A stretch of DNA of 64,000 bases from Lachnospiraceae bacterium (GTDB taxonomy: Bacteria; Bacillota; Clostridia; Lachnospirales; Lachnospiraceae), in NCBI GenBank assembly GCA_017387565.1, contig JAFOEY010000010.1, forward strand, positions 24,815 through 88,814, written 5' to 3'. Shown piece by piece: positions 1 through 64,000 of the stretch. Below the pieces are notes generated by a model. It was not told where the DNA came from, did not search any database, and was given only the letters and a program-made list of their open reading frames with translations. The position numbers and the translations under genes are program-made. Within the stretch, counting starts at the first letter, position 1. Each line of letters begins with the position of its first letter.

Positions 1-927
1 CTTGATAAACTTTATGGCAGTCGAAGGATGACTGTTTAAAATACCGGTCAAAAGATAAGGAATATCATACCCCCATACAGCACCTTCTTCTTTGATTTTT
101 AAAATATGCTTTTCCACGACTTGTATAATTGGTCTTACATTGTATTTTGGATTTTTTAAGAAACTCAATAGAGATTCCATATAGCAGTTGCCTGCACCGC
201 GTCCCATACCGCTCACCGTAGCATCCAACAGGCAGACACCGTTTCTGATAGCCTCAATTGTGTTAGCAAATGCTAACTGTTGGTTATTGTGTGTATGAAT
301 ACCGACAATTTTCCCATGCTCTTCTGCAATTTTTACATATTTCTGTGCAAATTTTGTAATTTGTTCAGGATAAAAATAGCCAAAGCTGTCTACCAGATAA
401 ATGATATCAACACTGCTGTTTGCCAGAAGTTCCAATCCGGCTTCCAAATCATCACTGTTTACTTTGGAAACTGCCATGATATTGACCGTAACCTCATATC
501 CCTTTTGCTTGAAATCCTCAATCATCTCAATCGCTGCAGGAATCTGATGAATATAGGTTGCTACGCGAATCATGTCAATCACGCTTTCACTTTTCGGAAG
601 AATATCGTTTTTATAATCACATCGTCCGACATCGGCCATAACGGATATTTTCAAAGGCGAATCATTTTCGCCAACAATGGCTCGTATATCTTCTTCATTA
701 CAGAATTTCCATTTTCCAAACTCTTTCGGATCAAAAATTTCTTTTGATGCCTTATAGCCAAATTCCATATAGTCTACACCGGCTTTGATATTTGCTTCAT
801 ATAAATCTTTTACAAATTCATCGGTAAATCCAAAATTATTAACAAGTCCGCCATCTCTTAAGGTACAATCCAGAACCTTCAAATCCGGGCTGTAATTCAT
901 AAGAGTTCTTTCTTTTGCTTTGCTCAT
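1..927 (-). CDS. aldolase catalytic domain protein (HMGL-like), 3' end outside window
   Basis: The first 309 codons are open to the window edge, so the C-terminus is missing. The translation has DCTLRDGG near residue 20, a metal-binding HTHNN motif and GRGAGN, which are the hallmarks of the HMGL/isopropylmalate-synthase TIM-barrel superfamily (divalent-metal aldol/Claisen chemistry). It is not a typical LeuA or HMG-CoA lyase, and resembles clostridial proteins annotated only as aldolase catalytic domain-containing, so the substrate is unknown. The start is the ATG at 927, preceded by GGAGGAT. It follows trpA in the same direction but has its own promoter at 989-1017, so it is probably a separate unit. 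Confidence 0.8.
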   Translation of the reverse strand, partial: MSKAKERTLMNYSPDLKVLDCTLRDGGLVNNFGFTDEFVKDLYEANIKAGVDYMEFGYKASKEIFDPKEFGKWKFCNEEDIRAIVGENDSPLKISVMADVGRCDYKNDILPKSESVIDMIRVATYIHQIPAAIEMIEDFKQKGYEVTVNIMAVSKVNSDDLEAGLELLANSSVDIIYLVDSFGYFYPEQITKFAQKYVKIAEEHGKIVGIHTHNNQQLAFANTIEAIRNGVCLLDATVSGMGRGAGNCYMESLLSFLKNPKYNVRPIIQVVEKHILKIKEEGAVWGYDIPYLLTGILNSHPSTAIKFIK

Positions 928-949
928 GATAAATCCTCCATAATTCGTC

Positions 950-1060
950 GCTTTAAACTACTAAACTTTAAATCGTTAAAGCGTAATTATCATACAACAA
1001 AGTAAATAAATTGTCAACACAACACCAAATAGACAATATGCACCAAATAGACAATATACA
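950..1060 (-). promoter_or_regulatory. promoter with inverted repeat and upstream direct repeats
   Basis: On the minus strand TTGACA (1012-1017) and TATGAT (989-994) are separated by exactly 17 bases, an excellent sigma-A promoter for the aldolase gene. An inverted repeat, CGCTTTAA/TTAAAGCG, lies just downstream at about 950-983 and could be an operator or a leader hairpin. Just upstream of the -35 element a direct repeat CACCAAATAGACAATAT occurs twice (about 1023-1057), placed where an activator could bind. The promoter is seen directly; the regulatory roles are inference. Confidence 0.75.
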
Positions 1061-1107
1061 AATAAACTAAAATGTACAATTTGATTGTAATTCAAAATAT
1101 TGATAAA

Positions 1108-1890
1108 TCATTTTTCTGCTCTTCTAACAGCTTCTTTCATAGATTTCACATACTCTGCCACAAAACGCGGTGCTTCTTTTCCATGTTTTGCAACCAGCTT
1201 AACAATTGCAGATCCCACAATGGCACCATCAGACAAAGAAGCCATTTTTTCTGCCTGCTCGGGTGTAGCAATTCCAAAACCGATTGCCACCGGAGTGTCG
1301 GTCACTTCTTTTACAAGCTTCACAATACTTCCAATATCGGTTGTGATTTCCTGTCTGACACCGGTAACTCCCATAGAAGATACGCAGTAGACAAAACCCT
1401 TGGCGTCTTTTGCAATCATCTTAATCCGGTCATTGGATGTAGGGGCAACCATGGTAATCAAATCAATCCCATAGTCTTCACAAACTCCGGAAAACTCTTC
1501 TTTTTCCTCGTACGGAACGTCCGGCACAATAATGCCATCAATGCCGCATTCCACACATCGTTGCATGAACTTTTCACTACCATATTTGAAAATGACATTA
1601 GCATATGTCAGATATACAAGCGGAACAGAAACACGCTCTCTTGCCTTTTTTACCGTATCAAACAATCTATCTGTCGTACATCCCGCAGCGAGAGCTCTCT
1701 CATTTGCTTCCTGAATCACCGGTCCTTCCGCAATCGGATCGGAAAACGGAATACCAATTTCAATTAAATCCGCTCCGGCATCTTCCATGGCATACAATAA
1801 TTTTTCTGTCGTATCAAGGGTCGGATCTCCACCTGTTACAAACGCAATAAATGCTTTTTTGTTTTCAAAGGCTTTTGCAATTCTACTCAT
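1108..1890 (-). CDS. trpA: tryptophan synthase alpha subunit
   Basis: Cleaves indole-3-glycerol phosphate to indole and glyceraldehyde 3-phosphate; indole is channelled to TrpB in the cytosolic alpha2-beta2 complex. At 260 residues it has the usual length. Visible landmarks are AFVTGGDP near residue 20, [16 protein letters not shown] with the catalytic Glu and Asp region, and GFGIATPEQ near the phosphate site. I chose the ATG at 1890, behind GGGGGGTT, rather than the longer open frame to 1962, because the longer frame lies over trpB coding sequence. The start overlaps the trpB end by 8 bases, implying translational coupling. It is the last gene of the trp operon. Confidence 0.97.
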
Positions 1891-3067
1891 ATAATTCAAC
1901 CCCCCTGTATCTGGCAATGGCTGCCACGTCTTTGTCTCCTCTGCCGGAAACCGTACATACAATAATCTGATCTTTTGTCATAGTCTTCGCAATTTTCATC
2001 ACATGCGCAACTGCATGTGCACTTTCAATCGCCGGAATAATGCCTTCTGTTCTGGATAAGTATTCAAATGCAGCAACTGCTTCTTCATCCGTAATCGGCA
2101 CATACTCAGCCCTCCCGGTCTCATGAAGCATGGCGTGCTCCGGTCCGATACCGGGATAGTCAAGACCTGCCGAAATAGAGTAAACCGGTGCAATCTGACC
2201 ATATTCATTCTGACAGAACAAGGATTTCATTCCATGGAAAATTCCAAGACTTCCGTTGGCTATGGTTGCAGCATTTTTCGGGTTATCAACACCTAACCCT
2301 GCTGCCTCACAGCCGATTAACTGCACCTCTTTATCCGGTATAAATTCATAAAATGTTCCCATGGCATTACTTCCGCCACCCACACAGGCAACAACCGCGT
2401 CCGGAAGTTTTCCTTCTTTTTCTAAAATCTGCTGTTTAATTTCCTTTCCGATGACACTCTGAAAATCGCGTACAATCGTCGGAAACGGATGAGGTCCCAT
2501 AACCGAACCCAGTACATAAAGTGTATCATCTACACGGTTTGTCCACTCTCTCATTGCCTCATTCACGGCATCCTTCAATGTCTGCGTTCCGCTTTCCACA
2601 GCATGTACCTTAGCTCCTAAAAGCTCCATGCGGAATACATTTAACGCCTGACGTATGGTATCTTCTTTTCCCATAAAGATTTCACATTCCATGCCCATAA
2701 GAGCTGCTGCCGTTGCTGTTGCAACACCGTGCTGACCTGCCCCTGTTTCTGCAATAACTCTGGTTTTTCCCATTTTCTTTGCAAGCAGTACCTGCCCCAA
2801 GACATTATTAATTTTGTGGGAGCCGGTGTGATTTAAATCTTCGCGCTTTAAATAAATCTTTGCGCCACCCAAATCCTTTGTCATCTTTTCCGCATAATAC
2901 AGTAAAGACGGTCTTCCTGCATATTCTCTTTCCAACTGATCCAGTTCTTTGATAAACTCCGGATCATTTTTGTAGTGTTCATAAGCTTCTTCTAACTCGT
3001 GTACGGCGTTCATCAATGTTTCCGGAACATATTGTCCGCCAAATTCACCAAATCTTCCTGCGCTCAT
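1883..3067 (-). CDS. trpB: tryptophan synthase beta subunit
   Basis: PLP enzyme that condenses indole and serine to tryptophan, partner of TrpA. At 394 residues it is a TrpB1-type subunit. The N-terminus has [16 protein letters not shown], the PLP lysine lies in the segment [18 protein letters not shown] follows, and the glycine-rich phosphate cup is [10 protein letters not shown]. The start ATG follows AGGAGAAAAC. A 240-base purine-rich spacer separates it from trpF, unusually long for this otherwise tight operon. Confidence 0.98.
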
Positions 3068-3308
3068 GTTTTCTCCTTTCCTGTTTCAAAACTTTATTAT
3101 TATGTTTTTTTAAATTGATTTTTGAAGTTATATCTCTGCTATTTTATTCTTCATGATTTTAACATCTTCGTTTCATGTTCTGTTCTTTTGTTTTCCGATT
3201 TCTGTTCTTTCGGTTTTCGATTTTTGTTCTTATTTTTCGATTTCTATTTTTATTTTCCGTTTCTTTTTCAGGTCCTCATTTTTCAATTTTTCACTTTTAT
3301 CCTGTTTT
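3068..3308 (-). other. purine-rich spacer between trpF and trpB
   Basis: Read on the coding (minus) strand, this spacer is almost entirely A and G with recurring GAAAA and AGAAC words. No promoter or terminator is obvious. In another frame just past the trpF stop the sequence reads as a charged Glu/Lys peptide of about 28 codons before a stop, similar in composition to the repeat inside TrpF, so it could be decayed coding repeat or simple-sequence expansion. No gene is supported. Confidence 0.6.
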
Positions 3309-4091
3309 TCAGTTTCTGCTACTATATCTGACCGCTTCAATCATGGCTTTGATTTTTTCTGCATCTTTAATCCCTTCTGTTTCTACGGCAGAACTCACAT
3401 CTATGCCAAAAGGTCTTTTTAATGAAATCAAATCCGCAACATTAGATAAATCAATTCCACCGGCCAAAAAGTACGGTAATCCGATTTCTTCATCATCCGG
3501 AAGATTCGCAATATCAAATGTCTGCCCACTGCCGCCGGGAATTCCTTTTACTTTGGAATCAAAGAGCAGATATTCCGGTTCACATTTCTTTGCTTCTAAA
3601 ATCAGTTTTCGATTAATCTCTGTCTGTTTTTCTTTCCATGCGGTATATGCATTTTCATCTACTGTCTTTTCATCTGCTAACTTTTCATCCGACAACTTTT
3701 CATCCGCAAGCCTTTCATCCATAGTCACATCAATACGAACAACTTTAATCAGGGGAACTCTGGATGCCTCACCCTTATCCTGCGATCCAACTTCTTTTTT
3801 CAGCGCTTCTCTTAGTCGGTTTACATAATCCAAATCTTCCTGTCCGTGTAATTGGATGATATCAATGCTTTTTTCACGCACCAGCTTTACAATGTGCGCA
3901 ATAGGTTCATTGACAAATACACCAACGGCCGGAATATCAGGATTGAGAGCTACCTTCAGTATGGCGGCTGTCTCATCCGATACAAAACGCTTTGTGGCAG
4001 CAAAGACAAAGCCCACATAATCCGGTTTGAATTCGTTTACTGCATACACATCTTCGATGCGTTTTAATCCACATATTTTTATAAGGCTCAT
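3309..4091 (-). CDS. trpF: phosphoribosylanthranilate isomerase with repeat insertion
   Basis: Isomerises N-(5-phosphoribosyl)anthranilate to CdRP in tryptophan synthesis. The (beta/alpha)8 barrel landmarks are present: MSLIKICGLKR with the catalytic Cys, IIQLHGQEDL, LLFDSKVKGIPGGSGQTFD with the catalytic Asp, and FLAGGIDLSNV. It is 260 residues, whereas the family is usually about 200-215. Much of the excess is an acidic/lysine repeat (LADEKLSDEKLADEK region) encoded by 15-base repeats at 3652-3720. The start at 4091 overlaps the trpC stop as ATGA. Function is likely retained because all catalytic motifs flank the insertion. Confidence 0.95.
   Translation of the reverse strand: MSLIKICGLKRIEDVYAVNEFKPDYVGFVFAATKRFVSDETAAILKVALNPDIPAVGVFVNEPIAHIVKLVREKSIDIIQLHGQEDLDYVNRLREALKKEVGSQDKGEASRVPLIKVVRIDVTMDERLADEKLSDEKLADEKTVDENAYTAWKEKQTEINRKLILEAKKCEPEYLLFDSKVKGIPGGSGQTFDIANLPDDEEIGLPYFLAGGIDLSNVADLISLKRPFGIDVSSAVETEGIKDAEKIKAMIEAVRYSSRN
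3652..3720 (-). repeat. 15-bp in-frame tandem repeat inside trpF
   Basis: About four and a half copies of a 15-base unit (plus-strand form ttttcatcYgMYaac) lie in frame inside trpF. Each unit encodes a variant of LADEK. The third-position differences suggest an older expansion rather than a fresh slippage event. Confidence 0.85.
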
Positions 4092-4900
4092 CCCTTCGCA
4101 CACCCCTTGCGCAATTCTTCTAACATTGCTTTTTTATCCGGACTCCGCATCAAAGTCTCTCCGATGAGCACACCGTTTACCCCGGCATCATATAACACCT
4201 TGATATCTTTTGCTGTCCGGATACCACTTTCTGCAATAAACAAAACATCAGGGGGAACGAGCTTGCGAAGTCTTTCACTATTATGTACATCTACCGTAAA
4301 ATCCTTTAAATTCCGGTTATTGACGCCGATGATTCTGGCTCCGGCACGAACAGCCATGGCAATTTCATCTTCATCATGTGTCTCTACTAAAGCCGATAAT
4401 CCAAGTGTATCACAAATGCCAATGTATTCTCTGATGGTGTCTTCGTCCAGTAGCGAACAGATTAGTAAAATCATCGATGCCCCCAAAACCTTTGCCTGAT
4501 AAATCTGATAGGCATCAACGGTAAAATCTTTCCTTAGAACCGGCGTCGCAACATTATCTACAATTTCCTGTAAATATCTGTCATCTCCTAAAAATCTGGT
4601 TGGTTCTGTTAAAACTGAAATACAGGCAGCTCCGGCAGTCTCATACTCTTTTGCAATTTCCACATAGGGAAAATTGGGAGCAATCAGGCCTTTAGAAGGG
4701 GATGCCTTTTTAACTTCACAGATAAAAGAGATGCCCTCTTTCTTTAAAGCCTGTTCAACAATAAAACCTGTTTCATAATCCGTATTGCATTCCATGGACA
4801 ATGCTTTTTTAACCATATCCTCCATGGAAATCTTTTTCTTATCTTCTGCCACACGTTCTCGCGCCGCATCGGCTAAAATCTTTAAAATATTATCTGCCAT
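4088..4900 (-). CDS. trpC: indole-3-glycerol phosphate synthase
   Basis: Closes the pyrrole ring of CdRP to give indole-3-glycerol phosphate. Usual length at 270 residues. Motifs include FICEVKKASPSKG (catalytic Lys and phosphate-binding region), VLTEPTRFLGD, PVLRKDF, GVNNRNLKDF and AESGIRTAKD. The start follows AAAGG with a 15-base gap after trpG. Its stop overlaps the trpF start. In most clostridial trp operons trpD lies directly before this gene; here it does not. Confidence 0.97.
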   Translation of the reverse strand: MADNILKILADAARERVAEDKKKISMEDMVKKALSMECNTDYETGFIVEQALKKEGISFICEVKKASPSKGLIAPNFPYVEIAKEYETAGAACISVLTEPTRFLGDDRYLQEIVDNVATPVLRKDFTVDAYQIYQAKVLGASMILLICSLLDEDTIREYIGICDTLGLSALVETHDEDEIAMAVRAGARIIGVNNRNLKDFTVDVHNSERLRKLVPPDVLFIAESGIRTAKDIKVLYDAGVNGVLIGETLMRSPDKKAMLEELRKGCAKG

Positions 4901-4915
4901 AACTTTGACCTTTCC

Positions 4916-5485
4916 CTACAGTTGCAAAAAATTCCGCATCAAGGTTTCGCCGTCCGGTGTCAGAACACTTTCCGGATGAAACTGCATTCCATATATCTCA
5001 TAATCTTTATGACGAACTGCCATAACCTCACCATCATCCGTCGTGCCGATGACCTTTAAGCAATCCGGCATCGTTTTCGGATCTGCCGCTAAAGAATGAT
5101 ATCTGGCAATCGGAATCCGATCATTTACTCCCGAAAAAAGCTTTTCTTTTTTATCAATCGTCATCATACTCTGTTTACCGTGCATTAATTCTTTGGCATA
5201 GGTAATAGTAGCTCCATATACTTCACAAATCCCCTGGTGACCTAAACAGACACCCAGTATCTTTGCTTTTTTCTGCATTCTTTTTACAACCTCTTCACAA
5301 ATGCCCGCATCGGATGGTCTGCCCGGGCCCGGCGAAAGAATAATGTAAGCCGGTGCTAACGCTTCCACTTCATCGACAGACAATTCATCATTTCGGATAA
5401 CTTTTATTTCATCCTTTGCAATGCTGCCGATTAACTGAACCAGATTATAAGAAAAACTGTCATAATTATCAATCAGTAAAATCAT
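4916..5485 (-). CDS. trpG: anthranilate synthase glutamine amidotransferase component
   Basis: Supplies ammonia from glutamine to TrpE. At 189 residues it is only the class-I amidotransferase domain, not a TrpGD fusion. Visible are LLIDNYDSFSYNL at the N-terminus, SPGPGRPSDAG, the nucleophile in LGVCLGHQ, and the catalytic His/Glu pair in MQFHPESV. The ATG at 5485 overlaps the trpE stop (TGATG) and has GAGGTG 8 bases upstream; a TTG one codon earlier is less likely. A PabA role shared with folate synthesis is possible, but the operon position argues for TrpG. Confidence 0.95.
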   Translation of the reverse strand: MILLIDNYDSFSYNLVQLIGSIAKDEIKVIRNDELSVDEVEALAPAYIILSPGPGRPSDAGICEEVVKRMQKKAKILGVCLGHQGICEVYGATITYAKELMHGKQSMMTIDKKEKLFSGVNDRIPIARYHSLAADPKTMPDCLKVIGTTDDGEVMAVRHKDYEIYGMQFHPESVLTPDGETLMRNFLQL

Positions 5486-6942
5486 CAACCATTCACCTCA
5501 CTTGCTCTCTTCACAGCCTCGATGACTGCTCCTGCTTTATTTGCGCATTCCATATACTCATTTTCAGGCACACTGTCTGCCACAATTCCGGCACCGGCCT
5601 GAATATAAACCTTATCGCCTTTTTTAACTGCTGTACGAATGGCAATACAAACATCCAGATTTCCGGAAAAATCTAAGTAGCCGATAGCACCGCCATATAC
5701 CCCGCGACTGTCTTTTTCCAGTTCATCAATAATCTCACACGCTCGGAATTTCGGTGCTCCGGATAAGGTTCCTGCCGGCAACATGGTCGCTATCGTATCG
5801 CAGCCATCCTTGTCTTTTTTAATCTGACCACATACCACGGAAGCAATGTGCATAACCTTGGAAAAACGGTGAATCTGCATATACTCATCAACCGTCACGC
5901 TTCCATATCTGGAAATTCTTCCAAGATCATTTCGCGCTAAATCAACCAGCATATTATGTTCCGCACGTTCTTTTTCATCTGCTAAAAGTTCAACTTCCAA
6001 TGCCTCATCTTCTGCCTTGCTAACGCCTCTATGTCTGGTTCCCGCAACCGGAAATGTCGTAAGCTTTCCTTCTTCCAGTTTGACCATGGTTTCCGGAGAA
6101 GTACCTGCTATCTGCAAATCATCACACTGTATAAAATACATATAGGGGGACGGATTGGTCGTTCGAAGTACGCGGTAGGTATTTAACAGACTGCTGTGAT
6201 ATTCTGCTTCAAACCTTCTGGATATAACCCCCTGAAAAATATCTCCCTCTCGAATATAGTGCTTGGTCTTTTCCACCATTGCACAGTATTCTTCTTTGGA
6301 AGTATTACAGGTAAAATCCACTTCCTTTTGTGCTATTTCAGGTGTCAAAGGTGTATTATCATAAATCAAGTTGATGATCTTATCAATTTCAAGAGTTGCT
6401 GCATTGTATCCCTGTTCTCCCTTATCACTGTAATAATTGACAATCACAACAATTTTTTGTTTTAAATGGTCATAAGCAATCACTTTATCAAACAGCATCA
6501 GATTATAATCATCAAATTCACTGGTCTTTAATTTCAATTTTGGTTCTACATATCCAAACATTTCATATGAAAAATGTCCGACAAATCCACCGGTAAAAGA
6601 CGGCATTCCTTCAATCTTTGGTGTCTTATACTTCTTTAGTTGTTCCCTTAAAGCTTCCATTGGATCACGCTGGATTTTTTGCTCAATTGCTCCGCTCTTT
6701 AATGTAACAACACCGGATTTTGCGGAAATCTGCAACAACGGATTGACACCCAAAAAAGAAAATCTTCCCCATTTGTTTCCTCCTTCCACACTTTCAAGAA
6801 GGAAAAACTTACTGTCAATTTGAGCAAGCTTTCTCAACAATGTAATCGGCGTTACGACATCCGCATATATTTCACGGCAGACCGGAATGATATTATAATC
6901 TTTTTCATATTGTTTTGTTGTTTCATAATCCGGAAAATACAT
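5485..6942 (-). CDS. trpE: anthranilate synthase component I
   Basis: Converts chorismate to anthranilate with ammonia from TrpG. 485 residues, usual length. The N-terminal regulatory motif LLESVEGGNKWGRFS is the tryptophan feedback-inhibition site pattern (LLES followed by a later Ser). The chorismate-binding domain shows GTSPETMVKLE, PVAGTRHRG, VDLARNDLGR and GAPKFRACEIIDELE. The start ATG has AAAGGAGAGTGTAAG upstream. It is the first gene of the operon, so transcription is set by the T-box leader and the enzyme by end-product inhibition. Confidence 0.97.
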   Translation of the reverse strand: MYFPDYETTKQYEKDYNIIPVCREIYADVVTPITLLRKLAQIDSKFFLLESVEGGNKWGRFSFLGVNPLLQISAKSGVVTLKSGAIEQKIQRDPMEALREQLKKYKTPKIEGMPSFTGGFVGHFSYEMFGYVEPKLKLKTSEFDDYNLMLFDKVIAYDHLKQKIVVIVNYYSDKGEQGYNAATLEIDKIINLIYDNTPLTPEIAQKEVDFTCNTSKEEYCAMVEKTKHYIREGDIFQGVISRRFEAEYHSSLLNTYRVLRTTNPSPYMYFIQCDDLQIAGTSPETMVKLEEGKLTTFPVAGTRHRGVSKAEDEALEVELLADEKERAEHNMLVDLARNDLGRISRYGSVTVDEYMQIHRFSKVMHIASVVCGQIKKDKDGCDTIATMLPAGTLSGAPKFRACEIIDELEKDSRGVYGGAIGYLDFSGNLDVCIAIRTAVKKGDKVYIQAGAGIVADSVPENEYMECANKAGAVIEAVKRASEVNG

Positions 6943-7051
6943 CTTACACTCTCCTTTGAAATAATTAAGATAATTGATTTACATTAGTATAAAATACATC
7001 AGTAAGTTACAGAATTTACTTTTAATGCTCTCATCATCATATGATTTGACG

Positions 7052-7335
7052 AAAAAAAAGCTTCTGCCCCTAAACAGGGACAAAAGCTATAAAAACCTCT
7101 GCGGTACCACCCATATTGATAATATACTATCCACTCATTCTGCATACACACTATATGCACCCTCCTGATAACGGGTAGGGAACCCGTTGACGTCTACTCT
7201 GAAAACATAATCACTTTCATTTCAAGTCACCCTCGCAAGTCCATTCAATCATTTCCTTCATGCTGCATTCCACCAGCCGCAGCTCTCTGTAATGTGTTCC
7301 GTGATTTACTTCTCTCGCTCATCGGTTTATTACTT
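7052..7335 (-). promoter_or_regulatory. T-box leader (tryptophan specifier) with intrinsic terminator
   Basis: The minus strand carries the conserved T-box GGGTGGTACCGC at about 7100-7112, a Stem I distal segment of the AGAGAGCTG...GGTGG type near 7265-7290, and a specifier-like loop containing TGG (Trp) at 7241-7243. After the T-box comes a hairpin (about 7059-7088) followed by eight T residues, the competing terminator. Uncharged tRNA-Trp should stabilise the antiterminator and allow trpE transcription. The specifier assignment is by eye but agrees with the downstream operon. Confidence 0.93.
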
Positions 7336-7353
7336 TATCGTGTTAAATTATTG

Positions 7354-7383
7354 AAATCATAATACAATTTTATATTCTTGTCA
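7354..7383 (-). promoter_or_regulatory. trp operon promoter
   Basis: TTGACA and TATGAT are separated by 17 bases on the minus strand just upstream of the T-box leader. This is a near-consensus sigma-A promoter, so control is expected mainly at the attenuation step. Confidence 0.85.
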
Positions 7384-7416
7384 AGAAATATATTACAATG
7401 ATTATTCCATCGCAGG

Positions 7417-8829
7417 TTACACTTTTTCAAATCTTCCGACTTCTTTTTCAAGCTCTCTGGCAATATTCTGATTGTTATCACTCTCATCCTTGATTGTTGC
7501 AATAGCACCTACAAGCACGGTTACGTCTTCCGCCACACCGGTAATACCGTTGGCACTCTCTTCCACTGTGATGGTAATATCATGAAGCCCCTCATTCATG
7601 ATGTTCATGGTATCTGCAATATCTATAGACTGATTTGTAAAATCATTCAGAATTCTCTGTATTTCTTTTGCATCCTGCTCATACTGACTGGCAATTTTTA
7701 CAAAACTGTCATAATCCCGAATTACATCTCCATTTACAAAATCCAACATCTTGGTAGCTTCATTGGCAAGCTTATCCACCGCATCCGTTATGATTCGGTT
7801 GATTTCCTGAATATCACTGGCGGTTTCCCTGCTACTATCTGCAAGCTGTCTGATTTCCTCAGCAACCACCGCAAATCCTTTTCCGGCTTCCCCTGCTCTT
7901 GCTGCTTCTATCGAAGCATTTAATGCCAGCAAATTGGTCTGACTGGCAATATCTAAAATGTTACCTGTAAGTGCATTAATTTTTTCAACACTCCGACTTT
8001 CATCTACAGCTTCTTTAAGCGTTAATCCAACGGATTCAAAAATTCCCTGCGCGGAATTTTTGTTTTCTACGGTTTCCCGGTTCATCTCCTTCGCACGCTT
8101 CTGAATCTGCTCCACATTCTTTGTCTCGGAAATGACACAATCCTGCATCAACTGAACCCGTTCTAAAATATTACTGCTGCCCTGACTAATCTGATCAAGT
8201 GTTGCCGAAATTTCTTCCATACTCGCTGCCATTTCCTGAGCAGTAGCCGAAACATTCATAGCTCCCTGACTTGATTCGTCAACACTCTTTTTTACCTCAT
8301 CTACAGATATCAGCATATTCTGAGAACTGTTTTGTATCTTTTGCATCAGAAGCTGCAGCTGCTCAATAAAGTTGTTTAATCCCTCTACAAGCTGACCAAT
8401 TTCATCCTTGGAATTCACTTCGATGCGGCTTGTCAGATCTCCCTTATCATTCTTAATATCATCAATAATTTCAGTCAATTGTAAATGAGCTGACTTGACA
8501 GGCTTTACTATATTTTTATTTGCAAATATTCCCATTATAATAACTAAAACAATGGATAGTCCCAAAAGAATATTGTCAAATACAATCGTCCCGTCAACAC
8601 GAATAATACCATGCTTGAGATAATATTGAATATTATCTTCCGCCTCGCTCACGGCTTCCTGATCTCCGGCTTCAATGGCAATTTTTAAATTGTCAACTTC
8701 CTCATCAATGGAATTATTAAATCCTGCTACATATTTTAATGCCGAGCTATTCAGAATACATGCCAACACAACCAAGATTCCCAAAACACTGAGCATCAAA
8801 GAGATTTTTCTTTTTACACTCTTCCCCAT
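7417..8829 (-). CDS. methyl-accepting chemotaxis protein
   Basis: Membrane chemoreceptor. Residues about 7-25 and 85-105 are hydrophobic and bracket a short extracellular segment of roughly 60 residues, too short for a Cache or large 4-helix ligand domain. A HAMP segment follows ([14 protein letters not shown]), then the long coiled-coil signalling domain with the conserved tip [21 protein letters not shown] and EEIRQLAD. I start at the ATG at 8829 with AAGGGGAATATTA upstream; the longer frame begins with GTG and lacks a ribosome site. The ligand is unknown. It implies a chemotaxis machinery elsewhere in the genome. Confidence 0.92.
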
Positions 8830-8985
8830 TAATATTCCCCTTTTCTCTTCATTCACTTTACTATTTGGAAAGCTATGCTTTTTACCAAACAAACCAAATA
8901 GCACAATATTATTTTACTACGGATAGGGCGGTATATCAAATGGTTTTATGCTACAATTCAATTTCTTTTATCCGTATCATCTGTA

Positions 8986-9555
8986 TCATTCATTGATTTG
9001 CAAAAATTCTTCCGTCTGCGCCATCACGCGTTTCATGTATTCTAAGTCCATATCCGTTTTTCCCGTTTCCAGAGAATGATTGGCTCCGTCAAAAACCTCA
9101 CAGCGGATACTCCTTTTCTGACACAAATCCAATATCCTGTGATGTTCATCTCCTACCCACGGATCATTGGAACCGGTAAAAACAATGGCATCTTTAAAAT
9201 TAAACTGGAATGTCTCTACCAACGGCGTATAAAGCACTAATCGGATTCTATCTTTAAACACACTCTGATCAGCCAAAGTAGCCGCTACAATCGTACCAAC
9301 ACTTTTTCCCACAAATAAAATTTCATCATACATATTCCAGTTTACCGTTGCTAACGCATCAATGGAATAAGATAACGCAAGCTCATAGGATTCTACCATC
9401 TTATCGGGATTTCCTTTTACATTTTCCGGAAACCCCTGATACGGAAGAAGAATAATCTCATATCCATAAGCCACCGCTAACTTCCTGCTATAATACATAA
9501 GCGGTTTATCTACCGTATATCCGATTCCCGGAAAAAAAACTGCCAATTTTGCCAT
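8986..9555 (-). CDS. small alpha/beta-hydrolase fold protein
   Basis: 189 residues. The nucleophile elbow is GKSVG (G-x-S-x-G), followed by candidate catalytic acid in TGSNDPWVG and His in GANHSLE, in the order expected for an alpha/beta hydrolase. The N-terminus LAVFFPGIGYTVDKP carries the oxyanion-region strand. No signal peptide or transmembrane segment, so it is cytosolic. The start ATG at 9555 has GAGGA at 9 bases; the frame upstream is lysine-rich and probably untranslated. The substrate cannot be inferred. Confidence 0.8.
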   Translation of the reverse strand: MAKLAVFFPGIGYTVDKPLMYYSRKLAVAYGYEIILLPYQGFPENVKGNPDKMVESYELALSYSIDALATVNWNMYDEILFVGKSVGTIVAATLADQSVFKDRIRLVLYTPLVETFQFNFKDAIVFTGSNDPWVGDEHHRILDLCQKRSIRCEVFDGANHSLETGKTDMDLEYMKRVMAQTEEFLQINE

Positions 9556-9692
9556 ACTATCATGTCCTCTTTTCTTCTGTTTTCGTTTCATCTAAGTAAT
9601 CGCCAAGGCGATGCCCTTATGCATCCCGAAATCATCCTGTGACCATCACTTTCCTAATGCCAAAATAACTAAAACTTTTGTTTTTTGCATTC

Positions 9693-10220
9693 TTACTTCT
9701 TCAATCTAAATCGCACAATATCCTCATGCGGATTAACTCTTGCCAATCCGATTTCCGTAATTTCTGCAGTCATGGGTACAAATCCATCCTGCAAAATACT
9801 GACAGCACCTAACATCTGTTCTTTCGTCAATGTTTTCCCCAATGTAATATGAGGTATCCATGACATCGGTTTATAATATTTGCTGATCTTTGTTTCATTG
9901 ATCTGGTTGAATGTACGATAAACATCCCTTGACAAATCCTGCAAATATTGATTGAAAACAGGCATGGCATATATCACATACGGCATCATCATTCCTATCG
10001 ATGCAATTTCAACACTTCCCTTACACAATTCAGTTTGCAATTTTTGAAAGTGCGCTATCAGAACCGCTTCACTTCGGGCCTCAATTTGGGAAATAGTCAT
10101 ATGTGGCGGTACCTGATGACTTATCATAAACCGGTTCCCGGTTTTTTCCGCAATCTGCTTAATATATCGATTTAAGACTTTGTTTGACTGATCGTCAAAA
10201 TATGCTGATATTAAATACAT
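9693..10220 (-). CDS. 2H phosphoesterase / 2'-5' RNA ligase family protein
   Basis: 175 residues with two H-x-(T/S)-h motifs, HMTI near residue 40 and HITLG near residue 127, the defining pair of 2H phosphoesterases (RNA ligase/cyclic phosphodiesterase fold). Such enzymes act on 2'-5' bonds or cyclic phosphates in RNA or nucleotides; the actual substrate is unknown. The ATG at 10220 is 8 bases after AAGGA and is preferred to a GTG two codons earlier. It sits after recQ with a short gap and could be co-transcribed with it. Confidence 0.82.
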   Translation of the reverse strand: MYLISAYFDDQSNKVLNRYIKQIAEKTGNRFMISHQVPPHMTISQIEARSEAVLIAHFQKLQTELCKGSVEIASIGMMMPYVIYAMPVFNQYLQDLSRDVYRTFNQINETKISKYYKPMSWIPHITLGKTLTKEQMLGAVSILQDGFVPMTAEITEIGLARVNPHEDIVRFRLKK

Positions 10221-10269
10221 GAGCACTTTCCTTTTATTCTGTCTTTCACTTCATAATAAATACAATATG

Positions 10270-12507
10270 CTATCTCTTTACATATTTTTCAACTATAATT
10301 TTTTGCACACTTTCCGGATACAAAAGCACAAAATATTTATTTCCATTTTGACTAATTCTTTCACACTCCTGTATTCCATATTTAATTCCCAATTCAGTTG
10401 GTCTTTTTCTGCTAATACCATTTGAAACCTCTTCAACCACAAGACCTTCTTCTACCAGCATTGCAAAAACTTTAGCACCGGAAATTTTCTTTACATTTCG
10501 TTCTTTAATAAGCTGATTTAATTTTTCTTTAATATCTGACAAAAGACAAATATTCTGATACTCAAATTTTTCAGCTTCTTCCTGTGTCAAATTGAATTCT
10601 TCTTTTTTTCTTCTTCTCGATACAGTATTCTGTTCCTCTATATCTTGCTCAGTATCAAGTTGCAGGCTTAATACCACATTGTTATTAGAGTTTACATACT
10701 TTTCGATTTCGTCTAAAAACCTTTGTCCATATTTATCAAATTTATTTACTCCAACACCATTCACATTCATCATTTCATCTCGATTTGAGGGTGTTTTAAC
10801 ACACATATCAATTAATGTTTTATCACTAAAAATAATATATGGCGGCATTGCTTCTTCTTTTGCAATAATTAAGCGCAGTTGCCTAAGGCGTTCGAAGAGT
10901 TCAAACCCAGCTTTTGTAAGTTTATCTGTTTTCCTTTGTTTTCTTGTTTTTCTGTCAATCGGTTCTTTTTCTTGATATGTGCGGAGCACGACCTTTTTCG
11001 AACCATCTTTTAATGCCGAAATATCACCTATTTTCAATACACTATACTTTTCTTGCGTTTGATACAAATAGCCATCTGCAATCATCTGGTGAATCAAAGA
11101 ATCTATTTCCGTTTCACTCATATCTTGGAGTTTTCCATAAGATCTGTATTCCGTTGTATGTAATTCCTTCAATCTGGCTCTATTTGCGCCATGCAATGTA
11201 CCCGTAACAATTTTAATTCCATATTTTCCTTTTGTCTCAACGACACAATTTATGATCCATTTTGCATGTTCGGTATGATCAATTTCCAGATATTCGCGGT
11301 GACAATTTCCGCAATTATCACAAGGTTTAGCGGTAGTTTCACCGAAATAATTCAGTATATAATTCCGCAAGCATTCTGTAGTCCTGCAATAGTTTTCCAT
11401 AATCTGCAGCCTTTTATGATCTCGCTGCTTAATAAGCTCCATATCACCTGCTTCCATCTCAACCACAGTTTTACTTTCCAATAAACGCTTATTAATCATG
11501 ACATCCTGCATTGAAAATAATAAAATGCACTGTGCAGTCTCTCCGTCACGACCGGCTCTTCCAGCCTCCTGGTAATAACTTTCCATACTTTGTGGCATAT
11601 TATAATGGATTACATATCTGACATTTGACTTATCAATTCCCATTCCGAATGCATTCGTGGCGATAATTGCCAAAGCACGATCATATATAAAATTCTCCTG
11701 ATTCGTGTTTCTATCTACTGTACTCATTCCTGCGTGGTATTTTGCCACCGCATATCCTTTCTGAGCAAGCAGACCATATAACTCATCGACATTTTTTCTT
11801 GTCGCACAATAAATAATTCCGCTTTCATTCCTGTGTTTTTCCATATAGTCAATTACAAATTCTGTTTTATGTCTTGTATTTTCCACTTGATAATATAGAT
11901 TTTCTCGATCAAATCCTCTTACAAAAACATCCGGATGCTGCAATTTTAAGACACACTGTATATCATCTTTTACTTCAGATGTCGCGGTCGCTGTAAATGC
12001 GCTGACAACAGGTCTGTATGGTAATTCTTCTATAAAATCCACAATCTTTAGATAACTGGGTCTGAAATCCTGTCCCCACTGCGAAATACAATGAGCCTCA
12101 TCAACTGTAACCATAGAAATTTTTGTATTTTTCGCAAAATCCAGAAAATCCCAACTGCCAAGTCTTTCCGGTGCAACATATATAATCTTATATTGTCCCT
12201 TTACGGCCAAAGAAAGAGCTTTCTTTATCTGCCCCTCTGATAATGTTGAATTAATATAAGCAGCATGTATTCCGGCATCATTTAATGCTCTGACCTGATC
12301 TTGCATCAAAGAAATAAGAGGTGAAACAACAATCGTAATACCGGGCAGCATCAATGCCGGTATCTGATAACAAATTGACTTTCCTGCCCCGGTCGGCATA
12401 ATTGCCAGTATATCTCTTTGGTCCAAAATAGAATTTATGATTTCCTCCTGGCCTTTCCGAAATGAATCATATCCAAAATATTGTTTCAAAATTTCATTTT
12501 GCGTCAT
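10270..12507 (-). CDS. recQ: ATP-dependent DNA helicase RecQ
   Basis: 3'-5' DNA helicase for recombination and fork repair. Motifs in order: FGYDSFRKGQEEII (motif 0), MPTGAGKSICYQ (Walker A), VDEAHCISQWGQDFRP (DEAH box plus aromatic loop), FTATAT, YHAGM, ATNAFGMGIDK, and QEAGRAGRDG. The RQC zinc-binding Cys cluster is CLRNYILNYFGE...CDNCGNC. An HRDC-like segment follows near residue 520, and the C-terminus has an extra winged-helix-like tail. About 745 residues, at the long end for RecQ. A start at 12513 is possible, but AAAGGA sits too close to it. Confidence 0.95.
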   Translation of the reverse strand: MTQNEILKQYFGYDSFRKGQEEIINSILDQRDILAIMPTGAGKSICYQIPALMLPGITIVVSPLISLMQDQVRALNDAGIHAAYINSTLSEGQIKKALSLAVKGQYKIIYVAPERLGSWDFLDFAKNTKISMVTVDEAHCISQWGQDFRPSYLKIVDFIEELPYRPVVSAFTATATSEVKDDIQCVLKLQHPDVFVRGFDRENLYYQVENTRHKTEFVIDYMEKHRNESGIIYCATRKNVDELYGLLAQKGYAVAKYHAGMSTVDRNTNQENFIYDRALAIIATNAFGMGIDKSNVRYVIHYNMPQSMESYYQEAGRAGRDGETAQCILLFSMQDVMINKRLLESKTVVEMEAGDMELIKQRDHKRLQIMENYCRTTECLRNYILNYFGETTAKPCDNCGNCHREYLEIDHTEHAKWIINCVVETKGKYGIKIVTGTLHGANRARLKELHTTEYRSYGKLQDMSETEIDSLIHQMIADGYLYQTQEKYSVLKIGDISALKDGSKKVVLRTYQEKEPIDRKTRKQRKTDKLTKAGFELFERLRQLRLIIAKEEAMPPYIIFSDKTLIDMCVKTPSNRDEMMNVNGVGVNKFDKYGQRFLDEIEKYVNSNNNVVLSLQLDTEQDIEEQNTVSRRRKKEEFNLTQEEAEKFEYQNICLLSDIKEKLNQLIKERNVKKISGAKVFAMLVEEGLVVEEVSNGISRKRPTELGIKYGIQECERISQNGNKYFVLLYPESVQKIIVEKYVKR

Positions 12508-12543
12508 AATCATCGTGTCCTTTCGTTATAAAAATAACATTCT

Positions 12544-12759
12544 TTAACTTCGATCCAAATAAAACAAATCTTCAAACTTACACTCAAAAGCCACACAAAG
12601 CAAGGCTGCCAGATAAGCTGTGGGACTGAATTGGCCGTTTTCAATGGAACTTATAGTATTCCTGGAAGAACCAACCATATTTGCCAATTCTGTTTGTGAC
12701 CAACCTTTCTTTTGTCTGAACTCTTTGACCCTATTCTTTAACTCCAAATGCGATTTCAC
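12544..12759 (-). CDS. XRE-family helix-turn-helix regulator
   Basis: 71-residue stand-alone Cro/CI-type HTH: VKEFRQKKGWSQTELANMVGSSRNTISSIENGQ covers helices 1-4, with a short C-terminal tail FEDLFYLDR typical of small YozG-like regulators. The start is GTG at 12759, one base after the stop of the membrane protein gene, with AGGAGAG upstream inside that gene. The pair shares one promoter, and two copies of a 19-base repeat overlap that promoter, so this protein is the natural candidate repressor of its own operon. Confidence 0.88.
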   Translation of the reverse strand: MKSHLELKNRVKEFRQKKGWSQTELANMVGSSRNTISSIENGQFSPTAYLAALLCVAFECKFEDLFYLDRS

Positions 12760-12760
12760 T

Positions 12761-13078
12761 CTATATCAACTCTCCTAAGTATGCTAAAATTGTTATTACT
12801 GCCATAAGCAATGAAATGATTCCCAATACCAAATTAATTTTTCTAATAAACCCTTCACCTTCCTGAATGCTCTGTAAGCCATATATAAGGAAAATCACAC
12901 CTGCTAAGCCTGTATCAATTTGTTTCAAAAATATCATCTTTACCAGTACCATAAATATACCTGCTAATAATCCGATGCACATTGCTCTATAATCTTTTCT
13001 CAGCACAAAAAATCTTTCATACTCTTTCCCTTTATCGCCATTATTCTGCGCGGCATTTAGTATCTCATCTCTATCCAT
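12761..13078 (-). CDS. small two-to-three TM membrane protein paired with XRE regulator
   Basis: 105 residues. A charged cytosolic N-terminus (about 40 residues) is followed by three hydrophobic segments: MCIGLLAGIFMVLVKMIFL, GLAGVIFLIYGLQSI and LVLGIISLLMAVITILAYL. It resembles DUF6442-type proteins that are regularly encoded just before small XRE regulators in Firmicutes; function is unknown. The ATG at 13078 follows AAGGAG by 6 bases, so the upstream in-frame ATG, which includes that ribosome site, is rejected. Confidence 0.8.
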   Translation of the reverse strand: MDRDEILNAAQNNGDKGKEYERFFVLRKDYRAMCIGLLAGIFMVLVKMIFLKQIDTGLAGVIFLIYGLQSIQEGEGFIRKINLVLGIISLLMAVITILAYLGELI

Positions 13079-13090
13079 GTTTTTCTCCTT

Positions 13091-13139
13091 TGCCAAGTTT
13101 TATTGTCAATATTATAACCATGCCAAGTTTTATTGTCAA
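13091..13139 (-). promoter_or_regulatory. promoter embedded in two 19-bp operator-like repeats
   Basis: On the minus strand TTGACA (13134-13139), 17 bases, TATAAT (13111-13116). The 19-base sequence TTGACAATAAAACTTGGCA occurs twice, at 13121-13139 (covering the -35) and 13091-13109 (covering the start of transcription). The repeat starts are 30 bases apart, about three helical turns, which would place two bound repressors on one face of the DNA. Confidence 0.85.
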
Positions 13140-13242
13140 CTCATTCAGAATACAATGAACTACCACTTTCTCTCCTTATCTTTCTTTCAATCTTATCTTG
13201 TCATTTTTTAGCTTTTACGATATGATAAGTGCAGTCAATATA

Positions 13243-13263
13243 CATAATGTTTTCTATATTATG
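13243..13263. promoter_or_regulatory. inverted repeat upstream of argG
   Basis: CATAAT and ATTATG are separated by 9 bases, 60 bases before the argG start. The AT-rich dyad is loosely like an ArgR/AhrC box, which would fit repression by arginine, but the match is weak. Confidence 0.35.
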
Positions 13264-13321
13264 CAGATTACTGTAATCATTAGGACTTCGGTCCATAATT
13301 AAAAGAAAAGAGGATAAAAAA

Positions 13322-14545
13322 ATGGAGAAAGTTATCTTAGCCTATTCAGGCGGACTTGACACTACTGCGGTTATCCCGTGGTTAAAAGAAACTTATGGTT
13401 ATGAAGTAGTATGCTGCTGTATCGACTGTGGTCAGGGCGAAGAACTTGACGGTCTTGAAGAACGTGCAAAAATTTCAGGCGCTTCTAAGCTTTATATCGA
13501 AGATGTCGTTGATGATTTGTGCGAAAACTACATTATACCCTGCGTTCAGGCCGGTGCGGTTTATGAACATAAATATCTGATGGGTACCGCTATGGCAAGA
13601 CCCACTATTGCTGCAAAATTAGTTGAAATTGCCCGCAAAGAAAATGCAGTTGCAATCTGCCATGGCGCAACCGGTAAAGGAAATGACCAGATTCGTTTTG
13701 AATTAGGTATTAAGGCATTGGCTCCCGATATCAAAGTTATCGCTCCCTGGCGTGATGACAGATGGCAGATGGATTCCCGCGAAGCAGAAATTGAATACTG
13801 TAAAGCACATGGCATTGATCTTCCTTTCGGAACCGATCAGTCGTACAGCCGTGACAGAAACATCTGGCACATCAGCCATGAAGGTTTGGAATTAGAGGAT
13901 CCTTCTCTTGCTCCGAACTATGATCATATGTTGGTACTTGGTGTAACACCTGAAAAAGCACCCGATGAAGATGTTGAATTAACACTTTCTTTCGAAAAAG
14001 GTGTTCCGACTGCTTTAAATGGTAAAAAGATGAAAGTTGCCGATATCATCCGCGAACTTAACATCATCGGTGGCAAACATGGTATTGGTATTGTAGATAT
14101 CGTAGAAAACCGTGTTGTTGGTATGAAGAGCCGCGGTGTATACGAAACTCCCGGCGGAACTATTTTAATGGAAGCTCATCAGCAGTTGGAAGAACTGGTG
14201 CTCGACCGTGATACGATTGCCCTTAAATTAGAGCTTGGCAGCAAACTTGCCAGCATTGTATATGAAGGAAAATGGTTTACACCTGTTCGTGAAGCAATCT
14301 CTGCATTTGTAGATGTAACACAGCAGTATGTAACCGGTGAAGTAAAGTTACGCCTTTACAAGGGTAATATCATTAAAAACGGTACTACTTCTCCTTATTC
14401 TCTTTACAGTGAATCCCTTGCATCCTTTACAACCGGTGATATGTATGATCACCACGATGCAGAAGGCTTCATCACATTATGGGGACTTCCGTTAAAGGTT
14501 CGTGCCATGAAAATGAATGAATTGAAGAAAGAAAATACAAAATAA
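13322..14545 (+). CDS. argG: argininosuccinate synthase
   Basis: ATP-dependent ligation of citrulline and aspartate, penultimate step of arginine synthesis. 407 residues, typical. ILAYSGGLDTT is the PP-loop; ATGKGNDQIRFE and SYSRDRNIWHISHEG are substrate-binding motifs, and GIGIVDIVENR/SRGVYETPGG follow. The start has GAGGATAAAAAA upstream. It stands alone on the plus strand and ends at a strong terminator; no argH follows within the window. Confidence 0.97.
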   Translation: MEKVILAYSGGLDTTAVIPWLKETYGYEVVCCCIDCGQGEELDGLEERAKISGASKLYIEDVVDDLCENYIIPCVQAGAVYEHKYLMGTAMARPTIAAKLVEIARKENAVAICHGATGKGNDQIRFELGIKALAPDIKVIAPWRDDRWQMDSREAEIEYCKAHGIDLPFGTDQSYSRDRNIWHISHEGLELEDPSLAPNYDHMLVLGVTPEKAPDEDVELTLSFEKGVPTALNGKKMKVADIIRELNIIGGKHGIGIVDIVENRVVGMKSRGVYETPGGTILMEAHQQLEELVLDRDTIALKLELGSKLASIVYEGKWFTPVREAISAFVDVTQQYVTGEVKLRLYKGNIIKNGTTSPYSLYSESLASFTTGDMYDHHDAEGFITLWGLPLKVRAMKMNELKKENTK

Positions 14546-14576
14546 ATCTCATTAAGATTATAACTAAATAACAACA

Positions 14577-14614
14577 ATACCCCATCCAGTTTAGAAAAAG
14601 ATGGGGTATTTTGT
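14577..14614. terminator. bidirectional terminator after argG
   Basis: A 10-base perfect stem ATACCCCATC/GATGGGGTAT (14577-14586 with 14600-14609) is followed by a T-rich run on the plus strand and flanked by A-rich sequence on the other side, serving argG and possibly the convergent ATPase gene. Confidence 0.85.
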
Positions 14615-14714
14615 TATGTAAGCACAAGTGATTGATGTTGCAAAACGATATTAACCACATCTACCTTTTGCTCCCAACATCATGAATATATATGAAAAGC
14701 CAATAGTATATAAA

Positions 14715-16202
14715 TTACACCAACAATGCTTTAATCATATCCGCATCATAAGTCACACAGGTCATCTTTTCTGCTTCAATCCGATACAAAGTATTGGCTG
14801 CAATATGCTCTGCCGCCTGCTCAATATCACGGATACCGGAAGTATCTTTAAATACATCCATAATCGCATCCAGTGCCTCATCGGTAATGATAATCTCTTC
14901 ATCGCGTAATCCGATACGCTTTAAAACCTTGGGCATTGCAAATTTTGTAAAGATAACCCGCTTCTCATCCAACGTATAATCAGGTAATTCAATCACTGCA
15001 AAACGTGACATAAGCGGTGCGCTAATGGCATTCCGGTCATTTGCCGTTGCAATCGGATACACACCGGTGGTCGGAATATTACATTCAATATAATTATCCG
15101 TAAAGCCCAAATTATCTAAAAGTGTCAACAATACATCAGCCGGATTTCCATTTCCTTTTCCTGCTGATGCCTTATCCAACTCATTGATAATAAACAAAAG
15201 ATTGGAACTTTCTGCATTGGCAAAAGCCTCCATAATCAATCCGGGTTTTGCATTGGCATAAATCCTGGAACTTCCGGTAAGCTGTTCCGGATCATTGATG
15301 GAGCTCATCTCCAATGTGGTCCATGACATCTTTAAAATCTTTGCGACTGCATAGGCAATCTGGGATTTTCCGGTTCCTGCCGGTCCGATTAGCAAAATGC
15401 CATATGCCGGCAATGTATGAGTACGATTGATCTGAATAATAGTTTCAATAATACGCTGCTTTACCTGATCGAGTCCATAAAGTTCTTCATCTAATATCCT
15501 TCTTGCTTCTACCGGGTCGATGGGTTGAAAATCCGTATTTTTCCACTGAATATTGAGCATTATGGAAAGCGCTCTCTGTGCGTGTCTTCTCTCTTCCGGT
15601 GTAACCTCTGTCGATTTTGCAACTGCCAGATTTCTTCTTGCCCACATACGAATATTGTCCGGCAACGTACTTCCGGCACACATTAAATAATCGGTGATAC
15701 TCTGAAGGCTGGTCAACTTCATATCATCGGAATCTTCCATCTCATCAATATCCACAACCGTATCAGAAGGAGCATCACTCTGGAAAAGTCGCTCGATCAT
15801 AAACTGTAAAAAACCATTTTCACCGGACAGCTTGCTTCCACGCATCGCCACACCGGTTTCATGAATTTTATAGACTGCATATCCAGCCGGAGTATTTTTT
15901 CCTGACAAACGTACCATGATATGGTTTTCGCCCAGCCATTTCATCAAATTTTCAAAACGGGCATCAATCTTTAAAATATCATGGGATGACTTTTCATCTT
16001 CTCTTTCATATAAAAATGCAGTTCCTTTCATCGGAGATGTAAACATACCGGACGAGTGATGTACAAGCTTTGTATCTTTATCTTCCAAAATCATAATCGG
16101 ATGCTCTGCATCAGAAAACCTCTCATCCGTATAAATCAGTTCATATGTTTTCTCCGCTTTTACCGCATCTTTTTTTTCCTGATTAAAATCAAAAACAGGC
16201 AT
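14715..16202 (-). CDS. Lon-like AAA+ ATPase lacking the protease domain
   Basis: 495 residues. Residues about 225 onward align well by eye with the AAA+ module of Lon: ILDEELYGLDQVKQRIIE, Walker A GPAGTGKSQIAY, sensor-1-like IATANDRN, arginine-finger segment PLMSRFAVIEL, and sensor-2 region SGIRDIEQAAEHIA. The Walker B reads LLFIINELDK, so the usual Asp of the DE pair is Asn while the Glu remains. The Lon serine-lysine protease domain is absent; the chain stops after the AAA+ lid. The N-terminal 220 residues are not a recognisable Lon N-domain. Probably a remodelling or adaptor ATPase of unknown target. Start at 16202 follows AGAGG by 7 bases. Confidence 0.8.
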   Translation of the reverse strand: MPVFDFNQEKKDAVKAEKTYELIYTDERFSDAEHPIMILEDKDTKLVHHSSGMFTSPMKGTAFLYEREDEKSSHDILKIDARFENLMKWLGENHIMVRLSGKNTPAGYAVYKIHETGVAMRGSKLSGENGFLQFMIERLFQSDAPSDTVVDIDEMEDSDDMKLTSLQSITDYLMCAGSTLPDNIRMWARRNLAVAKSTEVTPEERRHAQRALSIMLNIQWKNTDFQPIDPVEARRILDEELYGLDQVKQRIIETIIQINRTHTLPAYGILLIGPAGTGKSQIAYAVAKILKMSWTTLEMSSINDPEQLTGSSRIYANAKPGLIMEAFANAESSNLLFIINELDKASAGKGNGNPADVLLTLLDNLGFTDNYIECNIPTTGVYPIATANDRNAISAPLMSRFAVIELPDYTLDEKRVIFTKFAMPKVLKRIGLRDEEIIITDEALDAIMDVFKDTSGIRDIEQAAEHIAANTLYRIEAEKMTCVTYDADMIKALLV

Positions 16203-16487
16203 ATTGTAACCTCTCATTCGTATTAAATTTATTTGATTTTTACACTTTCATTTGCGTATTTATCTGACTTAACATTTATCTTTTTACGTTCTTTATCCAA
16301 AGTCATTTTCCTATTCATTATAATAGATGCCTCTCGCATAATCAATGCTATTCTGCCCTGATTAGTTTCTCAAAAAGCTTCCCTTACCTATTCACAAATA
16401 TCCCTGTATATATGGCTGCAAATATGGTTCTTATACTCTATTATCAAAATCGATTTTCCAAATCTCTATTGGATACTCCCATGTAAT
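16203..16487. other. 285-bp spacer without a gene
   Basis: AT-rich sequence between the pepF stop and the Lon-like ATPase start. I see no clear terminator for pepF and no RNA or ORF of note. Confidence 0.6.
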
Positions 16488-18284
16488 TTATGAGCAAATC
16501 TCTTTTTTCAGCAAACCAACATATTCCTTAAATACCCTCAATGCACTTTCCACGGGTTCACTGCTTGTCATATCAACGTTGCAAAGCTTCAAAAGAGAAA
16601 TCGGATCCATGCTTCCGCCACCGCTTAAAAACTTTTTATAATCCTCTACCGCCGGTGCCCCCTCTTTTAAAATCCGGTTACTGATTGCAATGGCTGCTGA
16701 AAAACCGGTTGCATATTGATACACATAAAAAGGTGTATAGAAATGAGGGATTTTTGCCCACTCATAAACAATCTCCGGATCCGTAACCATATCCGGTCCA
16801 AAGTATAATTCATTTAGTTTCTTATAAATATCACACAAATAGTCTGCCGTTAGCGTCTGCTTATTTTGCACTGCCTCATGCGCTTTTAACTCAAACTCTG
16901 CAAACATGGTCTGTCGATACAATGTGCCTTTAAACTGATCCAGAAAATAGTTGATCAGATACGCCCTCTCATTTTTATCTTCTGTTTTTTGCAACAAATA
17001 ATGGATTAACAGTGCTTCATTACAGGTCGAAGCCACCTCTGCAACAAAAATCTGATATCCGGCATACAGATAAGGCTGATTTTTGTCTGAGTAATGTGAA
17101 TGCAGGGCATGCCCCATTTCATGCGCAAGGGTAAAGACATGATTTAAAGTTCCCTGATAATTCATCAATACATACGGATGTGTTCCATATGCGCCCCATG
17201 AATAAGCACCGGTACGCTTTCCCGTATTTTCATAGACATCAATCCAACGGTTGTCAAATCCCTCCTGCAATAAGCCAAGATATTCTTCCCCTAACGGTGC
17301 AAGACCTTCCAATACCAATTGCTTTGCTTCTTCAAAAGAATAAGTTTTATCCACATCTTTTACCATCGGTACATAAACATCATACATATGCAGTTCTTCT
17401 ACGCCCAGCACCTTTTTCCGTAAAGACACATAATCATACATCGGCTGCAGGTTCGCATGCACGGCCTCAATCAGCTTATGATAAACACTTACCGGCACCT
17501 GTGTATCATCAAGGGAAGCAGCCAATGCGCTTTCATATCCTCTCTGCTTAGCAAAAAAAGCGCATCCTCGGACCTTATTATCATACATTGCCGCTATAGT
17601 ATTGATATGCTGTTCGTAAGTCTTATACATAGAAAGAAACGCAGCTTTTCTCAAATCCCGGTTTTGACTTTCCATAAAAGAAATATAGTTACCCTGTGTT
17701 AATGTTATTTTTTCCTCATCTTCTCCTGCAATGTCATCAAAACGGATGTCAGCATTGTTAAACATGGAAAAAATATTTGCGGCACCCTTTGCAACTTCGT
17801 TAGCCGCAGCTAACATCTCTTCCCCACGTTCATCCAGCGTATGCTCCTTTTGTCTTTGGATATCTTCTATAAACTTACGATATCCTTCCAGGCCACTTTC
17901 TTTTTGATAATAATCTGCCAGCATATCATCTGACAGTTCCAGAATCTGAGGCGTCAGAAAGGAAGCCGCCTGTGACATGGCATTCATCTTGATTTCTGCC
18001 GCACCCGCCATAGCCTGATAGGACGCATCCGCAGTATCCTGATGATAAGTCATATTGGCATACACATAGTATTTTTCAAGTAGCAGGTTCGCTTTTTCAT
18101 ATAACGAAAGACAAGCTAATAAGACATCTGCTCCATTCTTCAAAGTTTTGTTATAGTGTTTTAGTTCTTCAATCAGTTCATCAATCTTTATTCCGTCTTT
18201 TTCCCACTCTGCTTTGCTTTCATATAAATCTTCCAATTTCCAGGTATTTTCTATCTTTTGTTCGCATCGTTTTAATACAGCCAT
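16488..18284 (-). CDS. pepF: oligoendopeptidase F (M3 family)
   Basis: Cytosolic zinc metallopeptidase that trims short peptides. 598 residues, standard for PepF. The zinc site is LAHEMGHALHSHYS (HExxH) with the third ligand Glu in the downstream helix FVAEVASTCNE. The N-terminal helical domain and the C-terminal FYVYQYATGFSAA region with GGGSMDPISLLK are typical. The ATG at 18284 has AAGGAGCGG upstream. Monocistronic by spacing. Confidence 0.96.
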   Translation of the reverse strand: MAVLKRCEQKIENTWKLEDLYESKAEWEKDGIKIDELIEELKHYNKTLKNGADVLLACLSLYEKANLLLEKYYVYANMTYHQDTADASYQAMAGAAEIKMNAMSQAASFLTPQILELSDDMLADYYQKESGLEGYRKFIEDIQRQKEHTLDERGEEMLAAANEVAKGAANIFSMFNNADIRFDDIAGEDEEKITLTQGNYISFMESQNRDLRKAAFLSMYKTYEQHINTIAAMYDNKVRGCAFFAKQRGYESALAASLDDTQVPVSVYHKLIEAVHANLQPMYDYVSLRKKVLGVEELHMYDVYVPMVKDVDKTYSFEEAKQLVLEGLAPLGEEYLGLLQEGFDNRWIDVYENTGKRTGAYSWGAYGTHPYVLMNYQGTLNHVFTLAHEMGHALHSHYSDKNQPYLYAGYQIFVAEVASTCNEALLIHYLLQKTEDKNERAYLINYFLDQFKGTLYRQTMFAEFELKAHEAVQNKQTLTADYLCDIYKKLNELYFGPDMVTDPEIVYEWAKIPHFYTPFYVYQYATGFSAAIAISNRILKEGAPAVEDYKKFLSGGGSMDPISLLKLCNVDMTSSEPVESALRVFKEYVGLLKKEICS

Positions 18285-18340
18285 AATTCCGCTCCTTTTC
18301 CAAAAATAATCTACTAAAATTAACTACCAATTCTATTTTC

Positions 18341-21028
18341 TTATTGTGATTCTATAATATTTCTCACTTTTTCTTTTACATCCGCCACTTCGAGTTCAAA
18401 TTCTCTTGCGGAAACGCGCATGGCACCATGCCCTAATATGATCATCTGCTCTAATCCATCGGAAGTTGCAACTCTTACCCGGTGCTCCTGACCGATTTGT
18501 CTGGTAACCTTTTCAATATACATATCTGCCGTTTCAGCTTCTTTTGTATAAATCACATCGATATTGTGATATTTTGTAACCGCTCCCGGATTTCCTTTTA
18601 CCTTATACGCATCAAACACCAGAATCAGTCGGCATTTTGTAAATCCCTGATAATCACATAAAATATCCATCAATCTGCCTCTGGCCGCATCCAAGTTATC
18701 CTTTGCTAACTCTTTTAATTCATCCCATGCAAATATAATGTTATATCCGTCCACAAGCAGATAGTTTTCTACCGCTTTCTGTGCTTTCTTTTTATATTTC
18801 TTCTGAAATGCTTCGCCACTTACATTTTTTCCGTCTGAAATGTATCTGGTATTACCATTCCCATATTCGCGCCTTTTTATCGGTCCGAACTCCCGTAGCA
18901 TGATTTCTTCCAGCTCTTTGCCAAAACCTTCTGAAGCCGCTTTTTCCCTACGTCGCCTATCTGCATCTGCTTTTCTTAACAGGCGCTCTTCTTCCGTTTC
19001 AAAATGCGTATCATTTTGCAAAGCTTTGCTTTGTACATGCATGTAATCCCTGACCTGATCCCATGGAATATAGGTTCCGGCACCATGCTCACAAAAAACG
19101 GAACCGGTCGGATTGAAGTGATCTTTTTCACTGTCATATCCTCTTTTTGCAATCACTTCCTCGGCATTGTGACAAGGACCATAACCTCCATTTGAAAGCT
19201 TTAACTGCCCGCGGCCTTTGGTGTATGCATGCACCTCACTCATATAATCAAGCGCGGTAGAAACCGGAACCATGCCTTTTAGCAATGTCATACCATCTGA
19301 TAATGTCTCGGGTGGCAGGAAGGTTCCGCTCATCAATTGCATATCATTCATGGTACGCCCAATCTGTTCATTTGGCACCGTCAGTTCAAACGCATAATAA
19401 GGTTCCAACAGAATACATTCTCCACTCTTTAATCCCTGACGCACCGCACGATATGTCGCCTGTCTGAAATCACCGCCTTCGGTATGTTTGATATGTGCTT
19501 TTCCGGCAACCAGAGTGATTCGCATGTCTGTAATGGCAGAGCCGGTCAAAACACCACGATGCTCCCGCTCTGCCAGATGTGTTAACACCAGTCTCTGCCA
19601 GTTTAAATCCAGTTCATCTTCGCTAACCTCTGTATCAAATACCAGTCCGCTTCCCTGTGGCAACGGCTCCAGCAATAAATGTACTTCGGCATAATGCCGC
19701 AAAGGCTCAAAATGTCCGACACCTTCTACGGGTGCAGTAATAGTTTCTTTATAAACGATGCTTCCGGTTCCAAAAGTCACATCCACATCAAAACGCTCTT
19801 TCATCAGGGACTGTAATACCTCTAACTGAACCTTCCCCATGATCTGAATGTGGATTTCCTGATGCTCTTCATTCCACAAAACATGAAGCATCGGATCTTC
19901 TTCCTCAAGCTCTTTAACTTTCTTTAAAAGAACAAGTGAATCCATTCCCTTGGGCGGAATCATCTGGTATGTCATAACCGGACTAAGAATTCCTTCTTTT
20001 GTCTGTGCTTCTATCCCAATTCCCTCACCCGGATAAGTCTTTAACGGACCCGTCACGGCACATATCATGCCAGTTTCCACCTTCTTTGCAAGGTCGAACT
20101 TCATACCGGAATATAAACGAATCTGATCTACTTTTTCATCCCCTAACATCCCCTTAACTTTTAGTTCGCCTCCGGTAACTTTTAAATAGGTCAAACGATT
20201 TCCCTGATCATCTCTTCCAATTTTATATACCTTAGCTCCAAATTCTTCCGGGTAGGAAAGTTCGCAAAACCATTGGTTTAAGCCTTCCATAAAGTCCTTT
20301 ATGGCGTTGTTTTTCAATGCTGATCCGAAATAAACCGGAAAGAGCTTTCTTTCTGCAATCATACCTCTTATGGTATCTTCGTCTACTTTCGTTGTTTCCA
20401 GATACTGCTCCATTGCCTCTTCATCATTGGTTGCAATATCTTCCATAATAGCGCCCGGATTTGAAAAGTCCATCACCCGGCTGTCTAATTTAGTTCTCAA
20501 CTCAGAAAGAATCTTTTCGATACCGTCGGATAACTCTGTTGTTTTTGCAGTTTGCATAATCGGATTGTCCTCAGGATTCAACAAATCCGTTTCCTCTTCA
20601 TTTACCGTCTCCGTCATCCCAGCATCACATATCAAATCAATTTTATTCACAAAAATAAAAACAGGAACTTCATACTGCAATAGCAGTTTCCACAAAGTCT
20701 CTGTATGTGCCTGCACACCGTCTGTAGCACTGACAACCAGAATAGCATAATCAAGTACCTGCAGTGTCCGCTCCGTTTCAGCCGAAAAATCCACATGTCC
20801 CGGTGTATCCAAAAGCGTCATATCCACATCCAGAAACTGCATTCTTGCAAGTTTTGAAAAGATGGTAATACCTCGCTTTTTCTCCAACTCAAAATTATCT
20901 AAAAACGCATCCTGATGGTCCACTCGTCCCATCTTTCGTATCATACCGCTGTTATATAGTAAAGCTTCCGATAAAGTTGTCTTTCCGGCATCCACATGCG
21001 CCAGAATTCCTACGATTGGTTTCTTCAT
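18341..21028 (-). CDS. Tet(M)/EF-G-like ribosomal GTPase fused to a YacP/Rae1-like NYN nuclease domain
   Basis: 895 residues in two parts. Residues 1 to about 660 form a translational GTPase of the TetM/TetO ribosomal-protection type: ILAHVDAGKTTLSE (G1), RGITI (switch I), DTPGHVDF (G3), VNKIDL (G4), FGSAL (G5), then EF-G-like domains II-V. A charged linker (about 670-750) leads to residues 755-895, a YacP-like NYN/PIN domain with acidic residues in LLVDGYNII, LVFDAYK, AETADMYIEK and VATSDGLEQ. Bacillus YacP is Rae1, a ribosome-dependent mRNA endonuclease. The arrangement suggests A-site binding coupled to cleavage, an inference. The ATG at 21028 follows AGGAAG by 6 bases. Tetracycline protection itself is not shown. 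Confidence 0.88.
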   Translation of the reverse strand: MKKPIVGILAHVDAGKTTLSEALLYNSGMIRKMGRVDHQDAFLDNFELEKKRGITIFSKLARMQFLDVDMTLLDTPGHVDFSAETERTLQVLDYAILVVSATDGVQAHTETLWKLLLQYEVPVFIFVNKIDLICDAGMTETVNEEETDLLNPEDNPIMQTAKTTELSDGIEKILSELRTKLDSRVMDFSNPGAIMEDIATNDEEAMEQYLETTKVDEDTIRGMIAERKLFPVYFGSALKNNAIKDFMEGLNQWFCELSYPEEFGAKVYKIGRDDQGNRLTYLKVTGGELKVKGMLGDEKVDQIRLYSGMKFDLAKKVETGMICAVTGPLKTYPGEGIGIEAQTKEGILSPVMTYQMIPPKGMDSLVLLKKVKELEEEDPMLHVLWNEEHQEIHIQIMGKVQLEVLQSLMKERFDVDVTFGTGSIVYKETITAPVEGVGHFEPLRHYAEVHLLLEPLPQGSGLVFDTEVSEDELDLNWQRLVLTHLAEREHRGVLTGSAITDMRITLVAGKAHIKHTEGGDFRQATYRAVRQGLKSGECILLEPYYAFELTVPNEQIGRTMNDMQLMSGTFLPPETLSDGMTLLKGMVPVSTALDYMSEVHAYTKGRGQLKLSNGGYGPCHNAEEVIAKRGYDSEKDHFNPTGSVFCEHGAGTYIPWDQVRDYMHVQSKALQNDTHFETEEERLLRKADADRRRREKAASEGFGKELEEIMLREFGPIKRREYGNGNTRYISDGKNVSGEAFQKKYKKKAQKAVENYLLVDGYNIIFAWDELKELAKDNLDAARGRLMDILCDYQGFTKCRLILVFDAYKVKGNPGAVTKYHNIDVIYTKEAETADMYIEKVTRQIGQEHRVRVATSDGLEQMIILGHGAMRVSAREFELEVADVKEKVRNIIESQ

Positions 21029-21082
21029 TGTCATCTTCCTGTTTTTCTTGATATATAAATCACTTTATTGTAATGATGTTGG

Positions 21083-21162
21083 GGGCAAAAGGTAATTTGC
21101 CCAATGATACTAACAGATTGCTACGCGCTTTGTGCTCTCGCAATCCTAAAACATTCAAAATC
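21083..21162. repeat. dispersed intergenic palindromic repeat, copy 1
   Basis: The segment from GATACTAACAGATTG through CAATCCTAAAACATTC is almost identical to 24654-24710. It contains nested dyads: GATTG/CAATC outside GCGC/GTGC. A GGGCAAA/TTTGCCC hairpin directly precedes it. Related copies occur at 22601, 38391 and 39860. Confidence 0.75.
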
Positions 21163-21236
21163 TTACTTTCATATGATATTGTAGCCGAATTCTCCTAGTG
21201 GTGCAAATAAACTTTACGTATTATTTTTTCTTGTGC

Positions 21237-21242
21237 TATAAT
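21237..21242 (+). promoter_or_regulatory. -10 element of the diguanylate cyclase promoter
   Basis: A perfect TATAAT in the context GTGCTATAATG, 39 bases before the ATG. The -35 element is poor (TTTACG at 18 bases), so an activator or weak basal expression is possible. Confidence 0.55.
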
Positions 21243-21280
21243 GTGGTAAAGTGTTAAATTGTGTAGAAAAGAGGAATATT

Positions 21281-22531
21281 ATGTATCAATGCAAATTGTC
21301 AATCAACTTAATCGGTTCTCTGAACATGCTAAAGGATGTGATTTCAAAGACAGAACCTTTAAGTAACTTTTCACATGAAATCATTTGTTCAGACATACCA
21401 CAAAATTTTGTACTGGCGGTTTCCGATATCATCTTTTTTCATATGAAAGAAGTTCCTAGTGCAGAAACCTTTGAATTGCTAAAACAAAATGCAAAAAAGA
21501 ATTCCAAAATCATTTTTTGTACCAACAGTTCCTTAAAAGAATATATTGTACAAACCGATTTATCTTTTATCCACGATATCTGGCTGATGCCACAGTCGGA
21601 TACAGAATTATCATTCCGTTTTCAAAAGCTTCAGAAAGAGATAAAAACAGAAAAAGACTACTGGCTGACAAAAAACTATTTAGATACCACCATCAACAGC
21701 GTTCCGCACTTGATTTGGTACAAGAATAAAGTCGGTGCTCATTTAAAGGTAAATGAAAGCTTTTGCAAAACAGTCAATAAAACCATGGAGCAAATCGAAA
21801 GACGCGGGCACTACTATATTTGGGACATCGCACCGGACGAATATGCCAAAGGTGAATTTATCTGTATGGAATCGGAATTTGAAGTCATGCAGAAACAAAA
21901 GACCTGTGTTTTTGATGAGACAGTAAAAGTCGGTGACGAATACAGGAAGTTTAAAACTTACAAATCACCGCTTTTTGATGTCGATGGAACAGTTATGGGT
22001 ACGGTTGGTATTGCCAACGACATCACGCAGGAACTGCGTTACAAAGAAGAAATCTCCCAACGTGCCAATACCGATTTCTTAACCGGCTTATATAACAGAC
22101 GTTACGTATACGAATATGTAGACAATAAACCGGAGCTAACTCCCATTACCATTTTTTATCTGGATCTGGATAATTTTAAAACCATCAATGATACCTACGG
22201 TCACAAAGAAGGCGATCATGCACTCCTTTTAACCAAGGATATTTTGTATAAGCATGCAAGCGGATCGCTCATCGCACGTATCGGCGGTGATGAATTTCTA
22301 ATTATTGAGACCAAAGAATATTCTGATAAAGATTTGGAAGAAAAGCGCAAGCGACTGGGAGAACAAATCACAAAAGCCTATCGTGAGTTTCCGTATTTCG
22401 ACAAATTGTCCGTCAGTGTCGGATGTGCACAGGCACCTAAAGTCACCGGAATATTAGATTCTCTGATTTTACAGGCAGATGCCATGATGTATCAGGATAA
22501 AAAGAGCAAAAAAGCTATCTCTGACAGATAG
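21281..22531 (+). CDS. PAS-GGDEF diguanylate cyclase
   Basis: Makes c-di-GMP from two GTP. 416 residues: an N-terminal segment of about 125 residues that looks like a degenerate receiver-type alpha/beta fold, a PAS domain (about 130-255; VPHLIWYKNKVGAHLKVNESF), then GGDEF (about 265-410) with DFLTGLYNRR, FYLDLDNFKTINDTYGH and the intact active site RIGGDEF. No RxxD inhibitory site is seen five residues upstream. No membrane segment. The start ATG has AAGAGGAATATT upstream. It converges on the EAL gene downstream, suggesting paired control of c-di-GMP. Confidence 0.92.
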   Translation: MYQCKLSINLIGSLNMLKDVISKTEPLSNFSHEIICSDIPQNFVLAVSDIIFFHMKEVPSAETFELLKQNAKKNSKIIFCTNSSLKEYIVQTDLSFIHDIWLMPQSDTELSFRFQKLQKEIKTEKDYWLTKNYLDTTINSVPHLIWYKNKVGAHLKVNESFCKTVNKTMEQIERRGHYYIWDIAPDEYAKGEFICMESEFEVMQKQKTCVFDETVKVGDEYRKFKTYKSPLFDVDGTVMGTVGIANDITQELRYKEEISQRANTDFLTGLYNRRYVYEYVDNKPELTPITIFYLDLDNFKTINDTYGHKEGDHALLLTKDILYKHASGSLIARIGGDEFLIIETKEYSDKDLEEKRKRLGEQITKAYREFPYFDKLSVSVGCAQAPKVTGILDSLILQADAMMYQDKKSKKAISDR

Positions 22532-22557
22532 AAAAATCCATAATACAATAGATGACA

Positions 22558-22592
22558 AAAGAGCCGATGTTTACAAAACGCCGGCTCTTTTT
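22558..22592 (+). terminator. terminator of the diguanylate cyclase gene
   Basis: Stem AGAGCCG/CGGCTCT with a 14-base loop, followed by TTTTTC. Confidence 0.8.
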
Positions 22593-22600
22593 CATATTAT

Positions 22601-22651
22601 GATACCAGGTTCAAAAGGTCATACTTTGGAGCACAAAGTGCATAGCAATCC
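22601..22651. repeat. dispersed intergenic repeat, hybrid copy
   Basis: Begins with GATACCAGGTTCAAAAGG and TCATACTTT, matching the start of the repeat at 38391, and ends with GAGCACAAAGTGCATAGCAATCC, matching in reverse the core of the 21106 and 24654 copies. It looks like a mosaic of two related palindromic units. Confidence 0.6.
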
Positions 22652-22683
22652 ATAAAACATAAAACACTCCTTCGGATACTCAG

Positions 22684-24489
22684 TTATTGATTTTGTATAA
22701 AATTCACAAACTCCTGCTCCGGCAAAGGTTTTGAAAAATAATATCCCTGAATAAAATCACATCCAAGCTCTGTAAACTGATTCAGCATCTCTTTTGTTTC
22801 CACACCTTCTACCACGATTTCCATTCCAATCTCTTTTATCATATGAATGGTATTCTTTAACAGGATTCGCATTTTACTATCTTCTACTTTATCTACGAGG
22901 CTTTTATCTAACTTGATGATTCGGAACGGAAGCTCCATAATTCTGCTTATATTCGAATAGCCGGTTCCATAATCATCTAATGAAAACGCAATTCCCTGAT
23001 TGGTCAGTTTCTGAATGTTTTCTTCCACAATTTCCTGTGCTTCATTCGCAGCAGTTTCCGTAATCTCCAAATTAATTTGCTCCGGTTTTAAATCGTACTT
23101 TTCCAAATAGAACTGTATTTTATCGGTCAAATCATTCTGTATACACTGCGTCATGGACAGATTAATCTCAATATATTGAAGCGGCAGACTTTTTTTACGG
23201 CAATCAGAAAGAAAACGACATACATCGTCCAGAACGAAGTCTCCAATCTGAAGAATTGTCCCGTTTTTTTCTGCAGCGGTTATAAATAATTCTGGTGAAA
23301 TAAAACCATAGTGATCATCCTTCAAACGTATTAATGCCTCTGCAGAATTGAACTTATTCTCTTTAACACTATAGATTGGCTGATAATACATCTCAAACCG
23401 TTTTTCTGTAATAGCAGTACTGATAATACTTCCCATTTCATTCTGAAGCCGGAACATGCGCTGATCATCAATTTCCATGACATCATTTACAACATTTCCA
23501 TGTGGCAGATATGTATGAAATGATTTTCCAAAAGCCAACAAAGTTTCATAATTATCTATATTCTCAGGGCATTTTAAAATACAAACACATGCTTCCAAAG
23601 AAATTTCCAACTGATTGCTCTGCACCTTTCGATTCAAAACAGAAGCAATTCGTTTTGCAGTACCTTTTATTTGTTCCGGTAAATCTTCTTCTGTTACAAG
23701 GGCAAATAATCCATTTTCCAAATAATATAAGTCTGCCGGCAAAGACACCTCTGTATTGTGAGATTTTAAAATGGAAGCAATCTTTTTTAATAAGGCATTA
23801 CACGAATCATTTTCCAATATAGAAAGCAGTGCCGGATAATTAGAAATTTTCACAAAAATAGTCGTTATTGGTTTATAAATATAAAATGCCTTTTTCATAT
23901 CCGTAGTATAAGAAATATAACTACGCTCGCCCAATACCGGATTAATGGTTTCTTCCGCTCTTTGTACAATCAATGTAACCATTAGTATTGTCAATGTCGT
24001 CATAAACATTTCCACCATGAGCTTTTGAAAAAACAATTGAATCAAAACAGCCAGAAGATTCAGCGGATACATACACAACAGCGCTACAAATTTATCAAAA
24101 GATAACACCTTTTTGTAATAAATCAGAAATATCATTCCATACAAAAAGTAAAAGCCGGAAACTACATACAATATATAAAGAAACGGTCCTCTCTGATATA
24201 TCAGATTTTCGTCAAAATAAAATACTTTGTGGTTTATGGAATTCGAAAGTAAAACAAGGCACACAATTGCATACGGGACAACCAGAAGTATCTGCCAAAT
24301 CCTATTTCTTTTCAATATATGCCAGGTGTCCGTAACGGCATAAAGGAACAATTGATAAATCAGCGGGGTCAGATTTCGTAACAAAAAGTATAGAAAACAC
24401 AACACGGTCCTGATTCCTATATTCGTTTCTTTAGCAGGTATCCAGACAGAATATGCTTCTGACCATATATCTACAATTGTCGTCAACAT
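22684..24489 (-). CDS. membrane-bound c-di-GMP phosphodiesterase (degenerate GGDEF + EAL)
   Basis: 601 residues. About 180 N-terminal residues are strongly hydrophobic (five to six helices), then a GGDEF-like domain whose signature is lost (ENGLF at the expected place), then an EAL domain (about 350-595). EAL residues look complete: SAEALIR, EINLS, EITETA, LDDYGTGYS, IKLDKS, VVEGVE and IQGYYFSKPLP, so c-di-GMP hydrolysis is expected, perhaps with GTP sensing by the degenerate domain. The ATG at 24489 follows GGTGG; an ATG four codons earlier is less supported. Convergent with the cyclase at 21281. Confidence 0.9.
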   Translation of the reverse strand: MLTTIVDIWSEAYSVWIPAKETNIGIRTVLCFLYFLLRNLTPLIYQLFLYAVTDTWHILKRNRIWQILLVVPYAIVCLVLLSNSINHKVFYFDENLIYQRGPFLYILYVVSGFYFLYGMIFLIYYKKVLSFDKFVALLCMYPLNLLAVLIQLFFQKLMVEMFMTTLTILMVTLIVQRAEETINPVLGERSYISYTTDMKKAFYIYKPITTIFVKISNYPALLSILENDSCNALLKKIASILKSHNTEVSLPADLYYLENGLFALVTEEDLPEQIKGTAKRIASVLNRKVQSNQLEISLEACVCILKCPENIDNYETLLAFGKSFHTYLPHGNVVNDVMEIDDQRMFRLQNEMGSIISTAITEKRFEMYYQPIYSVKENKFNSAEALIRLKDDHYGFISPELFITAAEKNGTILQIGDFVLDDVCRFLSDCRKKSLPLQYIEINLSMTQCIQNDLTDKIQFYLEKYDLKPEQINLEITETAANEAQEIVEENIQKLTNQGIAFSLDDYGTGYSNISRIMELPFRIIKLDKSLVDKVEDSKMRILLKNTIHMIKEIGMEIVVEGVETKEMLNQFTELGCDFIQGYYFSKPLPEQEFVNFIQNQ

Positions 24490-24653
24490 GATTTCCACCA
24501 TGAGAACTGCAAAAATCTTATTAGCTCTTCCTCTTACGAAAGAATAAGGATATAAAAAGAACTACCTGTATGATGATTGCTGTTATATCAAAATATAGTA
24601 TTTTCATCTTATTTCCCCTTCATCTGATGTATATCAGATGATTTTGCCCCCTT

Positions 24654-24710
24654 GATACCAACGGATTGCTACGCACTTTGTGCTCTCACAATCCTAAAAC
24701 ATTCAAAATC
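24654..24710. repeat. dispersed intergenic palindromic repeat, copy 2
   Basis: GATACCAACGGATTGC...CAATCCTAAAACATTC. It differs from copy 1 at only a handful of positions across 57 bases and has the same innermost GCAC TTT GTGC hairpin. Outer GATTTTG/CAAAATC arms extend the potential fold to about 70 bases. Confidence 0.75.
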
Positions 24711-24793
24711 AGCCCTAATCGGACTACTTTCTCATCTTTTGCCTCTGATATCATATTAACATTTTTATAAAATAAAATCATTATTTTTTACGA

Positions 24794-24833
24794 AAAATGA
24801 GAACCTGTACAAATACACCCAGGTCCTCATTTT
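24794..24833 (-). terminator. terminator of glyA / one-carbon operon
   Basis: Stem AAAATGAG(A/G)ACCTG paired with CAGGT(T/C)CTCATTTT, loop of about 12 bases, read on the minus strand after glyA. The U-tract is within the stem end. Confidence 0.7.
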
Positions 24834-24920
24834 AACTATTTTATATACATTTTATTCAACTATCTCTTTATCCCATAGATGTGTACTGTCTTCAATGCCA
24901 AATTTTGTTTTCTCCTCTTT

Positions 24921-26165
24921 TTATACATACAACGGGAATTTTTCGCAAAGCTCTGTTACGCCTGCACGAATTGCATCTGCACTATTGTCAAAGTCTCTGA
25001 CTGCCAATGTAATCCAATCTGCAATCTGTTTCATTTCCGCCGTTCCAAAACCTCTTGATGTCACGGCCGGAGTACCAAGACGGACACCGGATGTTACAAA
25101 CGGGCTCAATGGTTCATTGGGTACCGTATTTTTATTTGCTGTGATATAAACCTCATCCAGTCTGCGCTGTAATTCTTTACCGGTAACATCCGTTCCACGC
25201 AGATCAAGAAGCATCAGATGATTATCTGTTCCACCGGATACGAGATTTAAACCATTGTCCATAAGTCCATTAGCCAGAGCCTGGGCATTATCAAGGATAT
25301 TCTGTGCATATACCTTGAATTCCGGTTTTAAAGCCTCGCCAAAGCACACTGCTTTTGATGCAATCACATGCATAAGCGGTCCGCCCTGTGTTCCCGGGAA
25401 TATTGCCTTATTCATCTTCTTTGCCAGTTCTTCATCATTTGTAAGTATTACACCGCCTCTCGGTCCCCGCAATGTCTTATGTGTCGTTGTGGTAACCACA
25501 TCCGCATAGGGCACCGGATTCTGATGCAGTCCTGCTGCAACAAGCCCTGCAATATGTGCCATGTCAACAAACAGATAAGCACCTACAGAATGCGCTATTT
25601 CTCCAAATTTTTCAAAATCTATAGCTCTCGGATAAGCACTGGCTCCCGCAATAATCATTTTGGGCTTTTCTTTTTCTGCCATTTCTTTTACCTGATCATA
25701 ATCAATATAACCTTCATCATCCACACCGTAAGAAATCATATGATATAACAGACCGGACTGATTTACCGGAGAGCCATGAGTCAGATGTCCACCATTGTCT
25801 AAGCTCATTCCCATAACCGTATCGCCCGGTTTACAAAGTGCCTGATAAACCGCCATATTTGCCTGAGCTCCGGAATGGGGCTGTACATTGGCATATTTTG
25901 CACCGAACAATTTGCATACACGTTCAATTGCGAGGTTTTCAATCTCATCCACACATTCACATCCGCCATAATAACGTTTTCCCGGATATCCTTCCGCATA
26001 TTTATTCGTAAGAACAGAACCCATTGCAGTCATGACTGCTTCACTGACAATGTTCTCTGAAGCAATCAGCTCGATATTTCTTCGCTGACGTGCCAGTTCC
26101 TTTCCAACCATCTCTGCTATCTCTGGATCAAAGCTTCCCACAAAACGAATCATTTCTTCTGTCAT
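24921..26165 (-). CDS. glyA: serine hydroxymethyltransferase
   Basis: PLP enzyme interconverting serine plus THF with glycine plus 5,10-methylene-THF. 414 residues. Motifs: [39 protein letters not shown], the PLP lysine in [14 protein letters not shown], and DNHLMLLDL. The ATG at 26165 has GGAGG five bases upstream; the longer frame begins before that ribosome site. It is the third gene after fhs and folD, completing a formate-to-serine/glycine route, and is therefore probably under the same glycine riboswitch. A 145-base purine-rich spacer separates it from folD. Confidence 0.97.
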
Positions 26166-26310
26166 AATTTCCTCCATTCCGAAGTTTTTCACTTCTGTTT
26201 CTTTTTTTATTTTTTATAATTCTGTTTAATTACTTTTATCGTTGTAATTCTGCATCTTCATTTTGCCACTTATTGTCATGCCAATTTTGACTTTTGTCGC
26301 TTCACCTTGA

Positions 26311-27156
26311 CTATATCAACTCTACCGATTCCACACAGTTATGCATGAGCATTGCAATCGTCATTGGTCCAACTCCACCCGGAACCGGTGTAATGGCACT
26401 TGTCTTTTGGGCAACACTCTCAAAATCAACATCACCGCACAGTTTATTATCTTCATTTCTGTGGATGCCCACATCAATGACAACGGCACCCTCTTTGACA
26501 TAATCTCCGGTAATAAATTTCGGTTTTCCAATTGCTACAATCAATATATCCGCTCTCTTTGTTACCTCTTTCAAATCCTTTGTCCGCGAATGGCAAACCG
26601 TTACCGTACCATTTTCCCGAAGCAGTAAAAGTGCCATTGGTTTTCCTACAATATTGCTTCTGCCGATTACCACACATTCCTTTCCTGCAATTTCAATATT
26701 ACTTCTTTTCAGAAGTTCAATAATACCTGCCGGCGTACAGGAAACAAAGCCCGGCTGTCCGATACAAAGTGCACCCACACTCTGGGGATGAAAACCATCC
26801 ACATCTTTTTTCGGATCAATTGTCTGAATGACAAGATCCTCGTCGATATGCTTGGGTAATGGAAGTTGAACCAGAATACCATTTACCTTATCATCCGCAT
26901 TCAGCTTGCGAATTAAGGTAAGCAGTTCCTCTTGTGTCGTTTCTTCCGGAAGCTCATAAGATAACGAATTCATTCCGCAAAACTCACATGCCCTTTTCTT
27001 ATTTCGTACATACACACTGGAAGCAGGATCTGCTCCAACCTGAATCACTGCCAGTGTAATCTCAATGCCTTTTTCCTTATACGCTACCACTTTTTTACGG
27101 CATTCCTCTTTGATTTGTTCTGAAATTGCTTTTCCGTCTATGATTTGATAACTCAT
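26311..27156 (-). CDS. folD: methylene-THF dehydrogenase / methenyl-THF cyclohydrolase
   Basis: Bifunctional NADP-linked folate enzyme interconverting 10-formyl-, methenyl- and methylene-THF. 281 residues. The catalytic Lys is in YVRNKKRACE, substrate motifs are ILVQLPLPKHI and KDVDGFHP, the nucleotide site is VIGRSNIVGKP, and the C-terminal PVPGGVGPMTIAML is present. The ATG follows AAGGAGG by 8 bases. Thirteen bases separate it from fhs. Confidence 0.97.
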   Translation of the reverse strand: MSYQIIDGKAISEQIKEECRKKVVAYKEKGIEITLAVIQVGADPASSVYVRNKKRACEFCGMNSLSYELPEETTQEELLTLIRKLNADDKVNGILVQLPLPKHIDEDLVIQTIDPKKDVDGFHPQSVGALCIGQPGFVSCTPAGIIELLKRSNIEIAGKECVVIGRSNIVGKPMALLLLRENGTVTVCHSRTKDLKEVTKRADILIVAIGKPKFITGDYVKEGAVVIDVGIHRNEDNKLCGDVDFESVAQKTSAITPVPGGVGPMTIAMLMHNCVESVELI

Positions 27157-27169
27157 TTCACATGCCTCC

Positions 27170-28840
27170 TTAAAATAATCCTGTAATCACTCCATCATCG
27201 CCTACATCAATCTGATAAGCAGCCGGCTTTTTCGTTAGTCCGGGCATTGTCATGACAGAACCCGTCAAAACTACAACAAAACCCGCTCCGGCAGATACAT
27301 AAGCTTCTCTTACATGGACAGAAAAATGTTCCGGTCTGCCAAGCAATGTCTGATCATCAGAAAGAGAATACTGTGTCTTTGCCATACAAATAGGCAAACT
27401 GCCAAAACCAAGCTCTTCTAACTTTGCAAGCTGTTTGGATGCGGATGCAGCATATTCAACACCATCTGCACCATATATTTCCTTTGCTATTGTTTCAATC
27501 TTATCCTTTAATGGAAGTGTCTCATCATACAACACATGGAAATCGCTCTTTTTCTGTTCTAATGTATCTAACACTTTCTGAGCCAGTTCGATTCCGCCCT
27601 CGCCGCCTTTTTCCCATACTTTAGATAAAGCAAATGCACAATCTCTCTCTTCACAGAAGTTCTTTACAAAATCCAGTTCTGCTTCTGTATCTGTTACAAA
27701 AGCATTCAGCGTAACTACAACCGGAACACCGAATTTTTTCAGGTTCTCAATATGCTTTTCAAGGTTAACAATTCCTTTTTTCAGTGCATCCAGATTTTCT
27801 CCTGTTAATTCTGTCTTCGGCACACCACCGTTGTATTTCAAAGCTCGGACTGTTGCAACAAGGACAACCGCATCCGGTTTAAGACCTGCCATCCGACATT
27901 TGATATCAAAAAACTTTTCTGCACCGAGATCTGCACCAAAACCAGCCTCCGTGATACAGTAATCAGCCATTTTTAATGCTGTCTTTGTAGCACGGACAGA
28001 ATTACATCCATGTGCGATATTTGCAAACGGACCGCCATGCACAAGTGCCGGCGTGTGTTCCAGTGTCTGAATCATATTCGGCTTAATCGCATCCTTTAAA
28101 AGTGCTGCCATGGAACCAACCGCTTGTAACTGTGCTGCCGTAACAGGTTCGCCTGCGTAGTTATATGCAACCACCATTCGTCCAAGGCGCTCCTTCAAAT
28201 CATTCAAATCGGTAGCCAGACATAAAACTGCCATAATTTCAGAAGCCACTGTAATCACAAAATGATCCTCTCTTACGGTTCCGTCGCCTTTTGCGCCAAG
28301 ACCAACTACAACATTACGCAGCACCCGGTCATTCATATCGATGCAACGTTTCCATACCACGTTTCTTGTGTCAATTCCCAGTTCATTTCCCTGCTGGATA
28401 TGATTATCAAGTATCGCAGCCAGCAGATTGTTTGCCGAGGTAATTGCATGGAAATCTCCCGTAAAATGAAGATTCAAATCTTCCATCGGAACAACCTGGG
28501 CATAACCGCCGCCTGCGGCTCCTCCTTTAATACCAAAACATGGTCCGAGCGAAGGCTCTCTAAGTGCAATCACTGCATTTTTTCCTAACTTGGCAAATGC
28601 CTCTCCAAGTCCTACCGTTGTAGTCGTTTTTCCTTCTCCTGCCGGTGTCGGATTGATTGCCGTCACAAGAATCAATTTTCCATCCGGCTTGTCGTTGAGG
28701 CTTTCTAAATATTCATCTGACAATTTTGCTTTATATTTTCCATAAAGCTCCAAGTCATCCGGTTTCATTCCACAGCCTGCTGCCACTTCTGTAATCGGCT
28801 GCATCACTGTCTCCTGTGCGATTTCAATGTCTGTTTTCAT
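27170..28840 (-). CDS. fhs: formate-tetrahydrofolate ligase
   Basis: ATP-dependent activation of formate to 10-formyl-THF. 556 residues, typical. P-loop-like [18 protein letters not shown], then [22 protein letters not shown] in two pieces of the active site, TGDFHAI, and the C-terminal [19 protein letters not shown]. The start ATG has AAGGAGGAG upstream. First gene of fhs-folD-glyA, whose leader holds a tandem glycine riboswitch and terminator. Confidence 0.97.
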
Positions 28841-28892
28841 CTTTCTCCTCCTTGCGATTTAGAATTATTTTCTGCCCTCTGTTTTGACAAAA

Positions 28893-28923
28893 CTGATAAA
28901 ACACACTACACAAGTTTTATCAG
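28893..28923 (-). terminator. second hairpin in the fhs leader
   Basis: A perfect 10-base stem CTGATAAAAC/GTTTTATCAG followed on the minus strand by TTTTG, lying between the riboswitch terminator and fhs. It may be a weak second attenuator or a processing/stability hairpin. Confidence 0.45.
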
Positions 28924-28980
28924 CTGATGCATGGTCGTCAAAGCAATTGTGCAATTATATTGCATTTGCTTTGCTGCCAT

Positions 28981-29030
28981 AAAAAAACAGAGGTACACAC
29001 AGATACTTTTGTATCTGTCCATGCCTCTGT
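28981..29030 (-). terminator. riboswitch-controlled terminator before fhs
   Basis: A long stem ACAGAGG...CCTCTGT enclosing ACAGATAC/GTATCTGT, followed by seven T residues on the minus strand. The 5' side of the stem shares the ACAGAGG bases at the end of the second aptamer, so ligand binding and termination can exclude each other. Confidence 0.85.
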
Positions 29031-29176
29031 CACTAACCTGAAAGATTCTCCTATAACCGGATTGCTTCTTCGGCGCCTTACGGCTCTCCAGAGTTCCGTC
29101 CAAAAACGGTCCTTTTGCCTGAGAGTTTCTGCATCCCCTTCGGCTCTGTCTAAAAACAGTCTCTCCCGATTTCATC
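29020..29176 (-). promoter_or_regulatory. tandem glycine riboswitch
   Basis: On the minus strand the first aptamer shows GGGAGAGAC, GCCGAAGGGG, AAACTCTCAGGCAAAAGGAC and AACTCTGGAGAG; the second shows GCGCCGAAGAAGCAA, AATCTTTCAGGTTAGTGACAGAG. This is the two-aptamer gcvT-type glycine riboswitch with its short linker. It controls fhs-folD-glyA rather than the glycine cleavage genes. With the overlapping terminator the simplest reading is a transcriptional ON switch by glycine. Confidence 0.92.
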
Positions 29177-29189
29177 ATACGGAGCTTTT

Positions 29190-29232
29190 TAGTAAAAAGA
29201 AAGGACGTTCTGCCATGTGCAAAACGTCCTCG
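29190..29232 (-). terminator. hairpin serving gdhA, just inside the fhs transcript
   Basis: Stem AGGACGTT(T/C)TGC... around 29201-29229 (AGGACGTT with AACGTCCT), followed on the minus strand by TTTCTTTTTA. It is the best candidate terminator of gdhA, yet lies downstream of the fhs promoter at 29242-29270, so it would be at the very 5' end of the fhs leader RNA. Confidence 0.6.
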
Positions 29233-29241
29233 TTTTTTGTT

Positions 29242-29270
29242 ATTATATCGGCAACCAAATCGATTGTCAA
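29242..29270 (-). promoter_or_regulatory. promoter of the fhs-folD-glyA operon
   Basis: TTGACA (29265-29270), 17-base spacer, TATAAT (29242-29247) on the minus strand: both hexamers are consensus. It lies about 35 bases after the gdhA stop. Confidence 0.9.
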
Positions 29271-29304
29271 ATGTTTTTTTCCAAATATTTACATGTTGTG
29301 CTAA

Positions 29305-30666
<1,362 letters not shown>

Positions 30667-30728
30667 TCATGTCCTCCTTTAGTTAAAAATATAATATACA
30701 GAGCTGGTACGCCTTTGCACCTTTTCTC

Positions 30729-30757
30729 ATTATAATGGAATGCCCCTGTTTAGGCAA
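30729..30757 (-). promoter_or_regulatory. gdhA promoter
   Basis: TTGCCT (30752-30757), 17-base spacer, TATAAT (30729-30734) on the minus strand, 66 bases before the ATG. Confidence 0.75.
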
Positions 30758-30803
30758 GTAAAATTTTAGCACACTAACGTGAAAAATTGTTTGTAACAAA
30801 ATT

Positions 30804-30842
30804 TATTACCCTTCTCGGATTTGTGTTCCCGAAAAGGGTAAT
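30804..30842 (-). terminator. terminator after the Gfo/Idh/MocA gene
   Basis: ATTACCCTT/AAGGGTAAT stem extended by TCGG/CCGA, reaching the stop codon of the oxidoreductase; followed by AAATTTTG on the minus strand, a modest U-tract. Confidence 0.65.
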
Positions 30843-30844
30843 AT

Positions 30845-31822
30845 TTATTCAAAAGGATATTTTAAATCAATCTGTTTGCGGATTTCATCCATTTGTTTCA
30901 TAATCAGCATAGTAGTTTCATGCGGCATTTCCGAGCACTCTTTTTTGTGCCATTTGATTGCCTTTTTACATGCCTCGATTTCATACTCATAGCCTGTAAT
31001 CTGTTTCGGTGCTTTTTTAAACAGTTTCTTTTTATAATCCTTATCAAAAACGGTAATCGTTTCATAATTATTGATATTTTCAATAATCATAACGCCTTCC
31101 GTTCCCTGAATAATTCCCTTCCGGTCTCCTACCGTCTGCATGGAAGTATTTAACACCGCCATAGAACCGTCTTTATACCGGATGGTAATGCTGTCATGTG
31201 CATCCACACCTTCTTTGGTCATGACTGCTACTGCATAAATATCATCAACCTCAGAAGACTTAAACAAATCGGCAAACGTCAGGGCATAAACTCCGACATC
31301 CAACAACGCACCGCCTGCTAAATCTGCTTTAATCAGACGTTCTTTGGTAAGCATGGGATAAGATAAATTAGCCATAATCATCTTGGGTGTACCGATTACT
31401 CCGTCTTTTAACAGCTTTTTAATCGTATCAGCCATCGGCATATAACGAACCCACATGGCTTCTGTGATAAATACCCCTTTTTTCTTAGCATATGAGAGCA
31501 ATTCTTCCGCTTCTTTGGCGTTTACGCAAAACGGCTTTTCCACAAGTACCGGCTTTCCGGCATCAATACACATTTTTGCATGCTCAAAATGAAACGGATG
31601 CGGGGTTGCTATATATACCAGTTCCACGGCCTTATCCGACAGCATATCTTCGTAACTGCCATAGGGTCTTGTCACATGGTGGATGGATGCAAATTCCATA
31701 GCCTTATCCATGTTTCTGGATGCCACTGCATACATTTCCGCTCCCCTCATGCGTGAAACGGTATCAGCCATAATAGCTGCAATTCTACCTGCACCAAGGA
31801 TGCCAACTTTTATTTTTGCCAT
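30845..31822 (-). CDS. Gfo/Idh/MocA family oxidoreductase
   Basis: NAD(P)-dependent dehydrogenase of 325 residues. The N-terminal Rossmann fold begins VGILGAGRIAAIMAD; VYIATPHPFHFEHAKMCIDAGKPVLVEKPF contains the family EKP motif with the conserved Lys. The C-terminal domain holds DVGVYALTFADLF. Substrate unknown, usually a sugar or polyol derivative in this family (trans-dihydrodiol dehydrogenase-like members look similar). The ATG follows GAGAGG. Terminators on both sides make it monocistronic. Confidence 0.88.
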   Translation of the reverse strand: MAKIKVGILGAGRIAAIMADTVSRMRGAEMYAVASRNMDKAMEFASIHHVTRPYGSYEDMLSDKAVELVYIATPHPFHFEHAKMCIDAGKPVLVEKPFCVNAKEAEELLSYAKKKGVFITEAMWVRYMPMADTIKKLLKDGVIGTPKMIMANLSYPMLTKERLIKADLAGGALLDVGVYALTFADLFKSSEVDDIYAVAVMTKEGVDAHDSITIRYKDGSMAVLNTSMQTVGDRKGIIQGTEGVMIIENINNYETITVFDKDYKKKLFKKAPKQITGYEYEIEACKKAIKWHKKECSEMPHETTMLIMKQMDEIRKQIDLKYPFE

Positions 31823-31899
31823 ATGATTTACCTCTCTTTTTCACATTGTTTTCCACTTGCTTTTATTCATTCTTTATAAGTTTCCTTTATTTTAGCAAA

Positions 31900-31933
31900 G
31901 AAAAAAGCTATTGCAAAGTATTTTTGCAATAGC
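31900..31933 (-). terminator. terminator after the SH3 lipoprotein gene
   Basis: Eleven-base stem GCTATTGCAAA/TTTGCAATAGC with a short loop followed by TTTTTTC on the minus strand. Confidence 0.9.
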
Positions 31934-31954
31934 CGTTTTCACATAATTTTTAAC

Positions 31955-33211
31955 TTATTTTACATCAACATAATCTGCTTTTACATAACCAACTTTGCCG
32001 TTGTAATCAATCTTACACCAGCCGTTTGCATTTTCGTAGAGATTATAGGTTTCACCAAGATAAATGGTTCCAAGATATTCACCATCTTCACTGGCAGAAG
32101 CACGAACCCTTACACTTTCTTTGGGTGTAATTTTTCCTGATGCAGTTCCGGTTGTCTCCTGTGTTGTAGCTGTCTCTGTTGTTGTTTCGGCAGGTGTTTC
32201 TGTTGTAGCCGTATTATCTACAGGTGTCTCTGTTGTAGTTTCAGCAGGTGTATTTGACTGCAGAAAATCAGACTTAATATAACCTTCCTGACCGTTATAA
32301 TCCACCTTACTCCAACCATTTTCTCTTACTTCATATCTGGTCAATGTAGTACCGGCTTCTACCTGTCCGAGACGATCTGCATTCTCACTGTCAGACACAC
32401 GGACATTTACTTTATCGGTTGTGGTTACCGTTTCATTTACTGTTGATACGGAAGAGGTCTGTGCCACCTCTTCTTCTGCCGCACTCGCTGCAGCTTCAGC
32501 CTGTCTTGCAGCAACAGCCGCATCCAATTTGGCATCAATACCTTCCATATAGCTATTTAATGCAGCATCTGAAGCGATTGCATCCGAGAAAGCTGCCTGT
32601 ACCAGGCTGTAATAATTTGCAATCTTTTCGCTGGATACAACTCCCTGTACATAAGAAAGAGTTGCTTCATCAACATTGCTGTCAATGCATAAACTTCCCG
32701 ATTCATCCGTTCTTACATAGGTTGCCTGTAAACCGGGGGCCTTTGTATCAATTCCGACAAACTTTGTTTCACTGTAAATCAATACAATATATTCACCGGG
32801 ATTTGCACCTGCTTCATCATAAATCAGAATATTGTCATATGATTCAATATCCGCTGCTTTTGTTTCCAATCTGATTTTTTCTTCTTCGGAAACATCCTTT
32901 TTTACAGAAGCCACGGTTGCAGAATCGCCATCTTTTAAAGCATTATAATACAATGTAATCAAATTGATAATTTCCTGATTAGTCGTCGTTTCCATTCCCT
33001 CCGGAGGAGTTACAATGGCAGCTTCCTCAGACATGGTTACGTCCCCATTTCCACTAGTTGTGCCGTCTGTTGTTTCTTCCTTATCTTTACCACAGCCTGT
33101 ACACACGACTGCAAGGCCCATGAAAACAACTAACAGCATCATTTTTGAAAAAAGTTTAACATTTTTTATTTTCCCCATTCCCAACACAGAAGCATGAGAT
33201 GTTTTTGTCAT
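31955..33211 (-). CDS. SH3-domain lipoprotein, probably surface-anchored
   Basis: 418 residues. The N-terminus has a basic region, a hydrophobic stretch MMLLVVFMGLAVVCTGC ending in a probable lipobox Cys (the -3 position is Cys, slightly atypical), then a Thr/Glu/Gly-rich spacer. A helical region of about 180 residues follows, then an SH3b domain (VNVRVSDSENADRLGQ), a Thr/Glu repeat linker, and a second SH3b (VRVRASASEDGEYLG) ending the protein. SH3b pairs usually bind peptidoglycan. The open frame runs upstream into the tRNA gene, but the ATG at 33211 has AAGGAAGG and is the true start. Confidence 0.85.
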   Translation of the reverse strand: MTKTSHASVLGMGKIKNVKLFSKMMLLVVFMGLAVVCTGCGKDKEETTDGTTSGNGDVTMSEEAAIVTPPEGMETTTNQEIINLITLYYNALKDGDSATVASVKKDVSEEEKIRLETKAADIESYDNILIYDEAGANPGEYIVLIYSETKFVGIDTKAPGLQATYVRTDESGSLCIDSNVDEATLSYVQGVVSSEKIANYYSLVQAAFSDAIASDAALNSYMEGIDAKLDAAVAARQAEAAASAAEEEVAQTSSVSTVNETVTTTDKVNVRVSDSENADRLGQVEAGTTLTRYEVRENGWSKVDYNGQEGYIKSDFLQSNTPAETTTETPVDNTATTETPAETTTETATTQETTGTASGKITPKESVRVRASASEDGEYLGTIYLGETYNLYENANGWCKIDYNGKVGYVKADYVDVK

Positions 33212-33252
33212 AATATACGTCCTTCCTTTGTTTTCTAAAATTATAATACTAG

Positions 33253-33324
33253 CGTACCCGAGAGGAATCGAACCCCCATCGACTGAACCGGAATCAGCTG
33301 TTTTATCCGTTAAACTACGGGTAC
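33253..33324 (-). tRNA. tRNA-Arg (anticodon CCG)
   Basis: A 72-base cloverleaf on the minus strand: acceptor GTACCCG pairs with CGGGTAC, D arm GTTT/AAAC, anticodon stem GCTGA/TCAGT with loop TTCCGGT giving anticodon CCG, and T arm with GGTTCGATTCC. The discriminator is G; CCA is not encoded. It reads CGG arginine codons. Confidence 0.93.
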
Positions 33325-33355
33325 TCAAATATTACAAAATTGTTACAACTCGTTT

Positions 33356-33384
33356 ATAATATCACAAATCCCATAGTTTGACAA
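33356..33384 (-). promoter_or_regulatory. tRNA-Arg promoter
   Basis: TTGTCA (33379-33384), 17-base spacer and TATTAT (33356-33361) on the minus strand, about 30 bases before the tRNA. Confidence 0.75.
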
Positions 33385-33394
33385 GTTTTGAAGT

Positions 33395-34333
33395 TTATAA
33401 ACTTAACGACGGAATCATCAATTTTTCGGTAGAATGGTTATAATAGTAAAGATGATCGGATAAAACTTCCTCGTCCGCCACCTGCTCTTTATTGATTTCT
33501 TCAATCATTTCATTCATTTCGTCAAATTGCTCTTCACCACTGACCGACAATACAATGACTTCATGAATACTGCTTGGTAAAATAATCAGATCCGATTGAA
33601 ACCGATTGCTGATTTCTCTTAATACTCCCGGATAATACAATACCGATGCCCCAAAATAATTCTGTTCATTACTCAATACATACATAGGGATTTCATCCTG
33701 CATCTTTGTCATTTCTTCCTGAATATCACCAGTTTCAATGCCTTTTTGATTTAGCATTTCAATTAAAATATCCTGTATACTCCGGAATTTTACCGGCATT
33801 TTTTCCATACTGTTTTTCAAGGCTAAATGATGCAGTTGCTCTTTTTCAACACCCCATAATTGCAAATGCTCGTTTTCAATCTGCACCGATCCGTTTCCAT
33901 ATCCAAAATCCTCCTGTTTCATATAAACAAAATAAGTAACTGCAAAGTCCAGAAACAGAATATGGGGGACATTCTCCATTCGCTTTTTATTTGCCTCATA
34001 CGAAACCAATTTTATCATGATATGATCTTTGGCTTTTTCAAAGTCCAAAAAGCACTCAAGATTAATCTGCGGATGATCATATTTTTCAAATATTGTAACA
34101 ATATTGTCTAAAACAGTCTCTAATTCCGTTCCCTCAAGATAATCGTTATAAAAATCTTCCAATCTCAGATTCGGTGATACATTACAATCTTGTCTGACGA
34201 TGGAAATCGCTTTATAAGAAACATTATTATTTTTGACGGTATCATGTATGTCAATTCTGACATTTTCTCCCATCTTTTTCTCCATATCGGATTTAACTAC
34301 ATTTACAAACTCCATAAAATTTAATTTTTCCAT
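33395..34333 (-). CDS. DUF5688-like protein of unknown function
   Basis: 312 residues, soluble, acidic, no signal peptide or membrane segment. The opening MEFVNVVKSDMEKKMGENV, the middle LDNIVTIFEKYD and the late PMYVLSNEQNYFGASVLYYPGVL match my memory of DUF5688, a family expanded in Lachnospiraceae, but no biochemical role is known to me. The ATG at 34333 follows AAAGGAAAAATC; the longer open frame has no ribosome site and overlaps the efp terminator. Confidence 0.75.
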   Translation of the reverse strand: MEKLNFMEFVNVVKSDMEKKMGENVRIDIHDTVKNNNVSYKAISIVRQDCNVSPNLRLEDFYNDYLEGTELETVLDNIVTIFEKYDHPQINLECFLDFEKAKDHIMIKLVSYEANKKRMENVPHILFLDFAVTYFVYMKQEDFGYGNGSVQIENEHLQLWGVEKEQLHHLALKNSMEKMPVKFRSIQDILIEMLNQKGIETGDIQEEMTKMQDEIPMYVLSNEQNYFGASVLYYPGVLREISNRFQSDLIILPSSIHEVIVLSVSGEEQFDEMNEMIEEINKEQVADEEVLSDHLYYYNHSTEKLMIPSLSL

Positions 34334-34400
34334 GATTTTTCCTTTCGATTTGACTTTAGATATCAGGTTTCCCTGAAAATTGATGTGATACATTTGAACT

Positions 34401-34434
34401 AAAAAAGGCAATAGAATCATTCATTCTATTGCCT
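34401..34434 (-). terminator. terminator after efp
   Basis: Twelve-base stem AGGCAATAGAAT/ATTCTATTGCCT with a five-base loop, followed by TTTTTT on the minus strand. Confidence 0.92.
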
Positions 34435-34471
34435 AAAGCTTTTGATATAAAAATACAGTAAATCCTAAATT

Positions 34472-35029
34472 TTAAACACGTGATAAATATTCACCTGTAC
34501 GTGTATCAATTTTGATTACTTCACCCTGATTTACAAAAAGAGGAACCTTAACCTGTGCACCTGTTTCTACAATAGCGGGTTTGGTAGCTCCGGTTGCTGT
34601 ATCGCCTTTGAAACCGGGCTCTGTTTCTGTAATCTCTAATTCTACAAACAACGGAGGCTCAACAGCGAATACATTACCATTATGAGAACATACTTTAACC
34701 ATCTCATTTTCTTTTACAAATTTCATTGCATCGCCAACTTCTTCTTTGCTTAATGAAATCTGATCATAAGTCTCAGTATCCATGAAGTTGTATAAATCTC
34801 CGTCTGCATATAAATACTGCATATCTTTTCTATCAATACGTGCCGCCGGGAATTTTTCAGTAGGACGGAAAGATGTTTCTACAACACCACCGTTTTTAAT
34901 GTCTTTGAGCTTGGTACGTACAAAAGCTGCACCTTTACCGGGTTTTACGTGCTGGAACTCAATGACCTGGCATACCTTGTTATCATACTCAATGGTCATA
35001 CCATTTCTGAAATCACCTGCTGTAATCAT
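34472..35029 (-). CDS. efp: translation elongation factor P
   Basis: Relieves ribosome stalling at polyproline stretches. 185 residues, standard three-domain length. The KOW-like N-terminal domain has [22 protein letters not shown] and the loop [11 protein letters not shown] with Lys-32 at the modification position; the S1-like C-terminal end reads [17 protein letters not shown] and [11 protein letters not shown]. The modification enzymes are not in this window. The ATG follows AGGAGGATATAATC. It closes the aroE-aroK-aroQ-efp series. Confidence 0.97.
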
Positions 35030-35106
35030 GATTATATCCTCCTAGATTTCCACATTATTTTTCACGTCATAATTCTCTACTAGTTTATACTAAAAAAAAA
35101 CTATTT

Positions 35107-35544
35107 TCAACTGTTTTTTGCAATCACATAATCGATAGCTTCTAAATAGCCTTCCAGACCGTGACCATAAATCTGATGATCACAGGCAGCCTTGGTGACG
35201 GATACCTTTCGAAAATCCTCTCTCTTTGTAATATCGGAAATATGAATTTCCACTTTTGGCATGGTTGTAACAGAAGCCAGCGCATCATGGATAGCATAGC
35301 TGTAATGGGTAAAAGCCCCCGGATTAATCACGATTCCCTCGGTTCCGTCAAAATAAGCATCCTGAATACGGTCAATGATAGCACCTTCATGATTACTCTG
35401 AAACACTTCAATTTTACAATGGCATTCTTCGCCTTTTTTCGAAATCATCTCAAGCAATCCATTGTAATCGACAGTTCCGTAAATTCCTTTTTCACGAATC
35501 CCCAAAAAATTGAGATTGGGTCCGTTAATAACTAAAATATTCAT
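35107..35544 (-). CDS. aroQ: 3-dehydroquinate dehydratase, type II
   Basis: Dehydrates 3-dehydroquinate in the shikimate pathway. 145 residues. NGPNLNFLG, the catalytic-loop Tyr in EKGIYG, FQSNHEGAIID with the catalytic His region, NPGAFTHYS, and EIHISDITKREDFR. Domain size and motifs fit type II, not the TIM-barrel type I. The start follows AAGGTGGG. It is in line with aroK and aroE and 77 bases before efp. Confidence 0.96.
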   Translation of the reverse strand: MNILVINGPNLNFLGIREKGIYGTVDYNGLLEMISKKGEECHCKIEVFQSNHEGAIIDRIQDAYFDGTEGIVINPGAFTHYSYAIHDALASVTTMPKVEIHISDITKREDFRKVSVTKAACDHQIYGHGLEGYLEAIDYVIAKNS

Positions 35545-35662
35545 CTTTTTCCCACCTTGTATTATATCTTATAATTATTTTCACATTAATCTCTTTGATT
35601 AAATTACCAAAAGCAATCTGCGCTTTCCTTCATCACCCACATTTATCCAATAATCATTCATC

Positions 35663-36181
35663 TTATTCATCTTTATGTATGATTTCCTGAATCTCACTTA
35701 GGATTTCTTCAAAGCCCTTCCCATCCACATCAATAACCGATGTGGCGGCTTTCTCATAAATAGGACCGCGAAACGCAATCATTTCCTTTATTTTTTCCTG
35801 TGGATTATCCCCACGTAACAAGGGTCTGGTCGTATCATTTTTCAATCGTCCGTATATGGTGTCCGGTTTTGCCCGCAAATAAATGACTTCTCCCAAATCT
35901 TTTAACAACGAGCGGTTTTCTTCTTTTATCGGTAGTCCTCCACCAACGGAAATAATATACCTGCTTTGATATTCCGCAATTTCTTTTAAAATATCCGTCT
36001 CCATCTGACGAAATGCTGTTTCTCCCTCACTGTCAAAAATTTCGGCAACACTTTTCTTATTCTTTTGTTCAATCATTTTATCGGTATCAAGCATTCCAAC
36101 TCTCTCCATGTAGGAGAGTTTTATTCCTAATGTTGTTTTTCCGCAGCCCATATATCCGATTAGTATAATATTATTCTTCAA
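35663..36181 (-). CDS. aroK: shikimate kinase
   Basis: Phosphorylates shikimate at O3. 172 residues: LIGYMGCGKTTLG is the P-loop, DTDKMIEQ the shikimate-binding DxD, IISVGGGLP the Walker-B-like GGG motif, and RPLLRG the lid. The start is TTG at 36181, since no ATG precedes the P-loop; it overlaps the aroE end by 11 bases and the nearest ribosome-site-like AAGGA is 11 bases away, so translation is probably coupled to aroE and relatively weak. Confidence 0.93.
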   Translation of the reverse strand: MKNNIILIGYMGCGKTTLGIKLSYMERVGMLDTDKMIEQKNKKSVAEIFDSEGETAFRQMETDILKEIAEYQSRYIISVGGGLPIKEENRSLLKDLGEVIYLRAKPDTIYGRLKNDTTRPLLRGDNPQEKIKEMIAFRGPIYEKAATSVIDVDGKGFEEILSEIQEIIHKDE

Positions 36182-37064
36182 CTTTTGTTTTTTCCTTCAT
36201 TAGTTTATAGATCTCGTCGCAAAGTCCATCATCGATATGTACTCCGTTCCACAATTCATATGCATCAATTCCCTGATACAGTAACATTCCCAATCCGTTG
36301 CATACCTTCACACCGGCATTCTTACATAATTTCATAAATTTCGTTTCAGCCGGTTCATATATTATGTCAACCGCTGCATCCAGTTTTTCATAAAACGACG
36401 CATCTTCAATAACCGCATAATCACAGTCCGGATACAATCCAACACTGGTTGACTGAATACACAGATATTTTTTATCCGGCAAAGATGAGTATGCATCAAG
36501 TCTTGCAGCCTTCACAACATCGGTCTGCATCGTACGGTTTACTTCATCTGCCAGTGCCTGCGCTTTATCAAGGGAACGATTTAAGATATAAATGCTTTTT
36601 GCTTTCTGGAAAACCAGTAAGAAAGCAATGGCTCTGGACGCCCCACCGGCGCCGAGCAAAATAACATCTCGATCCGCAATGGCAATGTTTTCTTTTTCCA
36701 TGGCTCTTTTCAAACCTGTCATATCCGTATTGTAGCCCTTATAGCCGCCATTAATGCGAACCAATGTATTAACGGCTCCGATTTTTTCTGCCAAAGGATC
36801 CAGTTCCTTCAGATACGGAATAACCGCACTCTTATGCGGAACCGTCACATTCAGCCCTTTTATGTTTAAAGCATATGCACCTTTTATTGCATCTTCTACC
36901 CGGTCACGCTCTACATGAAACGGTACATACACAAGGTTATCCCCCTGTTTATTTGCAACGGTATTGTGAATAAGCGGTGACAGGGTATGTTCAACCGGAC
37001 AACCGATTAAGCCGCATATTTTTGTTTTTCCATCAATTTCTATCATCTTTTTACTCTCACTCAT
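36171..37064 (-). CDS. aroE: shikimate dehydrogenase
   Basis: NADPH-dependent reduction of 3-dehydroshikimate. 297 residues. Substrate motifs GCPVEHTLSPLIHN and LNVTVPHKSAV (catalytic Lys), NTDMTGLKRAM, the nucleotide fold ILLGAGGASRAIAF, and C-terminal GLGMLLYQG. Two possible starts exist: ATG at 37064, with no clear ribosome site, and ATG at 37046, preceded by GTGAGAG. The shorter form would still contain all motifs. Confidence 0.95.
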   Translation of the reverse strand: MSESKKMIEIDGKTKICGLIGCPVEHTLSPLIHNTVANKQGDNLVYVPFHVERDRVEDAIKGAYALNIKGLNVTVPHKSAVIPYLKELDPLAEKIGAVNTLVRINGGYKGYNTDMTGLKRAMEKENIAIADRDVILLGAGGASRAIAFLLVFQKAKSIYILNRSLDKAQALADEVNRTMQTDVVKAARLDAYSSLPDKKYLCIQSTSVGLYPDCDYAVIEDASFYEKLDAAVDIIYEPAETKFMKLCKNAGVKVCNGLGMLLYQGIDAYELWNGVHIDDGLCDEIYKLMKEKTKVEE

Positions 37065-37206
37065 AGCTGTTTTAGTTTATATGTTATCTATCCGAATATT
37101 CGTTGTCTTATCTATTTTATTTACCTGTTTTTATTTATCTTTCTCACTTATTTTTTATTTACTTTTTCTTTACTTTTCCATTACTTTTTCATTTACTTTT
37201 ACTTTT
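37065..37206 (-). repeat. purine-rich simple-sequence spacer between yqeG and aroE
   Basis: On the minus strand the spacer is a run of imperfect AGTAAATGAAAA-type units (37140-37206) continuing straight from the end of the HAD gene, whose last codons (VKSK) are built from the same words. It looks like slippage expansion. No promoter or terminator is clear. Confidence 0.6.
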
Positions 37207-37731
37207 TCATTTACTTTTCACACTGTCATTTTTCACTAGCGTTTTTTTATAAAAATGTAAAACAATTCTTTCCAGATATCTTTTCAAAACAATTTGTATT
37301 TCTTCTTTTTTATCAATGGGTTTTACCAGAATACTGAAAATTCCGCATCTTTTTGCGCCCCAGACATCCGTAAAAAGCTGATCTCCGATAAAAACGGTTG
37401 TCTTCTCATCCGTTCCCATCTTTTCCATTGCGCGCCGGTATCCTTTTGTAGAAGGTTTTCCGGCTTTATAAATATAAGAAGCCCCTTCTACCTTATCACA
37501 AAACATTTTAACACGCGGTTCTTTATTGTTGGATAAGAGCATCATGGAAAATCCCATGGTATGCAGTCTGTGAAACAGTGCAATCGCTCTCTCATCAGCC
37601 GGAGCGCCGTGCTCTACCAATGTATTGTCAATATCAAAAATCAAAGCACGTATTCCTCTCTGATACAATGCTTCAAAATCAATATCATAAGTTGAATCCA
37701 TCCAAACATCCGGATAAAAAGTCTGAAACAT
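37207..37731 (-). CDS. YqeG-family HAD IIIA phosphatase
   Basis: 174 residues. HAD motif I is IFDIDNTLVEHG (nucleophile and acid Asp), motif II SNNKEP, motif III Lys in KPSTKGYRRA and motif IV FIGDQLFTDVWGAK. YqeG proteins commonly neighbour aroE in Firmicutes, as here; the physiological substrate is unsettled. The ATG at 37731 has AAAGGAG five bases away. The C-terminus ends in a basic tail derived from the adjoining simple repeat. Confidence 0.88.
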   Translation of the reverse strand: MFQTFYPDVWMDSTYDIDFEALYQRGIRALIFDIDNTLVEHGAPADERAIALFHRLHTMGFSMMLLSNNKEPRVKMFCDKVEGASYIYKAGKPSTKGYRRAMEKMGTDEKTTVFIGDQLFTDVWGAKRCGIFSILVKPIDKKEEIQIVLKRYLERIVLHFYKKTLVKNDSVKSK

Positions 37732-37762
37732 AAGTACTCCTTTTTCGTCCACTCCAAATAAA

Positions 37763-37800
37763 AAGCCCGGAAACCAAGTGGTCGGTCCTCCGAGCTAATC
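37763..37800 (-). terminator. terminator between the small Q-rich protein and yqeG
   Basis: AGCTCGGA pairs with TCCGGGCT, with an inner GGACC/GGTT extension, followed on the minus strand by TTTTTA. Confidence 0.75.
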
Positions 37801-37830
37801 ATATCAAATATTTATAAAAATTAAAACTGC

Positions 37831-38226
37831 TTATTTCATAATCACAATACCGTCACCTTCCAGACCTTCTTTCGCAGTATTGACATTGGAAATATCTCCC
37901 ACAAAGTAACGATACTGATCCAAAATACTGTCTTTTTTCATATCAGAAAGAGCCTGATCTACATCAAGTAAAGAAAGATCACTGTCTCTTCCGATATAAT
38001 CGTAGGTATCACCGGTATTGAAATTCAACGATATATTTTCTAAATCGGCAGTACGTGAACGAGTATCCGGGTTCTGTCCTGCATCCTGAGAAACTTGTAC
38101 TGCAGGCAATTGCTCTTCCTGCTGCTTTTTTAACGCATCCTGTGCTTTTACAGTCTCCACATCTACCTGTTTAATAGGCTGAATAGGATAGCTTTGATAA
38201 AAACCTCCGATTTTTCCGATACCCAT
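37831..38226 (-). CDS. small uncharacterised protein
   Basis: 131 residues, not recognised. A short N-terminal GIGKIGGFYQSYPIQPIK is followed by a Gln/Ala-rich helical stretch (ALKKQQEEQLPAVQVSQ), a polar middle, and a C-terminal DLSLLDVDQALSDMKKDSILDQYRYFVGD. No signal peptide, no membrane segment. Composition suggests a partly disordered protein with one amphipathic helix. Similar short proteins occur in Lachnospiraceae, but I can assign no function. The ATG at 38226 follows AGGTGG. Its terminator separates it from yqeG. Confidence 0.7.
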   Translation of the reverse strand: MGIGKIGGFYQSYPIQPIKQVDVETVKAQDALKKQQEEQLPAVQVSQDAGQNPDTRSRTADLENISLNFNTGDTYDYIGRDSDLSLLDVDQALSDMKKDSILDQYRYFVGDISNVNTAKEGLEGDGIVIMK

Positions 38227-38558
38227 GATACTCACCACCTCGACTGTCTGACTGATTTACATAACATAGAAATTGTTTTTATTATAAAATACGAATTTCA
38301 TCTTTGCAATATATATATCGACAATTTTCGTAAAAGGTAAAGTCCGCCTTGAAATATTTCTCAACCTCTTTCTTTGCCTTCTTAATTAATGATACCATGG
38401 ACAAAAGGTCATACTTTTCATACTCGCATAAAAAAGTATGTTATGCTTTTTGACCTCAAATCAATTAAATTGACTCCTTGTTCAAATACTCATATACTGA
38501 TTGTGAATTCATTTTATGATGTTGGGATCAACCATTGAATTTTGCCGAGGGGATTGCT
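38227..38558. other. divergent intergenic region with a repeat
   Basis: Lies between two divergent genes. Apart from the palindromic repeat at 38391-38456 there is AT-rich sequence that must hold both promoters; none is convincing by eye. Confidence 0.55.
38391..38456. repeat. dispersed intergenic repeat, second family
   Basis: Starts GATACCATGGACAAAAGGTC and folds on itself: GGTCA/TGACC outside CATACTTTT/AAAAAGTATG. The first 27 bases match the start of the copy at 22601. Confidence 0.6.
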
Positions 38559-39479
38559 ATGACGAAGAAACGAAACGATGTATTGGAATTCTGGCGCTTT
38601 ATCTTCTGTATTATGGTGCTGGGCTTTCATTTTTTCAGCAAAATCGAATCCGAACTTTTTCACGCCGGTTATCTTGGTGTTGAATTTTTCTTTTTGGTTT
38701 CCGGATATTTTATTGGCAGTTATTATACAAAACAGTTGGCTGGAAAAACTTTCCCGAATCGTTTGAAAGCAATCGGAACCTATATCTGTTCCCGACTCAA
38801 ACGGCTCTATCCTCTTTATCTGGCTGCTCTTTTTCTTATGCTTATCATCCGTAGCTTTATAAATCACTATGGTCTACATGATATGCTTTCCTTAGCCAAA
38901 AACTGCTTTGCCGAATTTATCATGCTGCAATGGACACCAATTGGAAACGAAGTCCTGATTTCAGCGGACTGGTATGTGCCCGCCGTTTTCTGGGGTGGCA
39001 TTTTCTTTGTCCTCCTACTTTCCTTAACTGGTAAAATCGGTGGATTTATCCTGGCTCCCGCCATCAGTTTTTTTATTTATCGCTACTATTTTATCCTGAT
39101 TGGTAAAATCGATATTATTGTCTATTATCATTGTGTGCTTCGCGGAATTGCCGGTTTGGGGCTGGGCATTTTTATTTATTTTCTATGTCAGGCGCTCAAA
39201 GACTTTCCTTCGCACCTGTCGCGCATTTTGTTCCCGGTATCCAATGTCATTCTATTGGGCATTTTTGTCTACAGTCAGTTTGGGCATCGTTCAAAATGGG
39301 ATTTTTTCATTATTGCTCTCTACGCCATCTGTCTCTTTATCCTGATGAAGGCTGAAATGCCCATACGGAATGAAAAAATCAAATCCGCTTTTGGTCTGCT
39401 TGGAAAAATCACTTATCCGGTGTATATTTTCCAGATGCCGGTCATTGAGTTGTTTCTCGCCCTCTTGCATCTTGCATAG
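38559..39479 (+). CDS. acyltransferase family 3 membrane protein
   Basis: 306 residues with about eight hydrophobic helices. The N-terminus EFWRFIFCIMVLGFHF contains the family's R and H (usual form RxxA...HxxxF), and HAGYLGVEFFFLVSGYFIG is the hallmark second motif. Such enzymes O-acylate surface polysaccharides, peptidoglycan or lipids. It is shorter than the usual ten-helix, 330-400 residue form. The ATG at 38559 follows GAGGGG. Substrate unknown; no glycan cluster nearby. Its 3' end overlaps the convergent gene by 38 bases. Confidence 0.85.
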   Translation: MTKKRNDVLEFWRFIFCIMVLGFHFFSKIESELFHAGYLGVEFFFLVSGYFIGSYYTKQLAGKTFPNRLKAIGTYICSRLKRLYPLYLAALFLMLIIRSFINHYGLHDMLSLAKNCFAEFIMLQWTPIGNEVLISADWYVPAVFWGGIFFVLLLSLTGKIGGFILAPAISFFIYRYYFILIGKIDIIVYYHCVLRGIAGLGLGIFIYFLCQALKDFPSHLSRILFPVSNVILLGIFVYSQFGHRSKWDFFIIALYAICLFILMKAEMPIRNEKIKSAFGLLGKITYPVYIFQMPVIELFLALLHLA

Positions 39480-39774
39480 GACACAACGACCAGATTAAGG
39501 TCTTGGGATTATAAAAAATCGAAATCACACGCTGCCTGTGAAAACATTCAATCCTGCACTCAAAAACCTTTATTTCCTGAGTCGTGGTAACCGTCGTACC
39601 ATTAGGCAGCTGATAGCTGTGCCGTCCGGTAATATCCCGGTATCCTTTAATCTGATATTGTTGAATCTCGCCATCTTCATCCGTAATCCGCAGTTTAAGC
39701 GGAATAATGGAACCATCTCTGCAATTCTGACAGATGACATCAATACTTCTGTCTGAAATATTTAATGCACTCAT
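39442..39774 (-). CDS. small uncharacterised protein
   Basis: 110 residues, probably all-beta. The first part, DRSIDVICQNCRDGSIIPLKLRITDEDGE, has a CxxC pair; IKGYRDITGRHSYQLPNGTTVTTTQEIKVFECRI follows; the end is RQRVISIFYNPKTLIWSL. No signal peptide. Not a recognised domain, but the regular strand pattern, the ribosome site AAAGGA at 8 bases and codon bias support a real gene. It ends inside the 3' end of the convergent acyltransferase. Confidence 0.65.
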   Translation of the reverse strand: MSALNISDRSIDVICQNCRDGSIIPLKLRITDEDGEIQQYQIKGYRDITGRHSYQLPNGTTVTTTQEIKVFECRIECFHRQRVISIFYNPKTLIWSLCPMQDARGRETTQ

Positions 39775-39859
39775 ACACACACATTCCTTTCATATATCTC
39801 ATTCTAGAACATGTGTTCGGTTTTTTCAAGTGGTAATTATAACTAAATTTTGATAGAAT

Positions 39860-39909
39860 GATACCAACGGATTGCGAGAACACAAAGTGCGCAGCAATCC
39901 GTTGGTATC
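39860..39909. repeat. dispersed palindromic repeat, copy with perfect 16-bp arms
   Basis: GATACCAACGGATTGC and GCAATCCGTTGGTATC are perfect inverted arms around an 18-base loop. The loop, read in reverse complement, matches the GCACTTTGTG core of the copies at 21106 and 24654. No T-run follows, so it is not an ordinary terminator. Confidence 0.85.
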
Positions 39910-39949
39910 ATAGAATCAAAAAAATATACGAAAGAGAGTATCCCAAACA

Positions 39950-40675
39950 ATGGAAAACCAAAATCTCATTTCTAATCAAAATACATATAAAATGAAAAAT
40001 ACAGTATCCTTGCATGAATACAATTGTTTACAAACTGCAAAAATCGGTTGTGACGATTGCAGAGGCTGCAGTCATTGTTGTGAAAATATGGGTGATTCCA
40101 TTGTATTGGATCCTTATGATATGTGGATGCTGACATCCAATTTAAGACTTGCCGGCAACACACCTGTCACCTATGAAATTCTGACTTCTGAAGATGGTCC
40201 GCTAGAACTAAGCAATCACGATGGTCTGATACTGCCAAATATCAAAATGGTTGTGGACGAACGCCCGGGACATTCCCATTCCGATACCGGGATTTGTCCC
40301 TTTTTAAACGGTAGCGGACGTTGTTCTATCCACTCCATCCGCACCGGTCTCTGTCGCCTCTATCCCTTGGGGAGAAATTTTTATCCAGATAAAATCAAGT
40401 ATTTTATTTTAAATGAAGAACTCGGATGCCCGTCAAAAAAGAAATCCTATGTCAAAATCAGTGACTGGCTTGAAATACCGGATATTGAAAAATACGAAGC
40501 ATTTCAATTAAAATGGCACAATTTGAAAAAAGAAACTCTAGTAAAAATGCAAAATCCCAACACTTCTATAGAAGATCAGAAAACCTTAATGCTGCATTTT
40601 TTAAAAACCTTTTATCAGACACCCTATTCTTCTGATTTTTATAATGATTTTGAAAATCGTGCATTTGCATTTTAA
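39950..40675 (+). CDS. YkgJ-type cysteine-cluster protein
   Basis: 241 residues. The N-terminal half has CDDCRGCSHCCENMGD (five Cys in 11 residues), and the second cluster is GICPFLNGSGRCSIHSIRTGLCRLYPLG, together the CxxCxxCC...C...C pattern of the CxxCxxCC/YkgJ family, thought to bind a metal (zinc or Fe-S). The family function is not established. An acidic C-terminal helical tail follows. Start preceded by GAGAG; two in-frame Met later (residue 15) is an alternative. Confidence 0.82.
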   Translation: MENQNLISNQNTYKMKNTVSLHEYNCLQTAKIGCDDCRGCSHCCENMGDSIVLDPYDMWMLTSNLRLAGNTPVTYEILTSEDGPLELSNHDGLILPNIKMVVDERPGHSHSDTGICPFLNGSGRCSIHSIRTGLCRLYPLGRNFYPDKIKYFILNEELGCPSKKKSYVKISDWLEIPDIEKYEAFQLKWHNLKKETLVKMQNPNTSIEDQKTLMLHFLKTFYQTPYSSDFYNDFENRAFAF

Positions 40676-40726
40676 TGATCTGCTACGTGCGGTTTTAGCA
40701 TCAACCTGACTCAATAATGACACCTA

Positions 40727-41101
40727 CTACTTTATAATATAGAAATCCGTCATATCACGGTTGCGATACTCGTGTTTTTCATAATAACCAATCAGATTTT
40801 TATCATCATCCCGTAACGCAACCATATAGACATCCTTATTCTGTTTCTCATTAAAAAAAGTGTGCACTATATTGTTGTTAACATCTTTTTTAAACCAGTC
40901 CACAACTTTCATTATCATCTCACAGGAATGCGGATTGTGACAATGCAGGAGGCTTTTTCCTAATATAGTTTCTCCGCCGTATTTCTCATAATTTTTCACA
41001 GCCGCCGGATTCATATAAATAATGGTGTGTTCCAAATCACAAATAACCACGGCACATTTATCCTGTTCAACCATACTTTTAAAATAATTCTTCATTTCCA
41101 T
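40727..41101 (-). CDS. stand-alone PAS domain protein
   Basis: 124 residues that are essentially one PAS fold: AVVICDLEHTIIYMNPAAVKNYEKYGGETILGKSLLHCHNPHS, then a long helix and the final strands KDVYMVALRDDDKNLIGYYEKHEYR. No output domain and no membrane segment, so it would act as a sensor by protein contact. HCHNPHSCE offers possible metal or heme ligands. The ATG at 41101 is chosen because GAGAGAG precedes it. Confidence 0.8.
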   Translation of the reverse strand: MEMKNYFKSMVEQDKCAVVICDLEHTIIYMNPAAVKNYEKYGGETILGKSLLHCHNPHSCEMIMKVVDWFKKDVNNNIVHTFFNEKQNKDVYMVALRDDDKNLIGYYEKHEYRNRDMTDFYIIK

Positions 41102-41399
41102 GCTGCTCTCTCTTTCTGTCATATGAATTTTATTTTGGATGACATGATTATTCCATAGCTCTTATGTTGCAGGTACATTCGATATTTTTCTTTCAACACT
41201 TCTATCATACAATTTATTATACAAAAACACCAGTTGAAATTTTGCTGCAGACGATAAAAGAAATTTTATAATAAAGACTACTAACAGAAGGGAAAGATAT
41301 GAAAAATCATCGAAATACTATTTACTATTTTTCCAAAATGTTTTAGTATTTTAGTTAATGAAATAAATTTACATTAATAAGGAAAAGGAGATATTGAAA
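41102..41399. other. pfp leader region
   Basis: 298 bases of AT-rich DNA. A TATAAT-like element in TTTTATAATAAAG (near 41262-41272) is the best promoter candidate, leaving a leader of about 120 bases before pfp; no riboswitch class is recognised. Confidence 0.4.
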
Positions 41400-43064
41400 A
41401 TGAATCTTTCACCTCTTCAAAAGGCAAGATACGAGTACACTCCCAAACTTCCGGGAATGCTCAGAAACGGTATCGCAGAAATCTGTGTAAAGGAAGGCGC
41501 TGAGACAGCAAGTGTCGCTGATCAGGACAAGATCAAAGCTCTCTTCCCCAACACATACGGCAAAAAAGAAATCACATTTGAAAAAGGTCAGAACACAGCT
41601 CCCTCTAAAAAGCAGGTTGTAGGTGTTATTCTTTCCGGTGGACAGGCTCCCGGTGGACACAATGTTATTACCGGTCTTTATGATGCATTAAAAGCAACCA
41701 ACAAAGACAATGAACTTCTTGGTTTCAAGGGCGGTCCGGACGGACTTTTGAAAAATGATTATGTTACATTTGATGATGCATTTATCGATGCATACAGAAA
41801 TACCGGCGGTTTTGATATCATCGGTTCCGGTCGTACAAAGCTCGAGACTACAGAACAGTTCGCAATCGTTGCTGAAAATGCAAAGAAAAACGGTCTTACC
41901 GCTATCGTTATCATCGGTGGTGATGACTCTAACACCAATGCTGCTACACTTGCAGAGTACATGGCAGCTAACAATACCGGTATTCAGGTTATCGGTTGTC
42001 CTAAGACCATCGACGGCGACTTAAAGAACGAAGACATCGAAGCTTCTTTCGGTTTCGATACAGCTACCAAGACATATTCAGAAGTTATCGGTAACATTGA
42101 AAGAGATGCTAACTCAGCTAAAAAATACTGGCATTTCGTAAAAGTTATGGGACGTAGCGCTTCTCATGTTGCTTTGGAATGTGCACTTGAGACACAGCCT
42201 AACATCTGCTTAATCGGTGAAGAAGTAAAAGCAAAGAAAATGTCACTTGCTCAGATTGCCGGACAGATTGCAGATTCTGTTGAAAAACGTGCAGCGAACG
42301 GAGACAACTTCGGTGTTGCAATCATCCCTGAAGGTATCGTAGAATTCGTTCCTGAATTCTCTGTACTGATTGCAGAAATCAACGAACTCCTTGCAGGCAG
42401 CAAAACAGAAGAATTCAATGCTCTTCCTGACTGGGCTGCAAAATATGCTTTCATCGAAAGCGGACTCACAAAAGAATCTATGGCAGTATTTGCTATGCTT
42501 CCTCAGTTCGTTCAGCAGCAGTTATTCTTAGAAAGAGATCCTCACGGTAACGTTCAGGTATCCTTAATCGAATCAGAAAAATTATTCTCTGCTTTAGTAA
42601 AAGACGAACTCGACAAGAGAAAAGCAGCCGGCACATACAAAGGAAAATTCAGTGCATTACATCACTTCTTCGGTTACGAAGGAAGATGTGCATTCCCTTC
42701 TAACTTTGATGCTGACTACTGCTACTCACTTGGTTACAATGCATTCATGTTAATCTCTTACGGTTATACCGGATATCTTTCAAAAGTATCCAACATCGCA
42801 AAACCCGCTGACGAATGGGTTGCAGGTGGTATGCCGATTACCAAGATGATGAACATGGAAAGAAGAAACGGTGAAGACAAACCCGTTATCCGCAAAGCTT
42901 TAGTAGAGCTTGACGGAGCACCTTTCAAATACTTCGAAGCACACAGAGATGCATGGGCTGTTGAAACAGCATTCACATATCCCGGTGCTATCCAGTATTA
43001 CGGACCTTCCGAAGTATGTGACATCACAACCAAAACACTTGCTTTGGAGCAGGGTGCTAACTAG
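41400..43064 (+). CDS. pfp: diphosphate-fructose-6-phosphate 1-phosphotransferase
   Basis: Reversible PPi-dependent phosphorylation of fructose 6-phosphate. 554 residues, the long clostridial/plant-type form. [16 protein letters not shown] is the diphosphate-binding start, [23 protein letters not shown] with the Asp that marks PPi use, [10 protein letters not shown] with the catalytic Asp, and [13 protein letters not shown]. Codon use is strongly biased compared with neighbours, which suggests high expression. ATG at 41400 with AAGGAG 9 bases upstream; a TTG two codons earlier is too close to the ribosome site. Fits PPi-based glycolysis with PpdK at 50786. Confidence 0.96.
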
Positions 43065-43066
43065 GG

Positions 43067-43117
43067 ACGGTTCTTTTATCAAAGGATTTGTTCCATCGTG
43101 GACAGTTCTTTTGATCC
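43067..43117 (+). repeat. GGACGGTTCTTTT-type direct repeat after pfp
   Basis: GGACGGTTCTTTTATC and GGACAGTTCTTTTGATC occur 33 bases apart just after the pfp stop, related to short scar sequences common in Firmicutes intergenic DNA. No function is inferred. Confidence 0.45.
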
Positions 43118-43134
43118 GTGATTAAAACAAGTAA

Positions 43135-43173
43135 AAAAGCTCAGGTCACAATTTTGTGATCTGAGCTTTCTTA
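43135..43173. terminator. bidirectional terminator between pfp and the convergent membrane gene
   Basis: AAAGCTCAGGTCACA pairs with TGTGATCTGAGCTTT (one G-T position), flanked by A-run and T-run on opposite sides, so it can serve both strands. Confidence 0.88.
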
Positions 43174-43184
43174 CTCCTACCTTC

Positions 43185-43790
43185 TTATACATTCAAATAG
43201 CTTTCACAATACGGACATTTGCTGGAATAACCTGCTGCCGCCTGAAAAGACGATCCACAATTTGGACAAGTCACAGCCACCAATTGCACCTGATCGGGAC
43301 TTACCGGTTTATCATCCATCAGTTCCTCTTCTCCCGGCAATATCTCTCCCCTGACAGATTTGGGATCAAAACCGAATTTTCCATGATATTCATAAATATC
43401 AATCGTCATACCAATCGGATATAGATTGGAGCCTTTTGCAAAACTTGTGGGCAGAATCGCTTCTCTTTCTATATGCATGCGGTCAAAGTAGTGAACCTTA
43501 ACATTTTGCGTAAATTCACCGTTTTCCAAAAAGGAAGTATTATCAACATAACCATATATTTTGGCTACATACTTATTCCCACGTTTTACGATGATTTTTT
43601 TATTTACAATACTAATGATAACACCAATAATAAATCCAAGCCCGATAAACACAAAACCAAGCGGTATTACAACAAACACACCTGATTCACCCGTCGCACT
43701 ACTTACACCGATAAACACGACGGATACCATAGCTCCTACTGCAGCAAACATACCGCCGATAAATAACAATATTTTCTGTACACTGTTCAT
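43185..43790 (-). CDS. two-TM membrane protein with C-terminal zinc ribbon
   Basis: 201 residues. Two N-terminal membrane helices (about 7-27 and 40-63) are followed by a soluble beta-rich region resembling DUF3592-type domains (VKVHYFDRMHIEREAILPTSF...YPIGMTIDIYEYHGKFGFDPKS), and a C-terminal zinc ribbon CPNCGSSF...CPYCESYL. Function unknown. The ATG overlaps the stop of the sugar-kinase remnant (ATGA) and uses GGAGAG within it, so the two were once an operon. Confidence 0.78.
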   Translation of the reverse strand: MNSVQKILLFIGGMFAAVGAMVSVVFIGVSSATGESGVFVVIPLGFVFIGLGFIIGVIISIVNKKIIVKRGNKYVAKIYGYVDNTSFLENGEFTQNVKVHYFDRMHIEREAILPTSFAKGSNLYPIGMTIDIYEYHGKFGFDPKSVRGEILPGEEELMDDKPVSPDQVQLVAVTCPNCGSSFQAAAGYSSKCPYCESYLNV

Positions 43791-44020
43791 AACTTCTCTC
43801 CTTCACCATATTTTTTCCATCCGGATGCAATCTTTGTCCTCAGTTCATCCAGTGGCTTTAATCCGCTTAATGCATCATAAGAAGCAACACAGCAAGCACC
43901 GGTAGCCGCAGCTAACTGCATGCAGCTTTCTAAACTCTCTCCCTCTAACATAGCGGTCAAAAATGCGGCTATACTGGTATCTCCGGCTCCGGTGTCAAAT
44001 CGTCCCTTTTTCTCTACACA
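43787..44020 (-). pseudogene. C-terminal remnant of a PfkB-family sugar kinase
   Basis: The frame reads VEKKGRFDTGAGDTSIAAFL and then LAAATGACCVASYDALSGL, the anion-hole/catalytic-Asp (GAGD) segment and final helices of ribokinase/fructokinase-type enzymes. Only about 75 of some 300 residues remain. Upstream the frame runs out of homology exactly where the CPBP protease gene ends in another frame, showing a deletion junction. It no longer encodes an active kinase, but may still be translated and pass ribosomes to the next gene. Confidence 0.85.
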
Positions 44021-44876
44021 AAAGCACCAGACAAATACTGCCAATCACAATCGTAGGAATTAAGAGTATCACAAATCCCACGATTGGATTAGGCATCACT
44101 TCTGCTGCTCTTTCCGTATTGATATAAACAGCAAGAATGCTTGGGTTAGCATTGTTAACTGCATGCATAATCGTTGCCGGCCAGATGGAATTCGTCTTTT
44201 GCGTAATATAGGTTAACATAACTCCCATAAAGGTACAGTCCACACACATAATCAGAATGCCCAGATACGGAAATCCCGGATAATCCAATCCAAAATTATG
44301 TCCAACGCAGGTTAACGGTGCATGCCATACGCCCCAGATGATTCCACCAATAAAAACAGCTTTTTTGGTTCCTACTAGTTCTATGAGTTTCGGCATCATA
44401 TAACCCCGCCATCCTCCCTCTTCACCAAAAGCAGCAAAAGAACCAATGGCTCCGTTTATGATAGCGGCGAGTGGCAATAGCGGAATCATATTTTTTGCAA
44501 TCCCCATAACCTTATAATATTCCGGATCAAACAAATCCGGATAAATCAAAAGTGACAGTCCATGTCCGATTTCAAAATAAATCCAGGGCATGAAAAGTGC
44601 AAACAGATAAAACATCCATTTCTTATTTTTCAAAGAAATCCCTAACATCATGGAGCCTTTTCCCGTCAAAGGAAAACCTTCTTTTGTAATCCACCGTGTC
44701 AGCACATGTGCCAGTACAGGAATCAGCATACCAAGAGCCGATAAACCTTCCATGCGTGGATTAGAACCATCCCATTTATGCCCTGTAATTATATAAGTAA
44801 AAAACACGATCCATGTCAGAAAAAAGGATAAAGCCAGATATAAAAACAACCTTTTTGATTCCAGTTTTTTATCCAT
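43995..44876 (-). CDS. CPBP family intramembrane metalloprotease
   Basis: 293 residues with about eight membrane helices. The active-site motifs are present: FGEEGGWRGYMMPKL (EExxxR), WGVWHAPL (His) and MHAVNNANPS (HxxxN-like). Family members process peptides or confer bacteriocin immunity. The start follows AGGAGG three bases after the permease gene, so it is the last gene of the GntR-ABC operon. The final residues (LLCREKGTI) fall in the sugar-kinase remnant in another frame; the native C-terminus may have been replaced at the deletion junction. Confidence 0.88.
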   Translation of the reverse strand: MDKKLESKRLFLYLALSFFLTWIVFFTYIITGHKWDGSNPRMEGLSALGMLIPVLAHVLTRWITKEGFPLTGKGSMMLGISLKNKKWMFYLFALFMPWIYFEIGHGLSLLIYPDLFDPEYYKVMGIAKNMIPLLPLAAIINGAIGSFAAFGEEGGWRGYMMPKLIELVGTKKAVFIGGIIWGVWHAPLTCVGHNFGLDYPGFPYLGILIMCVDCTFMGVMLTYITQKTNSIWPATIMHAVNNANPSILAVYINTERAAEVMPNPIVGFVILLIPTIVIGSICLVLLCREKGTI

Positions 44877-44879
44877 AAA

Positions 44880-45647
44880 CTAAACCTCCTGATTTGAAAA
44901 AAAACACGTAATCTGATACGATACATAATAAAGAGCCAGTGTAATGACCGGTGACAGAATTGTTAAAAATGCCACTTCAAAGGTATGCGTTTCATACCAA
45001 TTCATGAAAGTCAGAATATTAAAGTTTTCGGAAATCCAATTCAGATTACCGAATAAAAGGAATCCTACAATCACAAATCCAATTCCCATCACAACGGCAA
45101 TTTTTATAAGCTTCGCTTTCTGTACTCCCAATAAAATAAACAAAGGTAATTCAATCGCGGCAGATAATAGAACAAGGCAGATCAAAGGCGGAATAAACGA
45201 ACAGATTGCTGCCATTAGTTCGGAAGAAACACCCTCTCTGCAAAACGCATTACAAATCACACCCCACATCATCTCAAAAGACAAAAAAACATAAGCGGAA
45301 ATGGCTATAAAAAGATATTTTGATGCAATATAAGCATTTTTTTCAAGGGGAAGCGAACTAATATATCCCCTGATTTTATTCTTGGTATCACCATCTACAA
45401 TTTTTGCCACCCAGCCGTTCACAAGGCCTAAGATTCCAATTATACAACAGGCAAATATACTGAAAAAAAGGTAATCCAGAAGATTCATTTCCTGTCCATC
45501 TTCTGTCATGGTCAAAAAAGCTTCTTGATTCATCGTTCCCGGAAAAGCAACCCGAAGTCCAAAAAAAAGAACGGTTCCGATTATCAAAATCCACACTAAT
45601 TTTTTTCCGTTTATGGATACAAAATCCTTATATAACAATCCACCCAT
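44880..45647 (-). CDS. ABC-2 type transporter permease
   Basis: 255 residues with six hydrophobic segments in the ABC-2 pattern. The N-terminus GGLLYKDFVSINGKK is the short amphipathic segment before TM1, and DTKNKIRGYISSLPLEKNAYIASKY is the loop commonly seen in ABC-2 permeases of GntR-linked exporters. Start ATG overlaps the stop of the previous permease by one base with GAGGGG upstream. With its partner it would form the heteromeric membrane channel for the ATPase. Confidence 0.85.
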   Translation of the reverse strand: MGGLLYKDFVSINGKKLVWILIIGTVLFFGLRVAFPGTMNQEAFLTMTEDGQEMNLLDYLFFSIFACCIIGILGLVNGWVAKIVDGDTKNKIRGYISSLPLEKNAYIASKYLFIAISAYVFLSFEMMWGVICNAFCREGVSSELMAAICSFIPPLICLVLLSAAIELPLFILLGVQKAKLIKIAVVMGIGFVIVGFLLFGNLNWISENFNILTFMNWYETHTFEVAFLTILSPVITLALYYVSYQITCFFSNQEV

Positions 45648-46411
45648 TACACGATTCCCCTCTTTCTTTCAGCAATCCGTACAGAAACAAAATAGGACAC
45701 AACCATAACAAATACGGCAATCAATAACAGCACATAGTATTTATGCTTTATAAAATTCATACACCGATTAATCAACTCAATATCGCCGGAATCCATGGCT
45801 GTAATCGATTTTCTGATATTTGATAAATTCAGAGATATTACTGTTACCAACATCAAAAATGGTGAAATAATCCGTGCATAGTCTTCTTTTCCATATCCAA
45901 AAAGGAAGCAAAAAACAATTACTAACGCACTGTAAATTGCCATCACAGAAGTTGCAGAAATAATGATTCCAAGAAAGTCTGCAAAAGAAATGATATCCGT
46001 AAGCATCGATAAAACAAATGCAATGATAATATCAATGAAAGCACCAATTCCAAACATAGCAAAAATCGTAACATATTTTGCCAGTACCCGCTTTTTTACG
46101 GAGATTGGAAGCACAGACGAGACATTGAAAAAACCGGCCTTTCCATCTTCCGTAAATACATTTGCAAAATCTCCCACAGTTGCAAGTGGAAGCAACATAA
46201 AAAGTATCAGCACATTTGTTGATAAATTGGTAATATCAGAAGCCGACAATCCCTCCGTTGCCACCATCGCCTGATTTGCCATGGCAATATTTCCAAAACG
46301 TGCACTTAGAACAAACATGACAGACAACACCAATACACCGACTACGACATAGCCGAAGATCATAAGCTGTTTTCTTAAACACATTAAATCTTTTAATACC
46401 AGCCCTTTCAT
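45647..46411 (-). CDS. ABC-2 type transporter permease
   Basis: 254 residues, six hydrophobic helices. MKGLVLKDLMCLRKQLMIFG begins the protein, and TEDGKAGFFNVSSVLPISVKKRVLAKYVTI is the typical cytosolic loop before TM3. The ATG at 46411 follows AAGGAG by 8 bases, replacing the longer open frame. Forms an operon with the ATPase upstream and second permease downstream. Confidence 0.86.
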   Translation of the reverse strand: MKGLVLKDLMCLRKQLMIFGYVVVGVLVLSVMFVLSARFGNIAMANQAMVATEGLSASDITNLSTNVLILFMLLPLATVGDFANVFTEDGKAGFFNVSSVLPISVKKRVLAKYVTIFAMFGIGAFIDIIIAFVLSMLTDIISFADFLGIIISATSVMAIYSALVIVFCFLFGYGKEDYARIISPFLMLVTVISLNLSNIRKSITAMDSGDIELINRCMNFIKHKYYVLLLIAVFVMVVSYFVSVRIAERKRGIV

Positions 46412-46460
46412 ATACCTGTCTCCTTCTCCAAACTTCAATTTCATATGTTATCTGACTCGA

Positions 46461-47360
46461 TTAATCCGTCTCGACAGTCCTACTGCCGGCATTTTTACTG
46501 TCCTTATTGACATAAAAAAGCATAATATCTTCTAACGTAGCCGGTTCGATTACCATCTGAGAATATAGCTTTTCACATGCTTTCCTGTCATTCACCAACA
46601 CTTCAACACCAAAGGTTCCCGGCTGCACATTGACAATCAAGGGCTCACTGATCTTTTCTAACTCACTCTTTTTGCACTTCAAAAGTCCGTGCTTTTCTAA
46701 AATATCATCCTTATTTCCTGCTAGAACAATCTTTCCTGCGTTAATAAAAACAACTTCATCCGCCAATTTTTCCAAATCTCCTGTAATGTGAGAAGAAAGT
46801 AAAATGGTATGATCTTCTTCTATCACAAATTCCCGGAAAATCTGAAGCATTTCATTTCTGACAATCGGATCCAGTCCACTGGTCGGCTCATCCATAATCA
46901 GAAGCTTTGCATGATGGGAAAGCGCTACGGCAATCTGCAGCTTCATACGCATACCGCGGGAAAAATCACCACATTGTTTTCTGGAAGGAAGTGAAAATCT
47001 CTTAAGATAATCAAAAAACATTTCTTCGTCCCAGTTTTTATAGATATTCTTCATCATAATATTGATGTCGCGACCTGTCATAAATTCATGAAATCCCATT
47101 TCATCAAACACGACACCGATATCTTCACGAAGGTGCGCACTGTCTTTTTCTATGTTCTCACCAAACAACCGGATTTCACCTTGATCCGCTTTGATTACAT
47201 CCAGCATGAGCTTAATGGTCGTTGTTTTACCTGCACCGTTCTGACCGATAAAGCCACATACTGAACCTTCCGGAACCGTAAAGCTCACCTGATCCAATTT
47301 GAAATCACCATAGTCTTTGGTTACACCTTTTAATTCCACTACATTTTTTATATCTTCCAT
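46461..47360 (-). CDS. ABC transporter ATP-binding protein
   Basis: 299 residues. Walker A is IGQNGAGKTTTIK, the signature is DFSRGMRMKL (a variant of LSGGQ), Walker B is LLIMDEPTSGLDP, and the switch His lies in LLSSHITGDLEKLADE. The C-terminal 80 residues are the accessory region typical of YtrB/BcrA-type exporters. The ATG at 47360 has GGAGG 7 bases before. With the GntR regulator this fits the YtrA-type systems that respond to cell-wall stress or antimicrobial peptides; the substrate is unknown. Confidence 0.92.
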   Translation of the reverse strand: MEDIKNVVELKGVTKDYGDFKLDQVSFTVPEGSVCGFIGQNGAGKTTTIKLMLDVIKADQGEIRLFGENIEKDSAHLREDIGVVFDEMGFHEFMTGRDINIMMKNIYKNWDEEMFFDYLKRFSLPSRKQCGDFSRGMRMKLQIAVALSHHAKLLIMDEPTSGLDPIVRNEMLQIFREFVIEEDHTILLSSHITGDLEKLADEVVFINAGKIVLAGNKDDILEKHGLLKCKKSELEKISEPLIVNVQPGTFGVEVLVNDRKACEKLYSQMVIEPATLEDIMLFYVNKDSKNAGSRTVETD

Positions 47361-47422
47361 CAAAAATCCTCCAAACGGTATCATGCGATAGCATACAAAT
47401 GTCTAACTATACTACAAAACTT

Positions 47423-47565
47423 CATCTGCAATGGCTACATATTTTCCCACCAAATGCATCTGCAATATTTTCGTATTATCCCACCAAATGTCATTTACCA
47501 TGATTGCATATCATTTTTCACAAAATGCAGTTGTAATGGTCACATACCATTTCACATATCATTCA
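47423..47565. repeat. degenerate 34-37 bp tandem repeats
   Basis: Four head-to-tail units in the GntR-ABC spacer. Units 1 (47423-47456) and 2 (47457-47490) are both 34 bases, start CATCTGCAAT and end CCCACCAAATG; units 3 and 4 are more diverged. The spacer otherwise has no ORF. Confidence 0.7.
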
Positions 47566-47598
47566 GCAAAATAATCTCATGAAAAGCTATCATTATAA

Positions 47599-47979
47599 TT
47601 ACATGGTTTTCTCGTCATATAGAATCTTCAGTGTCTCACTTAACTCTTCATATGTAATCTTCCCGAGGATTGCCTTGTCAACAGCAGTGTCCAACAATTC
47701 CTGAATGGCAAACATCATATTCTCTTTTACCATATCACTGTTAATTCCTTTGACAAAGCTGCCTTTTCCGGTAACAGATGTAATAAACCCATCTCTTTCT
47801 AAATCCTCATAGGCTCTTTTTGTTGTGATAATACTGATTTTTAAATCCTTGGCCAGTACCCGCATCGACGGAAGAGCGTCCCCTTCCACCAGTTCTCCGG
47901 TCATAATCTGGCTCTTAATCTGCTCCTCAATCTGCTCATAAATCGGCACACCGGAGCTGTTGCTAATAATAATATCCAT
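47599..47979 (-). CDS. GntR family (YtrA-type) regulator
   Basis: 126 residues: a winged HTH (PIYEQIEEQIKSQIMTGELVEGDALPSMRVLAKDLKISIITTKRAYEDLERDGFI in family order) and a short C-terminal helical dimerisation tail of about 45 residues, the YtrA architecture. Start ATG at 47979 follows AAAGGA by 7 bases. It heads the operon with the ABC exporter and CPBP genes, and a perfect 23-base palindrome covers its own promoter, so autorepression is expected. Confidence 0.92.
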   Translation of the reverse strand: MDIIISNSSGVPIYEQIEEQIKSQIMTGELVEGDALPSMRVLAKDLKISIITTKRAYEDLERDGFITSVTGKGSFVKGINSDMVKENMMFAIQELLDTAVDKAILGKITYEELSETLKILYDEKTM

Positions 47980-48047
47980 ATGTATTTCCTTTGCGCGCAT
48001 AGGACAAAATTCCTTTTTTGAATCTTGTCTCATTACATAATTAATTA

Positions 48048-48088
48048 TTGTATATATTCAATATATACAATCAGTCTTTTAATGTCAA
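48048..48088 (-). promoter_or_regulatory. GntR operon promoter with 23-bp perfect palindrome
   Basis: On the minus strand TTGACA (48083-48088), 17 bases, TATATT (48060-48065). The palindrome TTGTATATATT-C-AATATATACAA spans 48048-48070, right over the -10 element. This is the position and length of YtrA-type operators. Confidence 0.88.
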
Positions 48089-48142
48089 GTATTAAATTTA
48101 ATTTATTTAGGACATACTGTCTTATTTTGTTTTTCATACCAG

Positions 48143-48153
48143 CCGGACGCTTG
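48143..48153. repeat. 11-bp direct repeat, left flank of the AbiE-like module
   Basis: CCGGACGCTTG, identical to 50391-50401, lying 22 bases beyond the toxin stop. The two copies bracket a 2.24-kb segment holding only the AbiE-like pair. Confidence 0.6.
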
Positions 48154-48174
48154 CTATAACTAAAAACCTTTGTA

Positions 48175-49386
48175 TTATTTAATCAGTTGTGCAACTTTCT
48201 CCTGAATCTCATCCAAATTGTCCTTATCTACGACTGCCCACAGTATTCTTTTTAAGTTTTTACCCTTCAAAATATTTGCAGGAATCGTTGAATAGCTTGC
48301 AAATTCCTTAATTAGCATCTCACGTAGTTCTCTAACTTTCGCTCCCTTTTCTTTACCCTCATACTGGTCTAACTCAAGCTTTTTTTCAATCGCTAATGCT
48401 TTTTTCACTGAATCCCAGTTGTCTGCCTCTAGCATGGCCTCATACATCAATCGAACTAATGACGCTTCACATGCTACAAACTGAGGACTGAACTCAACTT
48501 TGCTATTCAAATATAGCGCCTTAAAATCATTGATATACTTTTTAAGTTCCGCATCTTCGCCGCTATCAACCATAGAATATCTATACAACTGTTTTCTTAC
48601 ATCAGCAATAATTTCTTGAATATCATATGCGGATCCTTTTCTGTCATACCACTCTTTTTCAGCTCTTTTTAGATATTTCTTACGTACTTCATTAATGTCC
48701 AGTTCATCAAGTCTATATACCGTAAGCATTACAACATCGTAAAACTGCTTAACCTGTTCATCCATTCTGTCATTTTGAACACCAATAGTATTGCAGCCTA
48801 TGGTTGTAAATTTATCTGCAAAAAGATGACTTACTGGGAGCAACTGATATTCAAAGTCACTTTCCACAGCAAATATTTCTTTTCCCGTCTTTCTTGTAAA
48901 CTCCCAATCCTCTGATTCCATAATAAATTCTATTTTTAATTCCTGCTTATCTACCTCACCTTCTTCTGCATTTCGCTCTTTATAAGTCAATACAGACGGA
49001 ACATCTACATGATATGTATGCATCGGTAAATTTGTCTTTGGATTCTTTGGAATATGCTCTTTAAACAAAAAGAATTCACTGCCTTCTCTCAATTCTTTTG
49101 TAATATCATCCAATGTATTCTTTACCTGCTCATCCGTACCACAAAATATCATATCAATATCAACACTTGTTCTCTGTGCTTCGATTGGCAAATAAAACTG
49201 TGTGGCTGCTCCACCCTTTAAAACGATATGCTCTCCTAGACGCTTTTGTATTTGAAGGAACAATTCAAGATCCCACAAAAACAATTCCATTCTTGACATA
49301 TTTTTAAATCCGTACAATTCCATTCTATTCTGCAGATATTCCCTACTAAAAGCCGTCTTGTCATGAAATATCTTCGTATAATCCAT
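48175..49386 (-). CDS. AbiEii-like nucleotidyltransferase toxin
   Basis: 403 residues. The N-terminal half is an AbiEii/AbiGii-type nucleotidyltransferase: IVLKGGAATQFYLPIEAQRTSVDIDMIF holds the GG motif and the DhD metal pair, and LKIEFIMESEDW carries a later conserved Lys/acid region. The C-terminal half is helical. Such toxins are paired with an AbiEi antitoxin (type IV toxin-antitoxin, phage abortive infection). The start lies just after the antitoxin stop with AAGGAG inside that gene. Expected to act in the cytosol on nucleic acid or tRNA; target not deducible. Confidence 0.85.
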   Translation of the reverse strand: MDYTKIFHDKTAFSREYLQNRMELYGFKNMSRMELFLWDLELFLQIQKRLGEHIVLKGGAATQFYLPIEAQRTSVDIDMIFCGTDEQVKNTLDDITKELREGSEFFLFKEHIPKNPKTNLPMHTYHVDVPSVLTYKERNAEEGEVDKQELKIEFIMESEDWEFTRKTGKEIFAVESDFEYQLLPVSHLFADKFTTIGCNTIGVQNDRMDEQVKQFYDVVMLTVYRLDELDINEVRKKYLKRAEKEWYDRKGSAYDIQEIIADVRKQLYRYSMVDSGEDAELKKYINDFKALYLNSKVEFSPQFVACEASLVRLMYEAMLEADNWDSVKKALAIEKKLELDQYEGKEKGAKVRELREMLIKEFASYSTIPANILKGKNLKRILWAVVDKDNLDEIQEKVAQLIK

Positions 49387-49387
49387 C

Positions 49388-50158
49388 TTATTCTCCTTTT
49401 CGTAATATCATTGCAAATTGCATTGCTTCTTCTGTGATATATGGTGTTTCTACAATAAGTCGTATGTCACTCTGAAGGTTCCTCTTAGTTGAAACTGTAA
49501 TTAGTTTCTTTTTATCAATATTTCCTAATCTCACCAAATTCTGATAAACTCTGACCAATTCTTGAAGCGATAAAGGATAACCATTTCTCGTTATTGAAAA
49601 ATACAAATCTACAAATGCTTTTTCTATTGTTGCAATCCCATCATTTTCATAATCAAAATTTTCAGTATCGTATACTATTATCTGCTTTTTTTCTATTCCC
49701 GCCAATATGGCGTCTTCGTATTGCTGACGAATCCCGGACGGTTTCACAACAGCAAATCCACCATCTAACAAGTAATTGATTATCTCATCATGCGCTGACT
49801 TTTCTACAAACAGAAGCATAGGGTATTGTTCTGGAACATGCTGCATAAACCTTTGCAACACATCTAACCCTGAGATAAAATACCCAAATCCCGATTCGTC
49901 AAGAATCTCCTGTACTCTTTTTATATCTTCTGTTAATGCAATCTTTGTCTTTCCTTTCCATTCATTGAACGCATACACACCAGTACGCACACGCTTTAAA
50001 TATCCAGCTTCTACCATTTTTGATAGGTTCCAATAAATAGAAGATTGCTTCATATCAGGAAATATAGCCTGTACATCTTCCATATAGAAAGTAGTTTGTT
50101 CTCTTAATTTTTCTTCTATAGCATTATATTTTTTCTCTAAAGCTGATACCTTTTCCAT
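49388..50158 (-). CDS. AbiEi-like winged-helix antitoxin/transcription regulator
   Basis: 256 residues. The first 70 residues form a winged helix (FYMEDVQAIFPDMKQSSIYWNLSKMVEAGYLKRV in order), followed by a domain that resembles DUF6577/AbiEi C-terminal regions (GFGYFISGLDVLQRFM, EKAFVDLYFSITRNGYPLSLQELV). It directly precedes the nucleotidyltransferase, the standard order. AbiEi proteins both neutralise the toxin and repress their own promoter at inverted repeats; two matching palindromes lie upstream. The ATG follows AAAGGTGG. Confidence 0.85.
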   Translation of the reverse strand: MEKVSALEKKYNAIEEKLREQTTFYMEDVQAIFPDMKQSSIYWNLSKMVEAGYLKRVRTGVYAFNEWKGKTKIALTEDIKRVQEILDESGFGYFISGLDVLQRFMQHVPEQYPMLLFVEKSAHDEIINYLLDGGFAVVKPSGIRQQYEDAILAGIEKKQIIVYDTENFDYENDGIATIEKAFVDLYFSITRNGYPLSLQELVRVYQNLVRLGNIDKKKLITVSTKRNLQSDIRLIVETPYITEEAMQFAMILRKGE

Positions 50159-50182
50159 TTTACTATGCCACCTTTCACGATT

Positions 50183-50211
50183 ATTCTACCACGTTCTTTG
50201 TCTGTTTTCAA
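50183..50211 (-). promoter_or_regulatory. promoter of the AbiE-like pair
   Basis: TTGAAA (50206-50211), 17 bases, TAGAAT (50183-50188) on the minus strand, 25 bases before the ATG. Confidence 0.8.
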
Positions 50212-50221
50212 TAATTTATTC

Positions 50222-50238
50222 GCAAATATCATATTTGC
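50222..50238. promoter_or_regulatory. AbiEi operator candidate, promoter-proximal
   Basis: GCAAATA-TCA-TATTTGC, a perfect palindrome with a 3-base centre, ending 11 bases upstream of the -35 element. A second site with the same arms is at 50310-50326. Confidence 0.75.
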
Positions 50239-50309
50239 AAATATCTTTTTATTTTTTATTATTTTCAGGGTTATACGCGGTACAATTCTCATATTTCAAA
50301 AAGATATTT

Positions 50310-50326
50310 GCAAATACAGTATTTGC
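50310..50326. promoter_or_regulatory. AbiEi operator candidate, distal
   Basis: GCAAATA-CAG-TATTTGC, same arms as the proximal site. The centres are 88 bases apart, compatible with looping or with a second, upstream start. Confidence 0.7.
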
Positions 50327-50369
50327 ATATTTTTTTATATTTTTCACTTAATTATTAGGATATGATTAA

Positions 50370-50487
50370 ACGCCCGGATATGGTATCCCCCCGGACGCTT
50401 GGTTTATTCTTTATACTTCCACCATCGTTCCACTCTTAAATTCAACTGTAAATGTTCCACTCTCATGCACAGTTATGCATATCCTCA
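50370..50487 (-). pseudogene. possible 3' fragment of a lost gene with its terminator
   Basis: The minus strand reads TVHESGTFTVEFKSGTMVEV and a stop at 50411-50413, a beta-strand-like C-terminus, followed by a GCGTCCGG/CCGGGCG hairpin. No start, no ribosome site, no recognised family. It may be the tail of a gene disrupted when the AbiE module arrived. Confidence 0.35.
50391..50401. repeat. 11-bp direct repeat, right flank of the AbiE-like module
   Basis: CCGGACGCTTG, identical to 48143-48153 and forming half of the hairpin at about 50371-50402. Confidence 0.6.
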
Positions 50488-50573
50488 ATAGTCTTCATAG
50501 GGTTGTACAAGGACGGTTTCTTAATTCCAAGATAATCTGTAAGTGTGGTAACTGACAAATACGATTGTATTAA

Positions 50574-50625
50574 CAAAAAAAGGACCAAACAGTATTTCCT
50601 AATAAGGATTAACTGTTTAGTCCTT
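50574..50625 (-). terminator. terminator after ppdK
   Basis: Stem AGGAC(T/C)AAACAGT paired with ACTGTTTGGTCCT around a 20-base loop, followed by TTTTTTT on the minus strand. It lies about 160 bases past ppdK. Confidence 0.85.
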
Positions 50626-50785
50626 TAAGTTATCTTCTCTATAGCAAAGTGATTGCTTTAGATATAAACGTCAACTTTCATTGAATCGCACGGTTTAAAC
50701 TTTCCGGTTCCCTCTGTTTTCTCGATATACATCTGCATATCATCTTCGGTTACCATCAAAGTAAAGAGATAAATGTGCTTATCAA

Positions 50786-53449
50786 TTACTTGTTCCCCTG
50801 TTCGGCAATAGCAGCCTGAGCTGCAGCGAGTCTTGCAATCGGCACACGGTAAGGAGAACATGAAACATAAGTCAAACCTACTTTGTGGCAGAATTCAACA
50901 GATGAAGGATCTCCACCATGCTCACCACAGATACCGAGCTTGATGTCAGGACGAACACTACGTCCTTTTTCAGCGGCCATCTGAACTAACTGTCCGACAC
51001 CGGTCTGATCCAGTCTTGCGAAAGGATCGGATTCGTAGATTTTTCTCTTGTAATAGTCATCTAAGAATTTACCTGCATCATCACGAGAGAAGCCGAATGT
51101 CATCTGGGTTAAGTCATTGGTACCAAATGAGAAGAACTCTGCTTCCGTTGCAATCTGATCTGCTGTCAGAGCAGCTCTGGGAATCTCAATCATCGTACCG
51201 ATGTGATATGCTATATCAGAACCTTTTTCTTTCTTAACAAGCTCTGCTGTTTCTACGACTACATCTTTTACAAACTTTAATTCTTTCTTTTCGCCTACCA
51301 ACGGAATCATGATTTCAGGAACGATGTCATATCCTTTTTCAGCTTTTACTTCAATTGCAGCTTCCATAACAGCTCTTGTCTGCATCTTGGCAATTTCCGG
51401 ATAGGTAACCGCAAGACGGCATCCACGATGTCCCATCATCGGATTGAATTCATGTAAAGAATCACAGATTTCCTGAACTTCTTCGCTAGTCATCATCATC
51501 TCTACTGCCAAGTCATCAATATCAGCCTGCTCTGTAGGAACAAATTCATGGAGCGGAGGATCTAAGAAACGAATGGTAACCGGTCTTCCTTCCATGGTCT
51601 CATATAATGCTTTGAAGTCACCTTTCTGATAAGGAATCAAAGCATTTAATGCTTTTTCTCTCTGCTCTAAGGTACGTGCTAAAATCATCTGGCGGATACG
51701 GGGAATACGTTCCGGATCAAAGAACATATGCTCTGTACGGCAAAGTCCGATACCCTCTGCACCAAATTTAACAGCTACTGCTGCATCAGCCGGTGTATCT
51801 GCATTGGTACGAACCTGTAATTTACGATATTCATCTGCCCAGCCCATAATGCGTCCAAAGTTGCCGGATACACTTGCTTCTACGGTAGGAATGTCACCAT
51901 AATAAATATTTCCGGTAGAACCGTCTAAGGAAATATAATCACCTTCATGAATTTCATGACCACCAAGTGAGAATACTTTTTCCTCTTCATTAATTGCAAT
52001 TTCGCCACAGCCGGATACGCAACAGGTTCCCATACCTCTGGCAACAACGGCAGCATGGCTTGTCATACCGCCACGAACGGTCAAAACGCCTTCGGAAGCG
52101 TGCATACCTTCGATATCTTCCGGTGATGTCTCAAGACGAACAAGGATAACTCTGTCACCAGTTGCTTCATGATGATTTTTCGCATCTTCTGCTGTAAAGT
52201 AAACCTTACCGGCTCCTGCTCCGGGTGATGCAGGAAGTCCGTGACCGATGACTTCACCTTTCTTTAATGCTTCCGGATCGAAGGTCGGATGCAGTAACTG
52301 ATCCAATGATTTTGCTTCAATACGCATAACTGCTTCTTTGGGTGTAATCTTTCCTTCATCTACCAGATCGCATGCAATCTGTAAAGCAGCCTGTGCTGTA
52401 CGCTTACCATTACGTGTCTGTAAGAAGTACAGCTTCTGATCTTCAATGGTAAACTCCATATCCTGCATATCGCGATAATGCTCTTCCAGCTTGTTGGCAA
52501 TATCCATAAACTGTTTAAAGCATTCCGGCATATCCTGCTCCAGTCTGGTGATCGGCTGAGGCGTACGGACACCGGCAACCACATCTTCACCCTGTGCATT
52601 GATTAAGTACTCGCCAAAGATACCCTTTTCACCGGTAGAGGGATTACGGGTAAATGCAACACCGGTACCTGATGTGTCGCCCATATTACCAAATACCATA
52701 GCCTGTACATTAACGGCTGTGCCCCAGTCACCGGGAATATCATTCATACGTCTGTAAACAATAGCTCTTTCATTGTCCCAACTGCGGAATACCGCTTTTA
52801 CAGCTTCCATCAACTGTACCTTGGGATCCTGCGGGAATTCTTCACCCATGGCATCCCTATAAATACCTTTGAAAATAGCAATAATTTCTTTTAAATCATC
52901 GGCGGTCAAGTCGGTATCATATACCGCTTCATCTGCGCCTCTTCCAAGAACTGCTCTCTTTTTGTCTTTTTCTTCATCCAATACTCTCTCAAAATGAGAT
53001 TTGGGAACTTCCATTACAACATCTGAAAACATCTGAATGAAACGGCGATAAGAATCATATGCAAAACGTTCATTGCCTGTTTTCTTTGCAAAACCTTCCA
53101 CTGCCACATCATTTAAACCTAAATTTAAAATGGTGTCCATCATACCGGGCATGGATGCTCTCGCACCGGAACGAACAGAAACCAATAACGGATTTTCTGT
53201 ATCTCCAAATTTTTTACCCTGTTTTTTCTCCAGATCAGCCAAAGCTTCAAAAATCTGATCCTGCACTTCCTGCGGAATGGTCTTGCCACTGTTATAATAT
53301 TCGGTACAAGCCTCTGTTGTAACAGTAAAGCCCTGGGGAATTGGCAAACCGAGATTGGTCATCTCAGCAAGATTGGCTCCTTTTCCTCCGAGCAGATTTC
53401 TCATATCGGCATTTCCTTCTTCAAATAGATATACCCATTTGTTAGACAT
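50786..53449 (-). CDS. ppdK: pyruvate, phosphate dikinase
   Basis: Interconverts PEP, AMP and PPi with pyruvate, ATP and Pi; in Clostridia it serves PPi-linked glycolysis, consistent with the pfp gene at 41400. 887 residues, typical. N-terminal nucleotide-binding LGGKGANLAEMTNLGLPIPQG, the phospho-His domain in GGMTSHAAVVARGMG, the PEP-binding barrel with LCRTEHMFF and the catalytic Cys in GICGEHGGDP. The ATG at 53449 follows AAGGGGG. Strong codon bias suggests high expression. Monocistronic. Confidence 0.97.
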   Translation of the reverse strand: MSNKWVYLFEEGNADMRNLLGGKGANLAEMTNLGLPIPQGFTVTTEACTEYYNSGKTIPQEVQDQIFEALADLEKKQGKKFGDTENPLLVSVRSGARASMPGMMDTILNLGLNDVAVEGFAKKTGNERFAYDSYRRFIQMFSDVVMEVPKSHFERVLDEEKDKKRAVLGRGADEAVYDTDLTADDLKEIIAIFKGIYRDAMGEEFPQDPKVQLMEAVKAVFRSWDNERAIVYRRMNDIPGDWGTAVNVQAMVFGNMGDTSGTGVAFTRNPSTGEKGIFGEYLINAQGEDVVAGVRTPQPITRLEQDMPECFKQFMDIANKLEEHYRDMQDMEFTIEDQKLYFLQTRNGKRTAQAALQIACDLVDEGKITPKEAVMRIEAKSLDQLLHPTFDPEALKKGEVIGHGLPASPGAGAGKVYFTAEDAKNHHEATGDRVILVRLETSPEDIEGMHASEGVLTVRGGMTSHAAVVARGMGTCCVSGCGEIAINEEEKVFSLGGHEIHEGDYISLDGSTGNIYYGDIPTVEASVSGNFGRIMGWADEYRKLQVRTNADTPADAAVAVKFGAEGIGLCRTEHMFFDPERIPRIRQMILARTLEQREKALNALIPYQKGDFKALYETMEGRPVTIRFLDPPLHEFVPTEQADIDDLAVEMMMTSEEVQEICDSLHEFNPMMGHRGCRLAVTYPEIAKMQTRAVMEAAIEVKAEKGYDIVPEIMIPLVGEKKELKFVKDVVVETAELVKKEKGSDIAYHIGTMIEIPRAALTADQIATEAEFFSFGTNDLTQMTFGFSRDDAGKFLDDYYKRKIYESDPFARLDQTGVGQLVQMAAEKGRSVRPDIKLGICGEHGGDPSSVEFCHKVGLTYVSCSPYRVPIARLAAAQAAIAEQGNK

Positions 53450-53615
53450 TTTCTAACCCCCTTAGATAAATAATTTAGATAGAAATTGTGTTACACACTA
53501 TCCTTATTATAACATTTGTCCTATCCTTACGTATATATAAAATATGTAAAAATCTTCTAATACATGTAGAAATTTTTCTTCTTTTTTTGTGCTTTTTATC
53601 AAAAATATTGCATTT

Positions 53616-53867
53616 AATATTTCCTTTTCGGATTTGTGGTCCCAATATATATCTTTGTTCGCCTCGCACTTCGGTTTCAAGCTTTTCTAAGCGGCATGCT
53701 CACAAAATATTATGAAATGACCGGTTTCAAAACTCAGACTTCGTCTTCAAACAGTTGAAACCGGTCATTATTTTGTTTGCTATGCCGCTAAGAAAAACAA
53801 AAAACCTCGTGAAAGCCGGCGAACAAAGATATATATTGGGAACACAATACGAAAGGGAAATTTTATT
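53616..53867. repeat. about 250-bp imperfect inverted repeat (MITE-like)
   Basis: Two arms of about 115 bases are imperfect reverse complements. Matching blocks from outside in: TTTCC/GGAAA, CCCAATATATATCTTTGTTC with its complement, TTCTTAGCGGCAT-type with ATGCCGCTAAGAA, and ATGACCGGTTTCAA with TTGAAACCGGTCAT around a 24-base loop at 53731-53754. It lies between ppdK and the VOC gene and its right end touches the VOC stop codon. No transposase inside. Confidence 0.85.
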
Positions 53868-54269
53868 TTACCCTGCAGAAATAATTTCCACAAAAATCCC
53901 ATCCGGGTCTTTGATAAAGAAATACGGTCTTCCGAGCCTGCCCTCGGAAATCGAAGGCATCTCATCTACCAAACCAATTTCTTTCAGGTGCGCAGCCGCC
54001 TTTTTAACATCCTCTACCTGTAAACCTAAGTGCTTTGCACCCTTAACTTTCAAATCCTCTCCCAGTGTATTGACAAAATCCGGCAGCTTCTCACTGTCCG
54101 GATAGCAAAACATTTCCAGAATAAAGTTTCCGTTTTTCATCTGCACAATTCTGACCGAACCGTCCTCGGCACGAAAATCCTTGATTACTTCAAACTCCAG
54201 TTTTTCATAAAATGAAATGCTTTTCTCTACATCTCCTACGCTGATTGCATAATGATCGGGTTGAAACAT
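53868..54269 (-). CDS. VOC (glyoxalase/bleomycin-resistance) family protein
   Basis: 133 residues, two beta-alpha-beta-beta-beta modules. FQPDHYAISVGDVEKSISFYEKLEFEVI is the first half with a metal-ligand-type His; HLGLQVEDVKKAAAHL and YFFIKDPDGIFVEII form the second, with the usual Glu near the C-terminus. A divalent-metal lyase or resistance protein; substrate unknown. The ATG has AAAGGAGGATCAATT upstream. An inverted repeat CAAGCAT/ATGCTTG at 54325-54348 may be an operator. Confidence 0.85.
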   Translation of the reverse strand: MFQPDHYAISVGDVEKSISFYEKLEFEVIKDFRAEDGSVRIVQMKNGNFILEMFCYPDSEKLPDFVNTLGEDLKVKGAKHLGLQVEDVKKAAAHLKEIGLVDEMPSISEGRLGRPYFFIKDPDGIFVEIISAG

Positions 54270-54324
54270 AATTGATCCTCCTTTAATTCCAAAAACACGC
54301 CATAAACTGCCACTTGCGCTTTCA

Positions 54325-54348
54325 CAAGCATCACAATAATTATGCTTG
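54325..54348. promoter_or_regulatory. inverted repeat upstream of the VOC gene
   Basis: CAAGCAT and ATGCTTG with a 10-base spacer, 56 bases before the start codon, overlapping possible promoter sequence (TTGAAA upstream). Confidence 0.4.
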
Positions 54349-54380
54349 AACTTTCAAATAAACTGTGATATCTTGTAACT

Positions 54381-54580
54381 AAAGAAAGCACCCACTCCAA
54401 AGGTGGATGTTTCTGGCATAAGATTAATGCCTTTAAGGGCACGGCCTATCCTGTGGGTGAGACAGGATAGGCATTTTTATTTTCGCTTGTTTCTCTTAGC
54501 GTCACCTCCCTTCCTATGTATTCCGGCTAACCGGTTTTCAAAGCTGGGAGGCTACCACCCTGTCATGGGCACTTTCCATA
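54381..54580 (-). ncRNA. probable structured non-coding RNA of about 200 nt
   Basis: No protein is supported, but the minus strand has a promoter (TTGTAA 54609-54614, 17 bases, TAGAAT 54586-54591) followed by dense secondary structure: TAGCCTCCC with GGGAGG...GCTA enclosing CCGG-TTAG-CCGG, a 12-base hairpin GCCTATCCTGT/ACAGGATAGGC (54443-54471), GGCAT/ATGCC, and a final CATCCAC/GTGGGTG stem with a T-rich tail (54381-54409). The size and the AAAACCGG...CCGG segment remind me of the raiA-motif RNA of Firmicutes, but I cannot confirm the class. It is not 6S, SRP, tmRNA or RNase P by eye. Confidence 0.65.
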
Positions 54581-54585
54581 ATCCA

Positions 54586-54614
54586 ATTCTATCACAGGCA
54601 AAAAATGATTACAA
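54586..54614 (-). promoter_or_regulatory. promoter of the non-coding RNA
   Basis: TTGTAA and TAGAAT with exactly 17 bases between, on the minus strand, beginning transcription near 54579. Confidence 0.7.
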
Positions 54615-54727
54615 CGATATTTTGTCTGTTTTTTCACCAAAAAATATACTGGAATTTTATAAATTCCTTCCCACCTTTGGGCATCCTCATATCACCTTGC
54701 TATAATCAATCCAAGAACAAATCTTCC

Positions 54728-56233
54728 TTAGTTCCACTCTTCCACTGCCTTGTTGTAGTAATCCATCAATACAGGCTTTGTCAGTCGATTGATTTCTACG
54801 CTCTCGTCCATTTCATCCTTGCCAAACAAAAAAAGCGCCGAAACATTTTCCGTGGTCAGATATTTGGTTTCCACATCAAAAGTAAGCTCGCTTGTGAGTT
54901 CTTTTTTGCTAGCCATATTAAATCCCCAGTCTCCGAACGCCGGAACCTGAAGATGATAAGGCTTTACCAAAAAGCCTTCACTTTCTATTGTTTTATTGAT
55001 ACACCAGAAAGCCTTTGTCGCATAATACGGACTGGTAGACTGCACGACCATGACGCCGTCATCCTTTAAGCAGCCGCCACACATTCTGTAAAAGATATTA
55101 GAATATAATTTGTTGAGCGATTCACAGTTTGGATCCGGCAAATCCACAATAATCAAATCATACTTTTCTTTACAAGACTCCAGATATTCATAAGCATCTT
55201 CATTGTGCACGAAAAGCTTCTCTGATTTCAGACTGTCCTGATTAATGGAAGTAATGTTTTCATTGGTAGAACAAATCCGAATCATCTCCGAATCCAAATC
55301 CACCAGATCAATTTTTTCTACCTCGTCATACTTTAATACTTCGCGGACAGCCAGTCCGTCGCCACCGCCTAAAATCAATACATCAGATCGATTATTAAGT
55401 TCAGTCATAGGGATATGAACCAATGCCTCATGATAGCGGTATTCATCTGCTGTCGAAAACTGACAATTGCCGTCAATATAAAGGCGCACATCATCCCGAT
55501 GTTTGGTCATCACAATTTTCTGATATTCCGTCTGCTCCATATAAATGATATGATCGCGATACAAGCCTCCTTCTACACCTTCAGAAATATTATCTGCAAA
55601 TATCATTCCCAAAACCATAAATAGAGCAATGCAGGCAGCTAACAGACGATAAATTTTAATCTCCCGGACACGCTCTCCAAACCGCCACAAAATAAGCATT
55701 GCCGCAACGATATTGAGCAGTCCGCAAAGAAACGAGGTTGCAAAATAGCCAAGCTTCGGCAATAGTAGGAGCGGAAATGCAATCGCACCAAGCAGCCCTC
55801 CGATATAATCGAAACTGAAAATTGAGGACAATGTGACAGATAGGTCATTTTCATCCGCTTCAATAATCCTTGTCATAATCGGAATTTCGGCACCGGCCAG
55901 TGTTCCAATTAATATAATTTCCAAATACATCACGGCTGCATAATTGGAAATGTAAATATTGGATAAGAAAAGCAGAAGGGAGCTTACGCCCCCAACTATG
56001 CCAATACTCAATTCGATTGTGACAAAGATATTAAACAAGTTCTTTTTAAAATATTTTGATATGTAGGATCCAAAACCCAGTGCCGCCATATATAAGCCGA
56101 TAGTAATTGAATACTGCAGGGTGCTGTTTCCCAACAGATAAGAGCTGACCGCACTGATGATTAACTCATAACACATCGAACAGCCTGAAATAATCAGAGT
56201 TGTCAGCATCAAAAGTCTGTACTTTTTACTCAT
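54728..56233 (-). CDS. membrane-anchored spermidine synthase-like aminopropyltransferase
   Basis: 501 residues. Residues 1 to about 215 contain seven hydrophobic helices; the remainder is a spermidine synthase fold. It has YIDGNCQFSTADEYRYHEALVH (polyamine-site pattern split around residues 252-273), the AdoMet-type loop ILGGGDGLA (287-295), the acidic end of the next strand DLVDLDSEM, and the catalytic-Asp motif VDLPDPN (363-369). It would transfer aminopropyl from decarboxylated AdoMet to an amine at the membrane. The AdoMet decarboxylase two genes upstream supports this. Last gene of the cluster. Confidence 0.88.
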   Translation of the reverse strand: MSKKYRLLMLTTLIISGCSMCYELIISAVSSYLLGNSTLQYSITIGLYMAALGFGSYISKYFKKNLFNIFVTIELSIGIVGGVSSLLLFLSNIYISNYAAVMYLEIILIGTLAGAEIPIMTRIIEADENDLSVTLSSIFSFDYIGGLLGAIAFPLLLLPKLGYFATSFLCGLLNIVAAMLILWRFGERVREIKIYRLLAACIALFMVLGMIFADNISEGVEGGLYRDHIIYMEQTEYQKIVMTKHRDDVRLYIDGNCQFSTADEYRYHEALVHIPMTELNNRSDVLILGGGDGLAVREVLKYDEVEKIDLVDLDSEMIRICSTNENITSINQDSLKSEKLFVHNEDAYEYLESCKEKYDLIIVDLPDPNCESLNKLYSNIFYRMCGGCLKDDGVMVVQSTSPYYATKAFWCINKTIESEGFLVKPYHLQVPAFGDWGFNMASKKELTSELTFDVETKYLTTENVSALFLFGKDEMDESVEINRLTKPVLMDYYNKAVEEWN

Positions 56234-56266
56234 GTTAATACCTTTTCTTTGATTTCTATTTATATT

Positions 56267-56689
56267 TTACTGGATTACACCACTTACGATAAATGCGATA
56301 CCAACAAACATACCAAAAATCATAATGCCGGCTGCTTCATTTTTTTCTTTTAAAGCAACATTGAAGTTGAATTTTCTGTTGATGATATCAACAATAAAGT
56401 AAGCAAGAATAAATGCAACAATTCCGATAGCGGAATAAACAACGGTATCGATAGAACCTTGCAAAAGTTCGGCTGCTTCACCGGCAGAAAATGAAATAAT
56501 TGCTGAGCGAATGACAAATCCAAGCCCTGCATAGATACCGGCAGATACCCAGCCTACCGCTTTATTTCCATCATTAATTTCCTGCGGGAAATCAACCGGA
56601 ATGCACAAATCGATGATCCAATAACCAAGCATCATCATTACAAGACCAATAGCAAGATAAACGACTGTTTCAAGAATAATTGTTAACAT
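56267..56689 (-). CDS. DUF350 family membrane protein
   Basis: 140 residues with four hydrophobic helices arranged as two similar halves (VVYLAIGLVMMMLGYWIIDL and VVYSAIGIVAFILAYFIVDI), the internal duplication of DUF350 (YjfL-like). INDGNKAVGWVSAGIY and LKEKNEAAGIMIFGMF are the paired loop motifs. Function unknown, but DUF350 genes recur in polyamine- and envelope-stress-linked clusters. Start ATG follows AAGGAG. Thirty-three bases before the aminopropyltransferase. Confidence 0.88.
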   Translation of the reverse strand: MLTIILETVVYLAIGLVMMMLGYWIIDLCIPVDFPQEINDGNKAVGWVSAGIYAGLGFVIRSAIISFSAGEAAELLQGSIDTVVYSAIGIVAFILAYFIVDIINRKFNFNVALKEKNEAAGIMIFGMFVGIAFIVSGVIQ

Positions 56690-56719
56690 ATTTTTCTCCT
56701 TTTCTTAAAAAAACTTAAA

Positions 56720-57811
56720 CTACTTACCACTACTAATGCCACCGCTTGAAGAACTTCTATTATTCACGCTGGACTGTCTGACAGAATTGGAATAACTGTC
56801 AAAATATCCGTTTCCGATATTGTGCACCGTGGAACCGCTATACATTGTATATGCAGATGGTGAACTCTTATACTTGCCGGAATCGGTAGAATGTCCACTG
56901 CTGTAATAATGACTGCGATACCATTTCGTATCACTATCAGAGCATTTGTAAGGGGCATTGTCCGAGGTATAGTTGTACTTTCTGGGCGACACCTGAACGT
57001 AAACCATATCGGCTTCCCCTTCCGGATGATAAATCAAACAATACTCGCCACTTGTAAGGATTGCAATTTCTGCATCCGTCACATCATCCTTTTGCGTAAC
57101 AGACTCTGTCTTTCCTTCAATCCCATCAATAATATCTTTGGCAACGGCATCCGTTGTACTTTCACTTCCAAAGGGATGATAGGAATAAACCATGGCTTCC
57201 TGCTTTTCATTTCCGGTGATCGTCGTTTCATAATAATAATCAGACGAACCTTTCAAATATTTGGCTATCGCTTTATTATTCGAACCGGAAGCCGAAATAA
57301 TGGTTGATAGCATACTAAGAACATACATACCAATAAAGACACTGACAAAAACCCATACCAGCTTTTTTGAATTCGTTTTCTTTGGTTCTTTATAGCCCAA
57401 CACCACAATGTCTGTTGACTCAATATAGACGCCGCGGGAGTATTCGGCACCATCACTCCAGATTTCAACAGAAAGCGTCTTTTCTTCTGCTTCATCCTCG
57501 TATTCCACAAAATTTGCACGTTCACCGGGATCTACATCCACATCTCCACCAAATTCCCGTACAATTTGTGTACCCTCATCAACCTTGTGCCACTCCGGTC
57601 CGATCTGACCTCTGATATCGTTCGCCGGCCAGGAAAGCGAATACTCATTATAGCATTCATCACAGGAAAGCCAACGTTCTCCATTTTGCGTTCTTATTCG
57701 ATATTCTGTCCATTCCTTATTTCCATCCTGTGGATTGGAATATTTGATATAACCAATAACGGTTCCATCTATCCCATTGACCTTTAATATCGTACCAACT
57801 CGATAAAACAA
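56720..57811 (-). CDS. DUF4178-like membrane protein
   Basis: 363 residues. The N-terminal 125 residues, beginning FYRVGTILKVNGIDGTVIGYIKYS and including WTEYRIRTQNGERWLSCDE, fit DUF4178, an SH3-like beta fold usually encoded with DUF350 and aminopropyltransferases. One membrane helix lies near residues 148-170 (VWVFVSVFIGMYVLSML). The rest is an extracytosolic domain ending in a Ser/Gly-rich low-complexity tail. The start is TTG at 57811 with GGGGGT six bases before, so expression may be limited. Confidence 0.8.
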   Translation of the reverse strand: MFYRVGTILKVNGIDGTVIGYIKYSNPQDGNKEWTEYRIRTQNGERWLSCDECYNEYSLSWPANDIRGQIGPEWHKVDEGTQIVREFGGDVDVDPGERANFVEYEDEAEEKTLSVEIWSDGAEYSRGVYIESTDIVVLGYKEPKKTNSKKLVWVFVSVFIGMYVLSMLSTIISASGSNNKAIAKYLKGSSDYYYETTITGNEKQEAMVYSYHPFGSESTTDAVAKDIIDGIEGKTESVTQKDDVTDAEIAILTSGEYCLIYHPEGEADMVYVQVSPRKYNYTSDNAPYKCSDSDTKWYRSHYYSSGHSTDSGKYKSSPSAYTMYSGSTVHNIGNGYFDSYSNSVRQSSVNNRSSSSGGISSGK

Positions 57812-57872
57812 TGTTCTACCCCCTTCTTAAAAATATAATCATTCACATTATTTAAATTAAAACAATTCCTGA

Positions 57873-58208
57873 TTAACTATTAATTTTACGTTCTACCAAA
57901 TGAAGCTCAATTCGTTCGGCCTCAAACAATTCTTTCAGCTTTTCTGATATTCCATCAACAACCTCATCCTTGCAGGAAAAAATATCAATTGCCGCATATC
58001 CGTATTCGGGCCATGTATGTATTGAAAAATGAGATGTAGAAATCACTGCAAAGTATGTGACACCGATCGGTTCAAACTCATGCACGCACTCTTCAACAAT
58101 TTGTGCATCCACAAACTCTATCGCCATATGCGCAGCTTTTTTTACCGCTTCCACATCATCAATCATTTGCGAACATCCATACAAATCCGCAATTAACTGT
58201 ACTGCCAT
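57873..58208 (-). CDS. speD: S-adenosylmethionine decarboxylase proenzyme
   Basis: 111 residues, the small bacterial class-1B type. It makes decarboxylated AdoMet, the aminopropyl donor. STSHFSIHTWPEYGYAAIDIFSC holds the self-cleavage Ser59, His64 and Cys79, with the same spacing as Ser63/His68/Cys83 of the Thermotoga enzyme. The residue before the cleavage Ser is Thr58 instead of the usual Glu. Start follows GGAGATAAAAA. It sits inside the cluster with the aminopropyltransferase, giving a complete two-step route. Confidence 0.92.
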   Translation of the reverse strand: MAVQLIADLYGCSQMIDDVEAVKKAAHMAIEFVDAQIVEECVHEFEPIGVTYFAVISTSHFSIHTWPEYGYAAIDIFSCKDEVVDGISEKLKELFEAERIELHLVERKINS

Positions 58209-58222
58209 TTTTTATCTCCAAC

Positions 58223-58555
58223 CTAATTGTTTCTACCAAATAATTTGCCTGTCAGCTTGTGTAGTCTGCCATAATTGTGCTTCGATGAAGCTTTATCGCT
58301 TCCACACTTGGTACAACAGGAACAATCCGAGCGGTTATATGACCCGCAATATTCACATAGCCAGTCCGGTGCATCGGTCGTTTTCGCTTTTTCTTCCGCT
58401 GTCAGAGTTGCCGCATCCAAATCCTGCGGTAAATAAAACATCGTCTCCACGCCTCGCGGATTTCCACATGACGTGCACGCATCATAACGGGCCTTGATTG
58501 CCTTTGTCCCACAATAGACACAATCCCAAAGACCTTCGATTCTTCTTTCTTCCAT
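58223..58555 (-). CDS. small double zinc-ribbon protein
   Basis: 110 residues with two Cys4 modules: WDCVYCGTKAIKARYDACTSCG and WLCEYCGSYNRSDCSCCTKCG, both W-x-C-x2-C...C-x2-C as in RanBP2-type or zinc-ribbon fingers. The C-terminus is basic (KHNYGRLHKLTGKLFGRNN). No membrane segment. Likely an adaptor or RNA/protein-binding component of the cluster; function unknown. It lies 14 bases before speD and 52 bases after the channel gene. GGAGG is 14 bases from the ATG, a long spacing. Confidence 0.8.
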   Translation of the reverse strand: MEERRIEGLWDCVYCGTKAIKARYDACTSCGNPRGVETMFYLPQDLDAATLTAEEKAKTTDAPDWLCEYCGSYNRSDCSCCTKCGSDKASSKHNYGRLHKLTGKLFGRNN

Positions 58556-58607
58556 ATATTATATTTCCACCTCCGGCACACATCAATATCTATTCTTGAA
58601 AATCATA

Positions 58608-59312
58608 CTATTTTTCCAATTCTTCCATATATCCCGCCGTAATAATACCTGCCGGCAATGCAACAATCGCAATTCCGATAAAGGAAGACAACATTGTCAC
58701 AATCCGCCCAATCGTCGATACCGGATAGATATCACCATATCCCATCGTTGTTAAAGATACCGTTGCCCAATATATGGCATCAAAAAAGGTATCAAACGTT
58801 TCCGGCTCTACATTGAAAATAACAAGTGCCGAAATGAAAACGTACCCTAACGCAAACCAGATTACAACCATTAGTGAATCTTTCTGCTTGGAAAACACTC
58901 TGACGATCAGAGCAACGTTTTTCGAATAACGAAAGGATTTGAATATTCGAAATACTCTTAGAGAGCGAAATAAACGGGATACCTTTAACACACGAAAACC
59001 ATTGTTAATGAACGTAACAGAGGGAAGAATGGACACCAAATCCACAATTGCCATAAATGTAAACGGATATCTGACAAAAGACCATTTTCCCTGTTTTAAC
59101 TTATAATCTGCTGTAAGAAGTCGAAACAAATAATCAATTATAAAAATAAAAGCAGTTGTCTTATCCACGGTATTCAGAAACGCGGTCTGTTCTTTCACAG
59201 TTAACGGTAACAGACTGATGAAAATAACAAAAATCATAATAAAATCATAAGCCTGACTCCATCTATCGTTTTCTTTTGCAACTTCAATTATTTCGAATAA
59301 CCGCTTTCTCAT
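58608..59312 (-). CDS. voltage-gated-type potassium channel
   Basis: 234 residues, six membrane helices plus pore. S4 is unusually clear: RVLKVSRLFRSLRVFRIFK with Arg/Lys every third residue. The pore loop has the selectivity filter SLTTMGYGDIYP. Short cytosolic ends, no RCK domain. The ATG at 59312 follows GGAAA; a TTG four codons earlier is the alternative. First gene of the six-gene cluster. Its link with polyamine genes is suggestive since polyamines block inward-rectifier K+ channels, but that is inference. Confidence 0.9.
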   Translation of the reverse strand: MRKRLFEIIEVAKENDRWSQAYDFIMIFVIFISLLPLTVKEQTAFLNTVDKTTAFIFIIDYLFRLLTADYKLKQGKWSFVRYPFTFMAIVDLVSILPSVTFINNGFRVLKVSRLFRSLRVFRIFKSFRYSKNVALIVRVFSKQKDSLMVVIWFALGYVFISALVIFNVEPETFDTFFDAIYWATVSLTTMGYGDIYPVSTIGRIVTMLSSFIGIAIVALPAGIITAGYMEELEK

Positions 59313-59380
59313 AAATATTTCCAATCTTGTGATTTAAAAAGTCTAATCGTCATCGCAGACTTTAGATATATTTTAATATA

Positions 59381-59402
59381 TATATAGTAGGATTACTATA
59401 TA
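59381..59402. promoter_or_regulatory. 22-bp inverted repeat upstream of the K+ channel cluster
   Basis: TATATAGTA-GGAT-TACTATATA, perfect 9-base arms, 70 bases before the channel start. Either an operator or a leader hairpin. Confidence 0.55.
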
Positions 59403-59467
59403 ATATTTCGTTCATAATCAATCATGTTTTTTGTTAAAATGGTACAAAAAGCAATCTACAAAATTGT

Positions 59468-60047
59468 TTACCAGTATTGTTCTACTTTTGCTTTTGCTTC
59501 CGATTCATTAAAACCATATATTGCCATTACCTGTTCAACAGCATCAATCATGGCACCATGTCTTTCTTTCCAGTAAGCTGTTACTCCGGCAATTGCTTTT
59601 TCGATTTGAGATGTAGTAACGCTCTTGGTTACTTCTTTGGTTACTTCTTTGGTCACTTCTTTGGTTACTTCTTTGGTCACTTCTTTGGTTACACGTTCTG
59701 CTACTTCTTTTCCGTATGCAATTTTCTCTTCATAAATAATGCGTCCAACTTTTGTCATTTCCAGTCTCCTCCTTATCTCTTCAGCTACTTCTTCATCAAT
59801 AATCTTATCCGTAAAACTCAAAATCCCTGCAAACAAAAATCTCTGTGTATTCTGCTCCTCTATGCTTTTAATCAACTCGACCATTTTCTTTACAGCCTCT
59901 TTCTGTCGTTCTTTTCCACGATATGCCAGGGGTAGAATAATCATTTTCATTTTGATATGCAACAGCTGTTTTATCCACTTTGGGAGCAGCACGTTTTTTA
60001 TACTGTTTGCCTTTTTTCTTTCTTCTGTTTTGTTCTTTTCCATCCAT
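59468..60047 (-). pseudogene. Rpn/PD-(D/E)XK transposase-type gene with internal deletion
   Basis: The true start is the ATG at 60047 (AAGGAGG 7 bases upstream), reading MDGKEQNRRKKKGKQYKKRA and PKVDKTAVAYQNEND, a typical N-terminus of Lachnospiraceae Rpn-family nucleases. This frame soon fails, and the C-terminal half (KKMVELIKSIEEQNTQRFLFAGILSF in order, EEIRRRLEMTKVGRIIYEEK) continues in a different frame from about 59930. Most of the nuclease domain is missing. The remaining C-terminal frame contains a VTKE tandem repeat. Considered a decayed gene. Confidence 0.8.
59621..59692 (-). repeat. six 12-bp tandem repeats (VTKE units)
   Basis: TTCTTTGGT(T/C)AC on the plus strand, six units. T and C alternate at position 10, giving a 24-base higher-order period. 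In frame within the Rpn remnant it encodes VTKE repeats. Confidence 0.9.
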
Positions 60048-60304
60048 AAAATGTCCTCCTTAGCCTGCAGGAAGCAATCAATTTATAGATGAAACTTTCT
60101 CTCATTTCGAAACTTCCTGCCATATTCATAATAATTGTGAATTTAAAGCACGAATTGTTTCGATGGGCATACGCCCGAGATATCAGAATGATATAGATAT
60201 ATCTGTAATAGATACAGATAAAAAAGAAACTTATGCTTTGTAATGAATAACATAGCACAAGTTTCTTCACAGTTCAACAATAATCGTTATTTCGTTTTTT
60301 CAAA

Positions 60305-60493
60305 TCACCAAAGGATGACATTCAGAAACTGGCAGATGACAATCAAAAACTGGAAAATGAAAAATCCCTTATCAACCACCTGAATCAGATGCTCCTTGCT
60401 GATAACCGTATCGAAGATCTTACCAGAAACACTTGCGATGCAACGTTTCAAAAACAATTGCTTCAAGAATATAGTCTTATTTCAGAAAAATAA
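60305..60493 (+). pseudogene. C-terminal fragment of an Rpn-type protein
   Basis: A 62-codon open stretch with no start reads LADDNQKLENEKSLINHLNQ, then LADNRIEDLTRNTCDATFQK and a stop. The NRIEDL...FQKQLLQEY ending is the usual C-terminus of Rpn-like transposases of Lachnospiraceae. It lies in the opposite orientation to the neighbouring Rpn remnant and ends at the hairpin at 60521. Confidence 0.7.
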
Positions 60494-60520
60494 TAATTAA
60501 CCCCCACATATTATGCTAAA

Positions 60521-60559
60521 ATATCAAAGTCCGGTCAATAAGAAACCGGACTTTGATAT
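60521..60559. terminator. 15-bp perfect hairpin, bidirectional terminator
   Basis: ATATCAAAGTCCGGT and ACCGGACTTTGATAT with a 9-base loop between two convergent gene fragments. No long T-run on either strand. Confidence 0.75.
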
Positions 60560-60569
60560 AACAACAATA

Positions 60570-60911
60570 TTAATAATACATTCCTATAATTTCCAACTCC
60601 ACAAAATTTTCTTCAAGTTCTATATTTTTAAAATTCTCATCTTCACTTGGTTTTATCTCTTTCCTCAAGGCACGATTCAGTCCCAGAAAATCCCGATAAA
60701 CATCATAAGCTATATATCTGGTTCCATGCAGTTCTTTTTTATAAACAAGTCTTCCGAGAATGGTTACTTCTTCATTTTCATATTGCTCCAATTCATCCAC
60801 TTCAATCAAAAAATTATCCAATTTTAATTTGGAAAAAATCAGATTATAATCACCAAATCCATCAACTTCTGCCAACATCGGGATTTTAATCTTGCTTTTA
60901 TTTTTACCCAA
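60570..60911 (-). pseudogene. 5'-truncated uncharacterised gene
   Basis: 113 codons from a TTG with no ribosome site. The same frame stays open about 20 codons further upstream (FNQERELLNAVLGKNKSKIK), so the 5' end is probably lost. The protein is acidic with EVTILGRLVYKKELHGTRYIAYDVYRDF and a strand-rich end VELEIIGMYY, vaguely like DUF6414 C-termini. Function unknown. Confidence 0.5.
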
Positions 60912-61293
60912 TACAGCATTTAATAATTCTCTTTCCTGATTGAAAAACCTCAGAAATGAGGTCTATTTGTCGTGCTCAGATTTCCAAGATGCATCTTCAA
61001 AAGCAGTGACATAACCTTTACTTTTCGGTAAAGTGCAAAGATTGAAAGTCCATACATATCGGCTTCGGTGACGCGACTCTGTTCACTTTGGCAAAATCAA
61101 ACGCGGTGCAAACGAAAGGGCAGTTTTTCTATTGTTCAAGACTGCTTTTTCGTTTACACCGCTATTGATTGTAGCCTAAAGAAGTTTCAAGTAGGTTGGC
61201 ATTGCAAATTTATTAGCACTTTTCTAGTCGAAAATCACTAAATCAGCTAACGTTCTTTTTTCTTTCAAACACTGGTCACTCTCTCTTATCAAT
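60912..61293. other. gene-free region with a long hairpin
   Basis: No supported gene. At 61103-61162, GCGGTG(C)AAACGAAAGGGCAGT pairs with ACTGCTTTTTCGTTTACACCGC around a 16-base loop, a long near-perfect hairpin. Short open stretches upstream on the minus strand (about 60990-61090) look like gene debris. Confidence 0.6.
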
Positions 61294-61953
61294 CTATTTT
61301 ACTTGATAAGGCTTATCATCCAGCGGCTTCTTGCAACCATTCCTCTTCGCAATATAGTGAAATAATGCTTTCTGCATCCACTTACCAATACGCTTATGTT
61401 GTCGAATCTCTTTTTCCGAAAAATACTCCGGGGCAGCAAATTCATTTACTTCTTCCTTGTCAAAAGTTTCTTTCTGTGCAAAAGATCTTCCCATCTTTTC
61501 ATAATGTGCTACCAGCTTCTCTGCCATGTCCTCCGGCATCCAAGAAGGGCCAAAATTATCCCCTTTAATCAGCGTTCCATTATATTCACAGTTAAAATAT
61601 GACGGTAATATTTCTAAATATGCCTCTCCGCACCGAAGCTGGCTGGCTTCAGCAAAGCCTCCCTGTAGTATAAAAGACATTTTCGTGCCGTCCTCCTTTT
61701 TCGGTTGCAAAGTTTCTAAAAATTCCAACATAATTCCCGGCACACTTTCTACATACAAAGGAAGCGCAAATAAAATATTGCTATTTTTCTCATATGCTTC
61801 TTTAGCACCTGTCCACTGCTTTTTATCCGACAAATGCCAAACTTCTGTTGTATTTCCGCTCTCCTCGAATCCACGGACAAAAGTGCGGATAATTCGCGCT
61901 GTATTGCTCTTAGCCTCCACACGAGGACTTGCGTTAATTATTACTAAATGCAT
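61294..61953 (-). CDS. NAD(P)H-dependent flavin reductase family protein
   Basis: 219 residues, flavodoxin-like fold. HLVIINASPRVEAKSNTARI is the FMN-phosphate loop; NILFALPLYVESVPGIMLEFLETL is the second flavin loop and helix; FILQGGFAEASQ follows. The basic C-terminal 50 residues (RIGKWMQKALFHYIAKRNG) are an extension. No Cys cluster. It overlaps the upstream reductase gene by 10 bases and uses GGGGG within it, so the two are co-translated; they might form a heterodimer or sequential reductases. Confidence 0.82.
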   Translation of the reverse strand: MHLVIINASPRVEAKSNTARIIRTFVRGFEESGNTTEVWHLSDKKQWTGAKEAYEKNSNILFALPLYVESVPGIMLEFLETLQPKKEDGTKMSFILQGGFAEASQLRCGEAYLEILPSYFNCEYNGTLIKGDNFGPSWMPEDMAEKLVAHYEKMGRSFAQKETFDKEEVNEFAAPEYFSEKEIRQHKRIGKWMQKALFHYIAKRNGCKKPLDDKPYQVK

Positions 61954-62453
61954 GAAAGAATCCCCCTTCCTTCTTCTAACGGATATACACCAAGAGAGGT
62001 ACTTTCAAAATTAAGTGTCGTTCTCTCCATCCATTTTTCAAGATATGTATGTTCTGCATTCCCCGTATAAACAATTCCCATCTGCGGACGAATATCATAA
62101 CGCGGTACATGTCGCATCTGACCATCTACAAACTGTAAATACATTGTTGCAATCGGCAAAATTCTATCCAACAAATTTTTCGTCTGATAAGATACAAATC
62201 CAAATTTTATATCTGTAATGAAAACAATCTTCTCATGTTGTAAAATTTTTTTAAGAATAATCTCATAGTCATCCTTAATTGTACAGATTCCCGGTGTCTT
62301 CAACCAACAATAATTACAACCAATGCAATGCGATATTGTCATTCCCTTTGTACAAACCACCTCACTGCCCTCAGCCTGTGCGCATATCTGATTTTGCAAT
62401 TCCAAAACTTCATCATTATCCTCAGATAATGTATTTAACACAAGTACACTCAT
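61944..62453 (-). CDS. flavodoxin-fold NAD(P)H-dependent oxidoreductase
   Basis: 169 residues. The N-terminus VLVLNTLSEDNDEVLELQNQI has the fold but a degenerate phosphate loop. SHCIGCNYCWLKTPGICTIKDD is the CxxCxxC motif of iron-sulfur flavoproteins/NADPH-dependent FMN reductases (Isf-like). FVSYQTKNLLDRILP is the second flavin loop. The C-terminal MERTTLNFES...GVY is short. ATG preceded by GGGAGAAGAGAAT. First gene of the reductase pair. Confidence 0.82.
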   Translation of the reverse strand: MSVLVLNTLSEDNDEVLELQNQICAQAEGSEVVCTKGMTISHCIGCNYCWLKTPGICTIKDDYEIILKKILQHEKIVFITDIKFGFVSYQTKNLLDRILPIATMYLQFVDGQMRHVPRYDIRPQMGIVYTGNAEHTYLEKWMERTTLNFESTSLGVYPLEEGRGILSCI

Positions 62454-62545
62454 ATTCTCTTCTCCCTTTTCTACTCATTTAAATTAAACTTTCCTAAAAT
62501 CAAAAGTCATAATTCCCTCCGCAAAATTCAAATTCGTAATATATA

Positions 62546-62718
62546 GAGCGAAGAGTATACAACTCTTTGCTCTTTATTTTATGATGAAGGTGATTGGCCT
62601 ACGGAATTTCAAATTGGGACACCACGCCCGGAGAAAAATGTGTTAGCCAGCCTTCATTATTCTGCATTCGATTCAGCAAGTTGGGACATCGCTCCCGTTT
62701 AACCAACGAATATGAATG
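62546..62718 (+). ncRNA. candidate IS110 bridge RNA
   Basis: Directly upstream of the IS110 transposase lies non-coding sequence with three consecutive folds: a 5' hairpin GAGCgAAGAGT/ACTCTTtGCTC (62546-62572); stem-loop 1 closed by ATGAAGG/CCTTCAT and GGC/GCC (62584-62657) with a large internal loop; stem-loop 2 closed by CATTC/GAATG and GTTGG/CCAAC (62665-62718). Both loops contain a TTGGGACAYCRCKCCCG motif (62614-62630 and 62681-62697). IS110 bridge RNAs have this order: 5' hairpin, target loop, donor loop. Assignment is by analogy. Confidence 0.6.
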
Positions 62719-62772
62719 GATTCTGAAGAGCTGTATCCAATCAAAATACTATAAGTTAAAGGAGGTACCTTT

Positions 62773-63966
62773 ATGATTGCTGTTGGTATTGATGTTTCCA
62801 AGTCCAAGAGTACCGTTGCCATTCTAAACTCAGATGGCAGCCTACGAATCAAACCTTACGACATGAAACACAATCACCCTGAAATGAATGCACTTGTTAA
62901 CTATCTAAATGAACTGGATGAACCCATCATCATCTTAATGGAGTATACAGGACACTACCATTATCCAGTTCTTAAGAAACTTACTGATGAGCATTTTCCT
63001 GTCTGTTTAGTAAATCCGTATCAGATAAAAAAATATGGTGATACGGAGTTGCGTCGTAGTAAGACTGACAAAAAAGATGCTATCAGAATCGCTACTTATG
63101 CTTTGGAAAAATCTTATCAGTTAGTTCCGTATTCTGTTGATGACCAAAAGTATGTTGACTTAAAAATGTTATCCAGACAATACAGTCAAAGAATGTCTAC
63201 ACTCACCATCAACAAAGTCTATTTGGTAAATCTGCTAGACCAAACCATGCCAGGACTTACATCAATTCTCCCCTTAAGAAGCAGAGACCCTGAAACTAGC
63301 CTCAGCATGATGTTTATCAAGAAATACAAGTCCTTTGATTACATCTGCAAAATGGGGAGAACTCGCTTTCTTGACAGTTACTCTCGCCTGGTCAAGAAAG
63401 CCCGTAATCGTAATGCTTCGCACCTTGGTCTTGCCATCTATGAACTGGCCACCGGCAGTATCACTACCAATGGCGAAAACGAATATACTGTTTTAGCACA
63501 AACCCAATGCATTGACCTAGTTGCAGAAGCTCAACGTTCAGCAGATTGCATCATATCACAAATGCAAACCATTGCAGAAACGCTACCGGAATATAAAATA
63601 CTACGAAATATGCCTGGTGTTGGTGAACGTCTTGGTCCACTTATTCTAGCTGAAATCGGCAATGTCAGACGTTTTCACAGCGGAAAAGCTTTAAACGCTT
63701 ATGCCGGAAACGATGCCCCGCCATATCAGTCTGGAAATTTTGAAAGCCACAATCGACACATATCAAAACGTGGGAATGCGGCTCTCAGAAAATACTGTTT
63801 TGAGGTTATGCAGGCTCTCAAACTGATAAAACCTCAAGATGATCCTGTATATCTTTTTCTGCTAAAAAAAGAACAGGAAGGGAAACATTTCAACGTTGCC
63901 AAAATGGCTGCCGTGAATAAGTTTCTTAGAATTTACTATGCCAGAGTAATGGAACTCGAACAGTAA
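62773..63966 (+). CDS. IS110-family transposase (DEDD/RuvC-like with Transposase_20 domain)
   Basis: 397 residues. The RuvC-like N-terminal domain has AVGIDVSKSKSTVAIL (first Asp), ILMEYTGHYHYPV (Glu) and RRSKTDKKDAIRIA (Asp pair), giving the DEDD set. A coiled-coil segment follows, then the Transposase_20 domain: LRNMPGVGERLGPLILAEIG and the catalytic-Ser region SGNFESHNRHISKRGNAALRK. Complete, with AAAGGAGG 7 bases from the ATG, so probably active. The non-coding RNA-like region precedes it, as in the IS110 (not IS1111) subgroup. Confidence 0.95.
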   Translation: MIAVGIDVSKSKSTVAILNSDGSLRIKPYDMKHNHPEMNALVNYLNELDEPIIILMEYTGHYHYPVLKKLTDEHFPVCLVNPYQIKKYGDTELRRSKTDKKDAIRIATYALEKSYQLVPYSVDDQKYVDLKMLSRQYSQRMSTLTINKVYLVNLLDQTMPGLTSILPLRSRDPETSLSMMFIKKYKSFDYICKMGRTRFLDSYSRLVKKARNRNASHLGLAIYELATGSITTNGENEYTVLAQTQCIDLVAEAQRSADCIISQMQTIAETLPEYKILRNMPGVGERLGPLILAEIGNVRRFHSGKALNAYAGNDAPPYQSGNFESHNRHISKRGNAALRKYCFEVMQALKLIKPQDDPVYLFLLKKEQEGKHFNVAKMAAVNKFLRIYYARVMELEQ

Positions 63967-64000
63967 ATCTGATTACATTATTATATATTTTTCAAAAATC

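What the first reader, a model, noticed from the sequence alone, without database searches (positions are those of the whole stretch)
62546..62772. Candidate bridge RNA of an intact IS110 element with near-identical motifs in both guide loops
Seen: three successive hairpins in the 230 bases before the transposase, and a 17-base motif TTGGGACAYCRCKCCCG present once in each of the two larger loops. Known: IS110 recombinases use an RNA with a 5' hairpin, a target-binding loop and a donor-binding loop, each carrying two guides that share recognition of a common core. Inference: the repeated motif could reflect guides that recognise related target and donor sequences, so the insertion site and donor junction can be predicted from this sequence.
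Basis: partly seen in the sequence, partly recalled or inferred. Interest (0 to 1): 0.8.

Follow-up and report, generated by a model that had tools for sequence, protein, structure and literature searches.

The report
Bridge RNA of a gut-bacterial IS110
The stretch just before this jumping gene most likely encodes the guide RNA that picks its landing site; the repeated 17-letter motif is mainly structural scaffold at the tips of the RNA's two loops, with the address letters lying beside it.

Summary
In detail: three hairpins precede an IS110 transposase, and the motif lies once in each large loop (62614-62630, 62681-62697). A bridge RNA is strongly supported. Across related elements the left target guide pairs with each element's own left flank (16 elements, 0/20000 shuffles as good) and the right donor guide with its own left end (17 elements, 0/20000). 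Two relatives whose 237-nt leaders differ by one base, inside the left target guide, have flanks differing by the matching base. In one complete genome two copies sit at the edge of a repeat family that has unoccupied copies of the predicted target.

Only its leading TT overlaps the guides; the other 15 bases are a loop-tip stem-loop plus a closing G, the pseudo-symmetric part known from IS621. 'Intact' is unproven: the contig ends 34 bases after the transposase stop, and the right end was not found elsewhere in this assembly.

Less expected: one strand (62650-62658) has two competing cognate partners, one at the base of each loop (21/40320 or better for the second; windows chosen after seeing the sequences). 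It may be a switch. Otherwise this is a new member of a known kind.

The parts
62526..62534 (+). left target flank, positions 1-9 (ATTCAAATT); 62533-62534 TT = presumed core
   Evidence: pairs 8 of 9 with the left target guide; boundary from comparison with relatives
62537..62542 (+). TAATAT, -10-like hexamer of the promoter that would form when the element is a circle
   Evidence: 15 of 15 relatives with a right end give TTGAC plus a -10-like hexamer (4-5 of 6 matches) at spacing 16-18; for the window the right end is inferred from L015
62546..62572 (+). 5' stem-loop of the bridge RNA
   Evidence: fold; 4 of 8 pairs have changes on both sides in relatives
62583..62591 (+). strand A, outer stem of the target-binding loop
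   Evidence: pairs with strand B; 4 of 9 pairs with changes on both sides; cognate to B 1/40320
62607..62615 (+). left target guide (TTTCAAATT)
   Evidence: guide-flank permutation, 16 elements, 0/20000
62614..62630 (+). motif copy 1: last two guide bases, loop-tip GGG/CCC stem-loop and closing G of the target-binding loop
   Evidence: present in 17 of 17 elements; stem invariant, so covariation cannot test it
62631..62639 (+). right target guide (GAGAAAAAT); predicts right flank ATTTTTCTC
   Evidence: weak: 1060/20000 for positions 10-14; base facing position 7 matches the donor in 15 of 15, 14/20000
62650..62658 (+). strand B, shared by two competing helices
62675..62682 (+). left donor guide (AGCAAGTT)
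   Evidence: 7 of 8 pairs with the right end in 14 of 15 elements, 8 of 8 in L044; little variation, so the permutation is weak (1380/20000)
62681..62697 (+). motif copy 2: last two guide bases, loop-tip stem-loop and closing G of the donor-binding loop
   Evidence: TTGGGA..CCCG in 16 of 17 elements
62704..62711 (+). right donor guide (CAACGAAT), complementary to the element's left end ATTCGT
   Evidence: 17 elements, 0/20000; distinct-guide subset of 11, 1/20000
62724..62731 (+). strand C, outer stem of the donor-binding loop, competes with A for B
   Evidence: 6 of 7 outer pairs with changes on both sides; 21/40320 and 5/40320, 8/40320, 119/40320
62760..62765 (+). AGGAGG, likely ribosome-binding site
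   Evidence: read directly
62773..63966 (+). IS110-group recombinase, 397 aa; D7, E57, D99, D102 and S320 align with the DEDD and serine residues of IS621

Best explanation
62546 to about 62731 encodes the bridge RNA of an IS110-group insertion sequence. Inferred cycle: the element excises as a circle; joining right end to left end makes a promoter; the RNA is made and bound by the recombinase. The first large loop pairs with the target (left guide with the bottom strand, right guide with the top strand), the second with the joined ends (donor), and the recombinase exchanges strands at a TT core. The motif shared by both loops is the stem-loop between the two guides of each loop, most likely held in the same way by each recombinase dimer. 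Shown here by sequence: guide-to-flank and guide-to-end matching, covarying helices, constant motif, junction promoter in relatives. Inferred: transcription, protein binding, recombination, and the core.
For: Left target guide positions 1-7 against own left flank: score 171 against a shuffled mean of 117.0, 0/20000, 16 elements (17 minus L017, whose flank is cut off); with one element per distinct guide, 10 with flanks, 0/20000. 14 of 16 have 8 of 9 pairs in register. Right donor guide against own left end: 0/20000, 17 elements. L018 and L019 leaders differ at 1 of 237 bases, in the left target guide (TTTCCGATT, TTCCCGATT), and the flanks differ to match (ATTCCGATT, ATCCCGATT). L033 has changed its left donor guide (AGCTAG) with its right end (AGCTAG) and its right donor guide (ACCAA) with its left end (TTGGT). 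Structure covariation: 15 pairs with changes on both sides, score 0.282 against 0.190 shuffled, 0/500. Junction promoter in 15 of 15. In G427 both copies (L042, L045) lie at the edge of a repeat; 4 of 28 unoccupied repeat loci fetched carry an uninterrupted TTGAAATTT, matching the guide TTTGAAATT. Four G.U positions bordering the guides are constant in 17 of 17, the places where the IS621 paper reports conserved syn G bases (PMC11208158, passages; the match of positions is my inference).
Against: No transcript data. The window's right end, right flank and empty site are not available. The right target guide is weakly supported (1060/20000) and the left donor guide hardly varies (1380/20000). 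L039 and L044 pair only 4 of 9 in register and need a one-base shift. The loop-tip stems never or hardly vary, so covariation cannot test them, and the window's own best fold does not show the second one. Elements are related, so permutation fractions are not exact probabilities.
Confidence: 0.93

Rival explanations
1. The motif itself is guide sequence, because target and donor are related.
For: The motif is in both loops, and its leading TT does overlap both guides.
Against: The motif stays constant (17/17 and 16/17 elements) while target guides and flanks vary; flanks and ends match the bases beside it. Read by eye, the printed flanks and ends do not carry the other 15 motif bases.
Confidence: 0.04
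2. The leader is mainly a regulatory 5' untranslated region of the transposase gene, and its resemblance to a guide RNA is secondary.
For: It lies directly upstream of the gene and is highly folded; a related element's leader is reported to regulate its transposase (ISPpu9, PMC8450116; abstract start in a search listing only).
Against: A regulatory leader would not need to match each copy's flank base by base.
Confidence: 0.04
3. Guide-flank similarity is chance in AT-rich sequence with constant A/T positions.
For: Target sites share constant parts (most read like AAA....ATTT), and right-guide matching is weak (1060/20000).
Against: Shuffling flanks among elements keeps that composition and never reaches the observed left-guide score (0/20000); the single-base L018/L019 pair.
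Confidence: 0.02

Closest known systems
IS621 bridge RNA and recombinase (PMC11208160 passages and section 12; PMC11208158 passages and section 8)
   Same: RNA in the left end; 5' stem-loop, then target loop, then donor loop; each loop is stem, left guide, stem-loop, right guide; left guides pair the bottom strand, right guides the top strand; promoter across the joined ends; DEDD and serine residues; the paper describes the two loops as pseudo-symmetric with shared conserved A and G bases.
   Different: Presumed core TT rather than CT; recombinase only distantly similar (phmmer E = 9.9e-16 for IS621); the two loop-tip stem-loops have nearly the same sequence here, whereas read by eye in an IS621 copy (L090) they do not; the outer stems share one strand here, while the equivalent test in two IS621-type copies was inconclusive (9/500 and 45/500, best duplex at a different place).
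ISEc21 and its seekRNA (PMC11187229, abstract and section 12)
   Same: IS110-group element with an upstream noncoding region whose RNA carries matches to both target strands; natural redirection by a few changed guide bases is reported there for ISMch6.
   Different: Not compared here at sequence level; that paper reports a short 74-nt form and a longer form, and nothing is known of processing here.
IS elements that target REP sequences (PMC1525189, abstract start in a search listing only)
   Same: In G427 the two copies sit at the edge of a repeated noncoding element.
   Different: The G427 repeat is about 260 bp with inverted-repeat character and has not been classified; the window's own site is not known to be in a repeat.

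Membership tests
IS110-group insertion sequence | Transposase with PF01548 and PF02371 domains | tested here: met
   9.6e-39 and 3.2e-18, both above cut-off
IS110-group insertion sequence | DEDD residues and conserved serine | tested here: met
   D7, E57, D99, D102, S320 align with IS621 and ISCro4 chains
IS110-group insertion sequence | Long noncoding left end, not right end (IS110 rather than IS1111) | tested here: met
   Left leader 237-251 bases in 17 elements; relatives' right ends follow the gene more closely; the window's own right end was not seen
IS110-group insertion sequence | Complete element with both ends | tested here: inconclusive
   Contig ends inside the element
[quoted passage not shown]
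[quoted passage not shown]
   0/20000; 14 of 16 in register
[quoted passage not shown]
   14 of 15 have at least 6 of 8 pairs, but several positions are constant and one is the donor base; positions 10-14 give 1060/20000
Bridge RNA | Donor guides pair with the joined ends | tested here: met
   Right donor guide 0/20000; left donor guide 7 of 8 in 14 of 15 and 8 of 8 in L044, but hardly varies (1380/20000)
Bridge RNA | Handshake base of the right target guide covaries with donor position 7 | tested here: met
   15 of 15 pair, 14/20000; against target position 7 no association. Rests on three departures (L039, L041 of one genome; L044, whose register is uncertain). The reciprocal rule fails in L039 and L041, where the donor-guide base C faces target A
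Bridge RNA | Promoter formed across right end and left end in the circle | tested here: met
   15 of 15 relatives, loose criterion (at least 4 of 6 at spacing 16-18), no chance expectation computed
Bridge RNA | RNA is transcribed and bound by the recombinase | not testable with these tools
   Needs RNA sequencing and binding assays

The most novel reading that the evidence does not exclude
The RNA is a two-state switch. One strand (B) closes either the target loop (with A) or the donor loop (with C), so a single RNA molecule would present one fully closed loop at a time and two molecules would be needed per recombination event, in line with the IS621 structural inference that the two loops of a synaptic complex come from two RNAs. 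Both pairings are kept by coordinated changes down to about 36% protein identity.
Probability: 0.2. Interest if true: 0.65.

Novelty: new member of a known kind. Interest (0 to 1): 0.4.

Why it matters
It gives a natural, readable test of RNA-guided insertion in gut Clostridia: sites can be predicted from the leader, and one-base guide changes that go with matching flanks are visible between near-identical leaders. It corrects the reading of a striking repeated motif: it is scaffold, so anyone predicting targets must read the bases beside it. If the shared-strand arrangement is a real switch, it would bear on how one RNA species supplies two loops to a four-subunit complex.

Tried and rejected
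Motif as guide: rejected, see rivals. Third motif copy at 21820: in a coding frame by eye, taken as chance. Right end elsewhere in the assembly: not found. Empty site for the window: a 90%-identical gene copy elsewhere in the genome (L051) aligns with window 61304-62472 only, and the alignment stops about 60 bases before the element, so it gives no empty site. Relatives in viral contigs: 3 stretches matched a pattern, none confirmed. Reading the target as a true palindrome CAAAT-N4-ATTTG: seen by eye in many sites, explained at least in part by constant A-rich guide borders; not tested. Right target guide beyond position 10: weak. Rows dropped before counts: of the relatives fetched, L020-L027 (no leader recovered; one search found no paired motif in those scanned) and L038 and L040 (match starts at residue 24 at a contig edge) gave no leader and were left out of the 17; L017 was left out of left-flank tests (flank cut off); the window and L016 were left out of right-end tests (no right end). 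L006 and L010, more distant, were used only for the three-strand question. Three-strand controls: three window settings were tried (B:C 8, 119 and 21 of 40320; a second set of representatives gave 5; A:C 617 in the wide setting, 11536 and 9593 in the narrow one), windows and representatives were chosen after seeing the sequences, and the wide window includes the donor loop's inner stem. Single-element shuffles are weak for B:C in several (L018 53/200, L019 58/200, L035 63/200, L017 26/200, L086 23/200) and for A:B in L087 (69/200). Papers: searches; none of the listings showed an alternative-fold report for these RNAs, but only open-licence papers are held and I read only the passages and sections named.

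Full report
What is there. The two motif copies and the folded leader are real. The downstream gene encodes an IS110-group recombinase with both Pfam domains and residues D7, E57, D99, D102 and S320 aligned with those of IS621 and ISCro4. The window ends where its contig ends, 34 bases after the stop codon, so the right end is missing; only one copy, plus one distant homologue (28% identity), was found in the genome.

Relatives. Protein searches gave 13 loci in the named genome collection and, at E up to 1e-120, matches in 8 of 397 family-level, 5 of 392 order-level and 2 of 391 class-level genomes, own genome included each time. Seventeen elements had a full leader (window, L015-L019, L033-L037, L039, L041-L045; transposase 53-91% identical to the window's apart from itself). 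Their leaders are 237-251 bases. L042 and L045 come from one genome, as do L039 and L041.

Guides. Reading the bases beside each motif gave the left target guide, right target guide, left donor guide and right donor guide. Left target guides fit their own left flank better than any of 20000 shufflings of flanks (score 171 against a mean of 117.0, 16 elements; 99 against 71.2 with one per distinct guide, 10 elements). In register, 14 of 16 have 8 of 9 pairs; the misfit is at position 1 in 13 and at position 3 in L016; L039 and L044 have 4 of 9 and need a one-base shift. Right donor guides fit their own left end (95 against 71.3, 17 elements, 0/20000; 1/20000 in the distinct-guide subset of 11). 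Left donor guides pair 7 of 8 with the right end in 14 of 15 (misfit always at position 7) and 8 of 8 in L044, but vary too little for a strong shuffle test (1380/20000). Right target guides are weak at positions 10-14 (1060/20000).

A natural one-base experiment. L018 and L019 have leaders that differ at 1 of 237 bases. That base is in the left target guide, and the flanks differ by the corresponding base. L033 has changed its donor guides together with its ends.

Empty sites. In complete genome G427 two copies lie at the edge of a repeat family (66 BLAST pieces, not 66 copies; 30 loci fetched, 2 of them occupied). Four of the 28 unoccupied loci (L063, L069, L076, L079) keep an uninterrupted TTGAAATTT, matching the guide TTTGAAATT; most other readable edges differ at one or more guide-facing bases. 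These are empty sites in repeat copies, not in a sister strain.

What the motif is. In all 17 elements the target loop has TTGGGA..GCCCG, and in 16 of 17 the donor loop has TTGGGA..CCCG (L037 has TTGTGA). Only the leading TT overlaps the guides: positions 8-9 in the target loop, positions 7-8 in the donor loop. The rest is the stem-loop that sits between left and right guide, plus a closing G. Four G.U positions that border the four guides are constant in 17 of 17. The IS621 structure paper describes stem, left guide, stem-loop, right guide in both loops, pseudo-symmetric, with conserved flipped-out A and syn G bases recognised similarly by the recombinase subunits (PMC11208158, passages). I therefore read the motif as shared protein-recognised scaffold. 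The stems themselves do not vary, so their pairing is predicted, not proven by covariation, and the window's single-sequence fold shows a different pairing for the second one.

Structure and promoter. The named structures have 15 and 17 pairs with changes on both sides and covariation scores of 0.282 and 0.309 against shuffled means of 0.190 and 0.188 (0/500 each); sliding the partners by 1-3 columns lowers the score to 0.141 or less. Joining right and left ends gives TTGAC and a -10-like hexamer at spacing 16-18 in 15 of 15 (loose criterion, no chance expectation).

Handshake. The base of the right target guide that faces position 7 pairs with the donor's position 7 in 15 of 15 (14/20000) and shows no association with the target's. 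This agrees with the covariation reported for IS621 relatives (PMC11208158, passages). It rests on three departures. The reciprocal rule does not hold in L039 and L041.

Competing helices. Strand B (62650-62658) pairs with A (62583-62591) at the base of the target loop or with C (62724-62731) at the base of the donor loop. In the 17-element alignment 4 of 9 A:B pairs and 6 of 7 B:C outer pairs have changes on both sides. Across 8 lineage representatives, including distant ones at 36-43% protein identity (L085, L086, L089, L006), cognate A:B is the best of 40320 permutations in every setting; B:C gives 8 (hand-set anchors), 119 (wide windows, which include the inner donor stem) and 21 (narrow fixed offsets), and 5 with a second set of representatives; the A:C control gives 617, 11536 and 9593 in the wide and the two narrow runs. 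I chose windows and representatives after seeing the sequences, and several single elements are weak for B:C, so this is suggestive. In the window's ensemble the highest single-base probabilities are 0.996 for A with B and 0.446 for C with B. In two IS621-type copies the equivalent test is inconclusive (9/500, 45/500, other position). The inner stems of both loops can form in either state, so a switch, if real, acts on the outer stems.

Standing. This is a new member of a known kind, with a corrected reading of the motif and one open structural question.

Noticed in passing
window 62583-62591, 62650-62658, 62724-62731: One strand with two competing partners at the bases of the two loops; both pairings covary in relatives.
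   Followed up: partly
L042 2806-3064, L045 and L055-L084 (genome G427): A repeat family of about 260 bp with inverted-repeat character, edge AAATAGAAATTTGTCTTGG or AAATTGAAATTTGTC, used as insertion site by this IS110 relative; identity of the repeat unknown.
   Followed up: partly
window 61304-62472 and L051: A segment with two flavodoxin-like genes is present a second time in the same genome (169-aa gene 90% identical); the function label is by eye.
   Followed up: partly
window 21820-21836: Third copy of the motif with 2 mismatches inside a GGDEF-type reading frame (by eye); taken as chance.
   Followed up: partly
window 29025-29178 (-), 7073-7331 (-), 24653-24753 (-): Rfam hits: two adjacent glycine riboswitch aptamers, a T-box leader, a Clostridiales-1 RNA.
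   Followed up: no
alignment A1 columns 80-83 with 232-235: The consensus fold adds a long-range pairing TTGG with CCAA downstream of the donor loop, 3 of 4 pairs with changes on both sides somewhere.
   Followed up: no
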